DNA of 54,436 nt. Source: a virus. Positions 1 to 54,436 of this stretch are shown here, piece by piece; position 1 is the stretch's first letter; every line of letters starts with the position of its first letter. The DNA lies in IMG/VR virus record IMGVR_UViG_3300042473_000184, positions 1-54,436 of that record; one strand, written 5' to 3'. The notes beneath the pieces were generated by a model. It ran no database searches and was not told where the DNA came from. It saw nothing but the letters and a program-made list of their open reading frames with translations. A program made the translations under genes and the position numbers.

Positions 1-363
1 CTCATCCTTACTATGGTCATCAACATTATGAACAACTCTTTCAGTATACCCAGGAAGTGTATGAAATTGATCATGTGCTATTGTGTCTACATATACAGAG
101 AAGTCTGGAACCTGTCGTCCGCCTTCGATACGGTACTGCTCTCTTGATTCTGCCGTTGCAAAGTATCCGCTAGTCACAATATGACCACGGTCATTGCGGT
201 CATATGCCTTTGCTACAACACGCAGCCATCTGGCCTGTTGTGGCTGTAGATGACCCATTGGAAGGTCTCTGCTATCTAGATACCAAGCATCAATTTTTTT
301 TGCAAATGCTCTGCCAATCTTTTCTCTGGTATCTACATCCATACCCATCATTTGAATAATCAT
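1..363 (-). CDS. Unrecognised protein, N-terminal 121 residues only
   Basis: The frame is open from the ATG at 361-363 to the window edge, so the C-terminus is missing. The start overlaps the stop of the zinc-protein gene before it in an ATGA arrangement, which supports translational coupling. The visible part is soluble and mixed in charge, with no signal peptide or membrane segment. It has a helical start (TREKIGRAFAKKIDAW) and a later stretch rich in aromatic and charged residues (YRIEGGRQVPDFSVYV). I do not recognise the family. It is the last gene visible in the run downstream of the endolysin. Confidence 0.75.
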   Translation of the reverse strand, partial: MIIQMMGMDVDTREKIGRAFAKKIDAWYLDSRDLPMGHLQPQQARWLRVVAKAYDRNDRGHIVTSGYFATAESREQYRIEGGRQVPDFSVYVDTIAHDQFHTLPGYTERVVHNVDDHSKDE

Positions 364-596
364 GTTTCTTCCTTAACTAATTTTTTTCGCTCATCAACAA
401 TATTAATCATAAAAGACATCATATTTTTATACCCATCTGGAATTGCCATAATTTTATTGTAGTGGTGCCCACAAAATAAAAGATCTCCTGTTATTCCAGT
501 AACCTTAACTAAGGCTTCAGCATTACATCTATCACATCTGTCTAAAGGCGAAAGTATCCATTCTTGCTTTACATCATCTTTAATCATTGTAAACAT
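360..596 (-). CDS. DUF7455-like small zinc-binding protein
   Basis: A 78-residue protein with the pattern LDRCDRC, then about 20 residues, then LLFCGHHY. This is the metal-binding layout of the actinobacterial DUF7455 family, whose members read roughly DRCDRCGA...ELLFC.HH. The function is unknown. The start at 594-596 is chosen because GGAAGG lies six bases upstream; an in-frame ATG at 632 would overlap the preceding gene by 35 bases. It sits between an FmdB-like zinc ribbon and the partial last gene. Family recognition is from memory of the motif, but the match supports an actinobacterial host. Confidence 0.75.
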   Translation of the reverse strand: MFTMIKDDVKQEWILSPLDRCDRCNAEALVKVTGITGDLLFCGHHYNKIMAIPDGYKNMMSFMINIVDERKKLVKEET

Positions 597-597
597 A

Positions 598-783
598 TTA
601 TACCTTCCGATTGTCAGTGGAATAAAATCCACTACCGTTGAAAACTGCTCCTACATTAGAGTATACACGAACTAAAGGAGAATTGCAAGTCTCACATTTA
701 TATCCAGGATCATCTTGCTTAATAGATCTTTCTTTGGTATATCTTTTTGCACATGGCATACAATCATATTCGTACAGTGCCAT
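598..783 (-). CDS. FmdB-type zinc ribbon protein
   Basis: A 61-residue protein starting MALYEYDCMPCAKRY, with a second cysteine pair in YKCETC and the ending VFNGSGFYSTDNR. The N-terminal Tyr-Glu-Tyr, the two CxxC knuckles about 20 residues apart and the GSGFY-T-D motif are typical of the FmdB/CxxC_CxxC_SSSS zinc ribbon family. Members are usually small regulators or of unknown function. It lies in a tight run with the genes on both sides, and its stop merges with the TAATATG start region of the DUF7455-like gene. Confidence 0.8.
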   Translation of the reverse strand: MALYEYDCMPCAKRYTKERSIKQDDPGYKCETCNSPLVRVYSNVGAVFNGSGFYSTDNRKV

Positions 784-786
784 ATG

Positions 787-894
787 TTACTTCTTCTTTT
801 TTGCTTTTACTGTCCAGATTGGTGCATTGAGTAAGTCCCCGCCCCATTCGTATCCAAGCAATTTTACTACTGCTCTAATAATTTTAATACGCAT
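787..894 (-). CDS. 35-residue basic peptide
   Basis: A short reading frame beginning MRIKIIRAVVKLLGYEWGG and ending in a lysine tail (KAKKKK). It is supported by context rather than homology. A perfect AAAGGAGAT site lies six bases before the ATG, and the ATG shares one base with the stop of the DUF2061 gene (TAATG). The next gene starts three bases after its stop. The N-terminal half could form an amphipathic helix. Its place in the lysis-region operon fits an accessory lysis or membrane peptide, but that is inference. Confidence 0.65.
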   Translation of the reverse strand: MRIKIIRAVVKLLGYEWGGDLLNAPIWTVKAKKKK

Positions 895-1112
895 TATTTA
901 ATCTCCTTTCCAAATTTTGCCCACACTCTTTCATGAAGAAAGTAGCCAATCATTTCGCAACCTGTATAAATAATTGCAAATGTACCAGCATATTCCCAAT
1001 GGGCCTCGCCAGTAATAGCCTTTTCAAAGAAATAGACTAGTGTGCCAACAAACCCAATATGAACTGCTGGCCATGTTAATGCTTTATATGTACTTCTTTT
1101 ATTTGATTCCAT
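894..1112 (-). CDS. DUF2061 small membrane protein, holin candidate
   Basis: A 72-residue protein with two hydrophobic segments (about residues 14-31 and 40-56). It shows the DUF2061 pattern: RSTYKALTW near the start and YFLHERVWAKF near the end. DUF2061 proteins are predicted two-helix membrane proteins of unknown role. The start overlaps the stop of the CHAP endolysin (TAATG), so the two are probably translated together. A small two-helix membrane protein directly after a lysin is a reasonable holin candidate. The family itself is not a proven holin family, so this role is inferred from position. Confidence 0.75.
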   Translation of the reverse strand: MESNKRSTYKALTWPAVHIGFVGTLVYFFEKAITGEAHWEYAGTFAIIYTGCEMIGYFLHERVWAKFGKEIK

Positions 1113-1753
1113 TATGCTGTAACCTGAGACTTTCCGCCACCAGAAGGCTTTTTTGCTACTGGCTTTGCTGCTTTCTTTGCAGCATCTGCAGTTGTAGTCT
1201 TAACGGGTGTTGCTGCTAACTTGTTTAGTAGTGGAGAATTTTCTTCACCAGTGTAAACTGGGCGACCCCAACCAACAACAGCGTTAACTAACTTCTTCTT
1301 GTTATTCTTTACATAACCACGAGTCTTCTCTACACACATTCCACCGTTGCGCTGATCTCCCTTTGCAGTTCCTGAAGTGTTTCCTTCAATAACTTGGATT
1401 GTTCCATCGCCATTGTTCTTAATGCAAAGACCAACATGTGAAATACGATTTACACCATCTTCTGGGAAATCAAAATAGATCCAGTCTCCTGCTTGTGGAT
1501 CGTCATTACGAGCATCTGACCAACGCTCAGCCTTCTTAAACCAATCTGCTGCTGCTACTGTTGACGCAGACTTTGGAAATGATTTTACTCCCGCAGTAAA
1601 TGCTGACCAAGAAACAAATGATTGGCACCATGGCTGAAAGTTTACCTTAATCCATGCACCGTACTTTGTTTCATTATCTTTAGGGCCTTCAATTGTGCCC
1701 ACTTCCTTTTTTGCAACCTCAATAATTGCTTCTAGACTACCTTTTGCTGCCAT
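1112..1753 (-). CDS. CHAP-domain endolysin
   Basis: A 213-residue protein with an N-terminal CHAP domain (about residues 1-165). The likely catalytic residues are Cys43 in PWCQSF, His106 in RISHVGL and Glu123/Asn125 in VIEGNTS. CHAP enzymes are cysteine amidases or endopeptidases that cut peptidoglycan. The C-terminal 45 residues are a low-complexity basic Ala/Lys/Pro/Thr tail that may bind the wall or simply be flexible. There is no signal peptide, so export would need a holin. AAGGTGAT precedes the ATG. It is the first enzyme of the lysis run that starts at the 2006-2034 promoter. Confidence 0.88.
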   Translation of the reverse strand: MAAKGSLEAIIEVAKKEVGTIEGPKDNETKYGAWIKVNFQPWCQSFVSWSAFTAGVKSFPKSASTVAAADWFKKAERWSDARNDDPQAGDWIYFDFPEDGVNRISHVGLCIKNNGDGTIQVIEGNTSGTAKGDQRNGGMCVEKTRGYVKNNKKKLVNAVVGWGRPVYTGEENSPLLNKLAATPVKTTTADAAKKAAKPVAKKPSGGGKSQVTA

Positions 1754-1766
1754 GATTAAATCACCT

Positions 1767-1982
1767 TTACTTTTTCTTTTTTGGAGTAATTTTTTTTATA
1801 ATTTTTGCAACAGGCGTATTCCATTTTTTTGCCTGCATAATTGCTTCTTTTCTATCATCTACTGAATCAACAGCAACAGGTTCTGCTTTTACTTCTGCTT
1901 CTTTTGCTGCAGCATCTTTCCAAGCCTTGGCTCTTAAGACTGCTTCTTGTCTGTCATCTGACGGATCTATATTTTTTGTCAT
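1767..1982 (-). CDS. 71-residue protein with a duplicated helix motif
   Basis: No family recognised. The protein contains the same motif twice: DDRQEAVLRAKAWKD at residues 9-23 and DDRKEAIMQAKKWNT at about 42-56, joined by an Ala/Glu/Val linker and followed by a strongly basic tail (KKITPKKKK). Each motif looks like a short amphipathic helix ending in Trp. A strong AAAGGAGGT site and a good promoter at 2006-2034 precede it, so it leads the lysis transcript. The basic end could contact nucleic acid or envelope; I cannot choose. Confidence 0.7.
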   Translation of the reverse strand: MTKNIDPSDDRQEAVLRAKAWKDAAAKEAEVKAEPVAVDSVDDRKEAIMQAKKWNTPVAKIIKKITPKKKK

Positions 1983-2005
1983 TTTTGACCTCCTTTGTAT
2001 TATCT

Positions 2006-2034
2006 ATTATAGCACCTTACCTACAGATTGTAAA
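2006..2034 (-). promoter_or_regulatory. Promoter for the lysis-region operon
   Basis: Read on the minus strand: -35 TTTACA (2029-2034), a 17-base spacer ending in TGC, then -10 TATAAT (2006-2011). This is a near-consensus sigma-70 promoter with an extended -10. It lies over the end of the carbamoyltransferase gene and directs transcription into the 71-residue protein and the endolysin run. Confidence 0.75.
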
Positions 2035-3438
2035 GTTATATTCTTTTTCCCAAGACAAAACGTCATGCTCGTCATTGATTAGTGGCTGCCCTTTAATATT
2101 TAAACTGGTATTTAATAGTATAGGAACACCAGTAATTGTGTACCAATTAGATAAAACCTCATAAAGACCTGGGTGTTCTTGTTTATTTACTGTTTGAACC
2201 CTTGAGGTTCCATCTTCGTGAACAACAGACGGAATTTTATCTGGCTGCAAACATTTAACCGTATACTGCATGTAAGGGCTTTCAAAATCCATATCAAACC
2301 ATTTGGAGGCATGCTCAGCCATTATTACAGGAGCAAATGGCCTAAAGAGTTCTCTTTGTTTAATTAGATTTACCTTATCTTTTATGCTTGGATCTCTTGG
2401 ATCTGCCAGTATGCTTCTATTTCCTAATGCCCTTGGTCCATATTCTGCTCTGCCTGATGCCACTGCCACAACTTTGTCTCTTATTAGTCCTGTTAATATT
2501 TCTTTTACTGGATATTCCCCGCCCAAATCGTGACCTAGGTAAGGATCTTTCCACTCAAGATGTTTACCATACAGGGCTGCTGCTGCGCCTAATGAACTTC
2601 CAGCATCACCAGGATTTGGCATAATCCAAATCATATCAAAAATATTCCATAGTAATGTATTTGCTGAAGAGTTAAGAGCACACCCACCCATAAATACTAA
2701 ATTATTTTTACCAGTAAGAGACTTTGCCATACGCATAAACTGATTTAGCCTTTGCTCATAAACTACTTGTACTGCTGCTGCAATATCAAATTTATCTTGT
2801 TCTGAAACCCATCCCCAATCAGTAATTCCCTTATGAAAATTATATTTTTGCTCATCGTAATTTGGAAAATATGCGTCAACTTTTTTATAATATTTTGTCC
2901 AATCTCCGTAAGCAGCCATACCCATCATAATATACTCTTCTTGGTTTGGCATAAGACCAATTAGTTGTGTAAATGCAGAGTAAAACAATCCAAAACTGAC
3001 TGGATAGTTTTGCTTATACTTAAGTTTAATCTTATCGCCTTCCCCTACCCAAATTGTGGAGGTATTGTATTCACCTATTGCATCAAGAACTACAATAACT
3101 GCATCACTAAACGCACTTGTGTAGTATCCTGCAGCAGCATGAGAATAATGATGGCTAAAAGATTTTCTAGGAATTCCATCTATATTAAACCTTGGTTTCC
3201 ATTCCCCATAACCACCCCTTAAAGCCAGCCTGGAAGCCTTTAAAAGGGACTTTTCGTAATAGGCGATATGATCTGGTGTCCCATACTGTAAAGCATCTTT
3301 AATTAAATTATCGTTAATATACCAATCATTTTTTTGTTTGCTATATCTTTCTGCATGCCCTGCAAAAAGTATCTCTCCATCTTTAATTAAAGAAACAGAT
3401 GCGTCGTGAGATGTTTCATTAATGCCAAGGATTATCAT
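2017..3438 (-). CDS. NodU/TobZ-family carbamoyltransferase
   Basis: A 473-residue enzyme of the carbamoyltransferase family, which moves a carbamoyl group from carbamoyl phosphate (via carbamoyl adenylate) to a hydroxyl. Seen: SHDASVSLI at residues 10-18, SHHYSHAAAG at 95-104, VVLDAIGE at 117-124, MGGCALNSS near 250, NPGDAGSSLGAA near 275, and C-terminal YGPRALGNRSILADPR and LFRPFAPV. The metal-site segment reads DAIGE where many relatives have DG-GE. It is slightly shorter than typical members (about 550) but both domains are present. The neighbours are oxygenases and a glycosyltransferase-like gene, so the substrate may be a hydroxylated or glycosylated polymer. DNA carbamoylation has precedent in phages, but I see no hydroxymethylase here. 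Confidence 0.88.
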   Translation of the reverse strand: MIILGINETSHDASVSLIKDGEILFAGHAERYSKQKNDWYINDNLIKDALQYGTPDHIAYYEKSLLKASRLALRGGYGEWKPRFNIDGIPRKSFSHHYSHAAAGYYTSAFSDAVIVVLDAIGEYNTSTIWVGEGDKIKLKYKQNYPVSFGLFYSAFTQLIGLMPNQEEYIMMGMAAYGDWTKYYKKVDAYFPNYDEQKYNFHKGITDWGWVSEQDKFDIAAAVQVVYEQRLNQFMRMAKSLTGKNNLVFMGGCALNSSANTLLWNIFDMIWIMPNPGDAGSSLGAAAALYGKHLEWKDPYLGHDLGGEYPVKEILTGLIRDKVVAVASGRAEYGPRALGNRSILADPRDPSIKDKVNLIKQRELFRPFAPVIMAEHASKWFDMDFESPYMQYTVKCLQPDKIPSVVHEDGTSRVQTVNKQEHPGLYEVLSNWYTITGVPILLNTSLNIKGQPLINDEHDVLSWEKEYNFTICR

Positions 3439-4127
3439 TCATCACCAGTTGAATTTCTTTTTTCGTTAAAAGGTATGTTGTGGTACCAGTTTGGTAAAGC
3501 ATATCTTGGACCTTTAGTAACTGGATAAACTTCATGAACATAAAGAAAGTTTGATGGGAAGAATAGTACGCTTCCAGCCTTTGGCTTAAACTTTATGCCA
3601 GAATGCCTAAACTCAATTTCTCCACCTTCGTAGTCATCATTCAGGTATAGCAATACAGACAAGACGCGACTGCTAATCCCCTGGTCCTGATGTGCTGGAA
3701 GATGCCCACTCTTATCATACTTAAGTAAGTGCATCGTGTGCTCTCTAGATTTAATATTTTTTTCTGCAAATGGATATAATTCTGTTGTATAGTGGTTTAA
3801 TGTTTTTTCTAAGGCTCCAAACAACTGTGAAGATATATTTGTTTGTTCATCTTTATAAGCATCTAATGGAGATATGTGTTCAACTTGTGGTATAAATTTT
3901 TGCCAACAAAACATTAACTTATTTTCGCCTTCGCCATAGGTCCATGCAACCCAAGGCTTAACTGATGTGTCTTTTGTTTGCTCAAGGTTGTATCTTGAAT
4001 CTAGATCTTCTATTTGTTTTATTAGTATCTCTGGATTCTCTATTACATTTGTGTAATAAACCATACCAAGATCAAGGACTTCATGATTAAAGGTTGACAA
4101 GTGGGTAATCCTTTGCTTTCCATTCAT
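3435..4127 (-). CDS. Prolyl-4-hydroxylase-like 2OG-Fe(II) oxygenase
   Basis: A 230-residue dioxygenase-like protein. The C-terminal double-stranded beta-helix carries the full iron and 2-oxoglutarate set: His146 and Asp148 in PAHQDQG, distal His198 in YVHEVYPV and Arg208 in KGPRYA, with YEGGEIEF and SVLFFPS between. This is the P4H superfamily layout. Such enzymes hydroxylate protein side chains or small molecules. The first about 110 residues are a helical extension I do not recognise. Its 3' end overlaps the carbamoyltransferase start and its 5' end overlaps the next oxygenase gene by 41 bases. The ribosome site before the ATG at 4127 is weak, so the start is uncertain. Confidence 0.85.
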   Translation of the reverse strand: MNGKQRITHLSTFNHEVLDLGMVYYTNVIENPEILIKQIEDLDSRYNLEQTKDTSVKPWVAWTYGEGENKLMFCWQKFIPQVEHISPLDAYKDEQTNISSQLFGALEKTLNHYTTELYPFAEKNIKSREHTMHLLKYDKSGHLPAHQDQGISSRVLSVLLYLNDDYEGGEIEFRHSGIKFKPKAGSVLFFPSNFLYVHEVYPVTKGPRYALPNWYHNIPFNEKRNSTGDE

Positions 4128-4683
4128 TTTTACCAGGATGAAAATCTGGATCTGCTACTTCAGGAAGACTACTATGCATGTACAATGCAGTAAATCTATT
4201 TCCTCGTGTTACAGTTGTTATTCCGTGAATGTATTCTGTTCCTGCACTTGGGAAAAATACAGCAGAATATTGTTTTGGTTGGTACTCAAACTCTTGATTT
4301 GGAAAATAAATCTTTCCACCGTCATACTCAGATTCATTATTTAAATACATGATTGTGCTCCACTCAATGAATGGCTCTGGGCCCTGTGCATCAATATGCA
4401 TACCACCTTTGGTACCTGTTGCCCAATGAGATCCAAATGCTTTAAAAACATAAATGTCATTTTTAAATCCATTAAGTTCCTTGTGAATTTCATTAGATTT
4501 GTGGCCATACTTTATTAATATGTTCATTACCATATCGTTGTATGGAAGAGATGTACCGCCAAATCTTTTTGCATAATACTCTGGGTATGGATTTCTGATT
4601 GCCTTTGAATCTAACTGCTGATCGATCAGGGTTTGGGCATCTTCTGGATCAATAAAATTATCTATAACTACTATTCTATGCAT
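4087..4683 (-). CDS. Second P4H-like 2OG-Fe(II) oxygenase
   Basis: A 198-residue paralogue of the neighbouring oxygenase. His96 and Asp98 (GMHIDAQ), distal His153 (YIHGITTV) and Arg163 (RGNRFT) form the expected Fe(II)/2-oxoglutarate site, with YDGGKIYFPN and SAVFFPS marking the beta-helix core. The start MHRIVVIDNFI is the usual entry of stand-alone phage P4H-like proteins. AGGAGG sits seven bases before the ATG and an extended -10 lies just upstream, so this gene begins the unit 4683-2017 of two oxygenases plus carbamoyltransferase. The substrate is unknown. Confidence 0.87.
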   Translation of the reverse strand: MHRIVVIDNFIDPEDAQTLIDQQLDSKAIRNPYPEYYAKRFGGTSLPYNDMVMNILIKYGHKSNEIHKELNGFKNDIYVFKAFGSHWATGTKGGMHIDAQGPEPFIEWSTIMYLNNESEYDGGKIYFPNQEFEYQPKQYSAVFFPSAGTEYIHGITTVTRGNRFTALYMHSSLPEVADPDFHPGKNEWKAKDYPLVNL

Positions 4684-4699
4684 ATTTTCCTCCTAATTA

Positions 4700-4708
4700 A
4701 TTATACCA
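4700..4708 (-). promoter_or_regulatory. Extended -10 promoter of the oxygenase-carbamoyltransferase unit
   Basis: On the minus strand this reads TG-G-TATAAT, 16 bases before the ATG of the 198-residue oxygenase. No convincing -35 is visible at the usual distance, which is acceptable for an extended -10 promoter. It overlaps the very end of the preceding glycosyltransferase-like gene. Confidence 0.6.
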
Positions 4709-5578
4709 CTAGTGAATTGCTTTAGTTCTTGCAACAAATCGCCTTGCATCTACAGAGTTAAAGTTCATGTTGGCTGGGTCATAAGAAACATCGTTTGTTT
4801 GAAAGGGCAAACTATTAATATTTAAAAAATCTATCTTGTGAAAATCTGAAAAATCTTTAACGGACCTAGACCAGGAGGATCCATCGTTAAAACTATTTGA
4901 TCCAGTATGAAGTAATTGAACCACTTCATTGTAATTATGATTAATTGAAAACGGAACATAAAGTTCTTCTATTGTGGACTTGCCAACCTTTGTTATGGTT
5001 TGTGATGGAGAACAATAAATATCAGTTCCAGAAGCAAAAACACTTAGCGACAACGCTTCCTCTTCTCCATTATATTTTAGGTAGGTTGGATATGCAAACT
5101 TTTTAAAATTATCTTTTTCAAAGAAAATAAAATCTCTGTCTATAAAATTTGTTAAAGCAAAGGACTCTGATTCTGTTAATGATTTTTTTAAATAAAATAA
5201 TGAGTCGTGGGATATTGAGACCTTTTTGTTTCCAGAAACAACAGCATTTGTTTTAACAACAAAATTTATTAGTTCTTCATCCCAATCCTTATTTAATAAA
5301 ACATTATCTCCAAGAATTAGTATGTATTTTGATTTAGAATGATTAACTGCATCATTTTTATAGAATAATGGTGAAACTTGAATATCCCAAAAAATATGGT
5401 TATAGTATAAATTTGGAAAATCGGCAAACAGTTTTTCCCTTACTAATGGGTGTTGGTCCATCAGAACAACATTGATTTTCCTTTTTCCACTACAGTTTGC
5501 TATAACAGAACTAATTACATCCTTTACTAACTTACCCTTGTATGAATATATAATTACATCTATATCATTCATCGTCAT
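4709..5578 (-). CDS. GT-A-fold glycosyltransferase-like protein
   Basis: A 289-residue protein with the outline of a family-2 or GlcNAc-type glycosyltransferase. It starts with IDVIIYSYKGK, has a strand-helix core, a run reading PLFYKNDAVNHSKSKYILIL, then GDNVLLNKDWDEEL (about 93-106). In GlcNAc transferases the matching segment holds the metal-binding acidic pair; here it reads GDN, so the metal site is altered or differently placed. AAGGA precedes the start, which overlaps the stop of the upstream gene. In eukaryotes, GT60 enzymes glycosylate prolines hydroxylated by P4H, so the neighbouring P4H genes are suggestive. The assignment is by pattern only. Confidence 0.6.
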   Translation of the reverse strand: MTMNDIDVIIYSYKGKLVKDVISSVIANCSGKRKINVVLMDQHPLVREKLFADFPNLYYNHIFWDIQVSPLFYKNDAVNHSKSKYILILGDNVLLNKDWDEELINFVVKTNAVVSGNKKVSISHDSLFYLKKSLTESESFALTNFIDRDFIFFEKDNFKKFAYPTYLKYNGEEEALSLSVFASGTDIYCSPSQTITKVGKSTIEELYVPFSINHNYNEVVQLLHTGSNSFNDGSSWSRSVKDFSDFHKIDFLNINSLPFQTNDVSYDPANMNFNSVDARRFVARTKAIH

Positions 5579-6341
5579 GGGATACGTCCTTAGTTTTTTT
5601 ACCTTTTAATCCAAAAGATTTTTTAATCCATGCAACTTCTTTGTAGTATCCGTACAACCTAGATCTTCTATTTTCTGCCATAAGTTCATGTTTGTTTAAC
5701 TCATCGTTGGTCTCTACTTCTTCAAGTTCCCACGAATCTCTTTTAAATGGTATTATTTGAAAGATTGGAGTGCCCTTTGGTATAATCCCTATGAAATTTC
5801 TTTTAAGAAAAAATGCTGTGAATACTGGTAAGCCCCACACATCGGATTCAACTATTCCAGACATTGTATAAAAAGGAAGGTCATATCTATTCATTGGGTG
5901 TGTAATTAAAACTGAATATCCTGGTGGAGTTTCATAGTACCAATTCATTCTCCATCCATAGTGAATGGGATGGCAGTTGTCTGGAATTGGTAATTCAATT
6001 GTTGGTCTTTTATCTATCATCATTACATCTCCATCCCATGAAATTATTGGCTTCCCATCTTTATCCATATCTACATATACATCATCTTCTAAAACATAGT
6101 GATACCCACCAGTCATTGCATCAAAAAATGGCATACACATTTTTGTTGCAACCAGTGCTCCATCAGCACCAATATTATTTTTTACACCAAGAGTAATATC
6201 ATCATTAGATTTGTCAAACCTTGAAAGGCTTCTATACCATTCTGGAACATTTGATACTGCTGGTACTGGTGCAGTTAACCTTCCATTATGTCCCGTAAAT
6301 CCTGGGACAAACTTAATCTTTAAAGGTTCTTCTATCGCCAT
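5565..6341 (-). CDS. DUF6065-like protein A
   Basis: A 258-residue cytosolic protein, no signal peptide. Its core reads ETPPGYSVLITHPMNRYDLPF (in part), then IVESDVW, FFLKRNFIGIIPKGTPIFQIIPF and RDSWELE. The pattern TPPGxxxLxTxP-N, GxVExD and F-KGxPxxxIxPxxR matches my memory of DUF6065, a family of unknown function with a beta-rich, probably jelly-roll core. It is clearly a paralogue of the next gene (TPPGYSAIFTHPIHR, VGVLKQGTPIMQVIPFQREEWEME). Both also share an upstream KRCMPIFD/TKMCMPFFD and a (V/I)P(E/D)WY motif near the N-terminus. The start overlaps the stop of its paralogue. Confidence 0.7.
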   Translation of the reverse strand: MAIEEPLKIKFVPGFTGHNGRLTAPVPAVSNVPEWYRSLSRFDKSNDDITLGVKNNIGADGALVATKMCMPFFDAMTGGYHYVLEDDVYVDMDKDGKPIISWDGDVMMIDKRPTIELPIPDNCHPIHYGWRMNWYYETPPGYSVLITHPMNRYDLPFYTMSGIVESDVWGLPVFTAFFLKRNFIGIIPKGTPIFQIIPFKRDSWELEEVETNDELNKHELMAENRRSRLYGYYKEVAWIKKSFGLKGKKTKDVSHDDE

Positions 6342-7054
6342 TCTTTAAGTTTTCTCATTTTATTTCTATAACCATTTACAAAAGTGCTTCGCAAATTTAA
6401 CCTTTGTTCTTGAATTGCTAAAGAAGATTCTTCAGGACTAATAATTTCCATTTCCCACTCTTCTCTTTGAAAAGGTATAACTTGCATTATTGGAGTTCCT
6501 TGTTTTAAAACTCCAACAAAATCTTTTTTTATTAAAAACGAAAAGTGACCTTCACTAATAAAATCATCGGTGTCAACTAATGCTCCAATTGCAAGGAAAG
6601 GAACTGGGTCTCTATGAATTGGATGAGTAAAAATTGCACTATATCCTGGTGGAGTTTTTATTGACCAAAATGGCATAATTCTAAACAAATCTTTATGATA
6701 TAGATTTTTATCAATGGGGTAATGGTCGTATTGCTCTCTAGCATGAGATGATATCATGTCTGATCCAAATGGCTTAAGTGTTTGAGGAACAGACCATTCA
6801 ATTTTTTCTGGATTTGTAGCATCTATGCTTATATCGCATGGTAAAGATATAATGTATCCAGCAGTTATATAATCAAAAATTGGCATACATCTTTTTATTG
6901 TAGAAGATGACTGACCACGTTTTAAAAAATTTTCTTCATCTAATGTCCCTGGCTGTTTTTTATACCAGTCTGGAATAGACTTAGTTGCTGAAATTGGTTC
7001 TGGTGCAAAGAATGTTGTTTTTTCACTAAATGGATAAAAACTAATTTTTTTCAT
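6332..7054 (-). CDS. DUF6065-like protein B
   Basis: A 240-residue paralogue of the protein encoded at 5565-6341. Shared landmarks in order: IPDWYKK near residue 27, KRCMPIFDYITAGY near 54-67, KTPPGYSAIFTHPIHR, LKQGTPIMQVIPFQREEWE and a helical C-terminus. AGGAG lies seven bases before the ATG. It is flanked by a third, more divergent relative and starts inside that gene's last codons, so the three are cotranslated. Function unknown. The conserved basic and aromatic residues on a beta scaffold fit a sugar-binding or cupin-like enzyme, which is inference. Confidence 0.68.
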   Translation of the reverse strand: MKKISFYPFSEKTTFFAPEPISATKSIPDWYKKQPGTLDEENFLKRGQSSSTIKRCMPIFDYITAGYIISLPCDISIDATNPEKIEWSVPQTLKPFGSDMISSHAREQYDHYPIDKNLYHKDLFRIMPFWSIKTPPGYSAIFTHPIHRDPVPFLAIGALVDTDDFISEGHFSFLIKKDFVGVLKQGTPIMQVIPFQREEWEMEIISPEESSLAIQEQRLNLRSTFVNGYRNKMRKLKEWR

Positions 7055-7736
7055 ATAGACTCCTAACGCCCTCTACTATTATATCATTAGCCTGAAAAAC
7101 TATATCAAACATTGGAGAATCTCTTTTAATCTTTCCAAATTTATCATTAACCATGTGTGGTCCAACTCTTTTAAAATGAAAAGAAATAAAGTCTGGCTCA
7201 AGATAGTTCACAGTTTTTTCTACTACTGAATGTCTCTTTTTTGTGCTATATACATAAAATGGAGAATCCAGAGATGATGGCTCATAAGAAATCTCTAAGT
7301 CAGCATCAATATACCATGGCATATAAAATTTAAAGGTTCCAGGAAAACATCCAGACATAGGCATATGTGTTTCTTCTGTATTATAATATTGCCTCATCCA
7401 TGGCCTGTCTACATTAATAAATACCCCATCTTTTCTTTCTAATAAGAAAAACTCTGCATGATTTGTTTGTCTAAGAGTAATAATATTATCTTTGATAGAT
7501 ATTAATTTTGGCATTGGATAAAGAGCCTCAACATAAGAATTAATTGGTTTTATTATGCTGTCTTTATATTTTCCATCTAAAACCTTTGAGTATGAAATCC
7601 ATTTTTCTGGTAGTCTGGAGTCCTTGCTTATTTTACTAAAAGCAGGATCTTTTGTTTTGTACCATATATCAAAATCATAGTCCATATTGTGAAGCATCTT
7701 TGGCTCATTTTTTGCCATCAACTGTTCTTTTTCCAT
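7041..7736 (-). CDS. Divergent third member of the DUF6065-like set
   Basis: A 231-residue protein sharing the general plan but not the TPPGY signature of the next two genes. It has an N-terminal DIWYKTKDP, a LPEKWISYSK motif echoing the (V/I)P(E/D)WY entry of its neighbours, a central GCFPGTFKFYMPWYI segment, and a C-terminal strand set ending RDSPMFDIVFQANDIIVEG. The last part parallels KGTPIFQIIPF of the paralogues. AAGGAAG precedes the ATG and a TG-G-TATACT promoter lies 25 bases upstream, so it heads the run down to the glycosyltransferase-like gene. Relatedness is judged by eye. Confidence 0.6.
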   Translation of the reverse strand: MEKEQLMAKNEPKMLHNMDYDFDIWYKTKDPAFSKISKDSRLPEKWISYSKVLDGKYKDSIIKPINSYVEALYPMPKLISIKDNIITLRQTNHAEFFLLERKDGVFINVDRPWMRQYYNTEETHMPMSGCFPGTFKFYMPWYIDADLEISYEPSSLDSPFYVYSTKKRHSVVEKTVNYLEPDFISFHFKRVGPHMVNDKFGKIKRDSPMFDIVFQANDIIVEGVRSLYEKN

Positions 7737-7761
7737 ACACTTCCTTAATTTTATATAATAA

Positions 7762-7770
7762 AGTATACCA
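7762..7770 (-). promoter_or_regulatory. Extended -10 promoter of the DUF6065-like run
   Basis: Minus strand TG-G-TATACT located between the metalloprotease stop and the start at 7736. The spacing gives a leader of about 20 bases containing AAGGAAG. No good -35 is seen. Confidence 0.6.
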
Positions 7771-7780
7771 TTGATCAGCC

Positions 7781-9319
7781 CTACTGTTTTTCAACCTTTA
7801 TGACATCCCCAAACTCTCCTGACTCAACAACGGTAATCTTTAATCCATGAACCAAGATATAATCCTTGATCTTTAATGGTGCATCAGAATTACTAAATGT
7901 TGGGCTGGTAATCTTTCTATTCTCTGGTACTAAAATCCTCATTCCATCATGGCTAGAAGTTAAAGATGTATCAACAACATAAACCAAAGCGCCTTCACTT
8001 TCTTCTGGCATCTTATAGTTTAGTCCAACAGATCTTAGTGACTCAATTACTACAACTCGGGTAGGAGTAATTGGTATAACAATTAGTTTATTTTTATTTG
8101 TTTTTGTGGAAGATGGGGCAATCCAAGTAATAGACGTTTCTGTTTTTGAGATGCATGAAACCTGTTTGTCTCCCCAAAACTCAGCAAGCCATTTATGCCA
8201 TCCAAGAAGATCTGATGCTGCATAGCGACTCATAATTCCAAACTCAAACATACCATCTTCAAAATTTCTATTATTATCGTCGAATCCAAGCGATACATGT
8301 TGCATTTCATGAATCCACCACATTGGGTGTACAAAATTTGATGCACGATAAAATGATGAAACATTATATGGTGGGAAAATAGACGCACTAACAGATCCTT
8401 CGTCTGTATTTATTTGCATTAAGCCTGCCTGTTGAACAATTCCACCAGGAGATCCTGCTGGCAAAACAATAATAACAAAATCTGCAGAAGAAAAATCAAT
8501 GTACTTATCTACAGCAGAGACAAGGTCTTTGTTAAATCTTAAAGCATTTTCATGCGTTCTTTCATGAATAAGATTATACTCAGATATATTCTTGTCAAAC
8601 TCTAAGTATTCTTTTGGAACGTTGAACTTAACAGATGATCCATTATCTGAAGAACCTTTTACCCATTCTGAAACAAAGTCAAAGTACTTGCTATAGTCAT
8701 CTAATGGAGATTTTCCATTTCGTGGAGCATCTTTTGTGTAAATTGGAATTACTTGAAAAACAGAATTTGGTCCAGGATGCTTTGTTTTATCCCAATAAGA
8801 TTTTTGATCTGCAGTTGGGAAAGCAAGTGTGTTTTGTTTTTGTTTATTATTTTTAATTTTACATTCTTCAATATTTACCAAAGACTCTGACTGGCTTACA
8901 GTTGGTTCAGTTTTTAAAAAATCTACTGGAACTCTAAGAGGCCCTGAACATGCTTGTTGATTTTTAAACCATGACTCAAACTCTTTCCATTCTTGTGGCG
9001 TAAGCGGGTCAATGTCACATGGCGTCTTAAAGTATTTTAAAGAAACGCTCTCTACTGGTGTAGGCGTAGGGTTAGGCACTGGTGCTGGTGTTGGGGTTGG
9101 CTTAACAACAGGTGATTTTTTTACAGCCCATCTATAAACTTTTCCATTTTTTAAACATATTGTATTGTTTTTAACTTTATTTAAGTTAGACTTAGAGCAT
9201 GACTTATTAGTAAACTCATACTCTTGAATATTTTTTTGAATAGGCTTTACTTCAACTGGTGCTTGGGTTGGTGCAAGCAAAGACGCAACTGTTACTGTAG
9301 ATACACAAACTATACACAT
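7781..9319 (-). CDS. Secreted M6-like zinc metalloprotease
   Basis: A 512-residue protein with a short hydrophobic signal-like N-terminus (residues 2-20). A Cys-containing module follows (residues 35-65, ending LKNGKVYRWAVKK), then a Pro/Thr linker (70-90) and a large catalytic region. The zinc motif is HEMQH at 337-341 in WWIHEMQHVSLGFDD, followed by GIMSRY (Met363, Met-turn-like) and LLGWHKWLAEFWGDKQV. The order HExxH, MS and GW-K resembles the M6/immune-inhibitor-A group of secreted proteases. The KNGKVYRW module resembles repeats in secreted proteins of freshwater Actinobacteria. A GGAG site lies within the previous stop region. It may clear host surface proteins during exit or entry; that is inference. 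Confidence 0.72.
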   Translation of the reverse strand: MCIVCVSTVTVASLLAPTQAPVEVKPIQKNIQEYEFTNKSCSKSNLNKVKNNTICLKNGKVYRWAVKKSPVVKPTPTPAPVPNPTPTPVESVSLKYFKTPCDIDPLTPQEWKEFESWFKNQQACSGPLRVPVDFLKTEPTVSQSESLVNIEECKIKNNKQKQNTLAFPTADQKSYWDKTKHPGPNSVFQVIPIYTKDAPRNGKSPLDDYSKYFDFVSEWVKGSSDNGSSVKFNVPKEYLEFDKNISEYNLIHERTHENALRFNKDLVSAVDKYIDFSSADFVIIVLPAGSPGGIVQQAGLMQINTDEGSVSASIFPPYNVSSFYRASNFVHPMWWIHEMQHVSLGFDDNNRNFEDGMFEFGIMSRYAASDLLGWHKWLAEFWGDKQVSCISKTETSITWIAPSSTKTNKNKLIVIPITPTRVVVIESLRSVGLNYKMPEESEGALVYVVDTSLTSSHDGMRILVPENRKITSPTFSNSDAPLKIKDYILVHGLKITVVESGEFGDVIKVEKQ

Positions 9320-9324
9320 TTAAA

Positions 9325-9546
9325 TTACTGCTCCTTTATTTTAAATACTACCTGGCAAGGATCTCCGCCAGACTCCCACTCTTCTTGCTCTTCATCACTC
9401 ATGTATGGATCTCCATCATGAGTATTACAGAAAGGCTCTGTTATCCATCCACGATCAATTCCATTATTTAGCCAGATTTCAAATTCATCATAATCTAACT
9501 CATTCGCTTGAATACCTTTTAGGATCTCATCAAATTCTTCGCTCAT
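9325..9546 (-). CDS. Acidic 73-residue phage protein, leaderless mRNA
   Basis: Small and strongly acidic, with PFCNTHDGDPYM near the middle and GGDPCQVVFKI at the end. Cys, His, Asp and Cys are spaced in a way that could hold a metal, but I know of no assigned function. The consensus promoter at 9553-9581 puts the expected transcription start on the A of this ATG, so there is no room for a ribosome site. It is followed after six bases by the metalloprotease gene and may help deliver ribosomes to it. Confidence 0.78.
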   Translation of the reverse strand: MSEEFDEILKGIQANELDYDEFEIWLNNGIDRGWITEPFCNTHDGDPYMSDEEQEEWESGGDPCQVVFKIKEQ

Positions 9547-9552
9547 ATATAA

Positions 9553-9581
9553 AGTATATCTCTAAATTCTGACAATGTCAA
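9553..9581 (-). promoter_or_regulatory. Consensus promoter producing a leaderless mRNA
   Basis: Minus strand TTGACA (9576-9581), a 17-base spacer, TATACT (9553-9558), then exactly six bases to the ATG at 9544-9546. Both boxes are near perfect. Initiation about seven bases after the -10 would start the RNA on the start codon. Confidence 0.85.
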
Positions 9582-9583
9582 AT

Positions 9584-9598
9584 GACTATCTAATAGTC
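9584..9598 (-). promoter_or_regulatory. Perfect palindrome just upstream of the -35 box
   Basis: GACTAT-TAG-ATAGTC, a 6-bp dyad with a three-base centre, two bases upstream of the -35 at 9576-9581 and 19 bases past the SGNH gene stop. It could be an operator or activator site for that promoter. It is followed by only a short T run (ATTTG), so it would be a weak terminator for the SGNH gene. Confidence 0.45.
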
Positions 9599-9616
9599 TT
9601 GCTATCATTAAGATTA

Positions 9617-10459
9617 TCACTTATTTTTTTCTAAATATTTTTTATAAATAAAATCAGCCCAGTACTGATGAAATGGCTCCCCAATATGGTCATTGTCGTC
9701 TGCAAGGAATTTTGCATTATCGTTTTCATATAAGTATTTTTTAACAAAACTATTTACATCTGACAATTCATATTGATAGAATGTATTAAAATTATTTATT
9801 TTACTATTTTCTATTCCTAAATATTTTTCGTTTTCACAAGGTGCCCAAGAAAAAGAATATAACTTTATACTATTGCTTTTGCAGTATAGGTCTAACATCA
9901 AGTAATACTGATACGCTAATAAATTTAAAACTTTATCATCTGTTCTAGTTAAAAATGAAAATTTAATAATATTTTTATTATTTATAGAATAAAATCTTGT
10001 AAAATCTGGCATATTTAAAAATATTACATCTGGATTTTTATATGTTTTACAATATTTAAAAATTAAAGAAATGCATTCCATTATTGAAGATCCACTAGAA
10101 CCAATATTAAAATATCCAGATGTAGTGTTGTTTGTTTTTATTTGATCATACACAATCTTTGACCAAACTTTATCGTAAGGCATTCCATTCCCAAAGGTAT
10201 AAGAACAACCTGAAAATAAAATATGCAATCCTTCATGGTCATTTTTAAAACTATCAGATCTAAAATAATTTGAATTTAATTCATTTATATAAAAATTAGG
10301 ATTTGTTTTTTTAAATAGTTCATCCCAATTGCTTATACTTAATGTTTTATTTCTTGCAATTGGAACATCTGAAAAAAAATATAAATCATTATCTGGGTCC
10401 GCATTTGTTATATCTGGGAACATAAAAGGACCCAAAAAAGATTCTTGAAAGTTATCCAT
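9617..10459 (-). CDS. SGNH/GDSL-like hydrolase
   Basis: A 280-residue protein with an SGNH pattern: ILFSGCSYTFGNG (nucleophile candidate Ser86), FNIGSSGSSIMEC with the block II Gly, VIFLNMPDFTR where block III Asn is expected, and near the end DDNDHIGEPFHQYW with an Asp-x-x-His-like pair. Such enzymes are esterases or deacetylases acting on sugars or lipids. The base composition is visibly much richer in A and T than the flanking genes. No ribosome site is seen; its ATG follows directly on the stop of the 28-codon ORF at 10460-10546, suggesting coupling. A role in trimming surface sugars is plausible but not shown. Confidence 0.68.
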   Translation of the reverse strand: MDNFQESFLGPFMFPDITNADPDNDLYFFSDVPIARNKTLSISNWDELFKKTNPNFYINELNSNYFRSDSFKNDHEGLHILFSGCSYTFGNGMPYDKVWSKIVYDQIKTNNTTSGYFNIGSSGSSIMECISLIFKYCKTYKNPDVIFLNMPDFTRFYSINNKNIIKFSFLTRTDDKVLNLLAYQYYLMLDLYCKSNSIKLYSFSWAPCENEKYLGIENSKINNFNTFYQYELSDVNSFVKKYLYENDNAKFLADDNDHIGEPFHQYWADFIYKKYLEKNK

Positions 10460-10546
10460 TTAATAAATTAGCATTCTTTTTTTAATCTTTTTTTTATTTT
10501 TTTTTAATTGAATAATAATTTTTATTTTTTTAATTATTTTCTTCAT
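10460..10546 (-). CDS. Possible 28-residue lysine/isoleucine peptide
   Basis: A tiny frame beginning MKKIIKKIKIII and ending KKRMLIY, about half lysine. It starts in an ATGA overlap with the stop of the protease gene and its stop directly abuts the ATG of the SGNH gene, so it bridges the two without a gap. That arrangement favours a real or at least translated coupling ORF. The DNA is an almost pure A/T tract, so chance is a real alternative. If translated, it would be a cationic amphipathic helix. Confidence 0.35.
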   Translation of the reverse strand: MKKIIKKIKIIIQLKKNKKKIKKRMLIY

Positions 10547-11067
10547 ATACTCACTACGTCAACTGGACCCATGCAAGATGGATTAAATTTAATTGCAGAA
10601 TTGACTGCTTGGACCACTCTGTTCCTTGCATTTTTCTGTTTATCTGTTGCATATAAAACCCCATAAGCATACTCTGCTCCTGAGCCCATGGCAAGATATG
10701 GAAGTGTGTACTTAGATAAAGACATATCAGCAGAACTGTGCTCATAGATTTGACCACGAACTGCAATGATTAAACCAAGGTCTCCGTCTTTAGATGTATC
10801 AACCCAAAACTCATTATAAAATTCTTTTAGTTCTTTAATAAATCTAGTCTGCATAAACTTATCTGTATCTTTAATATTTGGCGGAGTTGGCTTAAAGTTA
10901 TAGCGGATTCTTTCTCCGTCCATTGCTCCAGCATACCCAATAAGATAAGGACCTATCTTCCAAACCTTTGGTGCTTCAAGTGCTAAAATAGTACCATCAT
11001 CTGATGCTCCACGATCTCCTGCCATATAAATTTTATCTTCATGTCGAACAACAGCAATACAAGTCAT
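10543..11067 (-). CDS. HslV / 20S proteasome beta-like protease
   Basis: A 174-residue Ntn-hydrolase. After removal of Met1, the catalytic set falls on canonical proteasome numbering: Thr1 (MTCIAVV), Asp17 (AGDRGAS), Lys33 (APKVWKI) and Ser128 in AMGSGAEYAYG. The strand pattern around YLIGYAG is also typical. HslV and beta subunits assemble into rings and need an ATPase partner; none is seen here, so it may use a host ATPase or act alone. The ATG at 11065-11067 follows GGAGAGGG by eight bases. An upstream in-frame extension to 11133 is rejected because it runs through the promoter at 11100-11129. Possible roles are structural protein processing or attack on host proteins. Confidence 0.85.
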   Translation of the reverse strand: MTCIAVVRHEDKIYMAGDRGASDDGTILALEAPKVWKIGPYLIGYAGAMDGERIRYNFKPTPPNIKDTDKFMQTRFIKELKEFYNEFWVDTSKDGDLGLIIAVRGQIYEHSSADMSLSKYTLPYLAMGSGAEYAYGVLYATDKQKNARNRVVQAVNSAIKFNPSCMGPVDVVSI

Positions 11068-11073
11068 GGCAAA

Positions 11074-11124
11074 AGCCCTCTCCAGATAGGTTATACTCAA
11101 GTATACCATTGCCCAGAGAGGGCT
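11074..11124 (-). promoter_or_regulatory. 9-bp inverted repeat that can hide a ribosome site
   Basis: AGCCCTCTC (11116-11124) and GAGAGGGCT (11074-11082) are perfect complements 33 bases apart on the minus strand. The downstream arm contains the ribosome site of the protease gene; the upstream arm lies between the -35 and -10 boxes. RNA from this promoter would lack the upstream arm, while read-through RNA from 11146 and above would contain both. An inner TATAC-TTGA-GTATA dyad overlaps the -10. Confidence 0.6.
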
Positions 11125-11129
11125 GTCAA
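11100..11129 (-). promoter_or_regulatory. Strong promoter of the HslV-like gene
   Basis: Minus strand: perfect -35 TTGACA (11124-11129), 18-base spacer ending TGG, -10 TATACT (11100-11105) with extended -10. The predicted start near 11093 leaves a leader of about 26 bases with GGAGAGGG. Confidence 0.85.
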
Positions 11130-11145
11130 GCAAGGTTAATAATGA

Positions 11146-11430
11146 TTAATTAGCCTTTTTGTCTACAGATTTAAAGGCGTCATTTATTTCTGCCAATGAT
11201 AGCCTTCCATCGTCCAAAAAAGCCCTTGCCAGTCTTTCAATAACTGTTGCTACTCCTAAGAGTCCTGCAAGCATAACTGCCTGAACCGTGTCAATTCCTA
11301 CTACGGCTCCTGCTCCCAAGACTGATAGTCCTGATGCTGCAAATACCGCAAGAATTCTCATCAGAATATTTGTTATTGCTTTCTGTGGGTGCTCCTGCTT
11401 TGGGGGTTCTACTACTTTTTTAATTGCCAT
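11146..11430 (-). CDS. Small membrane protein, possible holin
   Basis: A 94-residue protein with a basic proline-containing N-terminus. Two hydrophobic segments follow (about residues 22-42 and 47-64), then a charged C-terminal helix (LARAFLDDGRLSLAEINDAF). AGGAGA precedes the ATG. Proteins of this shape are common in actinophages and are often listed as membrane or holin-like proteins; I am not sure of the family. It follows another small membrane protein and a C-terminally anchored surface protein, which together make a membrane-associated run ending before the protease promoter. Confidence 0.7.
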   Translation of the reverse strand: MAIKKVVEPPKQEHPQKAITNILMRILAVFAASGLSVLGAGAVVGIDTVQAVMLAGLLGVATVIERLARAFLDDGRLSLAEINDAFKSVDKKAN

Positions 11431-11431
11431 T

Positions 11432-11659
11432 TTATTTCTCCTTTCTTAGCGGGATTGTAATTAGCCAAATAATTGTTGTTGCAAGCACTGCAATACCAAC
11501 AATGTCTCTTGCTGATCCCGTCAAAGTTAGCCATGCGATAAAGAAGCCAAGGAGGGTGAATGCCTGTGCGATTAATTCCATTCCTGCGTCTTTAAACCAT
11601 TTAGTTAATCCCTTGAGTGCTTTACCCACAAGACTAACTGCTTTGTTGATTATTTTCAT
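11432..11659 (-). CDS. Small membrane protein with amphipathic N-terminus
   Basis: A 75-residue protein. Residues 1-27 could form a basic amphipathic helix (INKAVSLVGKALKGLTKWF), followed by two hydrophobic segments (about 31-48 and 52-70) and a basic end (PLRKEK). It starts in an ATGA overlap with the PA14 protein stop, with GGAGG just before, so the two are coexpressed. It may be a holin component or a partner of the anchored PA14 protein; context only. Confidence 0.7.
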   Translation of the reverse strand: MKIINKAVSLVGKALKGLTKWFKDAGMELIAQAFTLLGFFIAWLTLTGSARDIVGIAVLATTIIWLITIPLRKEK

Positions 11660-13740
11660 TTGTTCCTCCTTATGACTGCCCCTGCAATTTGTGATACGAT
11701 GATCACTGGGACAATTACTTCTTGCGCTTTCTCTCTCTGATCGTCTGTCATATCCATACCTAACTCAGAGAAATTAGATAGGAGTTCTGTAACATCCACT
11801 TCAAATACTGCTGCAAGTGGGTCTGCTAAGAATGCTTCTGTTTGTACTTCTGTTACTGCATCCGCTAATGTAAATGGCATTGGGGTTTCTCCCGCCTCTG
11901 CTTCTCTATCTGAAAACTCAACAAATGCTTCTGCAAGTGCTGGGTTAGATTTCATCTGCTGTGCAATCTGTGCAACTTCTGAAGGCTTAATACCAAGGTC
12001 TTGTGCAACCTCAGCCTTTGCTTCTTGAGTCAATGCTCTAAGTGTTTGGCTAACTGCTGTTACTTGTTCAGGGGAAAGAGTAACTAACTTATTATCACTG
12101 CTTGTAAGGTTAGCAATAACATTAGATAGATCTTCTTCTGTTCCAGTTCCTTTTTCAGGAACAAGGGCTGCTAATACCTCATCTTCAATTACTACATCTG
12201 GTTCAGTCCAAGGGTTTTCTTCTGGCTTTGGCTCTGGGCCAGGTTCTGGTGAAGGTTCTGGAGCAGGCTCTTCAGTTGTCTCTGGGGTAGGTTCTGGAGA
12301 AGGCTCAGGTGTTGGTGGTTCCTCTGGGGTAGGCTCTGGTGTAGGCTCCTCTGCAGGGTCCACTGTAGGCTCTGGAGAAGGCTCTGGTGTAGGAGGCTCT
12401 TCTGCCGTAGGTTCAGGGCTTGGTTCTGGCGTAGGAGGCTCTTCTGGTGTTGGTTCTGGACTTGGCTCAGGAGTAGGTGGCTCTTCAGCAGTTGGCTCTG
12501 GGCTTGGTTCTGGGCTAGGCTGATTGGCTGCAGCGTTGGCTGCTGCCTGTGCAATAGCAGACTGAATTTCTCTTTGTGATTGCTCATCATAGTAACGCCA
12601 TGCATCATCAATTGCGCTGTTGACATTATTAATTGCTTGATTATATGCGCTAATAGCATTGTTTTTATTTTGCAATGCCGTTGCAACATTTAAAACTGCG
12701 TTGTTATATTCATTTGTTTTATTAGTTAGTGTTTGATTGTAACCATTAAGTGTTGATACTGCTTGGTTATAAACATTTAATTTATCATTATATACATCTT
12801 GGGCTAAGTTTTTTGCAGAAAGGGCATTGTTGTATTCGTTGGTTTGTTCTTGGGTTGCTCCAGATCCATGAGAAAATGTATTTAGATTACAACTAAAGTT
12901 TTGTCCCCATACTCTTGGGCTTCCAGAATAGTCACATCCTGCACCAGTCCATCCTCCAGGAATACCCCAACCAAGATTATAGGAACCTACTCCTCCGCCG
13001 TTATACCACCAAATTTCTACATCAAAAACCTTGTCACTTGTTACATCATATACTGGAGAATAATCACTCCAAGTTGCTCCTTGCTCTACCCAGTTATCTA
13101 TGGCCAATGATCCATCAATATACATTCTAAAACCATCATCTGTATATCCTGCAAAGTATGCTTGCGTAAACCATGATGGAACAGTTATCTGTCCAGTAAA
13201 TTTAACTATAAAGTTTTCATATCTATTACCACAAACTGGGCGAGTCATATAGTTTCCATTTAGTGTTCCACTACATAAGAATTCATCTGTGGCTGCAAGT
13301 CCATTAACTCTAATTAGACTATAAACATCGTATGCCAAACCAGCAGAACCAGCACTGTCTAATGCTTGCTGAGCGTTTGAAAGATTAATGTTGGCTACTC
13401 CAAGTGCATCGTAGGCATCATTCTTATTGTCTAAAGCAGTGGCTACTGTTACTGTTTGTTCATCTACTGCTGATTGGGCTAATTCTTTTTCTTCAAGTGC
13501 CGTGGTTTCTGCGTCAAGAGAGTCATCATATAGGTCAGAGGTTTGAGACTGGGCTGATTGTGCAGATACTGCAAGGTCGTATTTATCTTCTGCTTCTTCA
13601 ATTAGGGATATAAGTTCATCTTGGTAGCCAAGGTCATCTACGCTATTGTTGAGTTCTTCAATTTCTTGGGCTGCAACTGTTAGGGGGTCATCAGAGTGGG
13701 CACCTTCTGGAGAGATAATAAGCCAGCCAAATGCTAACAA
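11656..13740 (-). CDS. Membrane-anchored PA14 surface protein with PEPS/PEPT repeat
   Basis: A 694-residue protein from the TTG at 13738-13740. In order: a hydrophobic N-terminal segment, a helical coiled-coil-like region (20-130), a PA14-like beta domain (about 150-275, with YTDDGFRMYIDGSLAIDNW and DVEIWWYNGGGVG), a second coiled-coil region (285-400), and a Pro/Glu/Thr/Ser repeat (about 400-515). A helical acidic region and a terminal hydrophobic helix ending IRRNK follow. PA14 domains bind glycans in many adhesins. The frame stays open upstream to GTA ATC AAA AAA, which would add KKLIRIAAVTL, a typical signal-peptide start after GGGGG, so the true start is probably the non-standard ATC at 13771-13773. 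A surface-displayed host-modifying protein is the likeliest reading. Confidence 0.75.
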   Translation of the reverse strand: MLAFGWLIISPEGAHSDDPLTVAAQEIEELNNSVDDLGYQDELISLIEEAEDKYDLAVSAQSAQSQTSDLYDDSLDAETTALEEKELAQSAVDEQTVTVATALDNKNDAYDALGVANINLSNAQQALDSAGSAGLAYDVYSLIRVNGLAATDEFLCSGTLNGNYMTRPVCGNRYENFIVKFTGQITVPSWFTQAYFAGYTDDGFRMYIDGSLAIDNWVEQGATWSDYSPVYDVTSDKVFDVEIWWYNGGGVGSYNLGWGIPGGWTGAGCDYSGSPRVWGQNFSCNLNTFSHGSGATQEQTNEYNNALSAKNLAQDVYNDKLNVYNQAVSTLNGYNQTLTNKTNEYNNAVLNVATALQNKNNAISAYNQAINNVNSAIDDAWRYYDEQSQREIQSAIAQAAANAAANQPSPEPSPEPTAEEPPTPEPSPEPTPEEPPTPEPSPEPTAEEPPTPEPSPEPTVDPAEEPTPEPTPEEPPTPEPSPEPTPETTEEPAPEPSPEPGPEPKPEENPWTEPDVVIEDEVLAALVPEKGTGTEEDLSNVIANLTSSDNKLVTLSPEQVTAVSQTLRALTQEAKAEVAQDLGIKPSEVAQIAQQMKSNPALAEAFVEFSDREAEAGETPMPFTLADAVTEVQTEAFLADPLAAVFEVDVTELLSNFSELGMDMTDDQREKAQEVIVPVIIVSQIAGAVIRRNK
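12200..12530 (-). repeat. Degenerate repeat coding for PEPSPEPT-type units
   Basis: Tandem units encoding about PTPEPSPEPTAEEP are repeated at least five times with silent and small changes, inside the PA14 protein. The codons vary between units, so this is a protein-level repeat rather than a recent DNA expansion. It would form an extended, rigid stalk rich in Pro and Thr. Confidence 0.8.
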
Positions 13741-13810
13741 TGTGACTGCTGCTATTCGTATTAGTTTTTTGATTACCTTTCCCCCTTGCAGACTGATGTC
13801 TGATAGGATG

Positions 13811-13819
13811 ATTATACCA
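13811..13819 (-). promoter_or_regulatory. Extended -10 promoter of the PA14 surface protein
   Basis: Minus strand TG-G-TATAAT, 12 bases beyond the T-run of the upstream terminator. Initiation near 13804 gives a leader of about 30 bases with AAGGGGG seven bases before the proposed ATC start at 13773. No consensus -35. Confidence 0.65.
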
Positions 13820-13830
13820 TTTTATTGCAC

Positions 13831-13860
13831 AAAAAAGGGGCTACCGTAATTGGTAACCCC
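13831..13860 (-). terminator. Rho-independent terminator of the secreted Ig-like gene
   Basis: On the minus strand a 9-bp stem (GGGGTTACC pairing with GGTAGCCCC, one G-U pair) with a six-base loop, followed by TTTTTT. It lies 16 bases after the stop of the 13877-15043 gene and cuts it off from the PA14 gene. Confidence 0.88.
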
Positions 13861-13876
13861 CTAATTGTTGGACTAA

Positions 13877-15043
13877 TTACTTGACGTAAGTAACCTTAGC
13901 CTTTGGATTCTTTGCATTCCACTTCTTTGCAAGTGAATTGAAAGCATCCTTAATTGACTTAAGTGCAGCAGCATTATCTGCTGTTAACTTAGCGATAGTT
14001 GCATCCTTGGCAAGGACAACTGCATCTGAAGCAGCCTTTGCATCAGCAAGTGCCTTAGCAGAAGCAGCCTTCTCGGCAGCAAGTGCAGTTGCAGAAGTAG
14101 CCTTCTCTGCTGCAAGAGCAGCATCTGAAGCAGTCTTAGCAGCAACAGCATCTGAAGCAGCCTTTACGACTGCAGCATCTGAGATTGCCTTAGCAGCAAG
14201 TGCTGCATCCTTAGCAGCAGTTTGTGCTGCGAGTTCTGATACTAGATCACGAACTGCAATCTCTGCAAATGGTGCGAGTGTACGAGCAGTTAGACCAACT
14301 ACATCTGCATCTGATGCATCTGTTGATGTTGTTGGAGCAAATGTGATAAGTGATCGTGTTCCAGTTGCTGGAAGTGTTGCGCTAAACTTTGCAACTCCAA
14401 AATCTGAAAGTGTTGCACCAGTTGTTGCTGTTGCAGAAGTTAGCGTTGCTGTTGCAGCGAATACTGTTGCTGTTAGAGACTTAGCAGAAACCTTGTTTCC
14501 AAATACGTCTGTTGCAGTAACTGTAATATCCTGCTTTGTTCCAGCAGCACCTGTTGTAGGTGCAGAAACTGTTAGGTTATTAATTAAACCAGCAGTACCT
14601 TGTACGTAATAAGTAAGAGTTGTTCCACCATTAGTGATTACAACTGTACCAATTGCTGTTGTCTTTGTGTAGACATAGAATGTTGCTGTTGTGCCTGTAC
14701 CAGTTGCAATAGTCAAAGATGATGATCCTGACGTTGCTCCAATTGGTGCAGCAGATGTGTGTAGTGCAGACACGATTGTTGCATTTGTTGCTACTACAGA
14801 AACGACTGTTCCTGTGTCAACTGTTGAAACAAACTTTAGTGCATCAGTAATGTCAACTGTGTTGTCTGCAGGCACTGGTAATACAGCAGGTGTAGAAATT
14901 GATGAAGCAGATGACTTATCTGTATTTGCCGCTCCAAGAGTTACTGCTACTGTCATTACAGCAGCACTTGCAGGTGTTGCTACCATTGTGCCCAAAGTCA
15001 TGGCTGCAACCATGGCTAGTGCGATTTTCTTGAATGAATTCAT
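13877..15043 (-). CDS. Secreted Ig-like protein with Ala-rich coiled coil
   Basis: A 388-residue exported protein. The signal peptide is clear: MNSFKKIALAMVAAMTLG, then a cleavage site after ATPASA (about residue 27). Residues 30-265 are Thr/Ala/Val-rich beta sequence with Ig-like or invasin-like strands (DITVTATDVFGNKV). Residues 265-365 are an alanine-rich coiled coil with repeats of AASDAVAAKTASDA type, and the end is basic (WNAKNPKAKVTYVK). AAGGAGAA precedes the ATG and a strong terminator follows. Codon and base use look less AT-rich than the neighbours. The layout resembles secreted or S-layer-like proteins of Actinobacteria, so a host-derived cargo gene is likely. Confidence 0.8.
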   Translation of the reverse strand: MNSFKKIALAMVAAMTLGTMVATPASAAVMTVAVTLGAANTDKSSASSISTPAVLPVPADNTVDITDALKFVSTVDTGTVVSVVATNATIVSALHTSAAPIGATSGSSSLTIATGTGTTATFYVYTKTTAIGTVVITNGGTTLTYYVQGTAGLINNLTVSAPTTGAAGTKQDITVTATDVFGNKVSAKSLTATVFAATATLTSATATTGATLSDFGVAKFSATLPATGTRSLITFAPTTSTDASDADVVGLTARTLAPFAEIAVRDLVSELAAQTAAKDAALAAKAISDAAVVKAASDAVAAKTASDAALAAEKATSATALAAEKAASAKALADAKAASDAVVLAKDATIAKLTADNAAALKSIKDAFNSLAKKWNAKNPKAKVTYVK

Positions 15044-15059
15044 TCGTTATTCTCCTTGT

Positions 15060-16856
15060 TTATAGTGTTTTTAGTCCATCCAAATAGTCTTTTATCTCAT
15101 CTATTTGGCTAGGTTTATATTGTATCACATTGCGACTCTCCAGGTCAAATTGCTCTTCTGGAGTCTTTGGTCTGTCTTTAAAGGTGTGAACCTCTACTTC
15201 AGTGTCTATATTTTTTGGAGTATGTGATATTGCTCCAAATATTGCTCCACACACAGCATCAGCCAAGTCCTTTGACTTTTTGCGTGGGTGATCAACTCTG
15301 TCATTTTTCATAATCTTTAACTGTGTTAGTTCATCAAATAATAAATCTATTGCTGGCATAGCAAGTCTTTCCTCATATACAAGCATAGCCATATCTTCAT
15401 AATGTTTTTTAGCAACAGAAACAGTATCAGTTTTCATTCCAACCTGCTTGAGTTCATTCTGAATATCAAATGATTGCCAACGGTCAAATGAAACCATGCC
15501 AATATCAAAACCTATTCTTCTAAGGTTCTGAATCCATTGCTTAACTTCTGAAAGATTAACTGGGCCTTCTACCTTTGGTTCCCACCATGCTACTGCATCT
15601 ACTACTACAATTGGTGCTACTTGTTCGTAGTTGTTGATGACTTGTATGTTTACCCATTTTTCTACATGTGCAATAGCAACAGCACACTTATCGTGCTTCT
15701 GGGCAAGGTCAGCATGCACATAATACTTTTTAGTTGGATCTGGTTTAAAGGCTTCGTCAAACCTTCTAAAGTTATCCACAGGGTTTCTAAGTGTCATGCA
15801 GGCTTTTACTTTTTCTTGTTGCTTAAAGAATGCATCAGAAGCAAAGGTTGGTACGCAGGTAAAGCGCATCATTGCATCTCCAAGGTCAGTCATAAAAGCA
15901 ATCTTAAAATCATCAATCTGTCTTGTTGGGTTTACTTCCCATGTAGGTCTTTTTAGTGCGAACACTCCAGGGTATTTGTACGAGATTATGTGGTCTTCAT
16001 CCCAGGAAATTTCAAACTTATTGTTTGGGTCTGTATCTGGTAGCAATGGGTTAATGATAAACTCGTGGGTTCTTTCAACTACTTCTTTTTCTGCAACAAC
16101 TGCATCATACTTCTCTGAGATATAGTCTCCTGGGTATCTTGGGAATGAAAGCAAAACAACTTTGCCAAGGTCTGGGAAACGAGAGTCAACTGATCCACGG
16201 AAAGCCTTGTAGATATTCTCAGCAGTCTTACCTTGTTCATTACCTGTTCCAACTTCAGATGCAAAACCAGAGATCTCATCAAGCACTGCAAGAAGAAGGT
16301 TTAAACCCTCATGCGATTCTCTTTCTGAGTGACCAGAGTAAACAGTTATAGACTTATCAAACTCAACTGAGTCTGCTTTTGCATAGTACTTTCCAGCAAA
16401 CCATGGGGATCTTTCAATCTTTGATTTAAAACCTTTAAAGAAAACATTCTTAGCCTGTTGAGCGTTAATAGCAACGTTAATTAAATCAATAGCATCTCCT
16501 GCTGGCTTACCAAAATACTTTGCTGGGTCTTTCAAACATAAAAGTTTGTATACGATATATGCACATGCTACTGTTGATACAAAGTCTTTTCCAGATCCCT
16601 TGCCAAGTTGCAGGATAATCTCATTCTTGGTATATTTTTCAAAGTATCTTGTACCTTCTTCTTCTCCCATTATGTCAATGAGATCTTCTTTACGATATAT
16701 CTGACTCATTGCTTCAACAATGTCATATTGAATATCAGAAAGTCCAGGCTGACCTAGATAGGCTTCACCCTCAACAAATGTCTTTGCATTTACTGGTGTC
16801 TCTTGAAAATGGTTATCCTTAAGTACTTCAAGAAAATCATTGAACGTCGTGGACAA
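15060..16856 (-). CDS. terL: Terminase large subunit
   Basis: A 598-residue packaging motor. The ATPase domain has Walker A GKGSGKDF (85-92) and Walker B LLAVLDEISG with Asp193/Glu194. The C-terminal nuclease shows acidic strand starts in YVHADLAQKHDK (near 370), MVSFDRWQS (near 465) and KSKDLADAVCGA (near 545). The start is TTG at 16854-16856, supported by GAGGTGA six bases upstream; the nearest ATG is out of frame. The start overlaps the small subunit by 20 bases. The terminase pair lies after the replication genes rather than next to the capsid gene, implying the head genes are reached by wrapping round the genome. Confidence 0.93.
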   Translation of the reverse strand: MSTTFNDFLEVLKDNHFQETPVNAKTFVEGEAYLGQPGLSDIQYDIVEAMSQIYRKEDLIDIMGEEEGTRYFEKYTKNEIILQLGKGSGKDFVSTVACAYIVYKLLCLKDPAKYFGKPAGDAIDLINVAINAQQAKNVFFKGFKSKIERSPWFAGKYYAKADSVEFDKSITVYSGHSERESHEGLNLLLAVLDEISGFASEVGTGNEQGKTAENIYKAFRGSVDSRFPDLGKVVLLSFPRYPGDYISEKYDAVVAEKEVVERTHEFIINPLLPDTDPNNKFEISWDEDHIISYKYPGVFALKRPTWEVNPTRQIDDFKIAFMTDLGDAMMRFTCVPTFASDAFFKQQEKVKACMTLRNPVDNFRRFDEAFKPDPTKKYYVHADLAQKHDKCAVAIAHVEKWVNIQVINNYEQVAPIVVVDAVAWWEPKVEGPVNLSEVKQWIQNLRRIGFDIGMVSFDRWQSFDIQNELKQVGMKTDTVSVAKKHYEDMAMLVYEERLAMPAIDLLFDELTQLKIMKNDRVDHPRKKSKDLADAVCGAIFGAISHTPKNIDTEVEVHTFKDRPKTPEEQFDLESRNVIQYKPSQIDEIKDYLDGLKTL

Positions 16857-17373
16857 CGGTAATCACCTCGTTGTCTTTTGCAAACGAAGAAAGTCTACGC
16901 ATAATCTCATCACGAACCTGTGGATACTCAGATGCAATATCTTTTAATATTAAAACAAGAACTTCTTGACGTCTCTCAATCTCCATCATTTCTTCTGCAA
17001 GTTCTTTATTCTCAAGCAGACCAGCCTTTTGTAGCATGTCAATACGCTTAGACTCAATATCCATGACAAGTTTAATTGCAGCAGTCTTTGCGCTAAGATT
17101 GTTTGTCATTGATGCTTCATCAATAACTTCATATGTACGAGAAACTAATTTGCTATAATGAGTATCTGCTGCTGCAAGGGCTTCCTTAGCACGAGCACGG
17201 ATAGCATCATTAGCAGATGCCATAACCTTCCACTCATTGATAAGTGTTACAACTCTTTGTCTTGGTATTGAAAGTTGCTTAGAGATTACAGTTGGGTCAT
17301 TGCCCTTAAGGTATTCTTCTACTACCTGATTTACTTGGTCAAGGTGCTTAACTAGATCATCTTCAGTTGACAT
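16837..17373 (-). CDS. terS: Terminase small subunit
   Basis: A 178-residue DNA-binding protein directly before TerL and overlapping it. The N-terminal region has a helix-turn-helix (DPTVISKQLSIPRQRVVTLINEW, in part about 25-48). It is followed by a long helical, oligomerisation-type region and an acidic-helical C-terminus (EEMMEIERRQEVLVLILKDI). Length and position fit TerS, which recognises the packaging site. GAAGGAAA precedes the ATG. Confidence 0.85.
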   Translation of the reverse strand: MSTEDDLVKHLDQVNQVVEEYLKGNDPTVISKQLSIPRQRVVTLINEWKVMASANDAIRARAKEALAAADTHYSKLVSRTYEVIDEASMTNNLSAKTAAIKLVMDIESKRIDMLQKAGLLENKELAEEMMEIERRQEVLVLILKDIASEYPQVRDEIMRRLSSFAKDNEVITVVHDVQ

Positions 17374-17605
17374 ATTTTCCTTCTAGTCTATTAATTTCAT
17401 CCTTGATATAGAAAATTGCTTTCTCAAGATCTTGTATTGTCTTTGCTTCATCTTTAAGTCCTGCTCTCCACAGATACTTAAATGCATTACCAATATTAAA
17501 ATTACGATGACGAGTTATCTCAATGCACTCAATGCCAGATGGGTCTGAGGTGTAGTGTAAAGGGTTGTTAACTTGGTCAACTGTTATGTTTAAACTATCA
17601 CTCAT
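17363..17605 (-). CDS. DUF3310 family protein
   Basis: An 80-residue protein with the DUF3310 signature: VNNPLHYTSDPSGIECIEI, FNIGNAFKYLWRAGLKDE and DLEKAIFYIKDEINRL. This family, related in its helices to nucleotide pyrophosphohydrolases, is widespread in phages and its function is not established. The ATG at 17603-17605 is preferred to a TTG six codons upstream because GGGAG lies at a suitable distance. It overlaps the 40-residue membrane protein by eight bases and the TerS start by eleven. Confidence 0.88.
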   Translation of the reverse strand: MSDSLNITVDQVNNPLHYTSDPSGIECIEITRHRNFNIGNAFKYLWRAGLKDEAKTIQDLEKAIFYIKDEINRLEGKYVN

Positions 17606-17720
17606 CCTCTGTCTCCCAATCAAATGCTTCTGGAATTCCTTTTAATGCAGCAAATGCAAAAGCAAAACCAACAGCACCTGCTACAGCAAGTGCTACTAAC
17701 GCTTTCTCAACTTTATTCAT
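17598..17720 (-). CDS. 40-residue single-helix membrane protein
   Basis: A short frame starting MNKVEKALVALAVAGAVGFA, with one hydrophobic segment (residues 7-26) and an acidic tail ending WETEDE. A full GAGGAGGT ribosome site lies eight bases before the ATG, inside the end of the HTH gene. It starts in an ATGA-type overlap with that gene and overlaps the DUF3310 start. The chain of overlaps supports reality. Function unknown. Confidence 0.72.
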   Translation of the reverse strand: MNKVEKALVALAVAGAVGFAFAFAALKGIPEAFDWETEDE

Positions 17721-17872
17721 CGTTTTGACCTCCTCAATCCAAACTTAGCAAGGTATACGTAAATAGTCTCTAGACTAACTCCGCACTCCTTCGCAATCTC
17801 TTCTGGAGTCTTCTTGTCCATAAGATATCTCTTACGCATAAAGACTTCTGATGTATATAGTTTAGCAGCCAT
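17717..17872 (-). CDS. 51-residue helix-turn-helix protein
   Basis: A small basic protein whose core KKTPEEIAKECGVSLETIYVYLAKFGLRR is a clear helix-turn-helix (I cite it by its parts: EEIAKECGVS and ETIYVYLAKFG, about residues 24-43). It resembles short HTH regulators found in actinophages. A TTGACA promoter overlaps its own start region, so it may control the packaging genes behind it or itself. The stop overlaps the next ATG (CGATGA). Confidence 0.78.
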   Translation of the reverse strand: MAAKLYTSEVFMRKRYLMDKKTPEEIAKECGVSLETIYVYLAKFGLRRSKR

Positions 17873-17887
17873 AATATTATTTGTCAA
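17859..17887 (-). promoter_or_regulatory. Candidate internal promoter for the packaging genes
   Basis: TTGACA (17882-17887), a 17-base spacer ending TGC, TAAACT (17859-17864). The -35 lies in the last codons of the RuvC-like gene and the -10 within codons 4-6 of the HTH gene. RNA would start inside the HTH gene, and so express the membrane protein, DUF3310 and terminase genes without it. Confidence 0.45.
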
Positions 17888-18467
17888 CTCCAATTGCTTT
17901 CCCCCAATTTTTTACAGCCCAGTGACCAATCCCACAAGCATCTGCAACATCATTATCAGTAATAGTTCTATCATAGATTGTGTTAATAAATTTTATTGTT
18001 CTTTCTTTACGAAGGTTTCTTTCGTATGTCTTATACCAAGAGATAGACTTTCCAGGATATTGATATCTTATGACAACCTGTTCATCTTTAGATATTTTTT
18101 TATTTCCTATGTAGTTCTGCCAAGTAATCGGAGAAACAGTTCCAATTACTTTTGTTCCTGATTGGCCTGCTGCCCCAAGGATTGCTCCCTGAACTAATGC
18201 AAGATCAGCAGCAGTTTTTGGACTATTCATAAACACTGTGTGCTCAATAATTATTGCCTCAAACCCTCCATAGTAATCAAAAAATCCCTTTACTTTTTTC
18301 CCTGCGTCCATAACTTTTTCATAGGTATTGTTTCCTTGAAAATTAATCTTACCCACTATACCTAGATTTTCTCCAGAAAACAAAGAAAAAGCAAGGCTGT
18401 TGGTACTGGCGTCAATGGCACAAATGGTTTTTGGAGGTAATTCCATACCCCACTTATTCTTTGCCAT
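17877..18467 (-). CDS. RuvC-like Holliday junction resolvase
   Basis: A 196-residue RNase-H-fold nuclease. Acidic residues are at the expected places: Asp19 in CAIDASTNS, Glu75 in IIIEHTVF and the pair Asp173/Asp176 in TDNDVADACGIGHW. It would resolve branched DNA before packaging, fitting its place just ahead of the terminase genes. AAGGGG precedes the ATG, which lies in the end of the zinc-finger gene. Confidence 0.85.
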   Translation of the reverse strand: MAKNKWGMELPPKTICAIDASTNSLAFSLFSGENLGIVGKINFQGNNTYEKVMDAGKKVKGFFDYYGGFEAIIIEHTVFMNSPKTAADLALVQGAILGAAGQSGTKVIGTVSPITWQNYIGNKKISKDEQVVIRYQYPGKSISWYKTYERNLRKERTIKFINTIYDRTITDNDVADACGIGHWAVKNWGKAIGVDK

Positions 18468-18738
18468 TCATGTACCCCTTAATATTTTTTATTGCTTTCG
18501 TTACATCCTTTGGATTAACATTACAAATACTACAAAGTTCTTCATCATTATAAATAGAAAGTTTTTCGTTACAAGATTTACATCTTCTATCTTTACCAAT
18601 CCTATTTTTTCTTTTACCCATCATATAGCGAAGAGCAATTTTTTCTTTTGTTGATTTTTCTCTACACTCTGAAGAGCAATATATTTGATAATTTATCTCT
18701 GTTTGAAATTGTTTGTCACACCATTGGCAAATTACCAT
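18454..18738 (-). CDS. Two-zinc-knuckle protein
   Basis: A 94-residue basic protein with two Cys4-type sites: CQWC...CSSEC (4-7 and 21-25) and CKSC...CSIC (53-56 and 69-72). Between them is a highly basic stretch (YMMGKRKNRIGKDRR). Likely nucleic-acid binding. It overlaps the Cas4-like gene at its start and the RuvC-like gene at its end, and GGAG precedes the ATG. Confidence 0.78.
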   Translation of the reverse strand: MVICQWCDKQFQTEINYQIYCSSECREKSTKEKIALRYMMGKRKNRIGKDRRCKSCNEKLSIYNDEELCSICNVNPKDVTKAIKNIKGYMNGKE

Positions 18739-19516
18739 CTAGAGGCTCCATAGACTTTAGTTTAAAGTCTCCCTTACCAGCAGCATCACATGCCTTTTTA
18801 ATTGGACACGATTTGCAAATTTTTGAATTTGAGCGATAGTTCTTTTCAGGAAGGGTCCTGTCAACCCAAGCCTTACGAACTGATCTCATCCATTCAAACG
18901 TCTGGTCTACCCACCGACGATAATAATCATTTACTTCTACTGGAAGAATAAGCAATTCATGATTGTTTTTATTTTCATAAATAAGAACTGCTTTAGGCTT
19001 CTTAAGAATTTTCATATAAATAAGCAACTGGATTAAATGACCAGTCTTTGGTTTCATGTGCGCCTTACGGTACTCAAACCCTTCGTTCATCATTGTTTTA
19101 ATTTCACCAAGAAGTTCTTCTCCCTGCCAATTAACAATAACATCTCCGTAACCAAAGATTGGTGGATCGTTATGTGTAATCTTAAACTCTGAATCAACAA
19201 GGAAATCTGGTACATTGCCCATAGCCTCTTGAATTCTTTCATGGGACTTTGTCCCAGCAGTCATGTTTGCTGCGCTATATGGTGTTGCATCATCCTCAAA
19301 CATTTGTCCGTCAAAAGCAAGGTACCAGTATCTTGGACACTCTCCATGCCCATAGGCAATAGTTGATGGTGCAAAAGTTTTCTTTTGTGTTTGTTTGTCA
19401 ATACGGTTAACTGTATAACCAGACTGAATTTTTTCAGTTAGCCCAGCAGCATCCACTGGGTGGATAGGTGCCTTTTCTTGCTTAACCATAATCTGTTGCA
19501 ATAAACTTTTTGTCAT
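18716..19516 (-). CDS. Cas4-like PD-(D/E)XK exonuclease with iron-sulfur cysteines
   Basis: A 266-residue RecB/Cas4-type nuclease. The nuclease core has Asp in GYGDVIVNW and Glu-x-Lys in LLGEIKTMM, with a helical YRKAHMKPKTGHLIQLLIYM segment matching the conserved Gln-Tyr region. Cysteines in ECPRYWY (N-terminal) and CKSCPIKKAC (C-terminal) fit the 4Fe-4S site of AddB/Cas4 enzymes. There are no CRISPR genes or array here, so this is a replication or recombination nuclease. A TG-C-TATACT promoter precedes it. Confidence 0.85.
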   Translation of the reverse strand: MTKSLLQQIMVKQEKAPIHPVDAAGLTEKIQSGYTVNRIDKQTQKKTFAPSTIAYGHGECPRYWYLAFDGQMFEDDATPYSAANMTAGTKSHERIQEAMGNVPDFLVDSEFKITHNDPPIFGYGDVIVNWQGEELLGEIKTMMNEGFEYRKAHMKPKTGHLIQLLIYMKILKKPKAVLIYENKNNHELLILPVEVNDYYRRWVDQTFEWMRSVRKAWVDRTLPEKNYRSNSKICKSCPIKKACDAAGKGDFKLKSMEPLDGNLPMV

Positions 19517-19540
19517 ATTTTACTCGTTTCTATTACTATA

Positions 19541-19549
19541 AGTATAGCA
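19541..19549 (-). promoter_or_regulatory. Extended -10 promoter of the Cas4-like gene
   Basis: Minus strand TG-C-TATACT starting just beyond the stop of the 101-residue gene, giving a leader of about 20 bases. No consensus -35. Confidence 0.55.
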
Positions 19550-19551
19550 GA

Positions 19552-19857
19552 CTAGCGTGTAATATATTTGAGTGCCGACACTAAATTGTTAATAGATTCT
19601 GCAGCAGTGTAGTAGATATTCTTTTTACCACGATCTGATTTGTCAACATTAGCCATCCAGGTGGCTTTAAAGGCCATTTTAGCAGCAATGGCTTGTAGTC
19701 TCACTATTTCAACCGTAGCAACATTTAAAGGTATGTCTGGCTTAAGAATGACTTTGGCTATAAAAGTTAAAGCAGTTGTAAGTTCTTCGTCACCCATGTA
19801 GTCTGCAATTTCTGACAATCCATTTATCATGTCTATCGTTGTATTGTTTTGTTCCAT
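19552..19857 (-). CDS. Conserved helical phage protein
   Basis: A 101-residue, mostly helical protein. The segment VEIVRLQAIAAKMAFKATW followed by VDKSDRGKKN and FY-like YYTAAESINNLVSALKYI recalls small proteins found beside recombination genes in actinophages. I know of no function. Its ATG follows the stop of the oxygenase-like gene with one base between (TAAAATG region), suggesting coupling. Confidence 0.72.
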   Translation of the reverse strand: MEQNNTTIDMINGLSEIADYMGDEELTTALTFIAKVILKPDIPLNVATVEIVRLQAIAAKMAFKATWMANVDKSDRGKKNIYYTAAESINNLVSALKYITR

Positions 19858-19858
19858 T

Positions 19859-20665
19859 TTATCCCATCGATTCTATTGATATACCATCTAAAATTCCGTC
19901 TTCATTCCATTTTTTAAATGCTGACTGCATATCCTGTCTTGATTGTAACTCATCTAAATATTTTTTTCTTTTGTCTTTATTTTTTTCTGGATCAATAGGA
20001 TTATCTTCACCAGTAAAACGATAACTTGTTGTAGGGCAATAGTCCATGCTTATAATCTCACAAAACTCACCTTCTTTAAACTTACGCTTTGGTCGCCAAT
20101 GTATTTGATTAACAGCACTAAAGACAATTGTTTGTCCGCTCTTCAGGGAGTATTTTGTAAAATTATTAGTATCATCCCAGTTACTTACATACAGGTCCCA
20201 ATCTATATTTGTGTTTGGACAGTAGTTAATAGTTACAAGATTTTCATCAGCATCTAGGTGTGGTGGTAAGGCTGGAGAGTTATCTCCATAACCATAGTTT
20301 ATATTATAATCAATATAGTTCCAGTGACATAAGGCTATGTCTCCCTTATATAGTGGCTTTGCGATTTCATCTAAACGCTTTTCGCAATCTTCTGGCATGT
20401 CAAATTCAATTAACATTCTTGCCATGTTGCGTGGGATCTTTGGCTGATATCGACTTTTAAATTCTGATTGACGAATATATCCATCTTCAATCTTATCACC
20501 AATAAAGAAAGGCTCAATAAGTCTATTCTCTTCAATTCTTCTTCTTATCTCTGCATCTTGTTCAGCAGTAAATAGATCATCTATATAGAATGGCAATGGC
20601 TTTGTATAGTTTTCAAAGCCAGTTAGATATTTGTGAAGACCTGGAACACTATTCTGAGTCGTCAT
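19859..20665 (-). CDS. 2OG-Fe(II) oxygenase-like protein, third of a tandem set
   Basis: A 268-residue protein with a compact iron-site pattern: His136 and Asp138 (PPHLDAD) and distal His189 (NQIHWRP). It shares PHxD...Q-x-HWR with the next two genes but has a longer N-terminal region and a charged helical C-terminus. The start ATG at 20663-20665 overlaps the previous gene by 17 bases; an in-frame TTG upstream is not needed. Role unknown. The paralogues are not close to the P4H-like pair at 3435-4683 and lack the clear GxR ending. Confidence 0.72.
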   Translation of the reverse strand: MTTQNSVPGLHKYLTGFENYTKPLPFYIDDLFTAEQDAEIRRRIEENRLIEPFFIGDKIEDGYIRQSEFKSRYQPKIPRNMARMLIEFDMPEDCEKRLDEIAKPLYKGDIALCHWNYIDYNINYGYGDNSPALPPHLDADENLVTINYCPNTNIDWDLYVSNWDDTNNFTKYSLKSGQTIVFSAVNQIHWRPKRKFKEGEFCEIISMDYCPTTSYRFTGEDNPIDPEKNKDKRKKYLDELQSRQDMQSAFKKWNEDGILDGISIESMG

Positions 20666-21266
20666 TAGTAAAACCACCGTTTGCAAAGAACTGTTCCATA
20701 TAGATAGACGCTTTTTCTTTTAGCACCTTATTAATTTCTAGGTCTTTTGTTTCTGCTTCTGGATCTACAAAATGAAAAAACACCATCTCCACAAACTCAT
20801 TGTCTGCAAAGTTCTTAGGCTCTCTCCAGTGAATCTGATGTGTTCCACTAAATGTTAATGCCTGATTATCTTTTAATGTAAAACTTTGATCTGGCTCAAC
20901 AATAAGTGGCCACTCAACATTTGACTGTATCTGATAATCAAAAGTGAATCTAGGCTCTTTAAATGTTTCATCGTAATGTGGAAACAATGATGGCTTGTAA
21001 TGAAATTTACCACAGTTACTTGTTACGTTATTGTACCTTGCGTGGCAGTACTCTGACAAAATAATTCTTTTATTTCCACTTACAGATCTTGCAATACTCG
21101 TAACTTTTTCAATAATTGCATCTGGCAACTGAATAAAAGTATTTGCCTGGGCATGGTTCTTTATAAAAGATCCACCGCTATTATTCTGTACGGCCTTATA
21201 AATTTCGTTGACTTCTTGGCTAGTAAAGACATTCTCTACTATTGTATTTATTTCATCTTGTTTCAT
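20649..21266 (-). CDS. 2OG-Fe(II) oxygenase-like protein, second of a tandem set
   Basis: A 205-residue protein with His97/Asp99 (LFPHYDE) and His146 (HQIHWRE). It is clearly homologous to the protein of 21291-21956: both show F(D)xQ(I/V), LKDNQAL-F(S/A)GT-Q-HWRE and a strand ending MVFFHF/MIFCHL. ATTG-rich leader with AGGAGA-like site before the ATG. The facial triad is intact by eye, so catalytic activity is likely. Confidence 0.75.
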   Translation of the reverse strand: MKQDEINTIVENVFTSQEVNEIYKAVQNNSGGSFIKNHAQANTFIQLPDAIIEKVTSIARSVSGNKRIILSEYCHARYNNVTSNCGKFHYKPSLFPHYDETFKEPRFTFDYQIQSNVEWPLIVEPDQSFTLKDNQALTFSGTHQIHWREPKNFADNEFVEMVFFHFVDPEAETKDLEINKVLKEKASIYMEQFFANGGFTNDDSE

Positions 21267-21290
21267 ATTGTCTCCTTGTATTGTAGTAGT

Positions 21291-21956
21291 TTAGTCTTTA
21301 TATAACTCTTCATTTGCTTCAAGATTGTAAAATTGAGAAAGAAATCTTGTTCTTTCTGATAAAATCATATCTTGATCTTTATCAAGAGGTGTTGGATCTA
21401 TGTATTCTAAATGACAAAAAATCATATCTATTTTGTTTCCAGGAAGAATTTTTGTAATTTCCCTCCAATGCGTTTGCTGTGTTCCAGCAAAAACTAGTGC
21501 TTGATTGTCTTTTAAAAAATAACTTTTATCTTCTACAACAAGGCCCCAGTCTTGATCAGCGTGAACTTGAATATCAAACGTAATTCTTTGTTCATCTCTT
21601 AAGTCGCAATGTGGAAAAAGTTTACACTCATATCCGTAGGCTGGATCATACCTTGCAAACGAATAATCCCCAACTAATCTAACCTTGCCAGCAAGAGATG
21701 TCTTTTCTATAGCCTTGTTAATTTTGTCTTCAATTTCTGGAAGTTTTACATGCCAGGCTCTATGCCCAGCCCACTTTTGTAATTTTGTTTTGTCTTCTGG
21801 GGTATTATTTACAATGCTATAAATATAAGCAACATCTGCTTCATCAAAAATATCATCAACAATCATAACTTCAAAGTCTTGGTTAGAGACCTTTTCTTGA
21901 GATTTTACTAGGTTTTGATATTGATCGTAAGCCCTACCCTTAATTCCTTGTTCCAT
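21291..21956 (-). CDS. 2OG-Fe(II) oxygenase-like protein, first of a tandem set
   Basis: A 221-residue protein with His116/Asp118 (LFPHCDL) and His163 (QQTHWRE), and the shared LKDNQALVFAGT segment. The N-terminus includes FEVMIVDDIFDEADVAYI, the usual lead-in of Fe(II) oxygenases. It has no ribosome site: a TG-G-TATAAT promoter ends exactly six bases before the ATG, predicting a leaderless message that leads the three-gene oxygenase set. Confidence 0.77.
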   Translation of the reverse strand: MEQGIKGRAYDQYQNLVKSQEKVSNQDFEVMIVDDIFDEADVAYIYSIVNNTPEDKTKLQKWAGHRAWHVKLPEIEDKINKAIEKTSLAGKVRLVGDYSFARYDPAYGYECKLFPHCDLRDEQRITFDIQVHADQDWGLVVEDKSYFLKDNQALVFAGTQQTHWREITKILPGNKIDMIFCHLEYIDPTPLDKDQDMILSERTRFLSQFYNLEANEELYKD

Positions 21957-21958
21957 AA

Positions 21959-22249
21959 TTATATTATACCACTATCTGATATCTGTTCCAATATTGACAT
22001 CTCTATTATTGCAAGCCTAACCTTTGCGTTTCCTTCGCCAATCACAACAACTATGGCAGGATCTTTTCCATTCTTCATTGCATCTGTTGTTGCCTTTGCC
22101 CAAACCTCTTTGTTTAATGTAAAAGACTTTCCAACTTCTTTAAAATCTACAACAAAGTTTCTCCAAGAGGCATCCCCCTTTTGAGTGTTACGACCAGAGT
22201 TCTTATGCTGCTTAGCCCCTATTCTTTTGGACTCACTCTTCTCTGTCAT
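21959..22249 (-). CDS. Small PD-(D/E)XK-like or resolvase-like protein
   Basis: A 96-residue basic protein beginning MTEKSESKRIGAKQHKNSGR. The pattern KRIGAKQ-NSGR, KGDASWRNFVVDFKEV and SFTLNKEVWAKATTDA resembles short phage Holliday-junction-resolvase-like PD-(D/E)XK proteins, in which KGD and (D/E)xK carry the active residues (here Asp in KGDA and Asp-x-Lys in VDFK). It lies after RecA and the zinc ribbon gene. GGAAGGG is unusually close to the ATG. Assignment is tentative. Confidence 0.6.
   Translation of the reverse strand: MTEKSESKRIGAKQHKNSGRNTQKGDASWRNFVVDFKEVGKSFTLNKEVWAKATTDAMKNGKDPAIVVVIGEGNAKVRLAIIEMSILEQISDSGII
21963..21991 (-). promoter_or_regulatory. Leaderless promoter of the oxygenase trio
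   Basis: TTGGAA (21986-21991), a 17-base spacer ending TGG, TATAAT (21963-21968), then six bases to the ATG at 21954-21956. It lies over the last codons of the preceding gene. Confidence 0.8.
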
Positions 22250-22409
22250 TACCCTTCCATTTCTGCTTTCCAAACTTGACCGTGCTTAGATGTTTACTTG
22301 GACACATCCAGGTCATTGTCTTTGTTTCTGAATAAAGTCTTAGTGACCTTACTTCTACCTTGCATTCATGGCAAACAAACTTTCCATTGTAAACAGTAAA
22401 GTTAGCCAC
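22233..22409 (-). CDS. Zinc ribbon protein beside recA
   Basis: A 58-residue protein starting at GTG (22407-22409), in GTGGCTAAC that overlaps the RecA stop. Seen: FVCHECKVEVRSLRLY and TWMCPSKHLSTV, a CxxC plus C-x3-H metal site with SLRLY between. Similar small proteins sit beside recA in several actinophages. AAGG lies at a fair distance before the GTG. Likely a nucleic-acid-binding accessory. Confidence 0.7.
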   Translation of the reverse strand: MANFTVYNGKFVCHECKVEVRSLRLYSETKTMTWMCPSKHLSTVKFGKQKWKGNDREE

Positions 22410-23412
22410 TGAGTTTTGCCTTGATTGATTCTTGCAAATCAAGATCCTCTCTTACACGATTAACAAATGCCTCTTTGCCTTGGACTTTTGATCCATCAGG
22501 AAGAATGTACCATGCACCTGTACGCTCTACGATACCATTTAATTCAGCAGTAGTAACAAGATCACCGATGGTGTCAAGACCAATATCATTACCTCTAAAA
22601 TAAAAATCATACTCGCCAGATTGAAACCCTGGGGAGGTTTTTGAGAACTGGAGTTCCCATTTAATAGTTCTACCAATTTTTTCTTCAATTAATTTGTCTC
22701 CTACCTTAATCTTTCCTTTAATCGCTTGATTGTCTGACTCGGAACTAAATAACTTAACAATGCAAGAAGAATAAAACTTAGTAGCCTGACCACCAGAAGG
22801 CTGCTGGCTAGTATACATAGCGTTAATATTATTGCGAGACTGGGAAATAAGAACAAGAAGAGTAGGCTTAACCTTGTTGTTAGCATAATTAAGCATTTTC
22901 CATGCGTTACTAAAGTCACGAGATTCTGCCCCAATCTGCTTTGTATTTTCTAATGCCTTCATCTCATCTGTATCTTTTTCAAAATAGATTGCTGGAAGCA
23001 TTGATGTAATAGAGTCTACCACGATTAAGTCAACACCAGCGTTCATTAATCCAACACCTACATCTACCATGTCACTAATAGTTCTTGCCTGTGAATAGAT
23101 TAGTTTTTCTGGATCTACCCCCAAAGTTCTAGCCCAATCTTCTGAGTATGACATTTCTGAGTCTATCCATGCACACAGTTTTCCTTCGGCTTGTGCTAGA
23201 GCAATCATCTGAAGGCACATAGAAGACTTTGCAGAGGACTTGGAGCCCCATATAAGAACTTGTCTGCCATAAGGTAGGCCTCCTCCTAGAGCACGGTTTA
23301 AACCAAAACTAGGTGTTGGTTGATATTCATAGTTAACCCCCACACCAGTTCCAAGTCTTTTCCTTAACTTAGGATCAAGTTGTGCTAACGCCTCTTCTAT
23401 ACTAACTGACAT
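22402..23412 (-). CDS. recA: RecA-like recombinase
   Basis: A 336-residue recombinase. Walker A is GSKSSAKSS (56-64), followed by CAWIDSEMSYSEDWARTLGV, Walker B-like VDLIVVDSITS and the L2 region with SQSRNNINAMYTSQQPSGGQATKFY. It lacks the C-terminal extension of bacterial RecA. The start at 23410-23412 is chosen because GGAGG lies seven bases before it, although another ATG lies two codons upstream. It overlaps the DnaE stop, so recombinase and polymerase are cotranslated. Confidence 0.92.
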   Translation of the reverse strand: MSVSIEEALAQLDPKLRKRLGTGVGVNYEYQPTPSFGLNRALGGGLPYGRQVLIWGSKSSAKSSMCLQMIALAQAEGKLCAWIDSEMSYSEDWARTLGVDPEKLIYSQARTISDMVDVGVGLMNAGVDLIVVDSITSMLPAIYFEKDTDEMKALENTKQIGAESRDFSNAWKMLNYANNKVKPTLLVLISQSRNNINAMYTSQQPSGGQATKFYSSCIVKLFSSESDNQAIKGKIKVGDKLIEEKIGRTIKWELQFSKTSPGFQSGEYDFYFRGNDIGLDTIGDLVTTAELNGIVERTGAWYILPDGSKVQGKEAFVNRVREDLDLQESIKAKLSG

Positions 23413-26400
23413 GTACATCCTCCAATGTTACGGTTCCGTCTTTAGTCTTGCCAAAATCAAACTTGTATGACTTTCCTTCTTCGATATGCATGTATGCCTT
23501 TGCAAACGATGTAGGAAAAACTGTAATAGAATGTAAGTCTCTGCTTGTATCTGCAAGTGTAAGAGATGCCATCTTCTTTCCAGTCTTTGTTATTCTTGGC
23601 TTAAAAGATACAACAAACATTTCATCATCCTTGTATGGAAGTTGCTTATAACTTAAGAACTTTACAAGAGCGTGTGATGATTCTTTTATCTCATCTGAAG
23701 GTATGAAAGAAACAATCCTGTTATCATTACACAAGACCAGATAAGAACGACCTGTCTCAATAGTCGTATTTTCATCATCAAATATACCGACACTGCCAGT
23801 TTTGTCCAAAATTTCAACTCGTGACCATCCTGTTCCTCGTTTAATTGATTTTACCATACCCATAAAAATGTATGATCCTTTTTCTTCAAAGTCAACAATG
23901 TCCTCAATAAATGCATAGTAGTGAGAAGGGATTGTAATGTTAAACTCTGGTAGGTTTAGATACTCATAAAGATTTTCTTTAATCTCTTGATCATTTCTAG
24001 GATTATCATTAAATGTTGCAGCACCAATTACTCTTAGTGCCTGAAGTGCACGGCTATTTACTCCGTTTCCTTTTGTGAAGGTAAATTCTTCAAGTTCTTT
24101 ATACGAATTGAATGGTCGTGCAGATATGTATCTTTCACCAATTTTGTCAGATATGAACTTGATAGCACTGAGTCCAAACCTAATACCTTTACCCTCAATT
24201 TTAAAATCAATATCCGAATCGTTAATGTGAGGTAACTTAACGCTAATGCCCATTCTTTTTGCTTCAATAAGGTATTCAGTTCTCGCATCTTTGTCCTTTT
24301 CATTTTTTAGCACTGAGTACATAAACTCAAGTGGGTAATAATACTTTAACCATGCTGTCCAATATGATAGCGTTGAGTATGCTACTGCGTGAGACTTGTT
24401 AAATGAGTACCCTGCGTGGGCCTCAAAGTCATGCCAAAGGTCACGGGCAAGGTTTGGAGAGATAAACTTAGATGCACCCTCTACGAACTTCTCTTTAAAC
24501 TGATCAAACTCTTTAGCATCTTTTTTCTTTCCAATGATCTTTCTAACTTTGTCTGCTTCCGACATGGACATACCGCCAAGGTGTACGCATGCTTGCATAA
24601 CTTGTTCCTGGTAAAGAATACAGCCATAAGTGTCCTCCGTAAATTCTTTTAGTACTTGGTGGGTATAAGATATATTTTGACGACCATGTTTACGATCAAC
24701 ATAGTCTTTTCCAATAGTATTCATAGCACCTGGGCGAACTAGAGCATTGGATGCTGCAAGTTCATTCAGGTTCTTAACTCCCATTTTAACAAGAAGGTTT
24801 GTGTACGGTGCTGCTTCACACTGGAAGACACCCTTAGTATATCCATCTGAAAGCATTTGATAAACATTTGCATCGTCCATCTTAATCTTAAGAAGGTCAA
24901 TCTTTTTACCATCTCGCTCTTTGATTATATCAATTGTATTCTTAAGAACAGATAAAGTCTTAAGACCCAAAGCATCAATCTTAATCAAACCAATTCTTTC
25001 AGCCTCTTCCATGTCAACACCAACAACAGGAATTCTTTCGTCTGATCCTGTAGAAGATCTTGTTTCAAGCGGTGCATATCTAAAGATTGGTTCCTTACTT
25101 GTTACTACACCTGCTGCGTGAATTCCAGTACCACGAATTCTTCCACGAAGTTGTTCTCCATAGATCTCTACTTCTGGATACTTCTCACGAAATTCTCTTG
25201 TTGATTTTGATGTACAAAAATCATCCCACGAGTCTACAGTCTTTAAAACCTTATTAACATCTGATAAAGGAATATTTAATACTCTTGAAACGTCTCTAAC
25301 AATTCCTTTACCAGTAAACTCAAGGAAGGTAGCAATAGATGCAACATGTCGATACTGTCTAACTAGATAGTCTTTAACTTCTTCACGACGAGTATCTTGA
25401 ATGTCTGTATCAATATCTGGAAAGTCATTTCGTTCTGGGTTAATAAAACGGAAGAACAAAAGGTTGTGCTCAATTGGATCAATGTCTGTAATCTTGAGTG
25501 CGTAACAAACAAGAGAACCAGCAGATGAACCACGACCTGGCCCCACCATAATCTCTTCCTTCTTTGCCCAGTTAATCATATTACTTACGACAAGGAAGTA
25601 TGAAGCAAACTTTTTATCCTTAATAATCTGCAGTTCTTCTTCAAGTCTGTCAAGGTATTCTTGATTTTCTGACAACCCACGCTCTACCAAACCTTCTAGT
25701 GCAGCCTTTGCGAGTTCTTTGTCAGGACTCTTGTACTGTACAGGAAGAAGGTTTAGTCCTTCTTGAATGCCATAGTCTCCTACTGTATCTGCTAATAGGA
25801 GTGTGTTTGAGTATATGTCTGGTCTATCAATACCCTGCGATTCCATGGCTGCTTTAATCTCTTCGTATGAGAGCAGGTGAATATCAAATTTGTTAAATGT
25901 TATCTGACGGTCTTCGCCGTAGAGATAGTCAAGGCGTTCCATCATGCTGCCTTTTTTCTTTGACTTCTCGTATGTTGCATCTTTTACAAACTTGCCATGT
26001 GTATTCATTAGCAACTTAAACTCTTGTACTTCTTTTTGTGACGAGTCTACATGGTGACAGTCTGGTGTTACAACAACCTTAATTCCAAACTCATCTGCAA
26101 GTTCTATAAGGTACTTGTTAATCTGTGAATCATTGTGAGGCATGACTTCAATATAGTAGTCATCTTCAAATCTTTCTTTAAACCACAAAATGTACTTCTT
26201 AGCAAGAGCAAACTCTTCTTCTTCAAGGGCTTTAACTAAAACGCTACTTGGACAAGCAGAGGTTACAATAATTCCCTCTTTATACTTTTCAAGAATAGTA
26301 AAATCAAAGCGTGGTTTCTTAAAGAAACCATCTGTCCAAGATAGTTCACTAATCTTATTAAGGTTTTCCAAACCAATTTGATTCTTGGCTAGAAGGATAA

Positions 26401-26677
26401 TGTGATTGTAGACAAGATCTTGTTGACCTTCTCTTTCAGACTTATCTCTTGTATCAGATATGTCTGCACACATGTATCCTTCTAGACCTAGAATTGGCTT
26501 AATGCCCTTTGCTTTTGCAATACGGTGCAGTTCCCTATGCCCAGATAAAGTACCGTGGTCAGTGATGGCAATTGCTGGCATCCCTAACTCAACTGCACGG
26601 TCAACGTATTCTTCTGGAGTAGCAATCCCATCAAATAAACTAAAATGGGTGTGGACATGTAAGCCTACGTAGTTCAT
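23402..26677 (-). CDS. dnaE: DNA polymerase III alpha (DnaE type)
   Basis: A 1091-residue C-family polymerase. The PHP domain is intact by eye: LHVHTHFSLFDG (His7, His9), AITDHGTLSG (Asp40, His41) and TPDCHHVD. The palm contains NDFPDIDTD (about 415-423), then the fingers and a HhH/OB-type C-terminus (MGMVKSIKRGTGW). In mycobacterial DnaE1 the PHP domain proofreads, so the phage may need no separate epsilon; none is seen. The ATG at 26675-26677 starts MNYVGLHVH; an upstream in-frame start would overlap the SSB gene. It begins two bases after the SSB stop. Confidence 0.93.
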   Translation of the reverse strand: MNYVGLHVHTHFSLFDGIATPEEYVDRAVELGMPAIAITDHGTLSGHRELHRIAKAKGIKPILGLEGYMCADISDTRDKSEREGQQDLVYNHIILLAKNQIGLENLNKISELSWTDGFFKKPRFDFTILEKYKEGIIVTSACPSSVLVKALEEEEFALAKKYILWFKERFEDDYYIEVMPHNDSQINKYLIELADEFGIKVVVTPDCHHVDSSQKEVQEFKLLMNTHGKFVKDATYEKSKKKGSMMERLDYLYGEDRQITFNKFDIHLLSYEEIKAAMESQGIDRPDIYSNTLLLADTVGDYGIQEGLNLLPVQYKSPDKELAKAALEGLVERGLSENQEYLDRLEEELQIIKDKKFASYFLVVSNMINWAKKEEIMVGPGRGSSAGSLVCYALKITDIDPIEHNLLFFRFINPERNDFPDIDTDIQDTRREEVKDYLVRQYRHVASIATFLEFTGKGIVRDVSRVLNIPLSDVNKVLKTVDSWDDFCTSKSTREFREKYPEVEIYGEQLRGRIRGTGIHAAGVVTSKEPIFRYAPLETRSSTGSDERIPVVGVDMEEAERIGLIKIDALGLKTLSVLKNTIDIIKERDGKKIDLLKIKMDDANVYQMLSDGYTKGVFQCEAAPYTNLLVKMGVKNLNELAASNALVRPGAMNTIGKDYVDRKHGRQNISYTHQVLKEFTEDTYGCILYQEQVMQACVHLGGMSMSEADKVRKIIGKKKDAKEFDQFKEKFVEGASKFISPNLARDLWHDFEAHAGYSFNKSHAVAYSTLSYWTAWLKYYYPLEFMYSVLKNEKDKDARTEYLIEAKRMGISVKLPHINDSDIDFKIEGKGIRFGLSAIKFISDKIGERYISARPFNSYKELEEFTFTKGNGVNSRALQALRVIGAATFNDNPRNDQEIKENLYEYLNLPEFNITIPSHYYAFIEDIVDFEEKGSYIFMGMVKSIKRGTGWSRVEILDKTGSVGIFDDENTTIETGRSYLVLCNDNRIVSFIPSDEIKESSHALVKFLSYKQLPYKDDEMFVVSFKPRITKTGKKMASLTLADTSRDLHSITVFPTSFAKAYMHIEEGKSYKFDFGKTKDGTVTLEDVHVS

Positions 26678-26678
26678 A

Positions 26679-27332
26679 TTACCAATCAGCGTTTGTTGCT
26701 GATGTGGCAGATGGGCCATCAAAGCCCAAGTAGAACGCTTCTTGTTCTGCGTATGGAATCTTGCGTAGTGCAGACTCTAGTGGATAAGGCTTGATGTCTC
26801 CCCAATTAAATGGTTCCTTATCTGGTGCTGATGGAATAAGTGTGTAATTAGTTTCAGTTCCCTGACCATTACGCTTTAACTTCCACTGTACGTTTGAAAT
26901 GCTTCCTGTCTCAAGAGCATACTCACGAATTGTATTGAATGATGATTGCTTGCTAACACCCATTGACCAGATTGCAACATATGGTGCCTCAATACCGTCA
27001 TCTACAATTACGTTGCAATAGAAACGAAGACGTGCTCGCCAGCCAGCCTTTGGATCCTTGCGGTGCATTTCTTCAGCCCAGTCACGACCTTCTGTGTCCA
27101 TCGTGTCTACAGCCTTGCGCTTGTAGTCCTTTGGGTTTGTGTGTTCTGATACAACAATTGCTAGTCCACGATCTGCGTTATAGTTTGCTGAATCTTCATC
27201 TAGTTCTTCTAAGAACCTAATCTTTACTGATTGTCCGTCAGCAAGTTTTAACCACTTAACCTTTGGACCATCGCCACCCTTTGGGCCATCTAGTACTGGG
27301 CCCATTTCTTTTATTCCTCTTAGTATTGCCAT
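26679..27332 (-). CDS. ssb: Single-stranded DNA-binding protein, actinophage type
   Basis: A 217-residue protein beginning MAILRGIKEM with KWLKLADGQSVKIRFLEELDEDS, HTNPKDYKRKAVDTMDTEGR, KAGWRARLRFYCNV and ETNYTLIPS. This pattern matches proteins listed as ssDNA-binding in actinophages. The cysteine-type metal site seen in some relatives is absent here (EGRDWAEEMHR). It lies between primase and DnaE and has its own consensus promoter (27365-27394), as expected for a protein needed in high amounts. Confidence 0.78.
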   Translation of the reverse strand: MAILRGIKEMGPVLDGPKGGDGPKVKWLKLADGQSVKIRFLEELDEDSANYNADRGLAIVVSEHTNPKDYKRKAVDTMDTEGRDWAEEMHRKDPKAGWRARLRFYCNVIVDDGIEAPYVAIWSMGVSKQSSFNTIREYALETGSISNVQWKLKRNGQGTETNYTLIPSAPDKEPFNWGDIKPYPLESALRKIPYAEQEAFYLGFDGPSATSATNADW

Positions 27333-27362
27333 GTGTTTTCTCTTTTCTTTTATGTTATTGTT

Positions 27363-28307
27363 TTAGTTTAGCATAGACTGTATTGATTTGTCAAACTGGA
27401 AGTCCAGTTCTTGAATTGACTTATCGTCCATATCGCCTATATCTTTATATTTTTTATCTAGTTTAATTACGGATACACGAGAACCAAGTTTTTCAAGTAT
27501 CTTAGTTTTCATATTTCCACCTGCTTCATCGTTATCCGCAATGACAATTATATCATTAAAGTACTTTTGAAGCAATTCTATTTGTATGTTTGATACATTG
27601 GATCCAAGTGTTGCTACTGCTGGAAAGCCACACTGGTCAAGCCTAATAGCATCAAATGATGATTCCACTATGTAAACTTTGCCAGAACTTTTTACTCTAT
27701 GCAGATTAAATAGTGTCTTAGATTTTGGCAACCCTGGAGTATTCTTAAACTCCTTGCCTTCAACAGACCTTCCAACAAAGCCAATTGGCAATCCATCTGG
27801 ACTGTGTACTGGTACAGTTACCATGTCCTGTTTAACTGAGTAGCCCAAAGAAAACTTTGACCAAGAATCCATATTTATTTTTCTATATTTAAAATAGTTT
27901 TTTGCTCTATCGGAAACCAACAATCCATTATATAAACGCTTTAAGACTATCTCGTCAAATGAAATAAACTCTGGTTTTTTATATAAGGCTTTATCAACGT
28001 CTTGTTCAATACTTGTTTCTATTTCTTTGCTCTTGATAAATCTCGCAGCCTCAAAATATGTTCTATTGGACATATGCATAACAAACTCTGTTAATCCAGT
28101 AACATGATGACAGGCAAAACAGAAAAATGTACCACTTGATTTATCTATTTCCCCTGCTGGGGTTCTGTTATTATTGTGATAGGGACAAAAAATTATATAG
28201 TCTGAGTCAACCTCTGACTCAATTGTTACACCTGTTCCTGTAATAATTCTTTTGATTTGCTCTTTGCTATAAGAATTGGCTTGCTTGCGTCTATCCCTAC
28301 TATCCAT
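27363..28307 (-). CDS. DnaG-type primase, short
   Basis: A 314-residue primase. The N-terminal zinc site is Cys41/His44 (CPYH) with Cys63/Cys66 (CFAC). A TOPRIM domain follows with Glu215 (IVESSFDA) and Asp258/Asp260 (IADNDEAGG). It is about half the length of bacterial DnaG: the helicase-binding C-terminal domain is missing. The start lies 82 bases inside the preceding gene, an unusually long overlap; the ATG is preceded by GGGAAAGAG. I see no better start without losing the zinc site. Confidence 0.88.
   Translation of the reverse strand: MDSRDRRKQANSYSKEQIKRIITGTGVTIESEVDSDYIIFCPYHNNNRTPAGEIDKSSGTFFCFACHHVTGLTEFVMHMSNRTYFEAARFIKSKEIETSIEQDVDKALYKKPEFISFDEIVLKRLYNGLLVSDRAKNYFKYRKINMDSWSKFSLGYSVKQDMVTVPVHSPDGLPIGFVGRSVEGKEFKNTPGLPKSKTLFNLHRVKSSGKVYIVESSFDAIRLDQCGFPAVATLGSNVSNIQIELLQKYFNDIIVIADNDEAGGNMKTKILEKLGSRVSVIKLDKKYKDIGDMDDKSIQELDFQFDKSIQSMLN
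27365..27394 (-). promoter_or_regulatory. Promoter of the SSB gene
   Basis: TTGACA (27389-27394), 18-base spacer ending TGC, TAAACT (27365-27370). It lies in the last codons of the primase gene and gives a leader of about 26 bases before the SSB ATG. Confidence 0.72.
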
Positions 28308-28552
28308 TTACTTTTTCTCTTTCCCGTGTATGTTCCGTATATTGTTATTTCAAAATTAAAATAGTTCTTTATCTCATTATAGTCTATAGTAAAATCTATG
28401 TTTATGTCAAGTCTTGGGACATACCCATTAAGACGCATTTCTGATACTAATAGCCTTTCATATTCTTCTCTTAATCGGACAATAGAGGATTCATCCTGAA
28501 TGATGCCTTCAAGATTAAACCTTTTAATTGCTTTGTGGTGAAAGTTGTCCAT
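28226..28552 (-). CDS. Conserved phage protein between helicase and primase
   Basis: A 108-residue protein with no recognised family. It has an N-terminal helical half (ESSIVRLREEYERLLVSEMRLNG in part) and a C-terminal beta half with alternating residues (LDINIDFTIDY, FNFEITIYGTY). It could be a small regulator or a primase or helicase partner, judging only from its place and the 82-base overlap with the primase gene. TATAAT ends five bases before the ATG, so a leaderless start is possible, though no -35 or TGN is present. Confidence 0.6.
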   Translation of the reverse strand: MDNFHHKAIKRFNLEGIIQDESSIVRLREEYERLLVSEMRLNGYVPRLDINIDFTIDYNEIKNYFNFEITIYGTYTGKRKSKWIVGIDASKPILIAKSKSKELLQEQV

Positions 28553-28564
28553 GCCATATTATAA

Positions 28565-29785
28565 CTACTTATCTTCAAAATCTTTATATCTATAGTATCC
28601 CTTGTCAAAATCGCACTGAACAAGAAAGTCACCCATAAATCCATTACGGTTTTTGCGAAAAGCACATTCAATAATATCACTATTTGTAGCACGTCCTAGG
28701 GCCAAAACCCAGTCTGCATCATATGCAATCTGTCTGGACCAAGAAGTTTGTCCAAGAGTGGGGACGCTATTTAAATCATTTGCATCGTCAGGTGTGGCGG
28801 ATGAAATAGCAATGATTGGAACTTCTTCACCAATAGCCATAAGTTTTAGTTCTCTAGAAAGATTCTTCATTCGTACCGTTTCATTATCTGATTTCTGGTT
28901 AGGAGCCATCAACTGAAGGTAGTCAACAATTACAAAGTCTGGCTTATACTGATCAATCTTTCCACGAAGAACTGATGGATTAATTTCTCCACCTTGGTCA
29001 TTTGAAATAATATGAAACTCTGGTTTTCCTTTAAGATTTTTTTCATGCCAGTCTTTTAACATATCCATTTCAACTTCGCCATTGCTTAATTTTCTATGAG
29101 ACCATCTACCTTCTCCCATAATTGTAAATACACGGTTGCGAACTTCTGTTTCACTCATTTCAAGACTAATGACTAATGGGCTACGACCTTGTTTCCAGGC
29201 CTGTACAGCAAAGTAGAGAGCCAACCATGATTTTCCAATACCTGGGTATGCAAGAAAAACTCCTAATTGCCCTGGCATGATTCCAGAAGGAAGATAATTA
29301 TCAAAGCCTGGAAGTCCAGTCTTAATACCAACGTGACCAAGTGCTTGCTGTTTCTTTAAATTTTCAAAGTAAGCAATTGCAGACTCTAGATCTGTTACAT
29401 CAATGTCACGAATTGCAGATGTGTTCTTTTTTAATTCTGAGGTTTTTGTAATTAATTCATTCAGAGCATTTGTTCCATTGTTATTCTGAATCTCTGTTGC
29501 TGCTGATCTAATAATATCCTTTAGGCTATCTGTAAGGTACTCTCCCTGAAGTTCTTCAAGATGGTGCTTTGTTGCGCCTACTCCCTGAATTGGTTCAAAG
29601 TCACGAAACTTTTCTCTAACCAAATCTACTGGTGGCACTGTAGAGTTATTTTCAAAATATAATCTTACAAAATTCCAAATATCTCCATGAGTTCTTAGAA
29701 GGTTTTCTACATTGGCTTGAAGTAAAACGTGGATTTGTTTATCTTGTAAGACTGCCGTGATCAACTTTGATTCCGTACTATTCAC
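28565..29785 (-). CDS. DnaB-like replicative helicase
   Basis: A 406-residue RecA-fold helicase. The N-terminal helical domain (1-130) is followed by Walker A AYPGIGKSW (about 178-186), LVISLEMSETEVRNR, Walker B DFVIVDYLQLMAP, and a C-terminal arginine-finger region (QTSWSRQIAYDADW). This matches the DnaB/gp4 family, shorter than bacterial DnaB (about 450-470). It overlaps the preceding gene by eight bases. With the short primase it would form the phage primosome. Confidence 0.88.
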   Translation of the reverse strand: MNSTESKLITAVLQDKQIHVLLQANVENLLRTHGDIWNFVRLYFENNSTVPPVDLVREKFRDFEPIQGVGATKHHLEELQGEYLTDSLKDIIRSAATEIQNNNGTNALNELITKTSELKKNTSAIRDIDVTDLESAIAYFENLKKQQALGHVGIKTGLPGFDNYLPSGIMPGQLGVFLAYPGIGKSWLALYFAVQAWKQGRSPLVISLEMSETEVRNRVFTIMGEGRWSHRKLSNGEVEMDMLKDWHEKNLKGKPEFHIISNDQGGEINPSVLRGKIDQYKPDFVIVDYLQLMAPNQKSDNETVRMKNLSRELKLMAIGEEVPIIAISSATPDDANDLNSVPTLGQTSWSRQIAYDADWVLALGRATNSDIIECAFRKNRNGFMGDFLVQCDFDKGYYRYKDFEDK

Positions 29786-30086
29786 TTAGCCACTCCTTTG
29801 CCATTCTTCTGCGCTCTTCTCTCTCTTTGTCGTCTTTCTTTTTATCTTTTTGTGCCTGTAAAATTTTTTCTGCATTATATGTAAAGTGATTCCAAGAAGG
29901 AGTCTGTGCAACTTTAAAATAATACTCAAGTATATCGTAGCAACCTGACAAACCGTATGACTCTACAAGGGCATCTGATGCCCACTGTTCTACGTTTAAG
30001 TTTAGAGATGGCTTTGATTCGTACCTTTCGGCATGATACTTACTGTATCTTGAAAGCAAAGCCATACGGTCTTTGCGTTCTGCCAT
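29778..30086 (-). CDS. Possible helicase-loader-like protein
   Basis: A 102-residue protein with a helical YSKYHAERYESKPSLNLN start, an aromatic middle (SGCYDILEYYFKVAQTPSW) and a highly charged coiled-coil-like C-terminus (KDKKKDDKEREERRRM). It lies immediately before, and overlaps, the helicase gene. The middle recalls helical domains of primosome assembly proteins; this is inference from position. TAATG-type coupling links it to the 68-residue gene. Confidence 0.6.
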   Translation of the reverse strand: MAERKDRMALLSRYSKYHAERYESKPSLNLNVEQWASDALVESYGLSGCYDILEYYFKVAQTPSWNHFTYNAEKILQAQKDKKKDDKEREERRRMAKEWLSE

Positions 30087-30292
30087 TATTCGTTAATTTC
30101 TGCCTTTGCTTCGTTAATCTTTTCAGTTAACTTGTCTTCAACAAATTTATACACACGCTCAAAAGCATCGTTTGTATTTTCTGCATCACGTTTTGAGTCT
30201 ACCACTCCTAAGTCCAATCTAAGTGATTGAAAATTTCCCAAGTTTAACGTATATCCTAATGTTACAGATACTTTAGTTGTTTCATTCTCCAT
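30086..30292 (-). CDS. Small conserved actinophage protein
   Basis: A 68-residue acidic protein: VSVTLGYTLNLGNFQSLRLDLGV followed by a charged helix (AFERVYKFVEDKLTEKINEAK, in part). The VTLGYTLNLG-F-SLRLD pattern is familiar from small proteins next to helicase genes in actinophages. Function unknown. It is the first gene of the replication transcript from the 30365-30393 promoter. Confidence 0.72.
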   Translation of the reverse strand: MENETTKVSVTLGYTLNLGNFQSLRLDLGVVDSKRDAENTNDAFERVYKFVEDKLTEKINEAKAEINE

Positions 30293-30364
30293 TTATATAC
30301 CCTTCGCTAAATAGATCCAAACCGAATTGATATGAATCGTTTATCCTATGTTTCCTTGTATTTA

Positions 30365-30393
30365 ATTGTACCATTTCTGAGCAATTACTGCAA
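30365..30393 (-). promoter_or_regulatory. Promoter of the replication operon
   Basis: TTGCAG (30388-30393), a 17-base spacer ending TGG, TACAAT (30365-30370). It straddles the end of the methyltransferase gene and is followed by a leader of about 65 bases before the ATG at 30292. The 92 bases between the two genes contain nothing else I can support. Confidence 0.65.
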
Positions 30394-31053
30394 CATAGAA
30401 AGTATGCCAAATTTATGATTTTTATCTACTACGTACGGAATAATACCTTCTACCACTCCCTTAGTAAAAACAACTAGTGGCAAATATACTGTTTTATTAT
30501 TTTTTGAATATTCTTTAACATATTTTGCATTTTCTGGAATATGTATTTTATATTCAGCACATGACCAATCAACAAAACTATTAGATATCCAATAGGTGGG
30601 GTGGACAGAATAAAATGACATTCTACATCCAGGATTAACATGACTTTTTAATACTTGATTATAAAAATATGTACCTCTTAAGCCGTCTTTATCTTCATGC
30701 TTAGAGTTTGGGGCATCATCAAAGAATATACTATCAAACTTTCCTAAATTTTTTAATTGATTTTGCCATGTTCCTTCTACAATAATAACTTTATGTTTTT
30801 GATTTTGTGCCCACAAGTAAAGTTTTTCTAGAACAATTGGATTATCTTCAATGATTGTATGAGTATCTATATTATGTTTTTGTATTTGATTTGCTGAGTA
30901 CCCTAGGCCAAAACCAATTTCTAAAACATTTCCATACGGATTAAGATGATCTATTAAAGCCTCCATGTAAGGCTTTTCCCACTCCATCATTACCTGATAG
31001 CCAGTGCTATCGATTAATATATCTTTACCATTTTCATCTATTTCATATTTCAT
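30385..31053 (-). CDS. GAMT/RMT2-like SAM-dependent methyltransferase
   Basis: A 222-residue methyltransferase. Residues 19-40 (VMMEWEKPYMEALIDHL) and the SAM motif NVLEIGFGLGYSANQI, followed by IDTHTIIEDNP, VIIVEGTWQNQL and FDSIFFDDAP, match the guanidinoacetate methyltransferase / arginine delta-N methyltransferase (RMT2) group. GAMT itself has VMMRWETPYM and VLEVGFGMAIAAS at these places. The start at 31051-31053 is fixed by AGGAG eight bases upstream and by the promoter at 31122-31150, which lies inside the longer in-frame extension. The substrate is likely a guanidino group on a small molecule or protein arginine. Confidence 0.85.
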   Translation of the reverse strand: MKYEIDENGKDILIDSTGYQVMMEWEKPYMEALIDHLNPYGNVLEIGFGLGYSANQIQKHNIDTHTIIEDNPIVLEKLYLWAQNQKHKVIIVEGTWQNQLKNLGKFDSIFFDDAPNSKHEDKDGLRGTYFYNQVLKSHVNPGCRMSFYSVHPTYWISNSFVDWSCAEYKIHIPENAKYVKEYSKNNKTVYLPLVVFTKGVVEGIIPYVVDKNHKFGILSMLQ

Positions 31054-31063
31054 AAACCAACTC

Positions 31064-31606
31064 CTATATAGATTCTCCCCAAATAGGGATATACCTTCCA
31101 TCTTCGGTTCTTGTATATGTAAGTATACCATCCCCCATTCTTCGCGTCAACTCTTGCTTGCTGGGCGTAATATCATTAGTAATTAATTTATCTTTTCTTG
31201 GTCTTCCAATATGATTTGTAGCAAGTATATCACGTATCTCTTTTACTTGTGATTCTGAGTAATATGATCTTACTTGAAATCCTCTAGCCCCACCTTTTTG
31301 AGAACCCATTGGAAATGGAATAACACCTCGTTTCATTAGTGATGGCATATATTTTTTATGACGATTAACTAAATCAGCAGTCTGGCCTACTGTGTATGCT
31401 CGTTCTCTTTTATTTTTAAAATCACTAACTAAACAACTTTCAATTTGATCTTTTGTAATATTATAAACAGACATTATTCCATTAGACTGATTTAAATGAT
31501 AAATTCTTACAAGGCTACCATTAAGGAACCAGACCTTTTTGTTTCCTTTTATTACAGGGAGGCTATTGTAGCCTTCGCTCTCAATTGTTCCTTTTTTAGT
31601 AGCCAT
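31064..31606 (-). CDS. Helix-turn-helix protein at the tail/early boundary
   Basis: A 180-residue DNA-binding-type protein. The central AYTVGQTADLVNRHKKYMPSLM followed by RGVIPFP, a Gly-rich loop and YYSESQVKEIRDILA is a MerR/excisionase-like winged helix-turn-helix. The basic segment HIGRPRKDK follows. The first 60 residues (KKVWFLNGSLVRIYHLN) form a separate beta-rich part. It overlaps the zinc ribbon gene and holds the methyltransferase promoter in its 3' end, so it may control the early promoters. That is inference. Confidence 0.75.
   Translation of the reverse strand: MATKKGTIESEGYNSLPVIKGNKKVWFLNGSLVRIYHLNQSNGIMSVYNITKDQIESCLVSDFKNKRERAYTVGQTADLVNRHKKYMPSLMKRGVIPFPMGSQKGGARGFQVRSYYSESQVKEIRDILATNHIGRPRKDKLITNDITPSKQELTRRMGDGILTYTRTEDGRYIPIWGESI
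31122..31150 (-). promoter_or_regulatory. Strong promoter of the methyltransferase gene
   Basis: TTGACG (31145-31150), 17-base spacer ending TGG, TATACT (31122-31127): near-consensus with extended -10. It lies inside the 3' part of the HTH gene and separates the tail operon from the methyltransferase. Confidence 0.82.
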
Positions 31607-31743
31607 CTTCCCTCTTCATAATTTTGTGCTGGATTAAAGAATTTTCTATTTCCACATGTAATACAATAAGTTTCCATATGGCTATTTTCACTAAATATCC
31701 TGTCAATGAACATTCGCCCTTTGCATCTATTACAGATAAGCAT
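31552..31743 (-). CDS. Small zinc ribbon protein
   Basis: A 63-residue protein: CNRCKGRMFIDR then about 15 residues and CITCGNRKFF, a two-knuckle zinc ribbon, followed by a basic C-terminal helix. Its ATG shares bases with the stop of the fibre gene (TAATG) and its end overlaps the HTH gene by 55 bases. Likely binds nucleic acid; a partner of the HTH protein by position. Confidence 0.75.
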   Translation of the reverse strand: MLICNRCKGRMFIDRIFSENSHMETYCITCGNRKFFNPAQNYEEGRWLLKKEQLRAKATIASL

Positions 31744-32186
31744 TAATTTGGTATTCCAATAATTACCAAGTTAATACCAATGCTTGTGTCGCCTCCAGCA
31801 TTAAACTTGACTGTACCCTCGACCTTTGAAGTTGAAATACTTTTTAGTGTGACTGTAACATCCTTACCAGCATCCGTATTTCCAACGTTAACTGGTGTTG
31901 CTGTTACTACTGGTGCAAACTTAAACTCGCTTGGAAAATCATAAAAGAACGGCTGAGAAGATCCAGCAGTTTGTGTTGTGCTTGTTGTAACTTGAACATA
32001 CCCTCCAATAATTCTTGCCTCAGATGCTTTGACGCTTTGTTTTCCAGCGTTGGGTGTGTCTATTGTTACATACTTGTAGGCTGATGGAGATACCTGAACA
32101 GAAAGATCATTAATAGCCTTAACAATCTGATAGATGTATGTTACGTCTAGTGGTTGACCTCGTTCTGGTACGGGTAATATTGCCAT
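31743..32186 (-). CDS. Tail fibre/tip-like protein, leaderless mRNA
   Basis: A 147-residue protein with a short helical lead (LDVTYIYQIVKAINDLSVQV) and a beta-rich Thr/Val/Ser C-terminal domain ending INLVIIGIPN. This is the usual shape of small phage fibre or receptor-binding tip proteins. A promoter with TG-G-TATAAT ends six bases before the ATG, so it can be made separately from the rest of the tail genes. Function is inferred from shape and place. Confidence 0.65.
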   Translation of the reverse strand: MAILPVPERGQPLDVTYIYQIVKAINDLSVQVSPSAYKYVTIDTPNAGKQSVKASEARIIGGYVQVTTSTTQTAGSSQPFFYDFPSEFKFAPVVTATPVNVGNTDAGKDVTVTLKSISTSKVEGTVKFNAGGDTSIGINLVIIGIPN

Positions 32187-32192
32187 AATATA

Positions 32193-32217
32193 ATTATACC
32201 AGACTTACGATTCCAGA
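32193..32217 (-). promoter_or_regulatory. Leaderless promoter of the last tail gene
   Basis: TG-G-TATAAT with -10 at 32193-32198, then exactly six bases to the ATG at 32184-32186. ATGACT lies 18 bases upstream of the -10 and is a fair -35 (4 of 6). Confidence 0.75.
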
Positions 32218-32622
32218 GTCATATACTTCTAGGTTTTCTGTAAGTGCTGGATTAATAGATGATATTTGAACTATAGCCCTTACTGACTGTGTTCCTGTTT
32301 TTAAAAATGAATAGTTTTGTGATCCAGATGTTCCTAGATAAGACGGAGTTGCTCCATCAAACCCTACAAAGATATCATAGGTTATTTGTATTGAAACTTC
32401 TCCTACTGCCCAATTTAGAAAAATTGTATTACCAATAATATTAAGATCTCCTGGGCCAGTAACAACAGCCTCAGAACCAAGAATAAATATTTTTGAATAT
32501 GCTGACTTTCTGTTTTTATCTTCTGCTATTAATCTAAATCTTAAAACTCTTGAATTAGACGATGTTACTTTTCCAAGTAAATCTTTTTTAATAATAACAT
32601 TTTTTATTCCTTTGTCTGCCAT
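32194..32622 (-). CDS. Minor tail protein with fibronectin/Ig-like sequence
   Basis: A 142-residue protein that begins with basic residues and then is nearly all beta: RVLRFRLIAEDKNRKSAYSKIF, GDLNIIGNTIFLNWAV, SIQITYDIFVGFD. The FRL..ED-NR-SAYS pattern recalls fibronectin-type repeats of tail proteins. Its ATG overlaps the stop of the larger preceding gene (TAATG). Structural role inferred. Confidence 0.65.
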   Translation of the reverse strand: MADKGIKNVIIKKDLLGKVTSSNSRVLRFRLIAEDKNRKSAYSKIFILGSEAVVTGPGDLNIIGNTIFLNWAVGEVSIQITYDIFVGFDGATPSYLGTSGSQNYSFLKTGTQSVRAIVQISSINPALTENLEVYDSGIVSLV

Positions 32623-33776
32623 TATCCAACATCCAAGGCAAATCTAAACTCAATATAGTTTGTTGTGTTTGCTGATTTTATAATTGGTTTTGCACCTACA
32701 CTTTTAATTACAGAGTATCCAGTAAGTCCATACAAAGAATTTGTAGAAGTAATATTTTCAAGTCTTAGCCCATCTAAACAAACATAAAATAAGTCAGAAG
32801 GCAATCCAGCCTCTGTTACGCAAGCATAAATTTTTGCTACAGTAACTTCTCTCCAGTCAAAGTTATCTGTTTTGTTTAAATCTTTAAGTGCTTTTGTAGC
32901 AACAACGTATCTGTTTAAAGCAAAATTTGTTTCTTTTACTGCTGTTCCAGCAGAGTATCCTACATCATCAATATCTACCTCAAACCTTGCATACTCTTGT
33001 GAAGAGTTTAAGCCAGTATAAGAAAATTCCAATAAAATTTTAACATTGTCTGGCACTGTATTGGAGTTGGCAACTTTATTAACAACAGAAAATGCTAATC
33101 TTAGTTCATCTAATGGACTATTTTTTGTAAGATCTACTGCTGTATCGTTTAGCCTTATGTATTTAGATCCAGTGCCAACTACAATTTTACCTAACTGGTT
33201 ACTTGTAAGGGTTGAATCATTTCCAACTATAGCAATAATATTATTTAAGAATCTACATCTTTCATTTCTTGCAACTCTGTCTGACTGAGTAAATATTCTA
33301 TTGTCTGCATTTGTCTTAAATACATTGAGGGACTGGTTTATAATCCCGTTTTCTGCAACACCATCAAGTGGTTCATATTTTGATTCTATATCAATTGCAG
33401 CAGAACCAAATGGTTGATATAGCCAGTTGTCAGTATCTGCAAAAGAATAAATTGTTCGGCTATCAAAAGATCCAGCAATTGGGTTTGACGCAGCAGAGAA
33501 TATTCCAACCTCAGTAATCTCATATCTTTCTTCTGTTGGCAACTCTGCTGTTAATACTACCTTATCTATCCCGCCCTCATTTACGAATCCTCTAGAAATA
33601 ATAGGAACACGAAACATCTCAAAATCTAAGGAATTTTTTAGTGCATAGTCTCCAAAAACACCCCCATCAGAAGCCACTGGGCTAGGCCCACAGCCCACAG
33701 CAATGTGTGAGGCATATGATTGTGTCTGACCCACAAGATACTTGGCTAAAAGATTTTTACCTATATTAGTTATCAT
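32622..33776 (-). CDS. Tail fibre or baseplate protein
   Basis: A 384-residue protein. The N-terminus MITNIGKNLLAKYLVGQ...SHIAVGCGP and ELPTEERYEITEVGIF resembles the fibre-attachment regions of gpH-like tail proteins (Ala/Gly-VG turns and EI-E-GIF). The rest is a beta-rich domain with Asn/Asp-rich loops (YTGLNSSQEYARFEVDIDD). It lies between two small minor tail proteins with single-base overlaps, so it belongs to the tail tip operon. Confidence 0.72.
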   Translation of the reverse strand: MITNIGKNLLAKYLVGQTQSYASHIAVGCGPSPVASDGGVFGDYALKNSLDFEMFRVPIISRGFVNEGGIDKVVLTAELPTEERYEITEVGIFSAASNPIAGSFDSRTIYSFADTDNWLYQPFGSAAIDIESKYEPLDGVAENGIINQSLNVFKTNADNRIFTQSDRVARNERCRFLNNIIAIVGNDSTLTSNQLGKIVVGTGSKYIRLNDTAVDLTKNSPLDELRLAFSVVNKVANSNTVPDNVKILLEFSYTGLNSSQEYARFEVDIDDVGYSAGTAVKETNFALNRYVVATKALKDLNKTDNFDWREVTVAKIYACVTEAGLPSDLFYVCLDGLRLENITSTNSLYGLTGYSVIKSVGAKPIIKSANTTNYIEFRFALDVG

Positions 33777-34294
33777 TAATTACTCCCACTATGTATTGTA
33801 TCATCAAAAATACTTCCACTGTTCAATATATTAATTTCTGCTTGCTCGCCCTCTTTGACATTAACTAAGTTAATAACTAGGTCTCCGCTTATCGGATCTA
33901 TGTAGACTGACTTACAGTTTGGAACTTTAACTCCATCCACCAGATCATATCCTGTACCACAAACTGGCAGATGGTCAAATATGGATAAAGATAAAGACTT
34001 AAGATACGAATCAGATGCCTGGAGTCTTAAAACATTATTTGGATTGTATTGTAGATATAAATCTGTCAAATTTTTAATCGGGGTATAAATAACCTTTTGT
34101 CCATTTACCAGGTCATGCCTAGATATAGTGGCAAGTTCATATCCTCCAATATCCTCAAATATAAGGTCTGTCATTATTTCAATAGACATGGCCTCATCAT
34201 TTAAAAGAATTAAATCTGGAGTAGCAATTTTTACTGAGTTATCTTGAGATGCACTTTCTGGATATGGAAGATTTGCTGTTGCGCTTGTTGTCAT
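33776..34294 (-). CDS. Minor tail protein
   Basis: A 172-residue protein with no recognised family. Beta-rich with IEIMTDLIFEDIGGYELATISRHD, then VYIDPISGDLVINL near the end and a flexible Ser/Asn tail. Its ATG and stop overlap both neighbours in the tail operon. Probably a tail tip component that links hub and fibre. Confidence 0.65.
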   Translation of the reverse strand: MTTSATANLPYPESASQDNSVKIATPDLILLNDEAMSIEIMTDLIFEDIGGYELATISRHDLVNGQKVIYTPIKNLTDLYLQYNPNNVLRLQASDSYLKSLSLSIFDHLPVCGTGYDLVDGVKVPNCKSVYIDPISGDLVINLVNVKEGEQAEINILNSGSIFDDTIHSGSN

Positions 34295-37200
34295 TATAGA
34301 ACCTCACTTAAAAATACTGTCATGTCTGGACCACTTGGACCTCTTGAAAAATCAATATTATATACAACGAACCTGCTTGATGCATTTGATGCCATACTTA
34401 TTCCGTTTTCTTGATAGTCTAAACTTACTATGTCACCAAGTTGAATTGTAGGGATTGCAAATATTTTAACTCCAATAGACTTTCTTGGCTTTGATGTTTT
34501 TTCAACCATCCACTTCATTAAGTTTGATGCTTCATCTTGTGATTGAATATACGGAGTAGTTAATGAAAAATCTTTTTTCCCATAAGTCATTCTGCTTAAT
34601 TTTATATCTTGATAATCTTGTTTAAATTTAAAAGGATTTGAAATTAATTTATCTGCAACAAACTGTGGGTTTGATTCAAGAGTATTCTTATTAAAATATT
34701 CATCGACTGTTAGGTTGTTATCTGACTCCTGTGTAAAAGTAATTCCCTGAATTCTTAAATAGTTCCCACTTGTTTCATCTAGACTAAGTGCAGTGTCTGT
34801 TGCATTAAATATCATAAACTCAGCACCGTATGATCCTGCTCTAAAACCAGAAACGACATATCCTTTTATTTTATTAAATGTTGGAGAGATTTTTGCAGTT
34901 AATGCTGGATAAGCCTTATCATATTTAAAATTAAACACTGCTGCTTCTCTCATGATGCTGCCAAACTCTTCAAAATATATGTCATACTTTGGAGGTTCTG
35001 AAGAACCAATTCCAGAAAGATATGTATTTTGTATCAAACCACTGATTGCATATTTTCTAAAAGACTCATTTGCGTCAATTTCAGAATCTCCAAATACAGA
35101 ATTTACTGGTGCGCCCAAAGAGAATGATGTGTTTTGAGAATAGTTATTACATAGGGCATAAACATTTTCAAACATTGCTCTTGAAGACCCTCTTGTAAAT
35201 AATGCTATGTTAGAGTATACTGGAAGTGGATCATTATCATCTACTGTTTTTATTAGTTTGCCGTTAATGTATAAGTAGAATCTTCTTGTCTTTCCTATGT
35301 CTTCATATTCTACTGCTAAATCATATACCGTTGGATTTTCTTCAGCAAAAACTCTTGACTGTCCAGTAAATCTTCCATCATCAACAGTGATTGTAGCAAG
35401 ACCATCCCAAAGTCCTACAGGAATGGCTTTGCCATTATTAGATTTTACTTTGTAGAAAAAAACATTACTAACGCTTTGTCTATCTGTTTCTGAAAGATTA
35501 CCTAGTCCAAGTGCTGCTATCTCAAAATAATATCCTACATTTGTTGTTGGATTTAACATTACTGCAATTCCAGCAGAACCACCAGCAACGTTAATATTTT
35601 TATCTGGCGTAGAACCATTTACAACATAGTAAGTTGAAGATCCATTAGTTGTCTGACCACGGTCTTCATTGCTTTCAATCTTGCCAATAATTCTTAGTCT
35701 TGTTCCAAAGTGTTTATACTTTTTCCCTTCTAATGATTTATGAACATATGAAATAAAATTTCTTGGCTTTTCTTTAGTAGCAAAGTTTGGACCAGTTAAA
35801 GAAAGTGCTGATGATTGAACCGAACCTGGAACTTGTTGAGTATTTGTGGTTATCTCTCCTACAATAGAGGTTGACAGAAAGTTTTTAATAATTCCGCTTC
35901 TAGATGAAGTTCTTGCTAAAGCATCAGAAGATATTCCAGAGTCAGTTAATTTTCCAGATGAAGCAACGGTGGTTGCAGGTAAAGTTAAATCTTTTTGAAA
36001 CAAATACTCTGATGACATGTAACAACCTTTAACATTGTCATCTGATTTCCAGTAGTCAGCAATTCCAGCATTATGTGCAACAACAGTAGTTCCAAATTGT
36101 CCACGACCATGCTTTTGAACTTCTCCATTTTGTAATCTAATAACACCAGATTGCTCAAAATATTTTGGTTCAGAATAAATTCTTACAAGGCCAGTTGGAT
36201 ATATCTTTCCATTGAATGGAAGTTTAGAAAAATAATTTTGATAGTCTTCTGTAGAAGTTATCCAAACATTTCCAAAACCAGTAACGTTGTATTGAACTGC
36301 ATCATATTTTATAATTTCTCCTTGTGAATAAAAATATCCATTATATCTTGTAATCCAATACGCTGCTTCACCAAGACTAAATGTATTATTAATTACAATG
36401 TTATTTTTTACAATTGGAACATCTGCCGAAAGATTAGAGTTTAGTGGTATAGCACTAAGAACATATGCCGACTGTCTATTTACTTCGTTATTTATTGATT
36501 TTGTATTTTCTGTTCCAGAAACTTCCCACAATAGGGCAGGCTTATAAGTGTAAAATCTTTCATCATCTAAGAGGCTTGCCTGCCTTAGAGAACCGATAGA
36601 TCTTTGTATATGTCTTGTTGTGTAATTAATTACTCCATCATTGTAGACATTGTTTGTCTGGCTAGATACAGAAATCACATTTGCAAGTTTAGCATTTGCA
36701 AGTGTTTTATTTTTAATTTCATTATCTTGAAACAGATCGTTAGTTCCCCTAAGTTCAAATGTTGTTGGTCTTTGTTCTTTTGTTGGCATAATATAGTCTT
36801 TGCTCATCATAACAAAGTTATTGTATTCATCAAAAAACATTGCAGTTTGAGTTGATACCGCTAAATCTTGAAGAATTTGTGCAACGCTGTTGTCTGGCCC
36901 AACAAAGAAATATGGAATTATTGTTTCTTTTTCATTTGCCACTCTTCTAAATGTGTAATTAGAAAAACCAATATGGTCTAATAAAAGAGAAACAGCAGAA
37001 CTTACAGATACTTCTGTCATTAATATTTGTGGTGCAGTTATTGATTCTAGATACCAATACATATCTCTTAAGGAAAGGGACACAGTTTTATTCATAAGAT
37101 CCTGCTTGGGAAATGAATCGGCATATAGTGTTTTAATTGGAACCCAGTAATCCCAGCCTGCAACATCAACAATTACTTCATAAAACTTAAACTGAACATG

Positions 37201-38586
37201 TCTATTTATATATTTTGCTATAATACTTGACTGATTGTTTTCATTAAATGCTTGATCATAATCAAATATATTAATATTTCCATTAGATGCAATTAACTGT
37301 CCAACTGGTAAACCACTTAGCCCAAGATCTGATGCACTTTTATTAATTGAATAGTCTAAAGTTTTATCAGATACATTTAAAACAAGTCTTGGAGATATTT
37401 CTATAAGGTCAAAGGTTGAGTCTTTTACGTTCATTGAGTCAACGACAATTCTAATTCCAGAGATATATTCAAACTCTCTATACTGTTCTTTTCCATCTAA
37501 TGATTTAGTAAATACATTTGGAGATGTAGCATCTACTACAAAGTTTGTAAGTCTATCTACTGTCTCATCCTGGATATACCAACCATACTTTGGGGTTATG
37601 ATTGTATAATCTGTACCGTTCCAAATATAAAACTTGCCTATATCGTTTTCATTTTCTTTAATAAGATAAGCATATCCAACTACAGACTGCTCAGGAAGCA
37701 AAGAAATACTTGAGTATACTTCTGCAAAAACAAAATTTGCTTTCCATTCATCTGGAACAATTAGTCCATAGGATATTTCAACATAGCCATCACTTTTGAT
37801 AACTGAAGATCCGTCTACTCTTCGTATTGCGGGATTAAATGAGATAACATCTTGCCAGTTTGAATCTTTTAAGAACTGAATCTTCCATTTAGTTGGAACC
37901 TTTTGATTTAACTCTCCAAAGAATGGATCTGAAAATGCTCCAGTTGGGGATGAGAAGGGGCCTAGATTTTCTGTACCAGTATGGGTTTGCATCTTAACAA
38001 CAACTCTATTGGCTGGAATTTTTTCTTTATAGACAACAAAAGGACAAGCATCTTCTATAGAGTTTTGAGAACCTCTTACCTTTGAGGCAATTCCGTATTC
38101 TTGACCAGACTCTGTTCTGTATGAAGTCCAATACTTAAACTTATCATTTTTATCTGGCATATAGTACCTTGGCCTATCGGCCATAACTAGATTTGGGTGG
38201 TGCAGTTTTCCGTTCTCAAAGAACACTGCCTTGTTAATTCCAGATCTTGGTCTAAACTGATTAAAGCATTCCTCTAAAGAATAAAGAGTTTTTAACTTTT
38301 CTTTCTTTGTTAAAAATGTTGTTGGAATATTGTCATTGTCAAATGTTCCATCTACAAGAGTATCTGCATCAGTTGCTCCTGTATAAAAATTTCCATCATC
38401 ATTAATATCAAAACCTGTTGGAAGTGATGAATAAATAGATCCAGACTGCGTTGGTCTATATCTATAGTTACCAATATGTTTTATATTGGTTGGTATGTTC
38501 ATATTCCATTCTGCTGTTATTATTGACTTGTTCCGTACCGTCGGAGAAGTCTCTAAAAATGTTTGCAGGTCTTTGTCTTCAAACAT
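34294..38586 (-). CDS. Large tail hub / tip protein with LamG-like domain
   Basis: A 1430-residue protein, second largest here, after the distal tail gene as expected for a Tal-like hub. The first part carries repeated beta segments (NIPTNIKHIGNYRYRP), the middle (450-700) a gp27-like region with DLMNKTVSLSLRDMYWYLE and IIPYFFVGPDNSVAQILQDLA. Residues about 1000-1190 look LamG/concanavalin-like (RRFYLYINGKLIKTVDD, SNIALFTRGSSRAMFENVYA), a probable carbohydrate-binding module. The C-terminal end (TIQLGDIVSLDYQENGISM) is an OB-like fold common in such hubs. No peptidoglycan hydrolase motif is seen. Confidence 0.78.
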   Translation of the reverse strand: MFEDKDLQTFLETSPTVRNKSIITAEWNMNIPTNIKHIGNYRYRPTQSGSIYSSLPTGFDINDDGNFYTGATDADTLVDGTFDNDNIPTTFLTKKEKLKTLYSLEECFNQFRPRSGINKAVFFENGKLHHPNLVMADRPRYYMPDKNDKFKYWTSYRTESGQEYGIASKVRGSQNSIEDACPFVVYKEKIPANRVVVKMQTHTGTENLGPFSSPTGAFSDPFFGELNQKVPTKWKIQFLKDSNWQDVISFNPAIRRVDGSSVIKSDGYVEISYGLIVPDEWKANFVFAEVYSSISLLPEQSVVGYAYLIKENENDIGKFYIWNGTDYTIITPKYGWYIQDETVDRLTNFVVDATSPNVFTKSLDGKEQYREFEYISGIRIVVDSMNVKDSTFDLIEISPRLVLNVSDKTLDYSINKSASDLGLSGLPVGQLIASNGNINIFDYDQAFNENNQSSIIAKYINRHVQFKFYEVIVDVAGWDYWVPIKTLYADSFPKQDLMNKTVSLSLRDMYWYLESITAPQILMTEVSVSSAVSLLLDHIGFSNYTFRRVANEKETIIPYFFVGPDNSVAQILQDLAVSTQTAMFFDEYNNFVMMSKDYIMPTKEQRPTTFELRGTNDLFQDNEIKNKTLANAKLANVISVSSQTNNVYNDGVINYTTRHIQRSIGSLRQASLLDDERFYTYKPALLWEVSGTENTKSINNEVNRQSAYVLSAIPLNSNLSADVPIVKNNIVINNTFSLGEAAYWITRYNGYFYSQGEIIKYDAVQYNVTGFGNVWITSTEDYQNYFSKLPFNGKIYPTGLVRIYSEPKYFEQSGVIRLQNGEVQKHGRGQFGTTVVAHNAGIADYWKSDDNVKGCYMSSEYLFQKDLTLPATTVASSGKLTDSGISSDALARTSSRSGIIKNFLSTSIVGEITTNTQQVPGSVQSSALSLTGPNFATKEKPRNFISYVHKSLEGKKYKHFGTRLRIIGKIESNEDRGQTTNGSSTYYVVNGSTPDKNINVAGGSAGIAVMLNPTTNVGYYFEIAALGLGNLSETDRQSVSNVFFYKVKSNNGKAIPVGLWDGLATITVDDGRFTGQSRVFAEENPTVYDLAVEYEDIGKTRRFYLYINGKLIKTVDDNDPLPVYSNIALFTRGSSRAMFENVYALCNNYSQNTSFSLGAPVNSVFGDSEIDANESFRKYAISGLIQNTYLSGIGSSEPPKYDIYFEEFGSIMREAAVFNFKYDKAYPALTAKISPTFNKIKGYVVSGFRAGSYGAEFMIFNATDTALSLDETSGNYLRIQGITFTQESDNNLTVDEYFNKNTLESNPQFVADKLISNPFKFKQDYQDIKLSRMTYGKKDFSLTTPYIQSQDEASNLMKWMVEKTSKPRKSIGVKIFAIPTIQLGDIVSLDYQENGISMASNASSRFVVYNIDFSRGPSGPDMTVFLSEVL

Positions 38587-39221
38587 TATACTTCTTCCAA
38601 AGTTATTGAGACGTTCCAGTAATCAAAGTTAGTTCCTCTTTTTTCAACAGAATATGAAAAATCACTAATAAACATTTCTATAAGTTGATTGTATTGCCCA
38701 AGGTGGTCGTATGGTTCTGATGTTCCCTTAAAAATTCCTTTTCTATCATATGCAAGAAATACCCAGAAAGATCCCTTATGTGAATCATACCACTCAAGCA
38801 TATCTGCTCCACCTGCTCCGCCATCAGTTGTATAGGATACATATGGAGAGGCTCCAGTAACAGTATCAAAACTTGGAATGTTTGCATGGGATCTAGAAGG
38901 AATTAAATTCCAACTTGTACTTAGTGTTATTTTGTCTGCAATATGATATGATCTCATGCGACCATTAATCATTCTTTCACGCTTTTCAATTCTTTCTTCT
39001 GAAAAATCAAGTGGCTGTCTATTATCATCAGTAATAAACAAGAATTGATCTAAAAGGGTTTGGTCTTCAACACTTTCTGGGTCTACTCCAACTTCATATC
39101 CGTAGGGGATGTACAAACCATCTTTAAGAGTGCCAGAGTTTTCAGACCACAGCATACCGCTTGGTCTGTTGTATTTCTTACGACCCTGAACATAGGTGAC
39201 TCTTGGATCAATTTCTGGCAT
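38586..39221 (-). CDS. Distal tail (Dit-like) protein
   Basis: A 211-residue protein immediately after the tape measure gene and before the hub, which is the place of Dit. It begins MPEIDPRVTYVQGRKKYNRPSGM. It has RMINGRMRSYHIADKITLSTSWN in the middle, and FWVFLAYDRKG and SDFSYSVEKRGTNFDYWNVSITLEEV at the end, the last typical of tail-ring strands. It overlaps the tape measure stop by 14 bases. Confidence 0.75.
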   Translation of the reverse strand: MPEIDPRVTYVQGRKKYNRPSGMLWSENSGTLKDGLYIPYGYEVGVDPESVEDQTLLDQFLFITDDNRQPLDFSEERIEKRERMINGRMRSYHIADKITLSTSWNLIPSRSHANIPSFDTVTGASPYVSYTTDGGAGGADMLEWYDSHKGSFWVFLAYDRKGIFKGTSEPYDHLGQYNQLIEMFISDFSYSVEKRGTNFDYWNVSITLEEV

Positions 39222-42200
39222 TTAATGACACCCCTCTAATTCTTCTATCATCAACTTGTTTAATTGTTGACATCACTGCTTGTGCAATTTCATTTGGATT
39301 AGCATTTGTTTTTGCATTAACAGTTAATGTATATGTATTATTATACACTGCCCCGCTATTAAGATCTCCATTATTCATTTTTTTCATATGATCTACACCG
39401 TAAGAATCTACAGCATACTTGCTCATTACAAATTCTCCTGGAGTTAGCATTGCTGGCACTGTATCAGTACCCTTTGCAAAACCACCTGCAGCAAACATTT
39501 TTGGAACCATTCCGCCTGCACTTAGCCCCATAGACTTCATTGCTTGTCCAGTATATCGTGCCGTAGATAGCGCTCCTGCTGTTCCACCTAAAGACTTTGT
39601 CATTGTTTTTGAACTTAAAAGCGCTCTTGACATATTAATTGCAATTGATTCTGGAGAAAGATTTCCTTCAGCAAGAGCAACGGCCTTGTTTAAACTTGTA
39701 GTATTTGTTGCTTTTCTAATAGCAAGCGCTGAAATTCCAGCAGCAACTTTTCCAATCTCTGCTGACTGACTTTCAAGTTCTGCAATGGCTGCTGCTGCTG
39801 CTAACGCTGCTGCAGTTGCTTCTGAAAGAGCAGCATTTGCTTCTGCTTCTGCATCTGCTGCTGCTTTGTGAGCATCTTCTGCTTCTTTATTTGCTTCAGG
39901 TGATGCCTCTGGATCTGGAACATATGGCTTTGAAATTATTGGACTTGGTCCTTGTGCTGCAGAGTTACTTGATGTATTCCCTGGTTGAGCCTGATATGCT
40001 GCAATAAGTTTTGCTTGAATCTCTAGTGCAAGTTTCATAGAATCAACAAATGCTGCGCTCTTAATTAAGGCAAGGTCTACTTGATTTTTAATTGCTTCCC
40101 AAGCATCTTTTGTTAATCCAAGAACGGTAAGACCTTCTATATCTTTGTCTAATACTATTTGTCTTAAACGAATAAACTCTTGTGCTGGTTCTAGTTTATC
40201 TTCTTCAATTTTAAATATTTTATCTTGAAGATCTTTAATTTCTTTTTCAAGGTCTAGTCTAGTTTTTCCACCCTGAGTTTTTACTCTAGACAATTCATAT
40301 TCTCTAGATTTTTCTATTGCATCTTTTTGTTTTGTTACAGCATCTGCTGCTGCCTGGGCTCTCATATCCTGTACGGCCCGTGCTGCTGCTGAAATATCGC
40401 CAGAGGTTAGTGCCTCAGCAAGAGTTAGTTGACCCTTTTGCTGATTAGAAATGGAAGAGTTTAACTTTTCTACTTCATCTAAAGCCTTAATTCTTTCATC
40501 ATACTTATCATTAATTTTTTGCTCTTGATCTTCAATACCTTTTAGTGCTGCTTCTTTATCATCTATCTCATATTGAATTGCTGCAATTGTATTTTGTGCC
40601 TCTTTAATTATTGCATTTTGTGATTTTGTATCTATTTTAAACTGTATGTTTAGTGCTGTCTCTTGAACATCAAAAGCCTGCATTGCATTGCCAAACCCCT
40701 TATCAAATAAACCTTGCATAAATTCAACGGTAGACTTTAATTGATTTAGTCTTGTATTAAACAACTCAACTAATTCACTTAACTCTCCTAATGCAGCCAT
40801 AATAACTGCTGGTGGTGCTCCAATTGTTTGCAACCTCTTTACTTGTGCTTCTTTTGCTTCTAACTGACTTTCCATTAATTTTAAGTTTTCATCTGATGAA
40901 ATTGCAAAAGCATCTTCTGCTCCATACTTTGATCTTAGTCTTCCTTCTTGAATTGTGTTTTTCTTAAATTGTGCGATATCTGTTTTTACCCCGCTAATTG
41001 CTGCATATTTTTCTTTTTCTTTTGTTAAACGCTTATAATTATTAATTAAAGTTTCTAGATTTTTATTACTTACGCCATTAGCAATTGCTTCTGCAATTCC
41101 TGCATCAGTAACTAATTGGTATGCCTCTGCTACTGGAACTCCAAGGTTTGCCAACTTATTAAAGGCAGTGGATTGATTTTCAATAGCCTTGAGGTCTGCC
41201 TCCATGCTAGACTTCCAGTCACCCATAGTTATTGAGTTTAATGCTTCCTGAATATTTTTAGCATCTTCTTTTAGTGCAACAATATTTCCTTTATTGTCAA
41301 ACTTAAACAATGAGTTCTTTTTCTGTTCATATACCTTTGGATCCATGCCGACGATTAGTTCGATAAAGTCTTGGCTTGTACCTAAGCCTCTTAGATCGTT
41401 TTCTATACCGCTAAATACACTGATGGTCTTGTTACCACCAAACAGTTTATCTAATGCCTTACGAGAAGCACCCCAGCCTTCTGTGACCTTGATCTGGTTC
41501 ATTCTTACATCTCTTAGTTTCTTTACTAAGTCATCTAGTGGTGAGGACTGGACTTTGTTTCCATCGCCATTTGGGGTTGTTCCTGTTGGAGCCTTTGTTC
41601 CTACTGATGTATTATCTGTAACGGCTTTGTATCCTTGTGCTTCTCTATATTTTTGTATTTTATATGAAATACTACCGCTGACTCCTGCTCCTCCATGTGG
41701 TGCTGGCTCTTTGAGCCAAGCCTTATAGTCTTCACTTGCTTCAATTTGTGGTTCTGGAATATTAATTATTGATGCAATAGTAGTTGTATATACAAGTTTT
41801 TGATCATCTGTTAATGTTTTAAAATATGCTTCGTCAAAGTTTGCGGTCCCTTTAAGTTGTGGCATTATATTATAAACAGCATCTATTGTCTTTGGCTTTT
41901 GTGTTTCAATTGCATCAAGAACTCGATTTAGTTCCTCGTATGCTGTTTTATTTTTTGGATCTACATAAAAACTAACCATAAAGTCTGATGGTATAACTGT
42001 ATTAAGATTATTTAATTTGATCATGTTCTTTGTAAAATCAAGAGCATCTGAGTCTTTTTCAAATGCTTCTACCTTAGTTATAAATTTTGTTTGAACTGTT
42101 TTATTAATGTCACCCTTTGCATTAAGAATGTTTTGTGCTGCTACACCTATTGACTCAGATGTTGCACCAGAAAACTTTGTAATAATGTTCATCATCTTTG

Positions 42201-45200
42201 GTGCAATGTCTTTATTATCTGTTGCCATTTGCAAAAGAGTTCTAAATACGGCTGGAGGAATATCTCCACTTGCCATCTTTGCTTGAATTAAAAACTCTTG
42301 TCCACTATCAATAAGACCATCTTTTCTTAGATTTTTTGATTGCTGATTTACAGTATCTATATATGCTAACTGGTTAGGATCATTTTTGTATTTTGCAGTT
42401 GTGGCTTTTTTCATTCCAGACATCATTGCTTCTTGAAGTCCACCAGCACTATTGTATTGAGATACTATGTCTCCTTGCATTTTTGCTTGGGCTGCAGTTA
42501 GTTGATCTCTTTTTCCAACTTTGCCTTTTTCTTTATCTCCTAAATACTCTTTCTCTAGTTCTAACGCCTCATTAATTTTACCCTGCAGCCTTAACTCTTC
42601 AATTTTTTTCTGATAATACATATCAAGTGAATCTAGCATTTGTTTATTTTGTTCCATTGCAATTTTAGCATCTACTGCGTAGGTTGCTCCAAGAACTGCT
42701 GCCTCTTTTGCATATTTCTTTGAGGCAAAGTATCCACCAATTGCTCCTACTGCTGTTCCAATTCCAGCACCTATAATTGCTCCTGCTAGAGTTCCTGCAG
42801 GTCCTAGTGCTGTTCCAATTCCAGCACCTGCTGCTGCTCCACCAAGAGCCGAAGCGCCTATACCTAGTCCTTGTGTTACTTTTTGTCCAGCAAGTTGTTG
42901 CAAAACACCAGCATTTTTTACATTATCAGCACTAGTTTTCATATTCGTTGCATTTGCATTTACCATATTTATTCTAACATTCAATGGATCGTTAACAAGG
43001 TTTTCTCCATTTGGTCCAAGCAAACTTTCTAATTGAGCAATAACCTTTATACCAATAGACATATCTCCTGCTTGTCTAGCAGCATTCATAGCCAAACTTT
43101 TTGCCTGTGACATATCCATAGCGCCAGACATAATTGCTGCAGAAAGTTGGCCACCTAAATCTTTCACTGCAACATTTCCCTTACCTTCAGCGTTCTGTTT
43201 TGAAATTCTTGCAGTCAAAGCCTTTCCTTCTGCTGTTTGAGCATATGCTTCTCCATATGTAGTCTTACCAGTTGCTGGGCCAAGCATTGCAAAAGAATTT
43301 TTTCTTCTTAGGTCCATTTGTTCTGAGGCTGTTGTCTTACCACCAAATTTTGCTATAGTCTGTAATGCAGATGTAGATCCTTTAAACTTTTCACCCTCTT
43401 CTAAAACCTGATCTGCTGCTTTATCAAATGACATTCTCAAGGCAGCAAATGATCCAACTGTTGCAAGAAGTCCTACTGCTAAGGCTGAAGCAGGACTTTT
43501 TAACATTGGAATTATCATAGACAATCCCATAAGTGGCATCATTAATTTTTGTGAGATTTCTCCAACTTTACCTGGTACCATAGAACCAATCATTGCTGCA
43601 CCTGCTGCCATTCCGACACCGCCAGCAATTCCCATACCACCCTTACCTGCTACTTTTGCATTTTGTCTATTATTTTTAAGTCTTTGCAATTTAGTGGTTT
43701 CAAATTTACCATTTGCCATTGAAGGTCCCATTGGCGTTCCAGAAACTGAAGGTGCTGGTGTAAACTGTGCTGCTGCTCTTTCACTAATAATTCTTTTTTG
43801 ATATGCTACAGAGTTTGCTAATTTAGTTCTTCTTTCCATTTGTCTACGCATAGACTTGGCATCTGCATCCATTGGACCCATGCCGTATAGTTTAGTTCTT
43901 GATGCTGCCATCTTTGCTTGTGTTTTTGCTTCTGCCCTTTGGCGCTTTTCCATTTGTCTACGTAAAGATTTAGCATCTGCATCTATTGATCCCGTTCCAT
44001 ACAAAGCAGTCCTTGATGATGCTGCTGCGGATTGAGATATTGTTTTTCCAATAGTGGCACCAGCAGCCTTGGCTTTTGCAACAGATCCTTTTACTCCCGC
44101 AAGAATTGCGTTTACAGTTGCATTCTTTGATCCTGGGGCATTTGCTTTTCCAACAATTCTTCCCTTGGGGCCTTGACGAACCGATGAAGCAACACTCGCT
44201 GGAGCAAGTCTTGTATCCTTTATGCTGCCAGAGTCTGATTTTAACTTTCCGTTATTTGGCTTTGTTGGTATTGGCTTTAGGTTACCCTTTTTGTCTTCAA
44301 GTACTTCATCTGGCTTTACCAAAATTGAACGATGGAAGTTATAAACCTTTTTCCAGTCTGCGTTTAAGCCAGCCTGAAGTCTCTTATACATATCTTCATA
44401 AACTTTTTTGGCTGGATCTCCAGTCTTAAGTTTAAAGCCATCTATAGTTTTTCTTAATTTTGGAAGAGTTCTATTGATTTCTTCTTTTATTTTTCTTTCA
44501 TATTCATCTGCAGACTGAATATTTTGTGGAATATCAGCAGTGGCATTTCCAAACCAGAAAGGAGAGCCATTAGCATTTGGTCCTGTAACACCCTTAAAGT
44601 TATGCATAGCAATTGCTTCCATTGATGGAAGACCACTTGAATAGGCTCTTTTACCAGAGGCTGTATCAAATACACCTGCAGCGCCAACATCGGCTACAAC
44701 ATTTCCTCCAAGGTTGCCCTTCTTAAGGTCTTTGTCTCCACGAAGGGCTGCTGCTACTGTTTGCTTAATATATTCTTTTTCAGTAAAAGTTTTTGGCATT
44801 GTGTTTGGATCAAATCTTGAGTCATACGGAGATTCCAAAACAATAATTTTTCTTTTTTTCTTAACATCTGGTTCATCAATATCTGTAGGATCAATCATTG
44901 TTTTGATTGTTTGTCTTGGTGCTAGTAAGCCTTGTGCTCTAGCAATCTCAGTTCCTCTTTTTTCTGCTATAGCGTCTAACTCACTCAGCATTGGTTTTAC
45001 AAATACTTTTGACCCATCTGGCTTTGTAAATATTCCGCCGATGGTTGACATAAAATTACTTCTACCAGAACTCTGTGTTTCTTGAACACCAAAGTTTGTA
45101 GGCTTCTTTGCTCCAAAGGCAGTTTGAGATGCCTCTATTGCAACTGCTCTTAGTTTTTCTTTGTGCTCCATTGCTTTTTCAAGATCAAGCAATTGTGGGG

Positions 45201-48159
45201 CTGATAGCGGTGCTGCAACCTTTGTTTTCTTTGCTGCCTTTGTGCCTTGAGAAATTACAGGGGTTGTTCCTGCTCCAAGTCTGTTCATATTAACTACTGT
45301 TCCTTCTGGAACTTGAACTCCATGGTATGTGCCTGCTGGAAGAGTTATAGTTGATGATCCAGTTACTACTCTTTTTTTACTATTAACTCTTTCATCAATG
45401 CTGTAGTCTAAGATTAAACCTTGTCTTTTTGCCTCATCAAGAATTTTTCTACTTTCATCAGGTGTAGTTCCTAATCCCTTACCCATATTAAATCTATAGT
45501 CTGTTGCATACAATCCTTGAGATTTTACATAGCCTGGGTCGTTTGGACTTATTATTTTTGGAATTTCTTTCTTATATAAATTGTCAACTATTGAATCATT
45601 TATAAATGGGCTTTTAGATTCTTGAATTGACTTTAAGAATGCATTATCTAGCGCTTGTGCCTGTACTGCAGACATTCCAGATGGAGACCATTTGCCTGCT
45701 CCACCCTTAATCCATTCATCTATAAACTGTTGCTTAGGTACTCCACCAGTTAGGCTAGGCATTGCTTTATTCATCCACTCAGGGAAGTTGAACATAAGAC
45801 TGTGCTTTGTTGTTGTTACTGGTGGCAAACCTTGTGATATTAGAACCTGTTCCATAGTTATAAGTTTTAACTTTTGATCGGGAGACATATTAGGATTGCT
45901 CTTAATAATGTCTGATATTAGTCTTGGCTCGCTGCGTCCGCCTACGTGTGTTTCATTAATTGCAACTGATTTAGCATCTGTTGTTGCTGCTACTTCAGGA
46001 GCAAATGCTAATCCTTGAACTCTTCCGCCTGCAACCATGTGTGCAATGGCTGGTCTATTTGCTGGATCCTGTGCTGATTGTTGAGGGATTACTGCTTCGC
46101 CAGGAGTTAGGTCTGCGTTTACGCTATCTTTATTTCCAGTTCCTGGAACGCTTGTTGTTCCTTTACCATATTTTTTAGGTGTAGGCAAGCGCTTTCCAGC
46201 ACTGGGACCCGTAAATCCTATTTGTGCTGCAATGGCTCTTCTGTATGCATTTGCCAACATGTTAACTGCTGCTGTTTCAGAAGTAAAAGTTTGTCTTAAT
46301 CTTTGATGAACCTGATCAAGTGATGCTGCAACTGCTGATGCTTCTAACTGTTCTTTAGTTAAATAGTTTGTCTGCTCGCCTAATATTTGACTTGATTGGC
46401 CTGTTCTGTTGTACATAGATTTTAATCCTGCAAACATTTTAATTATGTTAGCAACAGCGTTTGCAATCAAACCAAATCCCATTAAAAGAACTGGTCCAAC
46501 ACCAGCAAGGGCAACTGTAAGAATAGTTAAGAATTTTTTAGTACCGTCTCCTAAGTTATTAAACTTGTCAAGAATTTTTCCAACAAACTCAACAATAGGG
46601 GTTAATGCTTTTAAGAATTGTTCTCCTACTGGAGCAATAGCCAATTTTAAATCTTCCATTGATTTTTTAAATTTGTATGTTGTTGTATTCTGAATTTTAT
46701 CTAATTCTCGTTGTGACAAGATTGCAAGTTCTTCTGTAGTTGCTTTTGTTAATGATAAGACTCTCTGTGCTTGTGTACCCTGGGTTGTTACGTTTTGGAA
46801 CAGTGTGGAAAGTCTTGAAAACTGGAACTTACCAAATAGTTGTTCAATAGCACGAGCACGGTTAAGTGGGTCAAGAGTATCAAGTGCTTGTGCAAAACCA
46901 ACAACAGTTGCTTTAATGTCTCCTTGGTTGGCTTCAACAATTCCTTTAATATTTACGCCAAGTTCTCCAAGAAACTTGCTTGCCTTTGTTGATGGATTAA
47001 TTAAAGATGCAAGACCAGACTTAAGTGCGTTGGCGCCTTCGGATGCATTGATTCCACCTTCTTTCATTGCTGTAAGGAAAAATGCTAAGTCTTCAACGTT
47101 TCCACCAAGTTGCTTAACAACTGGTCCAGCCTTTGGAATTGCTATTGTTAAATCTTCAATAGATACTACAGTCTGGTTTTCAACTGCGTTAAGGAAATCA
47201 ATTTTGTTTGCAAGATCTTCTGCTGCAACGCCAAAAGCGTTAGTTACAGAAATTGTTGTCTCTAATGCCTGCGTTTGTTCTACTCCGCCAAGAACTGCAA
47301 GCCTTGTTGCCTGTACAACTTGTGCAACTAATTCTGCACCCATCTTGCCCATTGCTGCAGCATCTGCAGCCATTTTCATTGTGTCTTCTATTGCAACGCC
47401 ATACTTAGTATATTCTGTTGCAAGTTTTTGAATTTGCTTAACCATTGCATCAGTTTCTGCTTGTGTTGTAAACATTTCTCCATACACACGCTTAAACCTA
47501 ATTGCCTGCTCTTCAAGTTTCATAAATGTTTTTGAAGCAACTGTACCAAGCATTGCAAGTGGAACAGTAAAACCAACCATTAACTGACGTCCTGCCCACT
47601 GAGTATTCTTACCAAAGTTTAGGAGATTGGTTGATCCTTGTCTTAATAATTGATTAAGTAGTTGTTGTCTCTGTGCAGCGATGGCTGTTTGTGTACCCAG
47701 ATTTTTCATATCAAGCGTTAGAGGTCTTACCGCAATTGCTTGTAGTGCTCCATTGGCACCTCTGCCCATCTTTACATACTGGGTCTGTATATCTTTTACA
47801 CGCTCTCGTGCAACTTTATTTAATGTTTCAAATTCAGATCTAAAGAATCTTCCAAAAGTTTTTGTTGCTGCTCCAGTATATCTAAAATATTCTCTAGATG
47901 TTAACTTGTTTCTTTCTAAAGCATTAGTAAAAGACTCTGTACTTGATGTTACTGTTCGCATAGATGCTTGGAATTTTCCAGTAGCATTTATGCTGTTCAT
48001 CAAGTTCTGTGCTTGATTTGCTGCTACCGCTGAGGCTGCGGTACCAGACTTTGCCATTTGTGTATGGAAGGCTGATATTTGACGTTGTAGAAGTTTTAGA
48101 CTTGCTAAAGCATCAGACGTATCAATATTTACATGAATATTGGATTCTACATCAGCCAT
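39208..48159 (-). CDS. Tape measure protein with embedded extra domain
   Basis: A 2983-residue ruler of the tail. At the usual 0.15 nm per residue it predicts a tail of about 450 nm. The N-terminal helical part contains the PhageMin_Tail region (about 180-480, with FMKLEEQAIRFKRVYGEM, EDTMKMAADAAAMGK and ALKSGLASLINP). The motif G-G-K-G-T-(D/T)-(S/T)-VP(G/A)...LTPGE(A/F)V occurs twice, near residues 673-695 and 2895-2915. A Gly/Ala hydrophobic region (about 1590-1650 and 1760-1815) could span the membrane. Residues about 1015-1280 hold a kinase-like segment. Charged coiled coils fill 2300-2650. AGAGGTG precedes the ATG. Confidence 0.93.
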   Translation of the reverse strand: MADVESNIHVNIDTSDALASLKLLQRQISAFHTQMAKSGTAASAVAANQAQNLMNSINATGKFQASMRTVTSSTESFTNALERNKLTSREYFRYTGAATKTFGRFFRSEFETLNKVARERVKDIQTQYVKMGRGANGALQAIAVRPLTLDMKNLGTQTAIAAQRQQLLNQLLRQGSTNLLNFGKNTQWAGRQLMVGFTVPLAMLGTVASKTFMKLEEQAIRFKRVYGEMFTTQAETDAMVKQIQKLATEYTKYGVAIEDTMKMAADAAAMGKMGAELVAQVVQATRLAVLGGVEQTQALETTISVTNAFGVAAEDLANKIDFLNAVENQTVVSIEDLTIAIPKAGPVVKQLGGNVEDLAFFLTAMKEGGINASEGANALKSGLASLINPSTKASKFLGELGVNIKGIVEANQGDIKATVVGFAQALDTLDPLNRARAIEQLFGKFQFSRLSTLFQNVTTQGTQAQRVLSLTKATTEELAILSQRELDKIQNTTTYKFKKSMEDLKLAIAPVGEQFLKALTPIVEFVGKILDKFNNLGDGTKKFLTILTVALAGVGPVLLMGFGLIANAVANIIKMFAGLKSMYNRTGQSSQILGEQTNYLTKEQLEASAVAASLDQVHQRLRQTFTSETAAVNMLANAYRRAIAAQIGFTGPSAGKRLPTPKKYGKGTTSVPGTGNKDSVNADLTPGEAVIPQQSAQDPANRPAIAHMVAGGRVQGLAFAPEVAATTDAKSVAINETHVGGRSEPRLISDIIKSNPNMSPDQKLKLITMEQVLISQGLPPVTTTKHSLMFNFPEWMNKAMPSLTGGVPKQQFIDEWIKGGAGKWSPSGMSAVQAQALDNAFLKSIQESKSPFINDSIVDNLYKKEIPKIISPNDPGYVKSQGLYATDYRFNMGKGLGTTPDESRKILDEAKRQGLILDYSIDERVNSKKRVVTGSSTITLPAGTYHGVQVPEGTVVNMNRLGAGTTPVISQGTKAAKKTKVAAPLSAPQLLDLEKAMEHKEKLRAVAIEASQTAFGAKKPTNFGVQETQSSGRSNFMSTIGGIFTKPDGSKVFVKPMLSELDAIAEKRGTEIARAQGLLAPRQTIKTMIDPTDIDEPDVKKKRKIIVLESPYDSRFDPNTMPKTFTEKEYIKQTVAAALRGDKDLKKGNLGGNVVADVGAAGVFDTASGKRAYSSGLPSMEAIAMHNFKGVTGPNANGSPFWFGNATADIPQNIQSADEYERKIKEEINRTLPKLRKTIDGFKLKTGDPAKKVYEDMYKRLQAGLNADWKKVYNFHRSILVKPDEVLEDKKGNLKPIPTKPNNGKLKSDSGSIKDTRLAPASVASSVRQGPKGRIVGKANAPGSKNATVNAILAGVKGSVAKAKAAGATIGKTISQSAAASSRTALYGTGSIDADAKSLRRQMEKRQRAEAKTQAKMAASRTKLYGMGPMDADAKSMRRQMERRTKLANSVAYQKRIISERAAAQFTPAPSVSGTPMGPSMANGKFETTKLQRLKNNRQNAKVAGKGGMGIAGGVGMAAGAAMIGSMVPGKVGEISQKLMMPLMGLSMIIPMLKSPASALAVGLLATVGSFAALRMSFDKAADQVLEEGEKFKGSTSALQTIAKFGGKTTASEQMDLRRKNSFAMLGPATGKTTYGEAYAQTAEGKALTARISKQNAEGKGNVAVKDLGGQLSAAIMSGAMDMSQAKSLAMNAARQAGDMSIGIKVIAQLESLLGPNGENLVNDPLNVRINMVNANATNMKTSADNVKNAGVLQQLAGQKVTQGLGIGASALGGAAAGAGIGTALGPAGTLAGAIIGAGIGTAVGAIGGYFASKKYAKEAAVLGATYAVDAKIAMEQNKQMLDSLDMYYQKKIEELRLQGKINEALELEKEYLGDKEKGKVGKRDQLTAAQAKMQGDIVSQYNSAGGLQEAMMSGMKKATTAKYKNDPNQLAYIDTVNQQSKNLRKDGLIDSGQEFLIQAKMASGDIPPAVFRTLLQMATDNKDIAPKMMNIITKFSGATSESIGVAAQNILNAKGDINKTVQTKFITKVEAFEKDSDALDFTKNMIKLNNLNTVIPSDFMVSFYVDPKNKTAYEELNRVLDAIETQKPKTIDAVYNIMPQLKGTANFDEAYFKTLTDDQKLVYTTTIASIINIPEPQIEASEDYKAWLKEPAPHGGAGVSGSISYKIQKYREAQGYKAVTDNTSVGTKAPTGTTPNGDGNKVQSSPLDDLVKKLRDVRMNQIKVTEGWGASRKALDKLFGGNKTISVFSGIENDLRGLGTSQDFIELIVGMDPKVYEQKKNSLFKFDNKGNIVALKEDAKNIQEALNSITMGDWKSSMEADLKAIENQSTAFNKLANLGVPVAEAYQLVTDAGIAEAIANGVSNKNLETLINNYKRLTKEKEKYAAISGVKTDIAQFKKNTIQEGRLRSKYGAEDAFAISSDENLKLMESQLEAKEAQVKRLQTIGAPPAVIMAALGELSELVELFNTRLNQLKSTVEFMQGLFDKGFGNAMQAFDVQETALNIQFKIDTKSQNAIIKEAQNTIAAIQYEIDDKEAALKGIEDQEQKINDKYDERIKALDEVEKLNSSISNQQKGQLTLAEALTSGDISAAARAVQDMRAQAAADAVTKQKDAIEKSREYELSRVKTQGGKTRLDLEKEIKDLQDKIFKIEEDKLEPAQEFIRLRQIVLDKDIEGLTVLGLTKDAWEAIKNQVDLALIKSAAFVDSMKLALEIQAKLIAAYQAQPGNTSSNSAAQGPSPIISKPYVPDPEASPEANKEAEDAHKAAADAEAEANAALSEATAAALAAAAAIAELESQSAEIGKVAAGISALAIRKATNTTSLNKAVALAEGNLSPESIAINMSRALLSSKTMTKSLGGTAGALSTARYTGQAMKSMGLSAGGMVPKMFAAGGFAKGTDTVPAMLTPGEFVMSKYAVDSYGVDHMKKMNNGDLNSGAVYNNTYTLTVNAKTNANPNEIAQAVMSTIKQVDDRRIRGVSLNARN
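43837..44024 (-). repeat. Direct repeat inside the tape measure gene
   Basis: Two copies, about 111 bases apart, encode SRT(A/K)LYG(T/M)G(S/P)(I/M)DADAKS(L/M)RRQMEKR-type units. The DNA copies (43837-43912 and 43948-44024) differ at scattered positions. Such repeats change tail length when units are gained or lost. Confidence 0.75.
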
Positions 48160-48177
48160 CCATTAACACCTCTTTAT

Positions 48178-48501
48178 TTAGTTATTTGCAAGGTTGCCGA
48201 GTAGTGATGCGTCAGAAAGTTTAATTCCTGATGCCTCTTCGACAATCTTGTATACTGTTGGAAGATCTAGATTTTCTTCTAGGGCTTCCTTGTCTTCTGC
48301 CAATTCTGGCTTGTATTGTTTCATTGCGATTTGAACACAGTCCATTAACAAATCCATAGACTTTTCGTTATCTTCTGCGACCTTTGCAATGTCTTCAAAC
48401 TTCTTCATAAACGGACGAAGTAGAGAAATCTTAAGTGGTCTTACCTTGATCTTTGTTCCGTCGATCAGAGTTACTGTCTTTTCTTCAGTGGCGATTGCCA
48501 T
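48178..48501 (-). CDS. Tail assembly chaperone, short form
   Basis: A 107-residue protein, paralogous to the preceding one. Shared: TLIDGTKIKVRPLKISLLRPFMKKFEDI, MDCVQIAMKQYKPEL and LEENLDLPTVYKIVEEASGIKL align with SLVDDRVIVAAPLKIKYLREFLETFEKI, LIAMQQYCPSI and LEDSLDLPTIYDVIDVAAGIKI. Position directly before the tape measure and the GpG-like helical content identify it as a tail chaperone. AAGGAGGAA and a TG-G-TATACT promoter precede it. Confidence 0.78.
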   Translation of the reverse strand: MAIATEEKTVTLIDGTKIKVRPLKISLLRPFMKKFEDIAKVAEDNEKSMDLLMDCVQIAMKQYKPELAEDKEALEENLDLPTVYKIVEEASGIKLSDASLLGNLANN

Positions 48502-48527
48502 TTATTCCTCCTTATAAGGTTTAGTAA

Positions 48528-48536
48528 AGTATACCA
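48528..48536 (-). promoter_or_regulatory. Extended -10 promoter before the short chaperone
   Basis: Minus strand TG-G-TATACT, 26 bases before the ATG at 48501. It lies in the 56-base gap after the long chaperone gene, which also holds a weak AGGC...GCCT hairpin. It would drive the short chaperone and tape measure operon. Confidence 0.6.
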
Positions 48537-48557
48537 CAAATCAGGCTTATTTTCCGC

Positions 48558-49238
48558 CTATTCGTAAACCTCATAATCAAGGCCCATGCCAATACCAAAC
48601 CCTGCTCTTTCAGCATTTACTCCTTGTAGGGCCAGAATATCATTTCCATTTCCTGTTGCACCCTTGCTAAACACTCTAGCCTTCATATCTTCCCATTCAT
48701 TACCGCTACCAGAATTTTTGTCTAAATCTACTCCCTGCATAGCAGCAGCAAACTTTTTATCACTGTAGTCTAATTCTCTTTTTATCTTTAGTGTGGCTGT
48801 TAGTTCTTGCATAGACATTGATGACTCTAATTGATCATAGTCTTTCCATATACCGATTAAAAAAACCTCTGACTCTAGTTTTGCTAAGTCTAAGGTTTCC
48901 CATGTTGATCCACTGTCAACTGCCTGATTTTTAACAGTGTCTTCTGACTTCTCGTTAATTTTGATTCCTGCTGCAACATCAATAACATCATAGATAGTTG
49001 GTAAGTCTAGGCTATCTTCTAAGTCTTCAATAGTTTTAATTGATGGGCAATATTGTTGCATTGCAATAAGAGCGCATTGAGCCAAAATAGATATTGATTC
49101 ATCATCACTTTTTGCTTCTTTAATTTTTTCAAATGTTTCTAAAAATTCTCTTAGGTATTTTATTTTTAATGGGGCAGCAACAATAACTCTATCATCTACT
49201 AGTGATATTTTCTTTGTATCATATATTTTTGTTGCCAT
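48558..49238 (-). CDS. Tail assembly chaperone, long form
   Basis: A 226-residue protein. Residues 1-100 are the same domain as in the short chaperone. A C-terminal extension (about 110-226) contains DLAKLESEVFLIGIWKDYDQLE, SMQELTATLKIKRELDYSDKKFAAAMQG and a Gly-rich end GFGIGMGLDYEVYE. In many phages the long form is made by frameshifting from the short gene; here a separate full gene encodes it. The ATG at 49236-49238 has no ribosome site and sits six bases after TATACT, so the message is probably leaderless. An in-frame TTG at 49268 would start inside the terminator. Confidence 0.75.
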   Translation of the reverse strand: MATKIYDTKKISLVDDRVIVAAPLKIKYLREFLETFEKIKEAKSDDESISILAQCALIAMQQYCPSIKTIEDLEDSLDLPTIYDVIDVAAGIKINEKSEDTVKNQAVDSGSTWETLDLAKLESEVFLIGIWKDYDQLESSMSMQELTATLKIKRELDYSDKKFAAAMQGVDLDKNSGSGNEWEDMKARVFSKGATGNGNDILALQGVNAERAGFGIGMGLDYEVYE

Positions 49239-49244
49239 TATATA

Positions 49245-49253
49245 AGTATACCA
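49245..49253 (-). promoter_or_regulatory. Leaderless promoter of the long chaperone
   Basis: TG-G-TATACT, followed by exactly six bases and the ATG at 49236-49238. It begins eight bases after the terminator stem at 49261-49286 and shares its T-rich tail. No -35 consensus. Confidence 0.7.
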
Positions 49254-49260
49254 AACAGAA

Positions 49261-49286
49261 AGGCCCAACCCCGAAGGATTGAGCCT
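49261..49286 (-). terminator. Rho-independent terminator after the major tail protein
   Basis: An 11-bp stem (AGGCTCAATCC with GGGTTGGGCCT, with G-U pairs) closed by a TTCG tetraloop and followed by TTCTGTTT on the minus strand. It lies 16 bases after the stop of the major tail protein gene. Confidence 0.9.
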
Positions 49287-49302
49287 CTCATATTAAGTTG
49301 TA

Positions 49303-49959
49303 TTATGCTGATAGTGTGCGGTCTACGATCTTACCGTAAGACGCATTATCGTTTGGAAGAAGACGGAATGAAACTTCAAACATTGAAGCCTCGTCGCGCT
49401 TTGCAGATACTGTTACGTTCTCAATTGAGAGTGCACGGTATGCTACATAAATTCTTTCCTTTGGATCTAGAGAAGAACCAGAACCTGGTCCTACTGCTAC
49501 TAGACCACGCTCTAGTGGAACGTCGCCAATATCTCCAGCAGAAATCTTCATTGTTTGAAGTCCTGATGCTGTTGATAGATCTCCTGTATCTCCTGCAATT
49601 GCTACTAGAAGATTCTCTAGTGTTGCTTCTGCGAAAGATGTATTTAGATTAACTGTCATACCTTGCTTGAATAAACGAGCAACGTCGAGAAGTTGATCTA
49701 CTGCTACATCACCAAAGTCTGGTTGGAATGCGAGTTCTAAACCATTTGATGTGTATCCTATGTTTGTGTAATCTTCGTCAAGTGACAAAGTTTCCTTATA
49801 GGATGTTGCGGATGCTGTAAGTGCTGGAAGATCTAACGCTGCTTGAGTGTCAGTGATTGCTCCTGTTGCGTCTACGTATCCGATTGGGCCTGCATCATGC
49901 GTAAATAGTGCTGCTGCACCTACGATAATGTTACTACTTGAACCACGGCTGTATGCCAT
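49303..49959 (-). CDS. Major tail tube protein
   Basis: A 218-residue protein of the tail-tube type: Ala/Gly/Ser-rich strands, YSRGSSSNIIVGAAALFTHD at the start, GLELAFQPDFGDVAVDQLLDVARLF, and FEVSFRLLPNDNASYGK near the end. It lies between the tail terminator and chaperone genes. The ATG at 49957-49959 is chosen because AGAGGTG precedes it; an ATG six codons upstream is not needed. It is bracketed by a possible promoter (50010) and a strong terminator (49261), so it forms a single-gene unit suited to high expression. Confidence 0.82.
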   Translation of the reverse strand: MAYSRGSSSNIIVGAAALFTHDAGPIGYVDATGAITDTQAALDLPALTASATSYKETLSLDEDYTNIGYTSNGLELAFQPDFGDVAVDQLLDVARLFKQGMTVNLNTSFAEATLENLLVAIAGDTGDLSTASGLQTMKISAGDIGDVPLERGLVAVGPGSGSSLDPKERIYVAYRALSIENVTVSAKRDEASMFEVSFRLLPNDNASYGKIVDRTLSA

Positions 49960-50009
49960 ATATTTCACCTCTTTCATTTTTATTAAAAGGGGGTTGTTTC
50001 CTCACCTTA

Positions 50010-50015
50010 ATTATA
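50010..50015 (-). promoter_or_regulatory. Candidate promoter of the major tail protein
   Basis: A TATAAT on the minus strand in the gap after the tail terminator gene, about 50 bases before the ATG at 49959. It is not preceded by TGN and no -35 is clear. The gap otherwise holds an A/T-rich leader with GAGG. Confidence 0.45.
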
Positions 50016-50026
50016 CAACCTTTTTA

Positions 50027-50545
50027 TTATGCTGGTAGTTCTAATGGGTGCCAGTCGTAGTCGATAATTATCTTATTCCCCGCATAAGTACGGGCTGTTC
50101 CAAAGTCAACTATGTCTCTAGTTTCTTCGAGTTGGTATATCTTAAAATTGTGAAAGAACATAGGCTTAGAATCTATGGTCTCATAATCTAGGTTTGCTTG
50201 TGCCCATTCATTAAGGTCTTTTGCTGAGTCGTCACCGTTATCAAGTAAGTCGCTTACCTGTTGCTGTGTTATAACCATATTCCTTTGTGCGTCATTTCCT
50301 ACTGAGTAAAAATAATATAGAAGTTGCTCACATTTAATGTATGGGAATGGAGTCCTTCTCATTTTAAACATTCTGTCGTATACTCCAAATACCCCGTTAC
50401 TCTGTGGAAAGGTTTCAGTTAGTGCATCAATTTCTGTTGGAAGTGTTGGGAAAAAATATGTTGTTCCTTGAGAGTTAAATCCAGGATCTATTTTTGCTGC
50501 TAAGTATGCGTTAATAATTGTAGGTGGGTGATGAATAAGAGCCAT
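50027..50545 (-). CDS. Tail terminator-like protein
   Basis: A 172-residue protein starting MALIHHPPTIINAYLAAKI. It has FFPTLPTEIDALTETFPQ, then YIKCEQLLYYFYSV and the strand end NKIIIDYDWHPLELPA. It lies between a gp10-like neck gene and the major tail tube gene, where the tail terminator is usually found, and the N-terminal helix plus beta-sheet order fits. The ATG overlaps the preceding stop by one base. By position mainly. Confidence 0.65.
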   Translation of the reverse strand: MALIHHPPTIINAYLAAKIDPGFNSQGTTYFFPTLPTEIDALTETFPQSNGVFGVYDRMFKMRRTPFPYIKCEQLLYYFYSVGNDAQRNMVITQQQVSDLLDNGDDSAKDLNEWAQANLDYETIDSKPMFFHNFKIYQLEETRDIVDFGTARTYAGNKIIIDYDWHPLELPA

Positions 50546-51219
50546 TATGCACCCATCCCTGCGTTAGCAATCCAGCGATATCCAGTTGAAAGACCTTTAG
50601 CCTTACCAATTCTTTTGCCTGCTGGCATATCTTTTTTATATACCTGTGGATTTTCAAGATATCTTGCAACGCCACTTGTTCTTAAAAACGCTTGTGAGAA
50701 ATATTTATTAAAAAACATGTCAAAGACTTTTTCAAAACCGCCTTCTACTTCTGTTCCTCCAGGGTTTAAAATTTCTACAGGCCCTCTTGTAAACACCGTT
50801 TCTCCGTTATCATCAAACGCTAATATCTGTGCAACTCTTGGTCTAATTGTAACTGGAATTCCTTCTTCCATGATTCTTGCTTTATCATAAAATGGTGTGC
50901 GTGATCCATCTTTAATAGATTTAGACTGACTAAAAGATGATCTAAAAGATAGTCCTAGATTGCTTGTTGTGTATGAAATATCGTATAGCCTTGCTTCTGG
51001 GCTTCCAGTCATAGTCCATTCATAAACATGATGAAGCATCTGTGGGTTAACCCTTGCATTAGAATCTATAAACTCTTTCATTATTTCTACTGTTTCCATT
51101 CCTAGAGTTTTTAGGAATACAGTCTTTCCTCTTTGAATGCCCTCTAAAAATCCTACAGAATAATTAACAATATTGTTCATATCTTTTTTAAATTGTTTTG
51201 AATTAAATGTTGTTATCAT
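50545..51219 (-). CDS. HK97 gp10-like neck/tail-completion protein
   Basis: A 224-residue protein: MITTFNSKQFKKDMNNIVNYSVGF with long helix, HHVYEWTMTGSPEARLYDI, and a basic C-terminal region (GKRIGKAKGLSTGYRWI). The N-terminal helix and Tyr-rich strand are the layout of HK97 gp10/Gp64-like proteins. It overlaps the neighbours by four and one bases in the head-tail connector run. Confidence 0.68.
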   Translation of the reverse strand: MITTFNSKQFKKDMNNIVNYSVGFLEGIQRGKTVFLKTLGMETVEIMKEFIDSNARVNPQMLHHVYEWTMTGSPEARLYDISYTTSNLGLSFRSSFSQSKSIKDGSRTPFYDKARIMEEGIPVTIRPRVAQILAFDDNGETVFTRGPVEILNPGGTEVEGGFEKVFDMFFNKYFSQAFLRTSGVARYLENPQVYKKDMPAGKRIGKAKGLSTGYRWIANAGMGA

Positions 51220-51665
51220 ACATCACCTGATTGATTTTCTGATCTTCTAATTACAATTTTGTAAGATTCAACTACACCAAATGGACCAGTAAAAGGTTCA
51301 TAAGTTGCTACCTCAAACAAAGTACCTTTACCAGATCTTGGACCCGAAGTCTCCATATAAACAAGGTTTCCTTCTTGGTCTTTGATGTCAGATATTAAGA
51401 TATTTGTTAGGGCATTTTTGCTATCTAGCAAAGAAATTCTGATGTCAGACTTTATTCTTCCAACTAAGATTGAGTTCTGTGTAATATTTACGTTCGGTTT
51501 TACCTCTTCTTTAAATGCTGATCCACCTGAAGAAAAACTACAAGCAAAAACTCTATCAAGAACCCACTGCTTTTTAATTACTCCAAAGTCACCCTGATCA
51601 ACTATTGGATGATATAAAGATGCCTGCATTGGGAACATAAAGTCTGGTGTTTCGCAAACTGTCAT
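51216..51665 (-). CDS. Head closure (stopper-like) protein
   Basis: A 149-residue beta-rich protein with MQASLYHPIVDQGDFGVIKKQW near the start. It has NITQNSILVGRIKSDIRISLLDSKN in the middle and SYKIVIRRSENQSG at the end. Stoppers of the SPP1 gp16/HK97 type start with a similar strand set describing a coupling ring. Its place between adaptor and neck genes supports this. Confidence 0.65.
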   Translation of the reverse strand: MTVCETPDFMFPMQASLYHPIVDQGDFGVIKKQWVLDRVFACSFSSGGSAFKEEVKPNVNITQNSILVGRIKSDIRISLLDSKNALTNILISDIKDQEGNLVYMETSGPRSGKGTLFEVATYEPFTGPFGVVESYKIVIRRSENQSGDV

Positions 51666-52561
51666 TATAACACCCCAAGTTTTGTAATAGACTTAGCATA
51701 CTTTGAAAGTATCTTGTCTACAATTATATTTCCCGTTCCTTCGAAAAGACCCTTGTCAAATTGAATTCTAAATTGATCTGTATTGTAAGAAGAAATAAAT
51801 CTCTTGTAATAATCTAATTTGCCACACTCTATATCGTGAACAAGCATTTCTGTTGCTCTAACAATGTCTGATGGAACTGCAGTATATCCATGCTCAACAG
51901 TTACTAGATAATCCCAACCTCTTCCAAACCCTCTATAGATAAACTGAGGATCTAGTGAGTCAGATGCTGCTGCAGGCAAAACTAGTGGTGCTGATTCTGC
52001 TCTATTAATGTTGTCTGTTGACTTTTCAATAATTGCTGTCTTGTCTGACGAGACTTCGTATTCTCTATCTTCTACTAATTTATTGTTTTCATATACCGTC
52101 AAAACTTTTTTAACATCATCCCAAACTGGAAGATAATCTGCTCCAGTTCCTTCAAAGTGTAAAACTTTTTTCTTATAATAAAATCCTTCTGGAATTACAG
52201 AATCTATTACCGCTCTTGCAATTTCTTCATTTAAAGCATAGGCTGCAATGTCTGATGCTGTTGTTGCCTTTGTTGATGGGGCTACATAAGGTCTTACGAT
52301 TTCATAAGTTTCATCTTTAAGAATTGTTTCTCCAACTGCACCAAGATTTTTAACAATTTCAAGCCTATAAGAAGAATCATACTTTCCTGGCAAAGATATA
52401 TTAAGAATGTTTCCTGATACTTTATTTAAAAATGTTAATGTTGATACTGAAAGATCCGCCATATCTGTTATGCTGGCAGTTATTGTTGATGATGTGATTC
52501 CAACAGGAACAACAAAATTAACAGATATATCTGCGTATGGCGAAACTCTCAATATCTCCAT
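51665..52561 (-). CDS. Head-tail adaptor-like protein with N-terminal beta domain
   Basis: A 298-residue protein. The first about 95 residues are a beta domain (VNFVVPVGITSSTITASI, SYRLEIVKNLGA), unusual for adaptors. The rest is more typical: AYALNEEIARAVIDSVI, and a helical end DIVRATEMLVHDIECGKLDYYKRF followed by VDKILSKYAKSITKLGVL, like gp6/gp15-type adaptor helices. It overlaps the next gene by one base. Adaptor role by position and C-terminal shape. Confidence 0.65.
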   Translation of the reverse strand: MEILRVSPYADISVNFVVPVGITSSTITASITDMADLSVSTLTFLNKVSGNILNISLPGKYDSSYRLEIVKNLGAVGETILKDETYEIVRPYVAPSTKATTASDIAAYALNEEIARAVIDSVIPEGFYYKKKVLHFEGTGADYLPVWDDVKKVLTVYENNKLVEDREYEVSSDKTAIIEKSTDNINRAESAPLVLPAAASDSLDPQFIYRGFGRGWDYLVTVEHGYTAVPSDIVRATEMLVHDIECGKLDYYKRFISSYNTDQFRIQFDKGLFEGTGNIIVDKILSKYAKSITKLGVL

Positions 52562-52567
52562 CTTTAA

Positions 52568-52984
52568 TTATCCAAAAGCCTTTTCGACTTCTTCAGGTGT
52601 AGCAATACGAACATGTGAGCGAGTTAGCCACTTGTCTGCTTGCTTTTGTGTTACGATGTTGTAGCCCCTATTAAGAGTTCCAACCTCTTCCCAACGAACG
52701 CTCTTTGTTGAAAAAAGCGCTACCTTTCCTGAAAGGTTTACATCTGTGTTAATTGTCTTACTTGCGCCGTCTGCTGCCATTGATCCAATAGCACCTGTCT
52801 CTGTAAAGCCTAGTGCTTGAACTGGCTCAACTGCTGCTGGTGCTTCTACCACTGCTTCAACTACTGCTTCGACTACAGGTTCTACTGTAGGCTCTACTGC
52901 AACTTCTACTACTGGTGCTTCGACATGGTCATTCTCTTCTGCATTTTCTGCTGAAAACGGATTGTTATAATTATTATTTTCCAT
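52568..52984 (-). CDS. Small head-region protein with Val/Glu/Pro repeats
   Basis: A 138-residue protein. Residues 15-55 are a low-complexity acidic tract of VVEA and VEPT repeats. The C-terminal 55 residues (VALFSTKSVRWEEVGTLNRGYNIVT and SHVRIATPEEVEKAFG) form a compact beta-alpha unit that looks like the ordered, particle-bound part. It follows the capsid gene after a terminator and a promoter, with AAGGAGGATA before the ATG. A head decoration or connector accessory is possible. Confidence 0.68.
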   Translation of the reverse strand: MENNNYNNPFSAENAEENDHVEAPVVEVAVEPTVEPVVEAVVEAVVEAPAAVEPVQALGFTETGAIGSMAADGASKTINTDVNLSGKVALFSTKSVRWEEVGTLNRGYNIVTQKQADKWLTRSHVRIATPEEVEKAFG

Positions 52985-53002
52985 TGTATCCTCCTTGTTT
53001 GT

Positions 53003-53011
53003 ATTATATCA
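53003..53011 (-). promoter_or_regulatory. Extended -10 promoter of the connector genes
   Basis: TG-A-TATAAT on the minus strand, 18 bases before the ATG at 52984, downstream of the hairpin at 53024-53053. No -35 consensus. Confidence 0.6.
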
Positions 53012-53023
53012 TTAAAGTATTAA

Positions 53024-53053
53024 GGGGGACAGGAGAGTGAACTCCCGCCCCCC
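53024..53053 (-). terminator. Hairpin after the major capsid protein gene
   Basis: Minus strand GGGGG-(internal loop)-GGGAG / CTCTCC-CCCCC dyad, 20 bases after the capsid stop. The run after it (TTAATACTTTAA) is only partly T-rich, so termination may be incomplete. Confidence 0.6.
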
Positions 53054-53074
53054 ATTAAAGGTACTGATTACAGA

Positions 53075-54217
53075 TTATGAATCTGATGCAGAATCAGCGA
53101 ATGCAATTGCATCCTCTTCTTCCCACTGAATACCAAAGCGGACGAATACTGTGTACTCAATTGTGTCCTTCTTTGCTACGTACTCACGGTTTACAACGAT
53201 GTCGCGCTGGAATCCCCATACACGGTTTGCAGGGAATGTCAAGTCGATATAGCCTGCTGGGTAGTAAGGAACTTCCTGAACTTCAATTCCGAGAACACGT
53301 GTTGTACGTGCTCCACCGAATGTCTGTCCTACGCCATCAAGGTATGATTGACGATTTGACTGTGTGCTTCCGATAGGAATTCCTGAAAATGCTTCAGCAA
53401 CTGCATCTGCAAGGGTACCGTTATTCTTAACGATTCCTCCAAATGTATCTGTACCTGCGTAGAACTTAAGATTGTTCTTAAGTGCACGGTACTTACGTGG
53501 CATTGCATTAATGATTCCCTGCATAACTTCAGGTGTCCAGGCGTTATCTGCTACAGTTACAACTGACTCATGTGCTTGTCCAGCACCTGTTCCAGTCTTT
53601 GCTTTATTGATAAATCCGTCCATGATTGACAGGAATGAACCTGTTGAACCATCACCGTTGATAGCGAGATCTTCGATATCGTTTGCGAATGCGTTGGTCA
53701 TTAGGCGTACCAAGTGATCTTCTAGAGCGTCACCTTCTACACCATCTTCCAATGATTCTGCTGTTACTTCCCAATCAAGACGAATCTTCTTGGTAGTAAG
53801 TTCGACCTTAGAGAATGTTGCACCTGTGTTTGTGTATGTACCAATTGCTTGCGCTGCTGCACGAATTACACGCTCACCGACGTTTACCTTCTCAAGTTCC
53901 ATAGAATTAGCCTTCATTGTTACACGACGGCCATCCTTTGCTAATACTGTTGCATCCCAAACATAGTCGATAAAACGACGTGCCTGCTCGGGGCGCAAAA
54001 TTCCAGAAGCCGCTGAACCACTAGGGTTTACAGCATTGGCTCCGCTTGTAGATCCAAGTGTCGCTGTTGGAATATTTCCAAGTGTACTTGCACCTGGTGT
54101 TGATACTCCACCAATTCCACCTGATGCGAAAGCACCTTGACCCTGGTAAAGCCCTGGTGCTGTTGCACCGAGATCTCCACTTGCGCCTGGCTGGTTTTTG
54201 ATTATTTCTTCTGACAT
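53075..54217 (-). CDS. Major capsid protein, HK97 fold
   Basis: A 380-residue capsid protein. Residues 1-75 are a Gly/Ser/Ala-rich flexible arm without coiled coil. The core starts at about 75 with ILRPEQARRFIDYVWDATVL, then KANSMELEKVNVGERVIR, KKIRLDWEVTAESLEDGVEG (P-domain and E-loop-like) and a C-terminal IQWEEEDAIAFAD. This is an actinophage HK97-type pattern. The ATG at 54215-54217 has a full AGGAGGTGA site; the in-frame ATG at 54244, which overlaps the previous stop, is less likely. A hairpin follows the gene. Confidence 0.9.
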   Translation of the reverse strand: MSEEIIKNQPGASGDLGATAPGLYQGQGAFASGGIGGVSTPGASTLGNIPTATLGSTSGANAVNPSGSAASGILRPEQARRFIDYVWDATVLAKDGRRVTMKANSMELEKVNVGERVIRAAAQAIGTYTNTGATFSKVELTTKKIRLDWEVTAESLEDGVEGDALEDHLVRLMTNAFANDIEDLAINGDGSTGSFLSIMDGFINKAKTGTGAGQAHESVVTVADNAWTPEVMQGIINAMPRKYRALKNNLKFYAGTDTFGGIVKNNGTLADAVAEAFSGIPIGSTQSNRQSYLDGVGQTFGGARTTRVLGIEVQEVPYYPAGYIDLTFPANRVWGFQRDIVVNREYVAKKDTIEYTVFVRFGIQWEEEDAIAFADSASDS

Positions 54218-54240
54218 ATTGTCACCTCCTAGTGATTTTT

Positions 54241-54436
54241 TCATTTGAATAGATCGGCTGTTTTGAGGAAACTACCGCCCCATAGGGATTTTTCAACCAT
54301 TTCAGGTTGAGACTGAAAGATATCGCCGATATCTCCAGACTTTCGGAATGCGGTTTCTGCTTCCACAGCGTCTACTCGTTTTCCAAATTCATTAAACTCA
54401 CCTGAAACTGCTGCAATATCTTTTGCAACTGCTTCG
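54241..54436 (-). CDS. C-terminal end of a capsid protease/scaffold-like protein
   Basis: Only the last 64 residues are in the window. The visible end is a charged helix (GEFNEFGKRVDAVEAETAFRKSG in part) followed by EKSLWGGSFLKTADLFK. A coiled-coil helix, then W-G-G/(H)-(S/A)-FL-(S/T)-DL, is the usual C-terminus of XkdF-type prohead protease and scaffold proteins in actinophages. It ends 24 bases before the capsid ATG. Assignment by this short tail and position. Confidence 0.6.
   Translation of the reverse strand, partial: EAVAKDIAAVSGEFNEFGKRVDAVEAETAFRKSGDIGDIFQSQPEMVEKSLWGGSFLKTADLFK

Follow-up and report, generated by a model that had tools for sequence, protein, structure and literature searches.

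A phage proteasome homologue of the HslV/BPH fold with a promoter nested in a predicted leader hairpin

Results

The window encodes a group I proteasome homologue

What does an HslV-like protease do for a phage, with which partners does it work, and how is its synthesis controlled? These questions are raised by a minus-strand gene in a 54,436-nt stretch of viral DNA, the whole of which we refer to as the window. An earlier note on this DNA had placed a proteasome beta/HslV-like protease at 10543-11129. The minus-strand ORF is real, but the coding sequence of this HslV-like Ntn threonine hydrolase spans 10543..11067 (minus strand), opening with an ATG and encoding a 174-aa protein that begins MTCIAV; position 11129 is the first base of a -35 box, and a longer frame, extending up to 11133, would need a TTG start.

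The whole protein matches PHROG 1040 (‘peptidase HslV family’; E=6e-23), and it scores 24.2 bits against Pfam Proteasome (PF00227; cutoff 22.4) with hmmscan. For a family profile built from a 64-sequence alignment, the best matches in the PDB were HslV (1m4y, E=4e-14) and BPH (5ovu, 4e-12). HslV and BPH outscored 20S beta subunits over the full length, and the match of actinobacterial (mycobacterial and rhodococcal) 20S beta subunits to the profile was limited to the first 48 residues. An AlphaFold monomer model of the protease (pLDDT 94.5, pTM 0.90) has helices H1-H4 at residues 51-57, 68-86, 131-140 and 147-161, with the catalytic Thr as residue 2 and no propeptide. Foldseek matched this model to 1210 PDB chains at E<=0.001, with TM-scores of 0.80 for BPH and 0.77 for HslV; other phage HslV-like proteins gave TM-scores of 0.9. 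The best structural matches, BPH (PDB 5ovs, 5ovu) and HslV (1m4y), are only 18-23% identical to the window protein, which is shorter than BPH and has neither a propeptide nor an accompanying hslU. The Foldseek comparison that the earlier note had suggested returns a proteasome/HslV fold, nearest to BPH and HslV. We conclude that the protease is a phage group I proteasome homologue with an HslV/BPH fold, AAH-like and belonging to PHROG 1040.

Once Met1 is lost, the catalytic positions are T1, D17, K33 and S128, the last in a GSG motif. All four had been described as aligning canonically; T1, D17 and K33 are indeed in register. Searching annotated phages by tblastn gave 154 records, whose sources include T5-like, Vibrio, Psychrobacter and Moorella phages. 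T1, D17 and K33 are invariant in 11/11 divergent phage homologues (24-29% identity to the window protein) that were found by plain tblastn and not selected for these residues, whereas the serine position of GSG is occupied by S, C or T in the same 11. The oxyanion-glycine site (Gly47) is Gly in the clade of the window protein (YAGAM) and Ser in most relatives (FTSSF), such that neither the GSG serine nor the oxyanion glycine is conserved family-wide. Larger sets, comprising the 64-sequence alignment and a collection of genome loci, were gathered with a DNA pattern that demands MTCI, G-D and K-V; conservation of T1, D17 and K33 in those sets is therefore conditioned by the pattern, and we do not count it as evidence. 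The earlier note had held that a Thr not conserved among homologues would speak against its reading, and in the unselected set of 11 Thr1 is invariant. These data support Thr1, exposed by removal of Met1, as the predicted nucleophile of a threonine hydrolase.

AAH appears to be the closest published subfamily

In a survey in which they named 22 new proteasome homologues, Fuchs, Alva and Lupas described AAH from alpha-proteobacteria, Actinobacteria and phages, with neither a function nor a co-occurring AAA+ partner known; no AAH-encoding Actinobacteria-specific phage could be found (PMC8665760). The window protein resembles AAH in its compact group I architecture: it has helices H1-H4 and Thr1/Asp17/Lys33, and lacks a propeptide. 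It differs in that its clade is virus-only, actinophage-borne and 24-39% identical to other members. Judged by these features rather than by the published CLANS map, AAH appears to be the closest published subfamily and a better fit than PPH. We rejected PPH as an assignment: PPH proteins have ~140 residues and are missing H2, whereas the window protein has 174 residues and helix 68-86 is present.

In a phylogenetic tree in which many deep branches are unresolved, the window protein groups with viral sequences alone, in a clade of 14 rows (SH-aLRT 96). Actinobacterial AAH proteins are separate from this clade, and relatives from typical AAH hosts lie in other subclades. All of the 80 genome loci fetched by the family pattern are homologues, mostly from relatives of Azospirillum, rhizobia and Actinoplanes. 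Proteins of PHROG 1040 (from T5-like phages such as EPS7, from Vibrio and Moorella phages and from others) match the window protein over its full length, but in T5-like and Vibrio phages the gene lies among nucleotide metabolism genes, as opposed to late and lysis genes in the window. Homologues are also encoded by isolated phages with actinobacterial hosts, namely Planktophila phage LanE43-AprE7, DSL-LC01, Pumpernickel and the Arthrobacter phage Hum25. These proteins start MTTI rather than the MTCI of the window clade, and they fall outside that clade in the tree, with weak support. The record name of LanE43-AprE7 (OX376640.1, L090), which encodes a distant homologue, suggests that this is the Planktophila phage E7 of PMC10202952; the main text of that paper makes no mention of a protease. 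In DSL-LC01 (L310), the gene next after the HslV-like gene encodes WhiB.

The gene is abundant in viral contigs and under strong selection

At least 545 related stretches are present in viral contigs. Among the best 80 of these, the proteins are 94-100% identical, with DNA differences of as much as 17%. Relative to the window, dN/dS is 0.025-0.05 for close relatives and up to 0.15 for more distant ones. By these sequence comparisons, the protease is under strong, indeed extreme, purifying selection. Selection of this strength is that expected of a core enzyme, which suggests that the protease has an important role in infection.

The DNA polymerase and terminase of the phage are ~54% identical to those of Streptomyces phages of the Stanwilliamsviridae, and 4/6 contigs of the phage group encode WhiB, which the window lacks. 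As a control for the WhiB search, 14 genomes were scanned, and only Corynebacterium gave a match. Hence, the host is very probably an actinobacterium, as the earlier note had supposed. We found no relative of the window protein in the genome contigs scanned with it, which argues against a prophage or a close host homologue in that set, and the protease was not found in the Stanwilliamsviridae phage BillNye.

A predicted hairpin encloses the promoter and hides the Shine-Dalgarno sequence in read-through RNA

The protease gene has its own sigma-A-type promoter, comprising a -35 hexamer TTGACA (11124..11129, minus strand) and, at a spacing of 18 nt, a -10 hexamer TATACT (11100..11105, minus strand) preceded by an extended TG. 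It matches consensus at 11/12 positions, as do only four sites in the window, so the strong promoter claimed previously stands. TTGAC is retained in nearly all relatives. RNA that reads through from upstream is predicted to form a long hairpin (11074..11124, minus strand) that encloses the -10 box and has two stems, an outer one of 13 bp and an inner one, GGUAUAC. At ~-26 kcal/mol, this hairpin is the most stable among 57 gene starts in the window. The Shine-Dalgarno sequence GGAGAGGG (11076..11083, minus strand), just 5′ of the protease ATG, lies in the 3′ arm. In computed folds, it is buried in the read-through RNA, whereas RNA initiated at the promoter is missing the 5′ arm and leaves it unpaired.

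Since the stems are offset by one base from group to group in a MAFFT alignment of the leaders, pairing was assessed by per-sequence duplex and fold tests instead. For 42 distinct leaders, the mean energy of their own folds was -24.4 kcal/mol, as compared to -20.3 (sd 0.5) when the 5′ half of one leader was joined to the 3′ half of another; 0/2000 such permutations reached a value as low as that of the own folds, indicating that the arms co-vary. A strong hairpin is found in 35/42 leaders. In the other seven (L031, L032, L147, L111, L125, L117 and L136), the promoter is kept but the strong hairpin is absent. We rejected an intrinsic terminator as an explanation for the stem, which is followed by only 3-4 U and gave a negative result in a terminator scan.

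An inverted repeat around a promoter could also act as DNA, as an operator for a repressor. The repeat is indeed centred near the transcription start, and its inner part forms a GGTATA...TATACC dyad. However, when all mismatches were scored alike, the stems contained 15 G-U (G-T in DNA) and 1 A-C, with ~10 of the 15 apparently independent given that the leaders are related; a DNA dyad should favour neither. The excess speaks for pairing within the sense transcript, and we regard an operator as unlikely.

There is a precedent for such a leader. In the T4 genes e, soc, 49 and I-TevI, longer transcripts fold into a hairpin that masks the ribosome binding site (PMC3014915, PMC2988022). There too the promoter lies in or beside the 5′ arm, and RNA started at the promoter omits that arm. 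T4 is an unrelated phage, however, and uses a late promoter at these genes, whereas that in the window is of the host sigma-A type; hence, the timing is probably the reverse of that in T4. By analogy, we infer that the leader belongs to the type of T4 gene e, sequestering the ribosome binding site and so limiting translation. The protein family was known before; what is new is the hairpin-nested promoter arrangement, which has not been reported earlier.

A small gene is linked to the protease gene

Across relatives, the gene order is conserved: terminase, two genes, two small ORFs, protease, a small acidic gene and endolysin. The small gene of the window (9325..9546, minus strand) encodes a 73-aa acidic protein with invariant C40, T42, H43 and C64 (C..TH..DPC). 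It has no homologue in annotated phages or Pfam and only weak PHROG matches, and its structure model is poor (pLDDT 54). The distance from the protease stop to the start of the small gene is exactly 15 nt in 104/117 informative contigs. The window and several relatives have other genes inserted at this point; in the window the insertion is a 280-aa ORF (9617..10459, minus strand) that is absent there in most relatives. A promoter, TTGACA-17-TATACT (9553..9581, minus strand), ends 6 nt before the ATG of the small gene, a leaderless arrangement, and TTGACA-17-TATA(C/A)T is found 6 nt from the ATG in 5/5 arrangements seen. In genomes without an insertion, the -35 hexamer lies inside the last protease codons, with the -10 hexamer again ending 6 nt before the ATG. 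We considered the inserted genes as a source of new promoters and rejected this, since in most relatives the -35 of the small gene is already in the last protease codons. The arrangement predicts a leaderless mRNA for the small gene. The 73-aa protein is possibly a partner of the protease, although overlap of the promoter with the end of the protease gene could by itself tie the two genes together, which makes their linkage weak evidence of joint function.

In a second HslV-like clade, the protease promoter itself lies 6-7 nt from the ATG, a leaderless arrangement. Members of the leaderless clade (L092, L106, L146, L166, L183 and L191-L193) encode a small four-cysteine, zinc-ribbon-like protein 11-17 nt downstream. 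A similar four-cysteine protein is encoded by a gene overlapping the end of the HslV-like gene in L115 and L163.

Other genes near the protease gene in the window, all on the minus strand, include 11146-11430, which encodes a small protein with a hydrophobic stretch (PHROG 26427, labelled ‘nuclease’, though it looks more like a membrane or holin-like protein), and, in the late region, 11656-13740, which encodes a long protein that combines a PA14 domain with a stretch of PEPSPEPT-type repeats. The variable region between the small gene and endolysin includes a Nol-like carbamoyltransferase match and two 2OG-Fe(II) oxygenase-family matches (2017-4683, minus strand). In six distant phage relatives (L098, L113, L131, L158, L174 and L187), a terminase- or portal-like gene adjoins the HslV-like gene.

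No ATPase partner or alpha subunit was found in the phage

A phage ATPase partner, for which the earlier note had proposed a search, did not emerge from the window or its relatives. We found no AAA_2 (HslU/Clp-type) match in the window, in five relatives of 72-106 kb or in DSL-LC01, records that may be incomplete. The window and the five relatives likewise gave no match to AAA; these are contigs of uncertain completeness, in which a partner ATPase could be missed. The window yielded no second PF00227-like match and no alpha subunit, although a PF00227 search of it at E<=0.001 also missed the protease that hmmscan detects.

As had been claimed, the protease gene is far from the capsid genes, with the major head gene ~42 kb away. 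One relative, 93% identical in its capsid protein, encodes an S78 prohead protease (PHROG 9427, E=1e-110) directly upstream of the capsid gene; hence, capsid maturation is unlikely to be the task of the HslV-like protein.

Discussion

The account that we favour, and to which we give somewhat better than even weight, is of an AAH-like group I homologue acting as a Thr1 hydrolase, free of any unfoldase, with expression insulated by a hairpin. Host sigma-A RNA polymerase would start at the gene's own promoter, yielding RNA that lacks the 5′ arm of the hairpin, leaves the Shine-Dalgarno sequence free and so allows the protease to be made. On read-through RNA from upstream genes, the hairpin would hide the Shine-Dalgarno sequence, and often the start codon, such that the protease would not be translated. 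In the protein, removal of Met1 would expose Thr1 as the nucleophile, with Asp17 and Lys33 activating it. If HslV and BPH are a guide, the subunits probably assemble into a homo-oligomer, either a single or a double ring, that encloses the active sites. Since the phage has no HslU-type partner that we could find, and HslV/HslU is not an actinobacterial system, the protease would most likely act without an unfoldase, cleaving, at an early stage of infection, a limited range of host or phage proteins that are unfolded or are delivered to it. The sole basis for early timing is the resemblance of the promoter to the host sigma-A type, from which we infer it. BPH, the nearest relative with a solved structure, forms 14-mers, has a free Thr1 and binds epoxomicin, yet it is inert in standard protease assays (PMC5777263); it is therefore quite possible that the phage protease, too, accepts few substrates or needs an activator that is missing.

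A proteasome-fold Ntn enzyme need not form a degradative barrel, and the protein may instead have one specific job, as a processing peptidase, an amidase or a connectase-like ligase. The homologue family is functionally diverse, with connectase being a monomeric ligase (PMC8665760); BPH lacks general protease activity (PMC5777263), and no unfoldase is encoded nearby. The structure model, however, has both helix pairs of H1-H4 and no connectase-type active-site insertion, and we hold this alternative to be a serious but minority one. Actinobacteria possess several AAA+ unfoldases, and the related HslV functions only with an unfoldase, so the protein could be a protease core that borrows a host ring such as ClpX, ClpC or Mpa/ARC. 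We think this rather improbable: no co-occurring AAA+ partner was found for the family (PMC8665760). Nor would a ready-made HslU be expected, since HslV is absent from the Actinobacteria entries of Table 1 in the same survey (PMC8665760).

Two further alternatives seem very improbable. Many Actinobacteria have a 20S proteasome, with which the phage subunit might co-assemble, as in the hybrid rings raised by the earlier note, or which it might poison. Neither idea finds support in a protein that is nearest to BPH and HslV rather than to 20S beta subunits, those of mycobacteria and rhodococci matching only over the first 48 residues, that belongs to a virus-only clade not derived from a host beta subunit, and that has no alpha subunit alongside it. 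Least probable of all is capsid maturation, which the terminase and portal neighbours of the gene in several distant relatives might suggest, but against which stand the ~42 kb to the capsid gene and the S78 prohead protease of the relative with the 93% identical capsid protein.

Beyond the favoured account of an unfoldase-free Thr1 hydrolase, we put forward a broader picture only tentatively. The protease would represent a lineage of proteasome homologues that is confined to viruses, is very abundant among freshwater actinophages and works without an unfoldase, together with the small conserved Cys/His protein encoded 15 nt downstream. Its synthesis would be insulated from read-through in two ways: one clade would use a hairpin that hides the Shine-Dalgarno sequence, and another a leaderless promoter.

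The locus places a large clade of proteasome homologues in phages of abundant freshwater Actinobacteria, where the survey of AAH had found none. The hairpin-nested promoter offers a direct handle on the gene, and predicts when the protease is made. If the proposed mode of working is true, this would be a compartment-type protease used by a virus without an ATPase.
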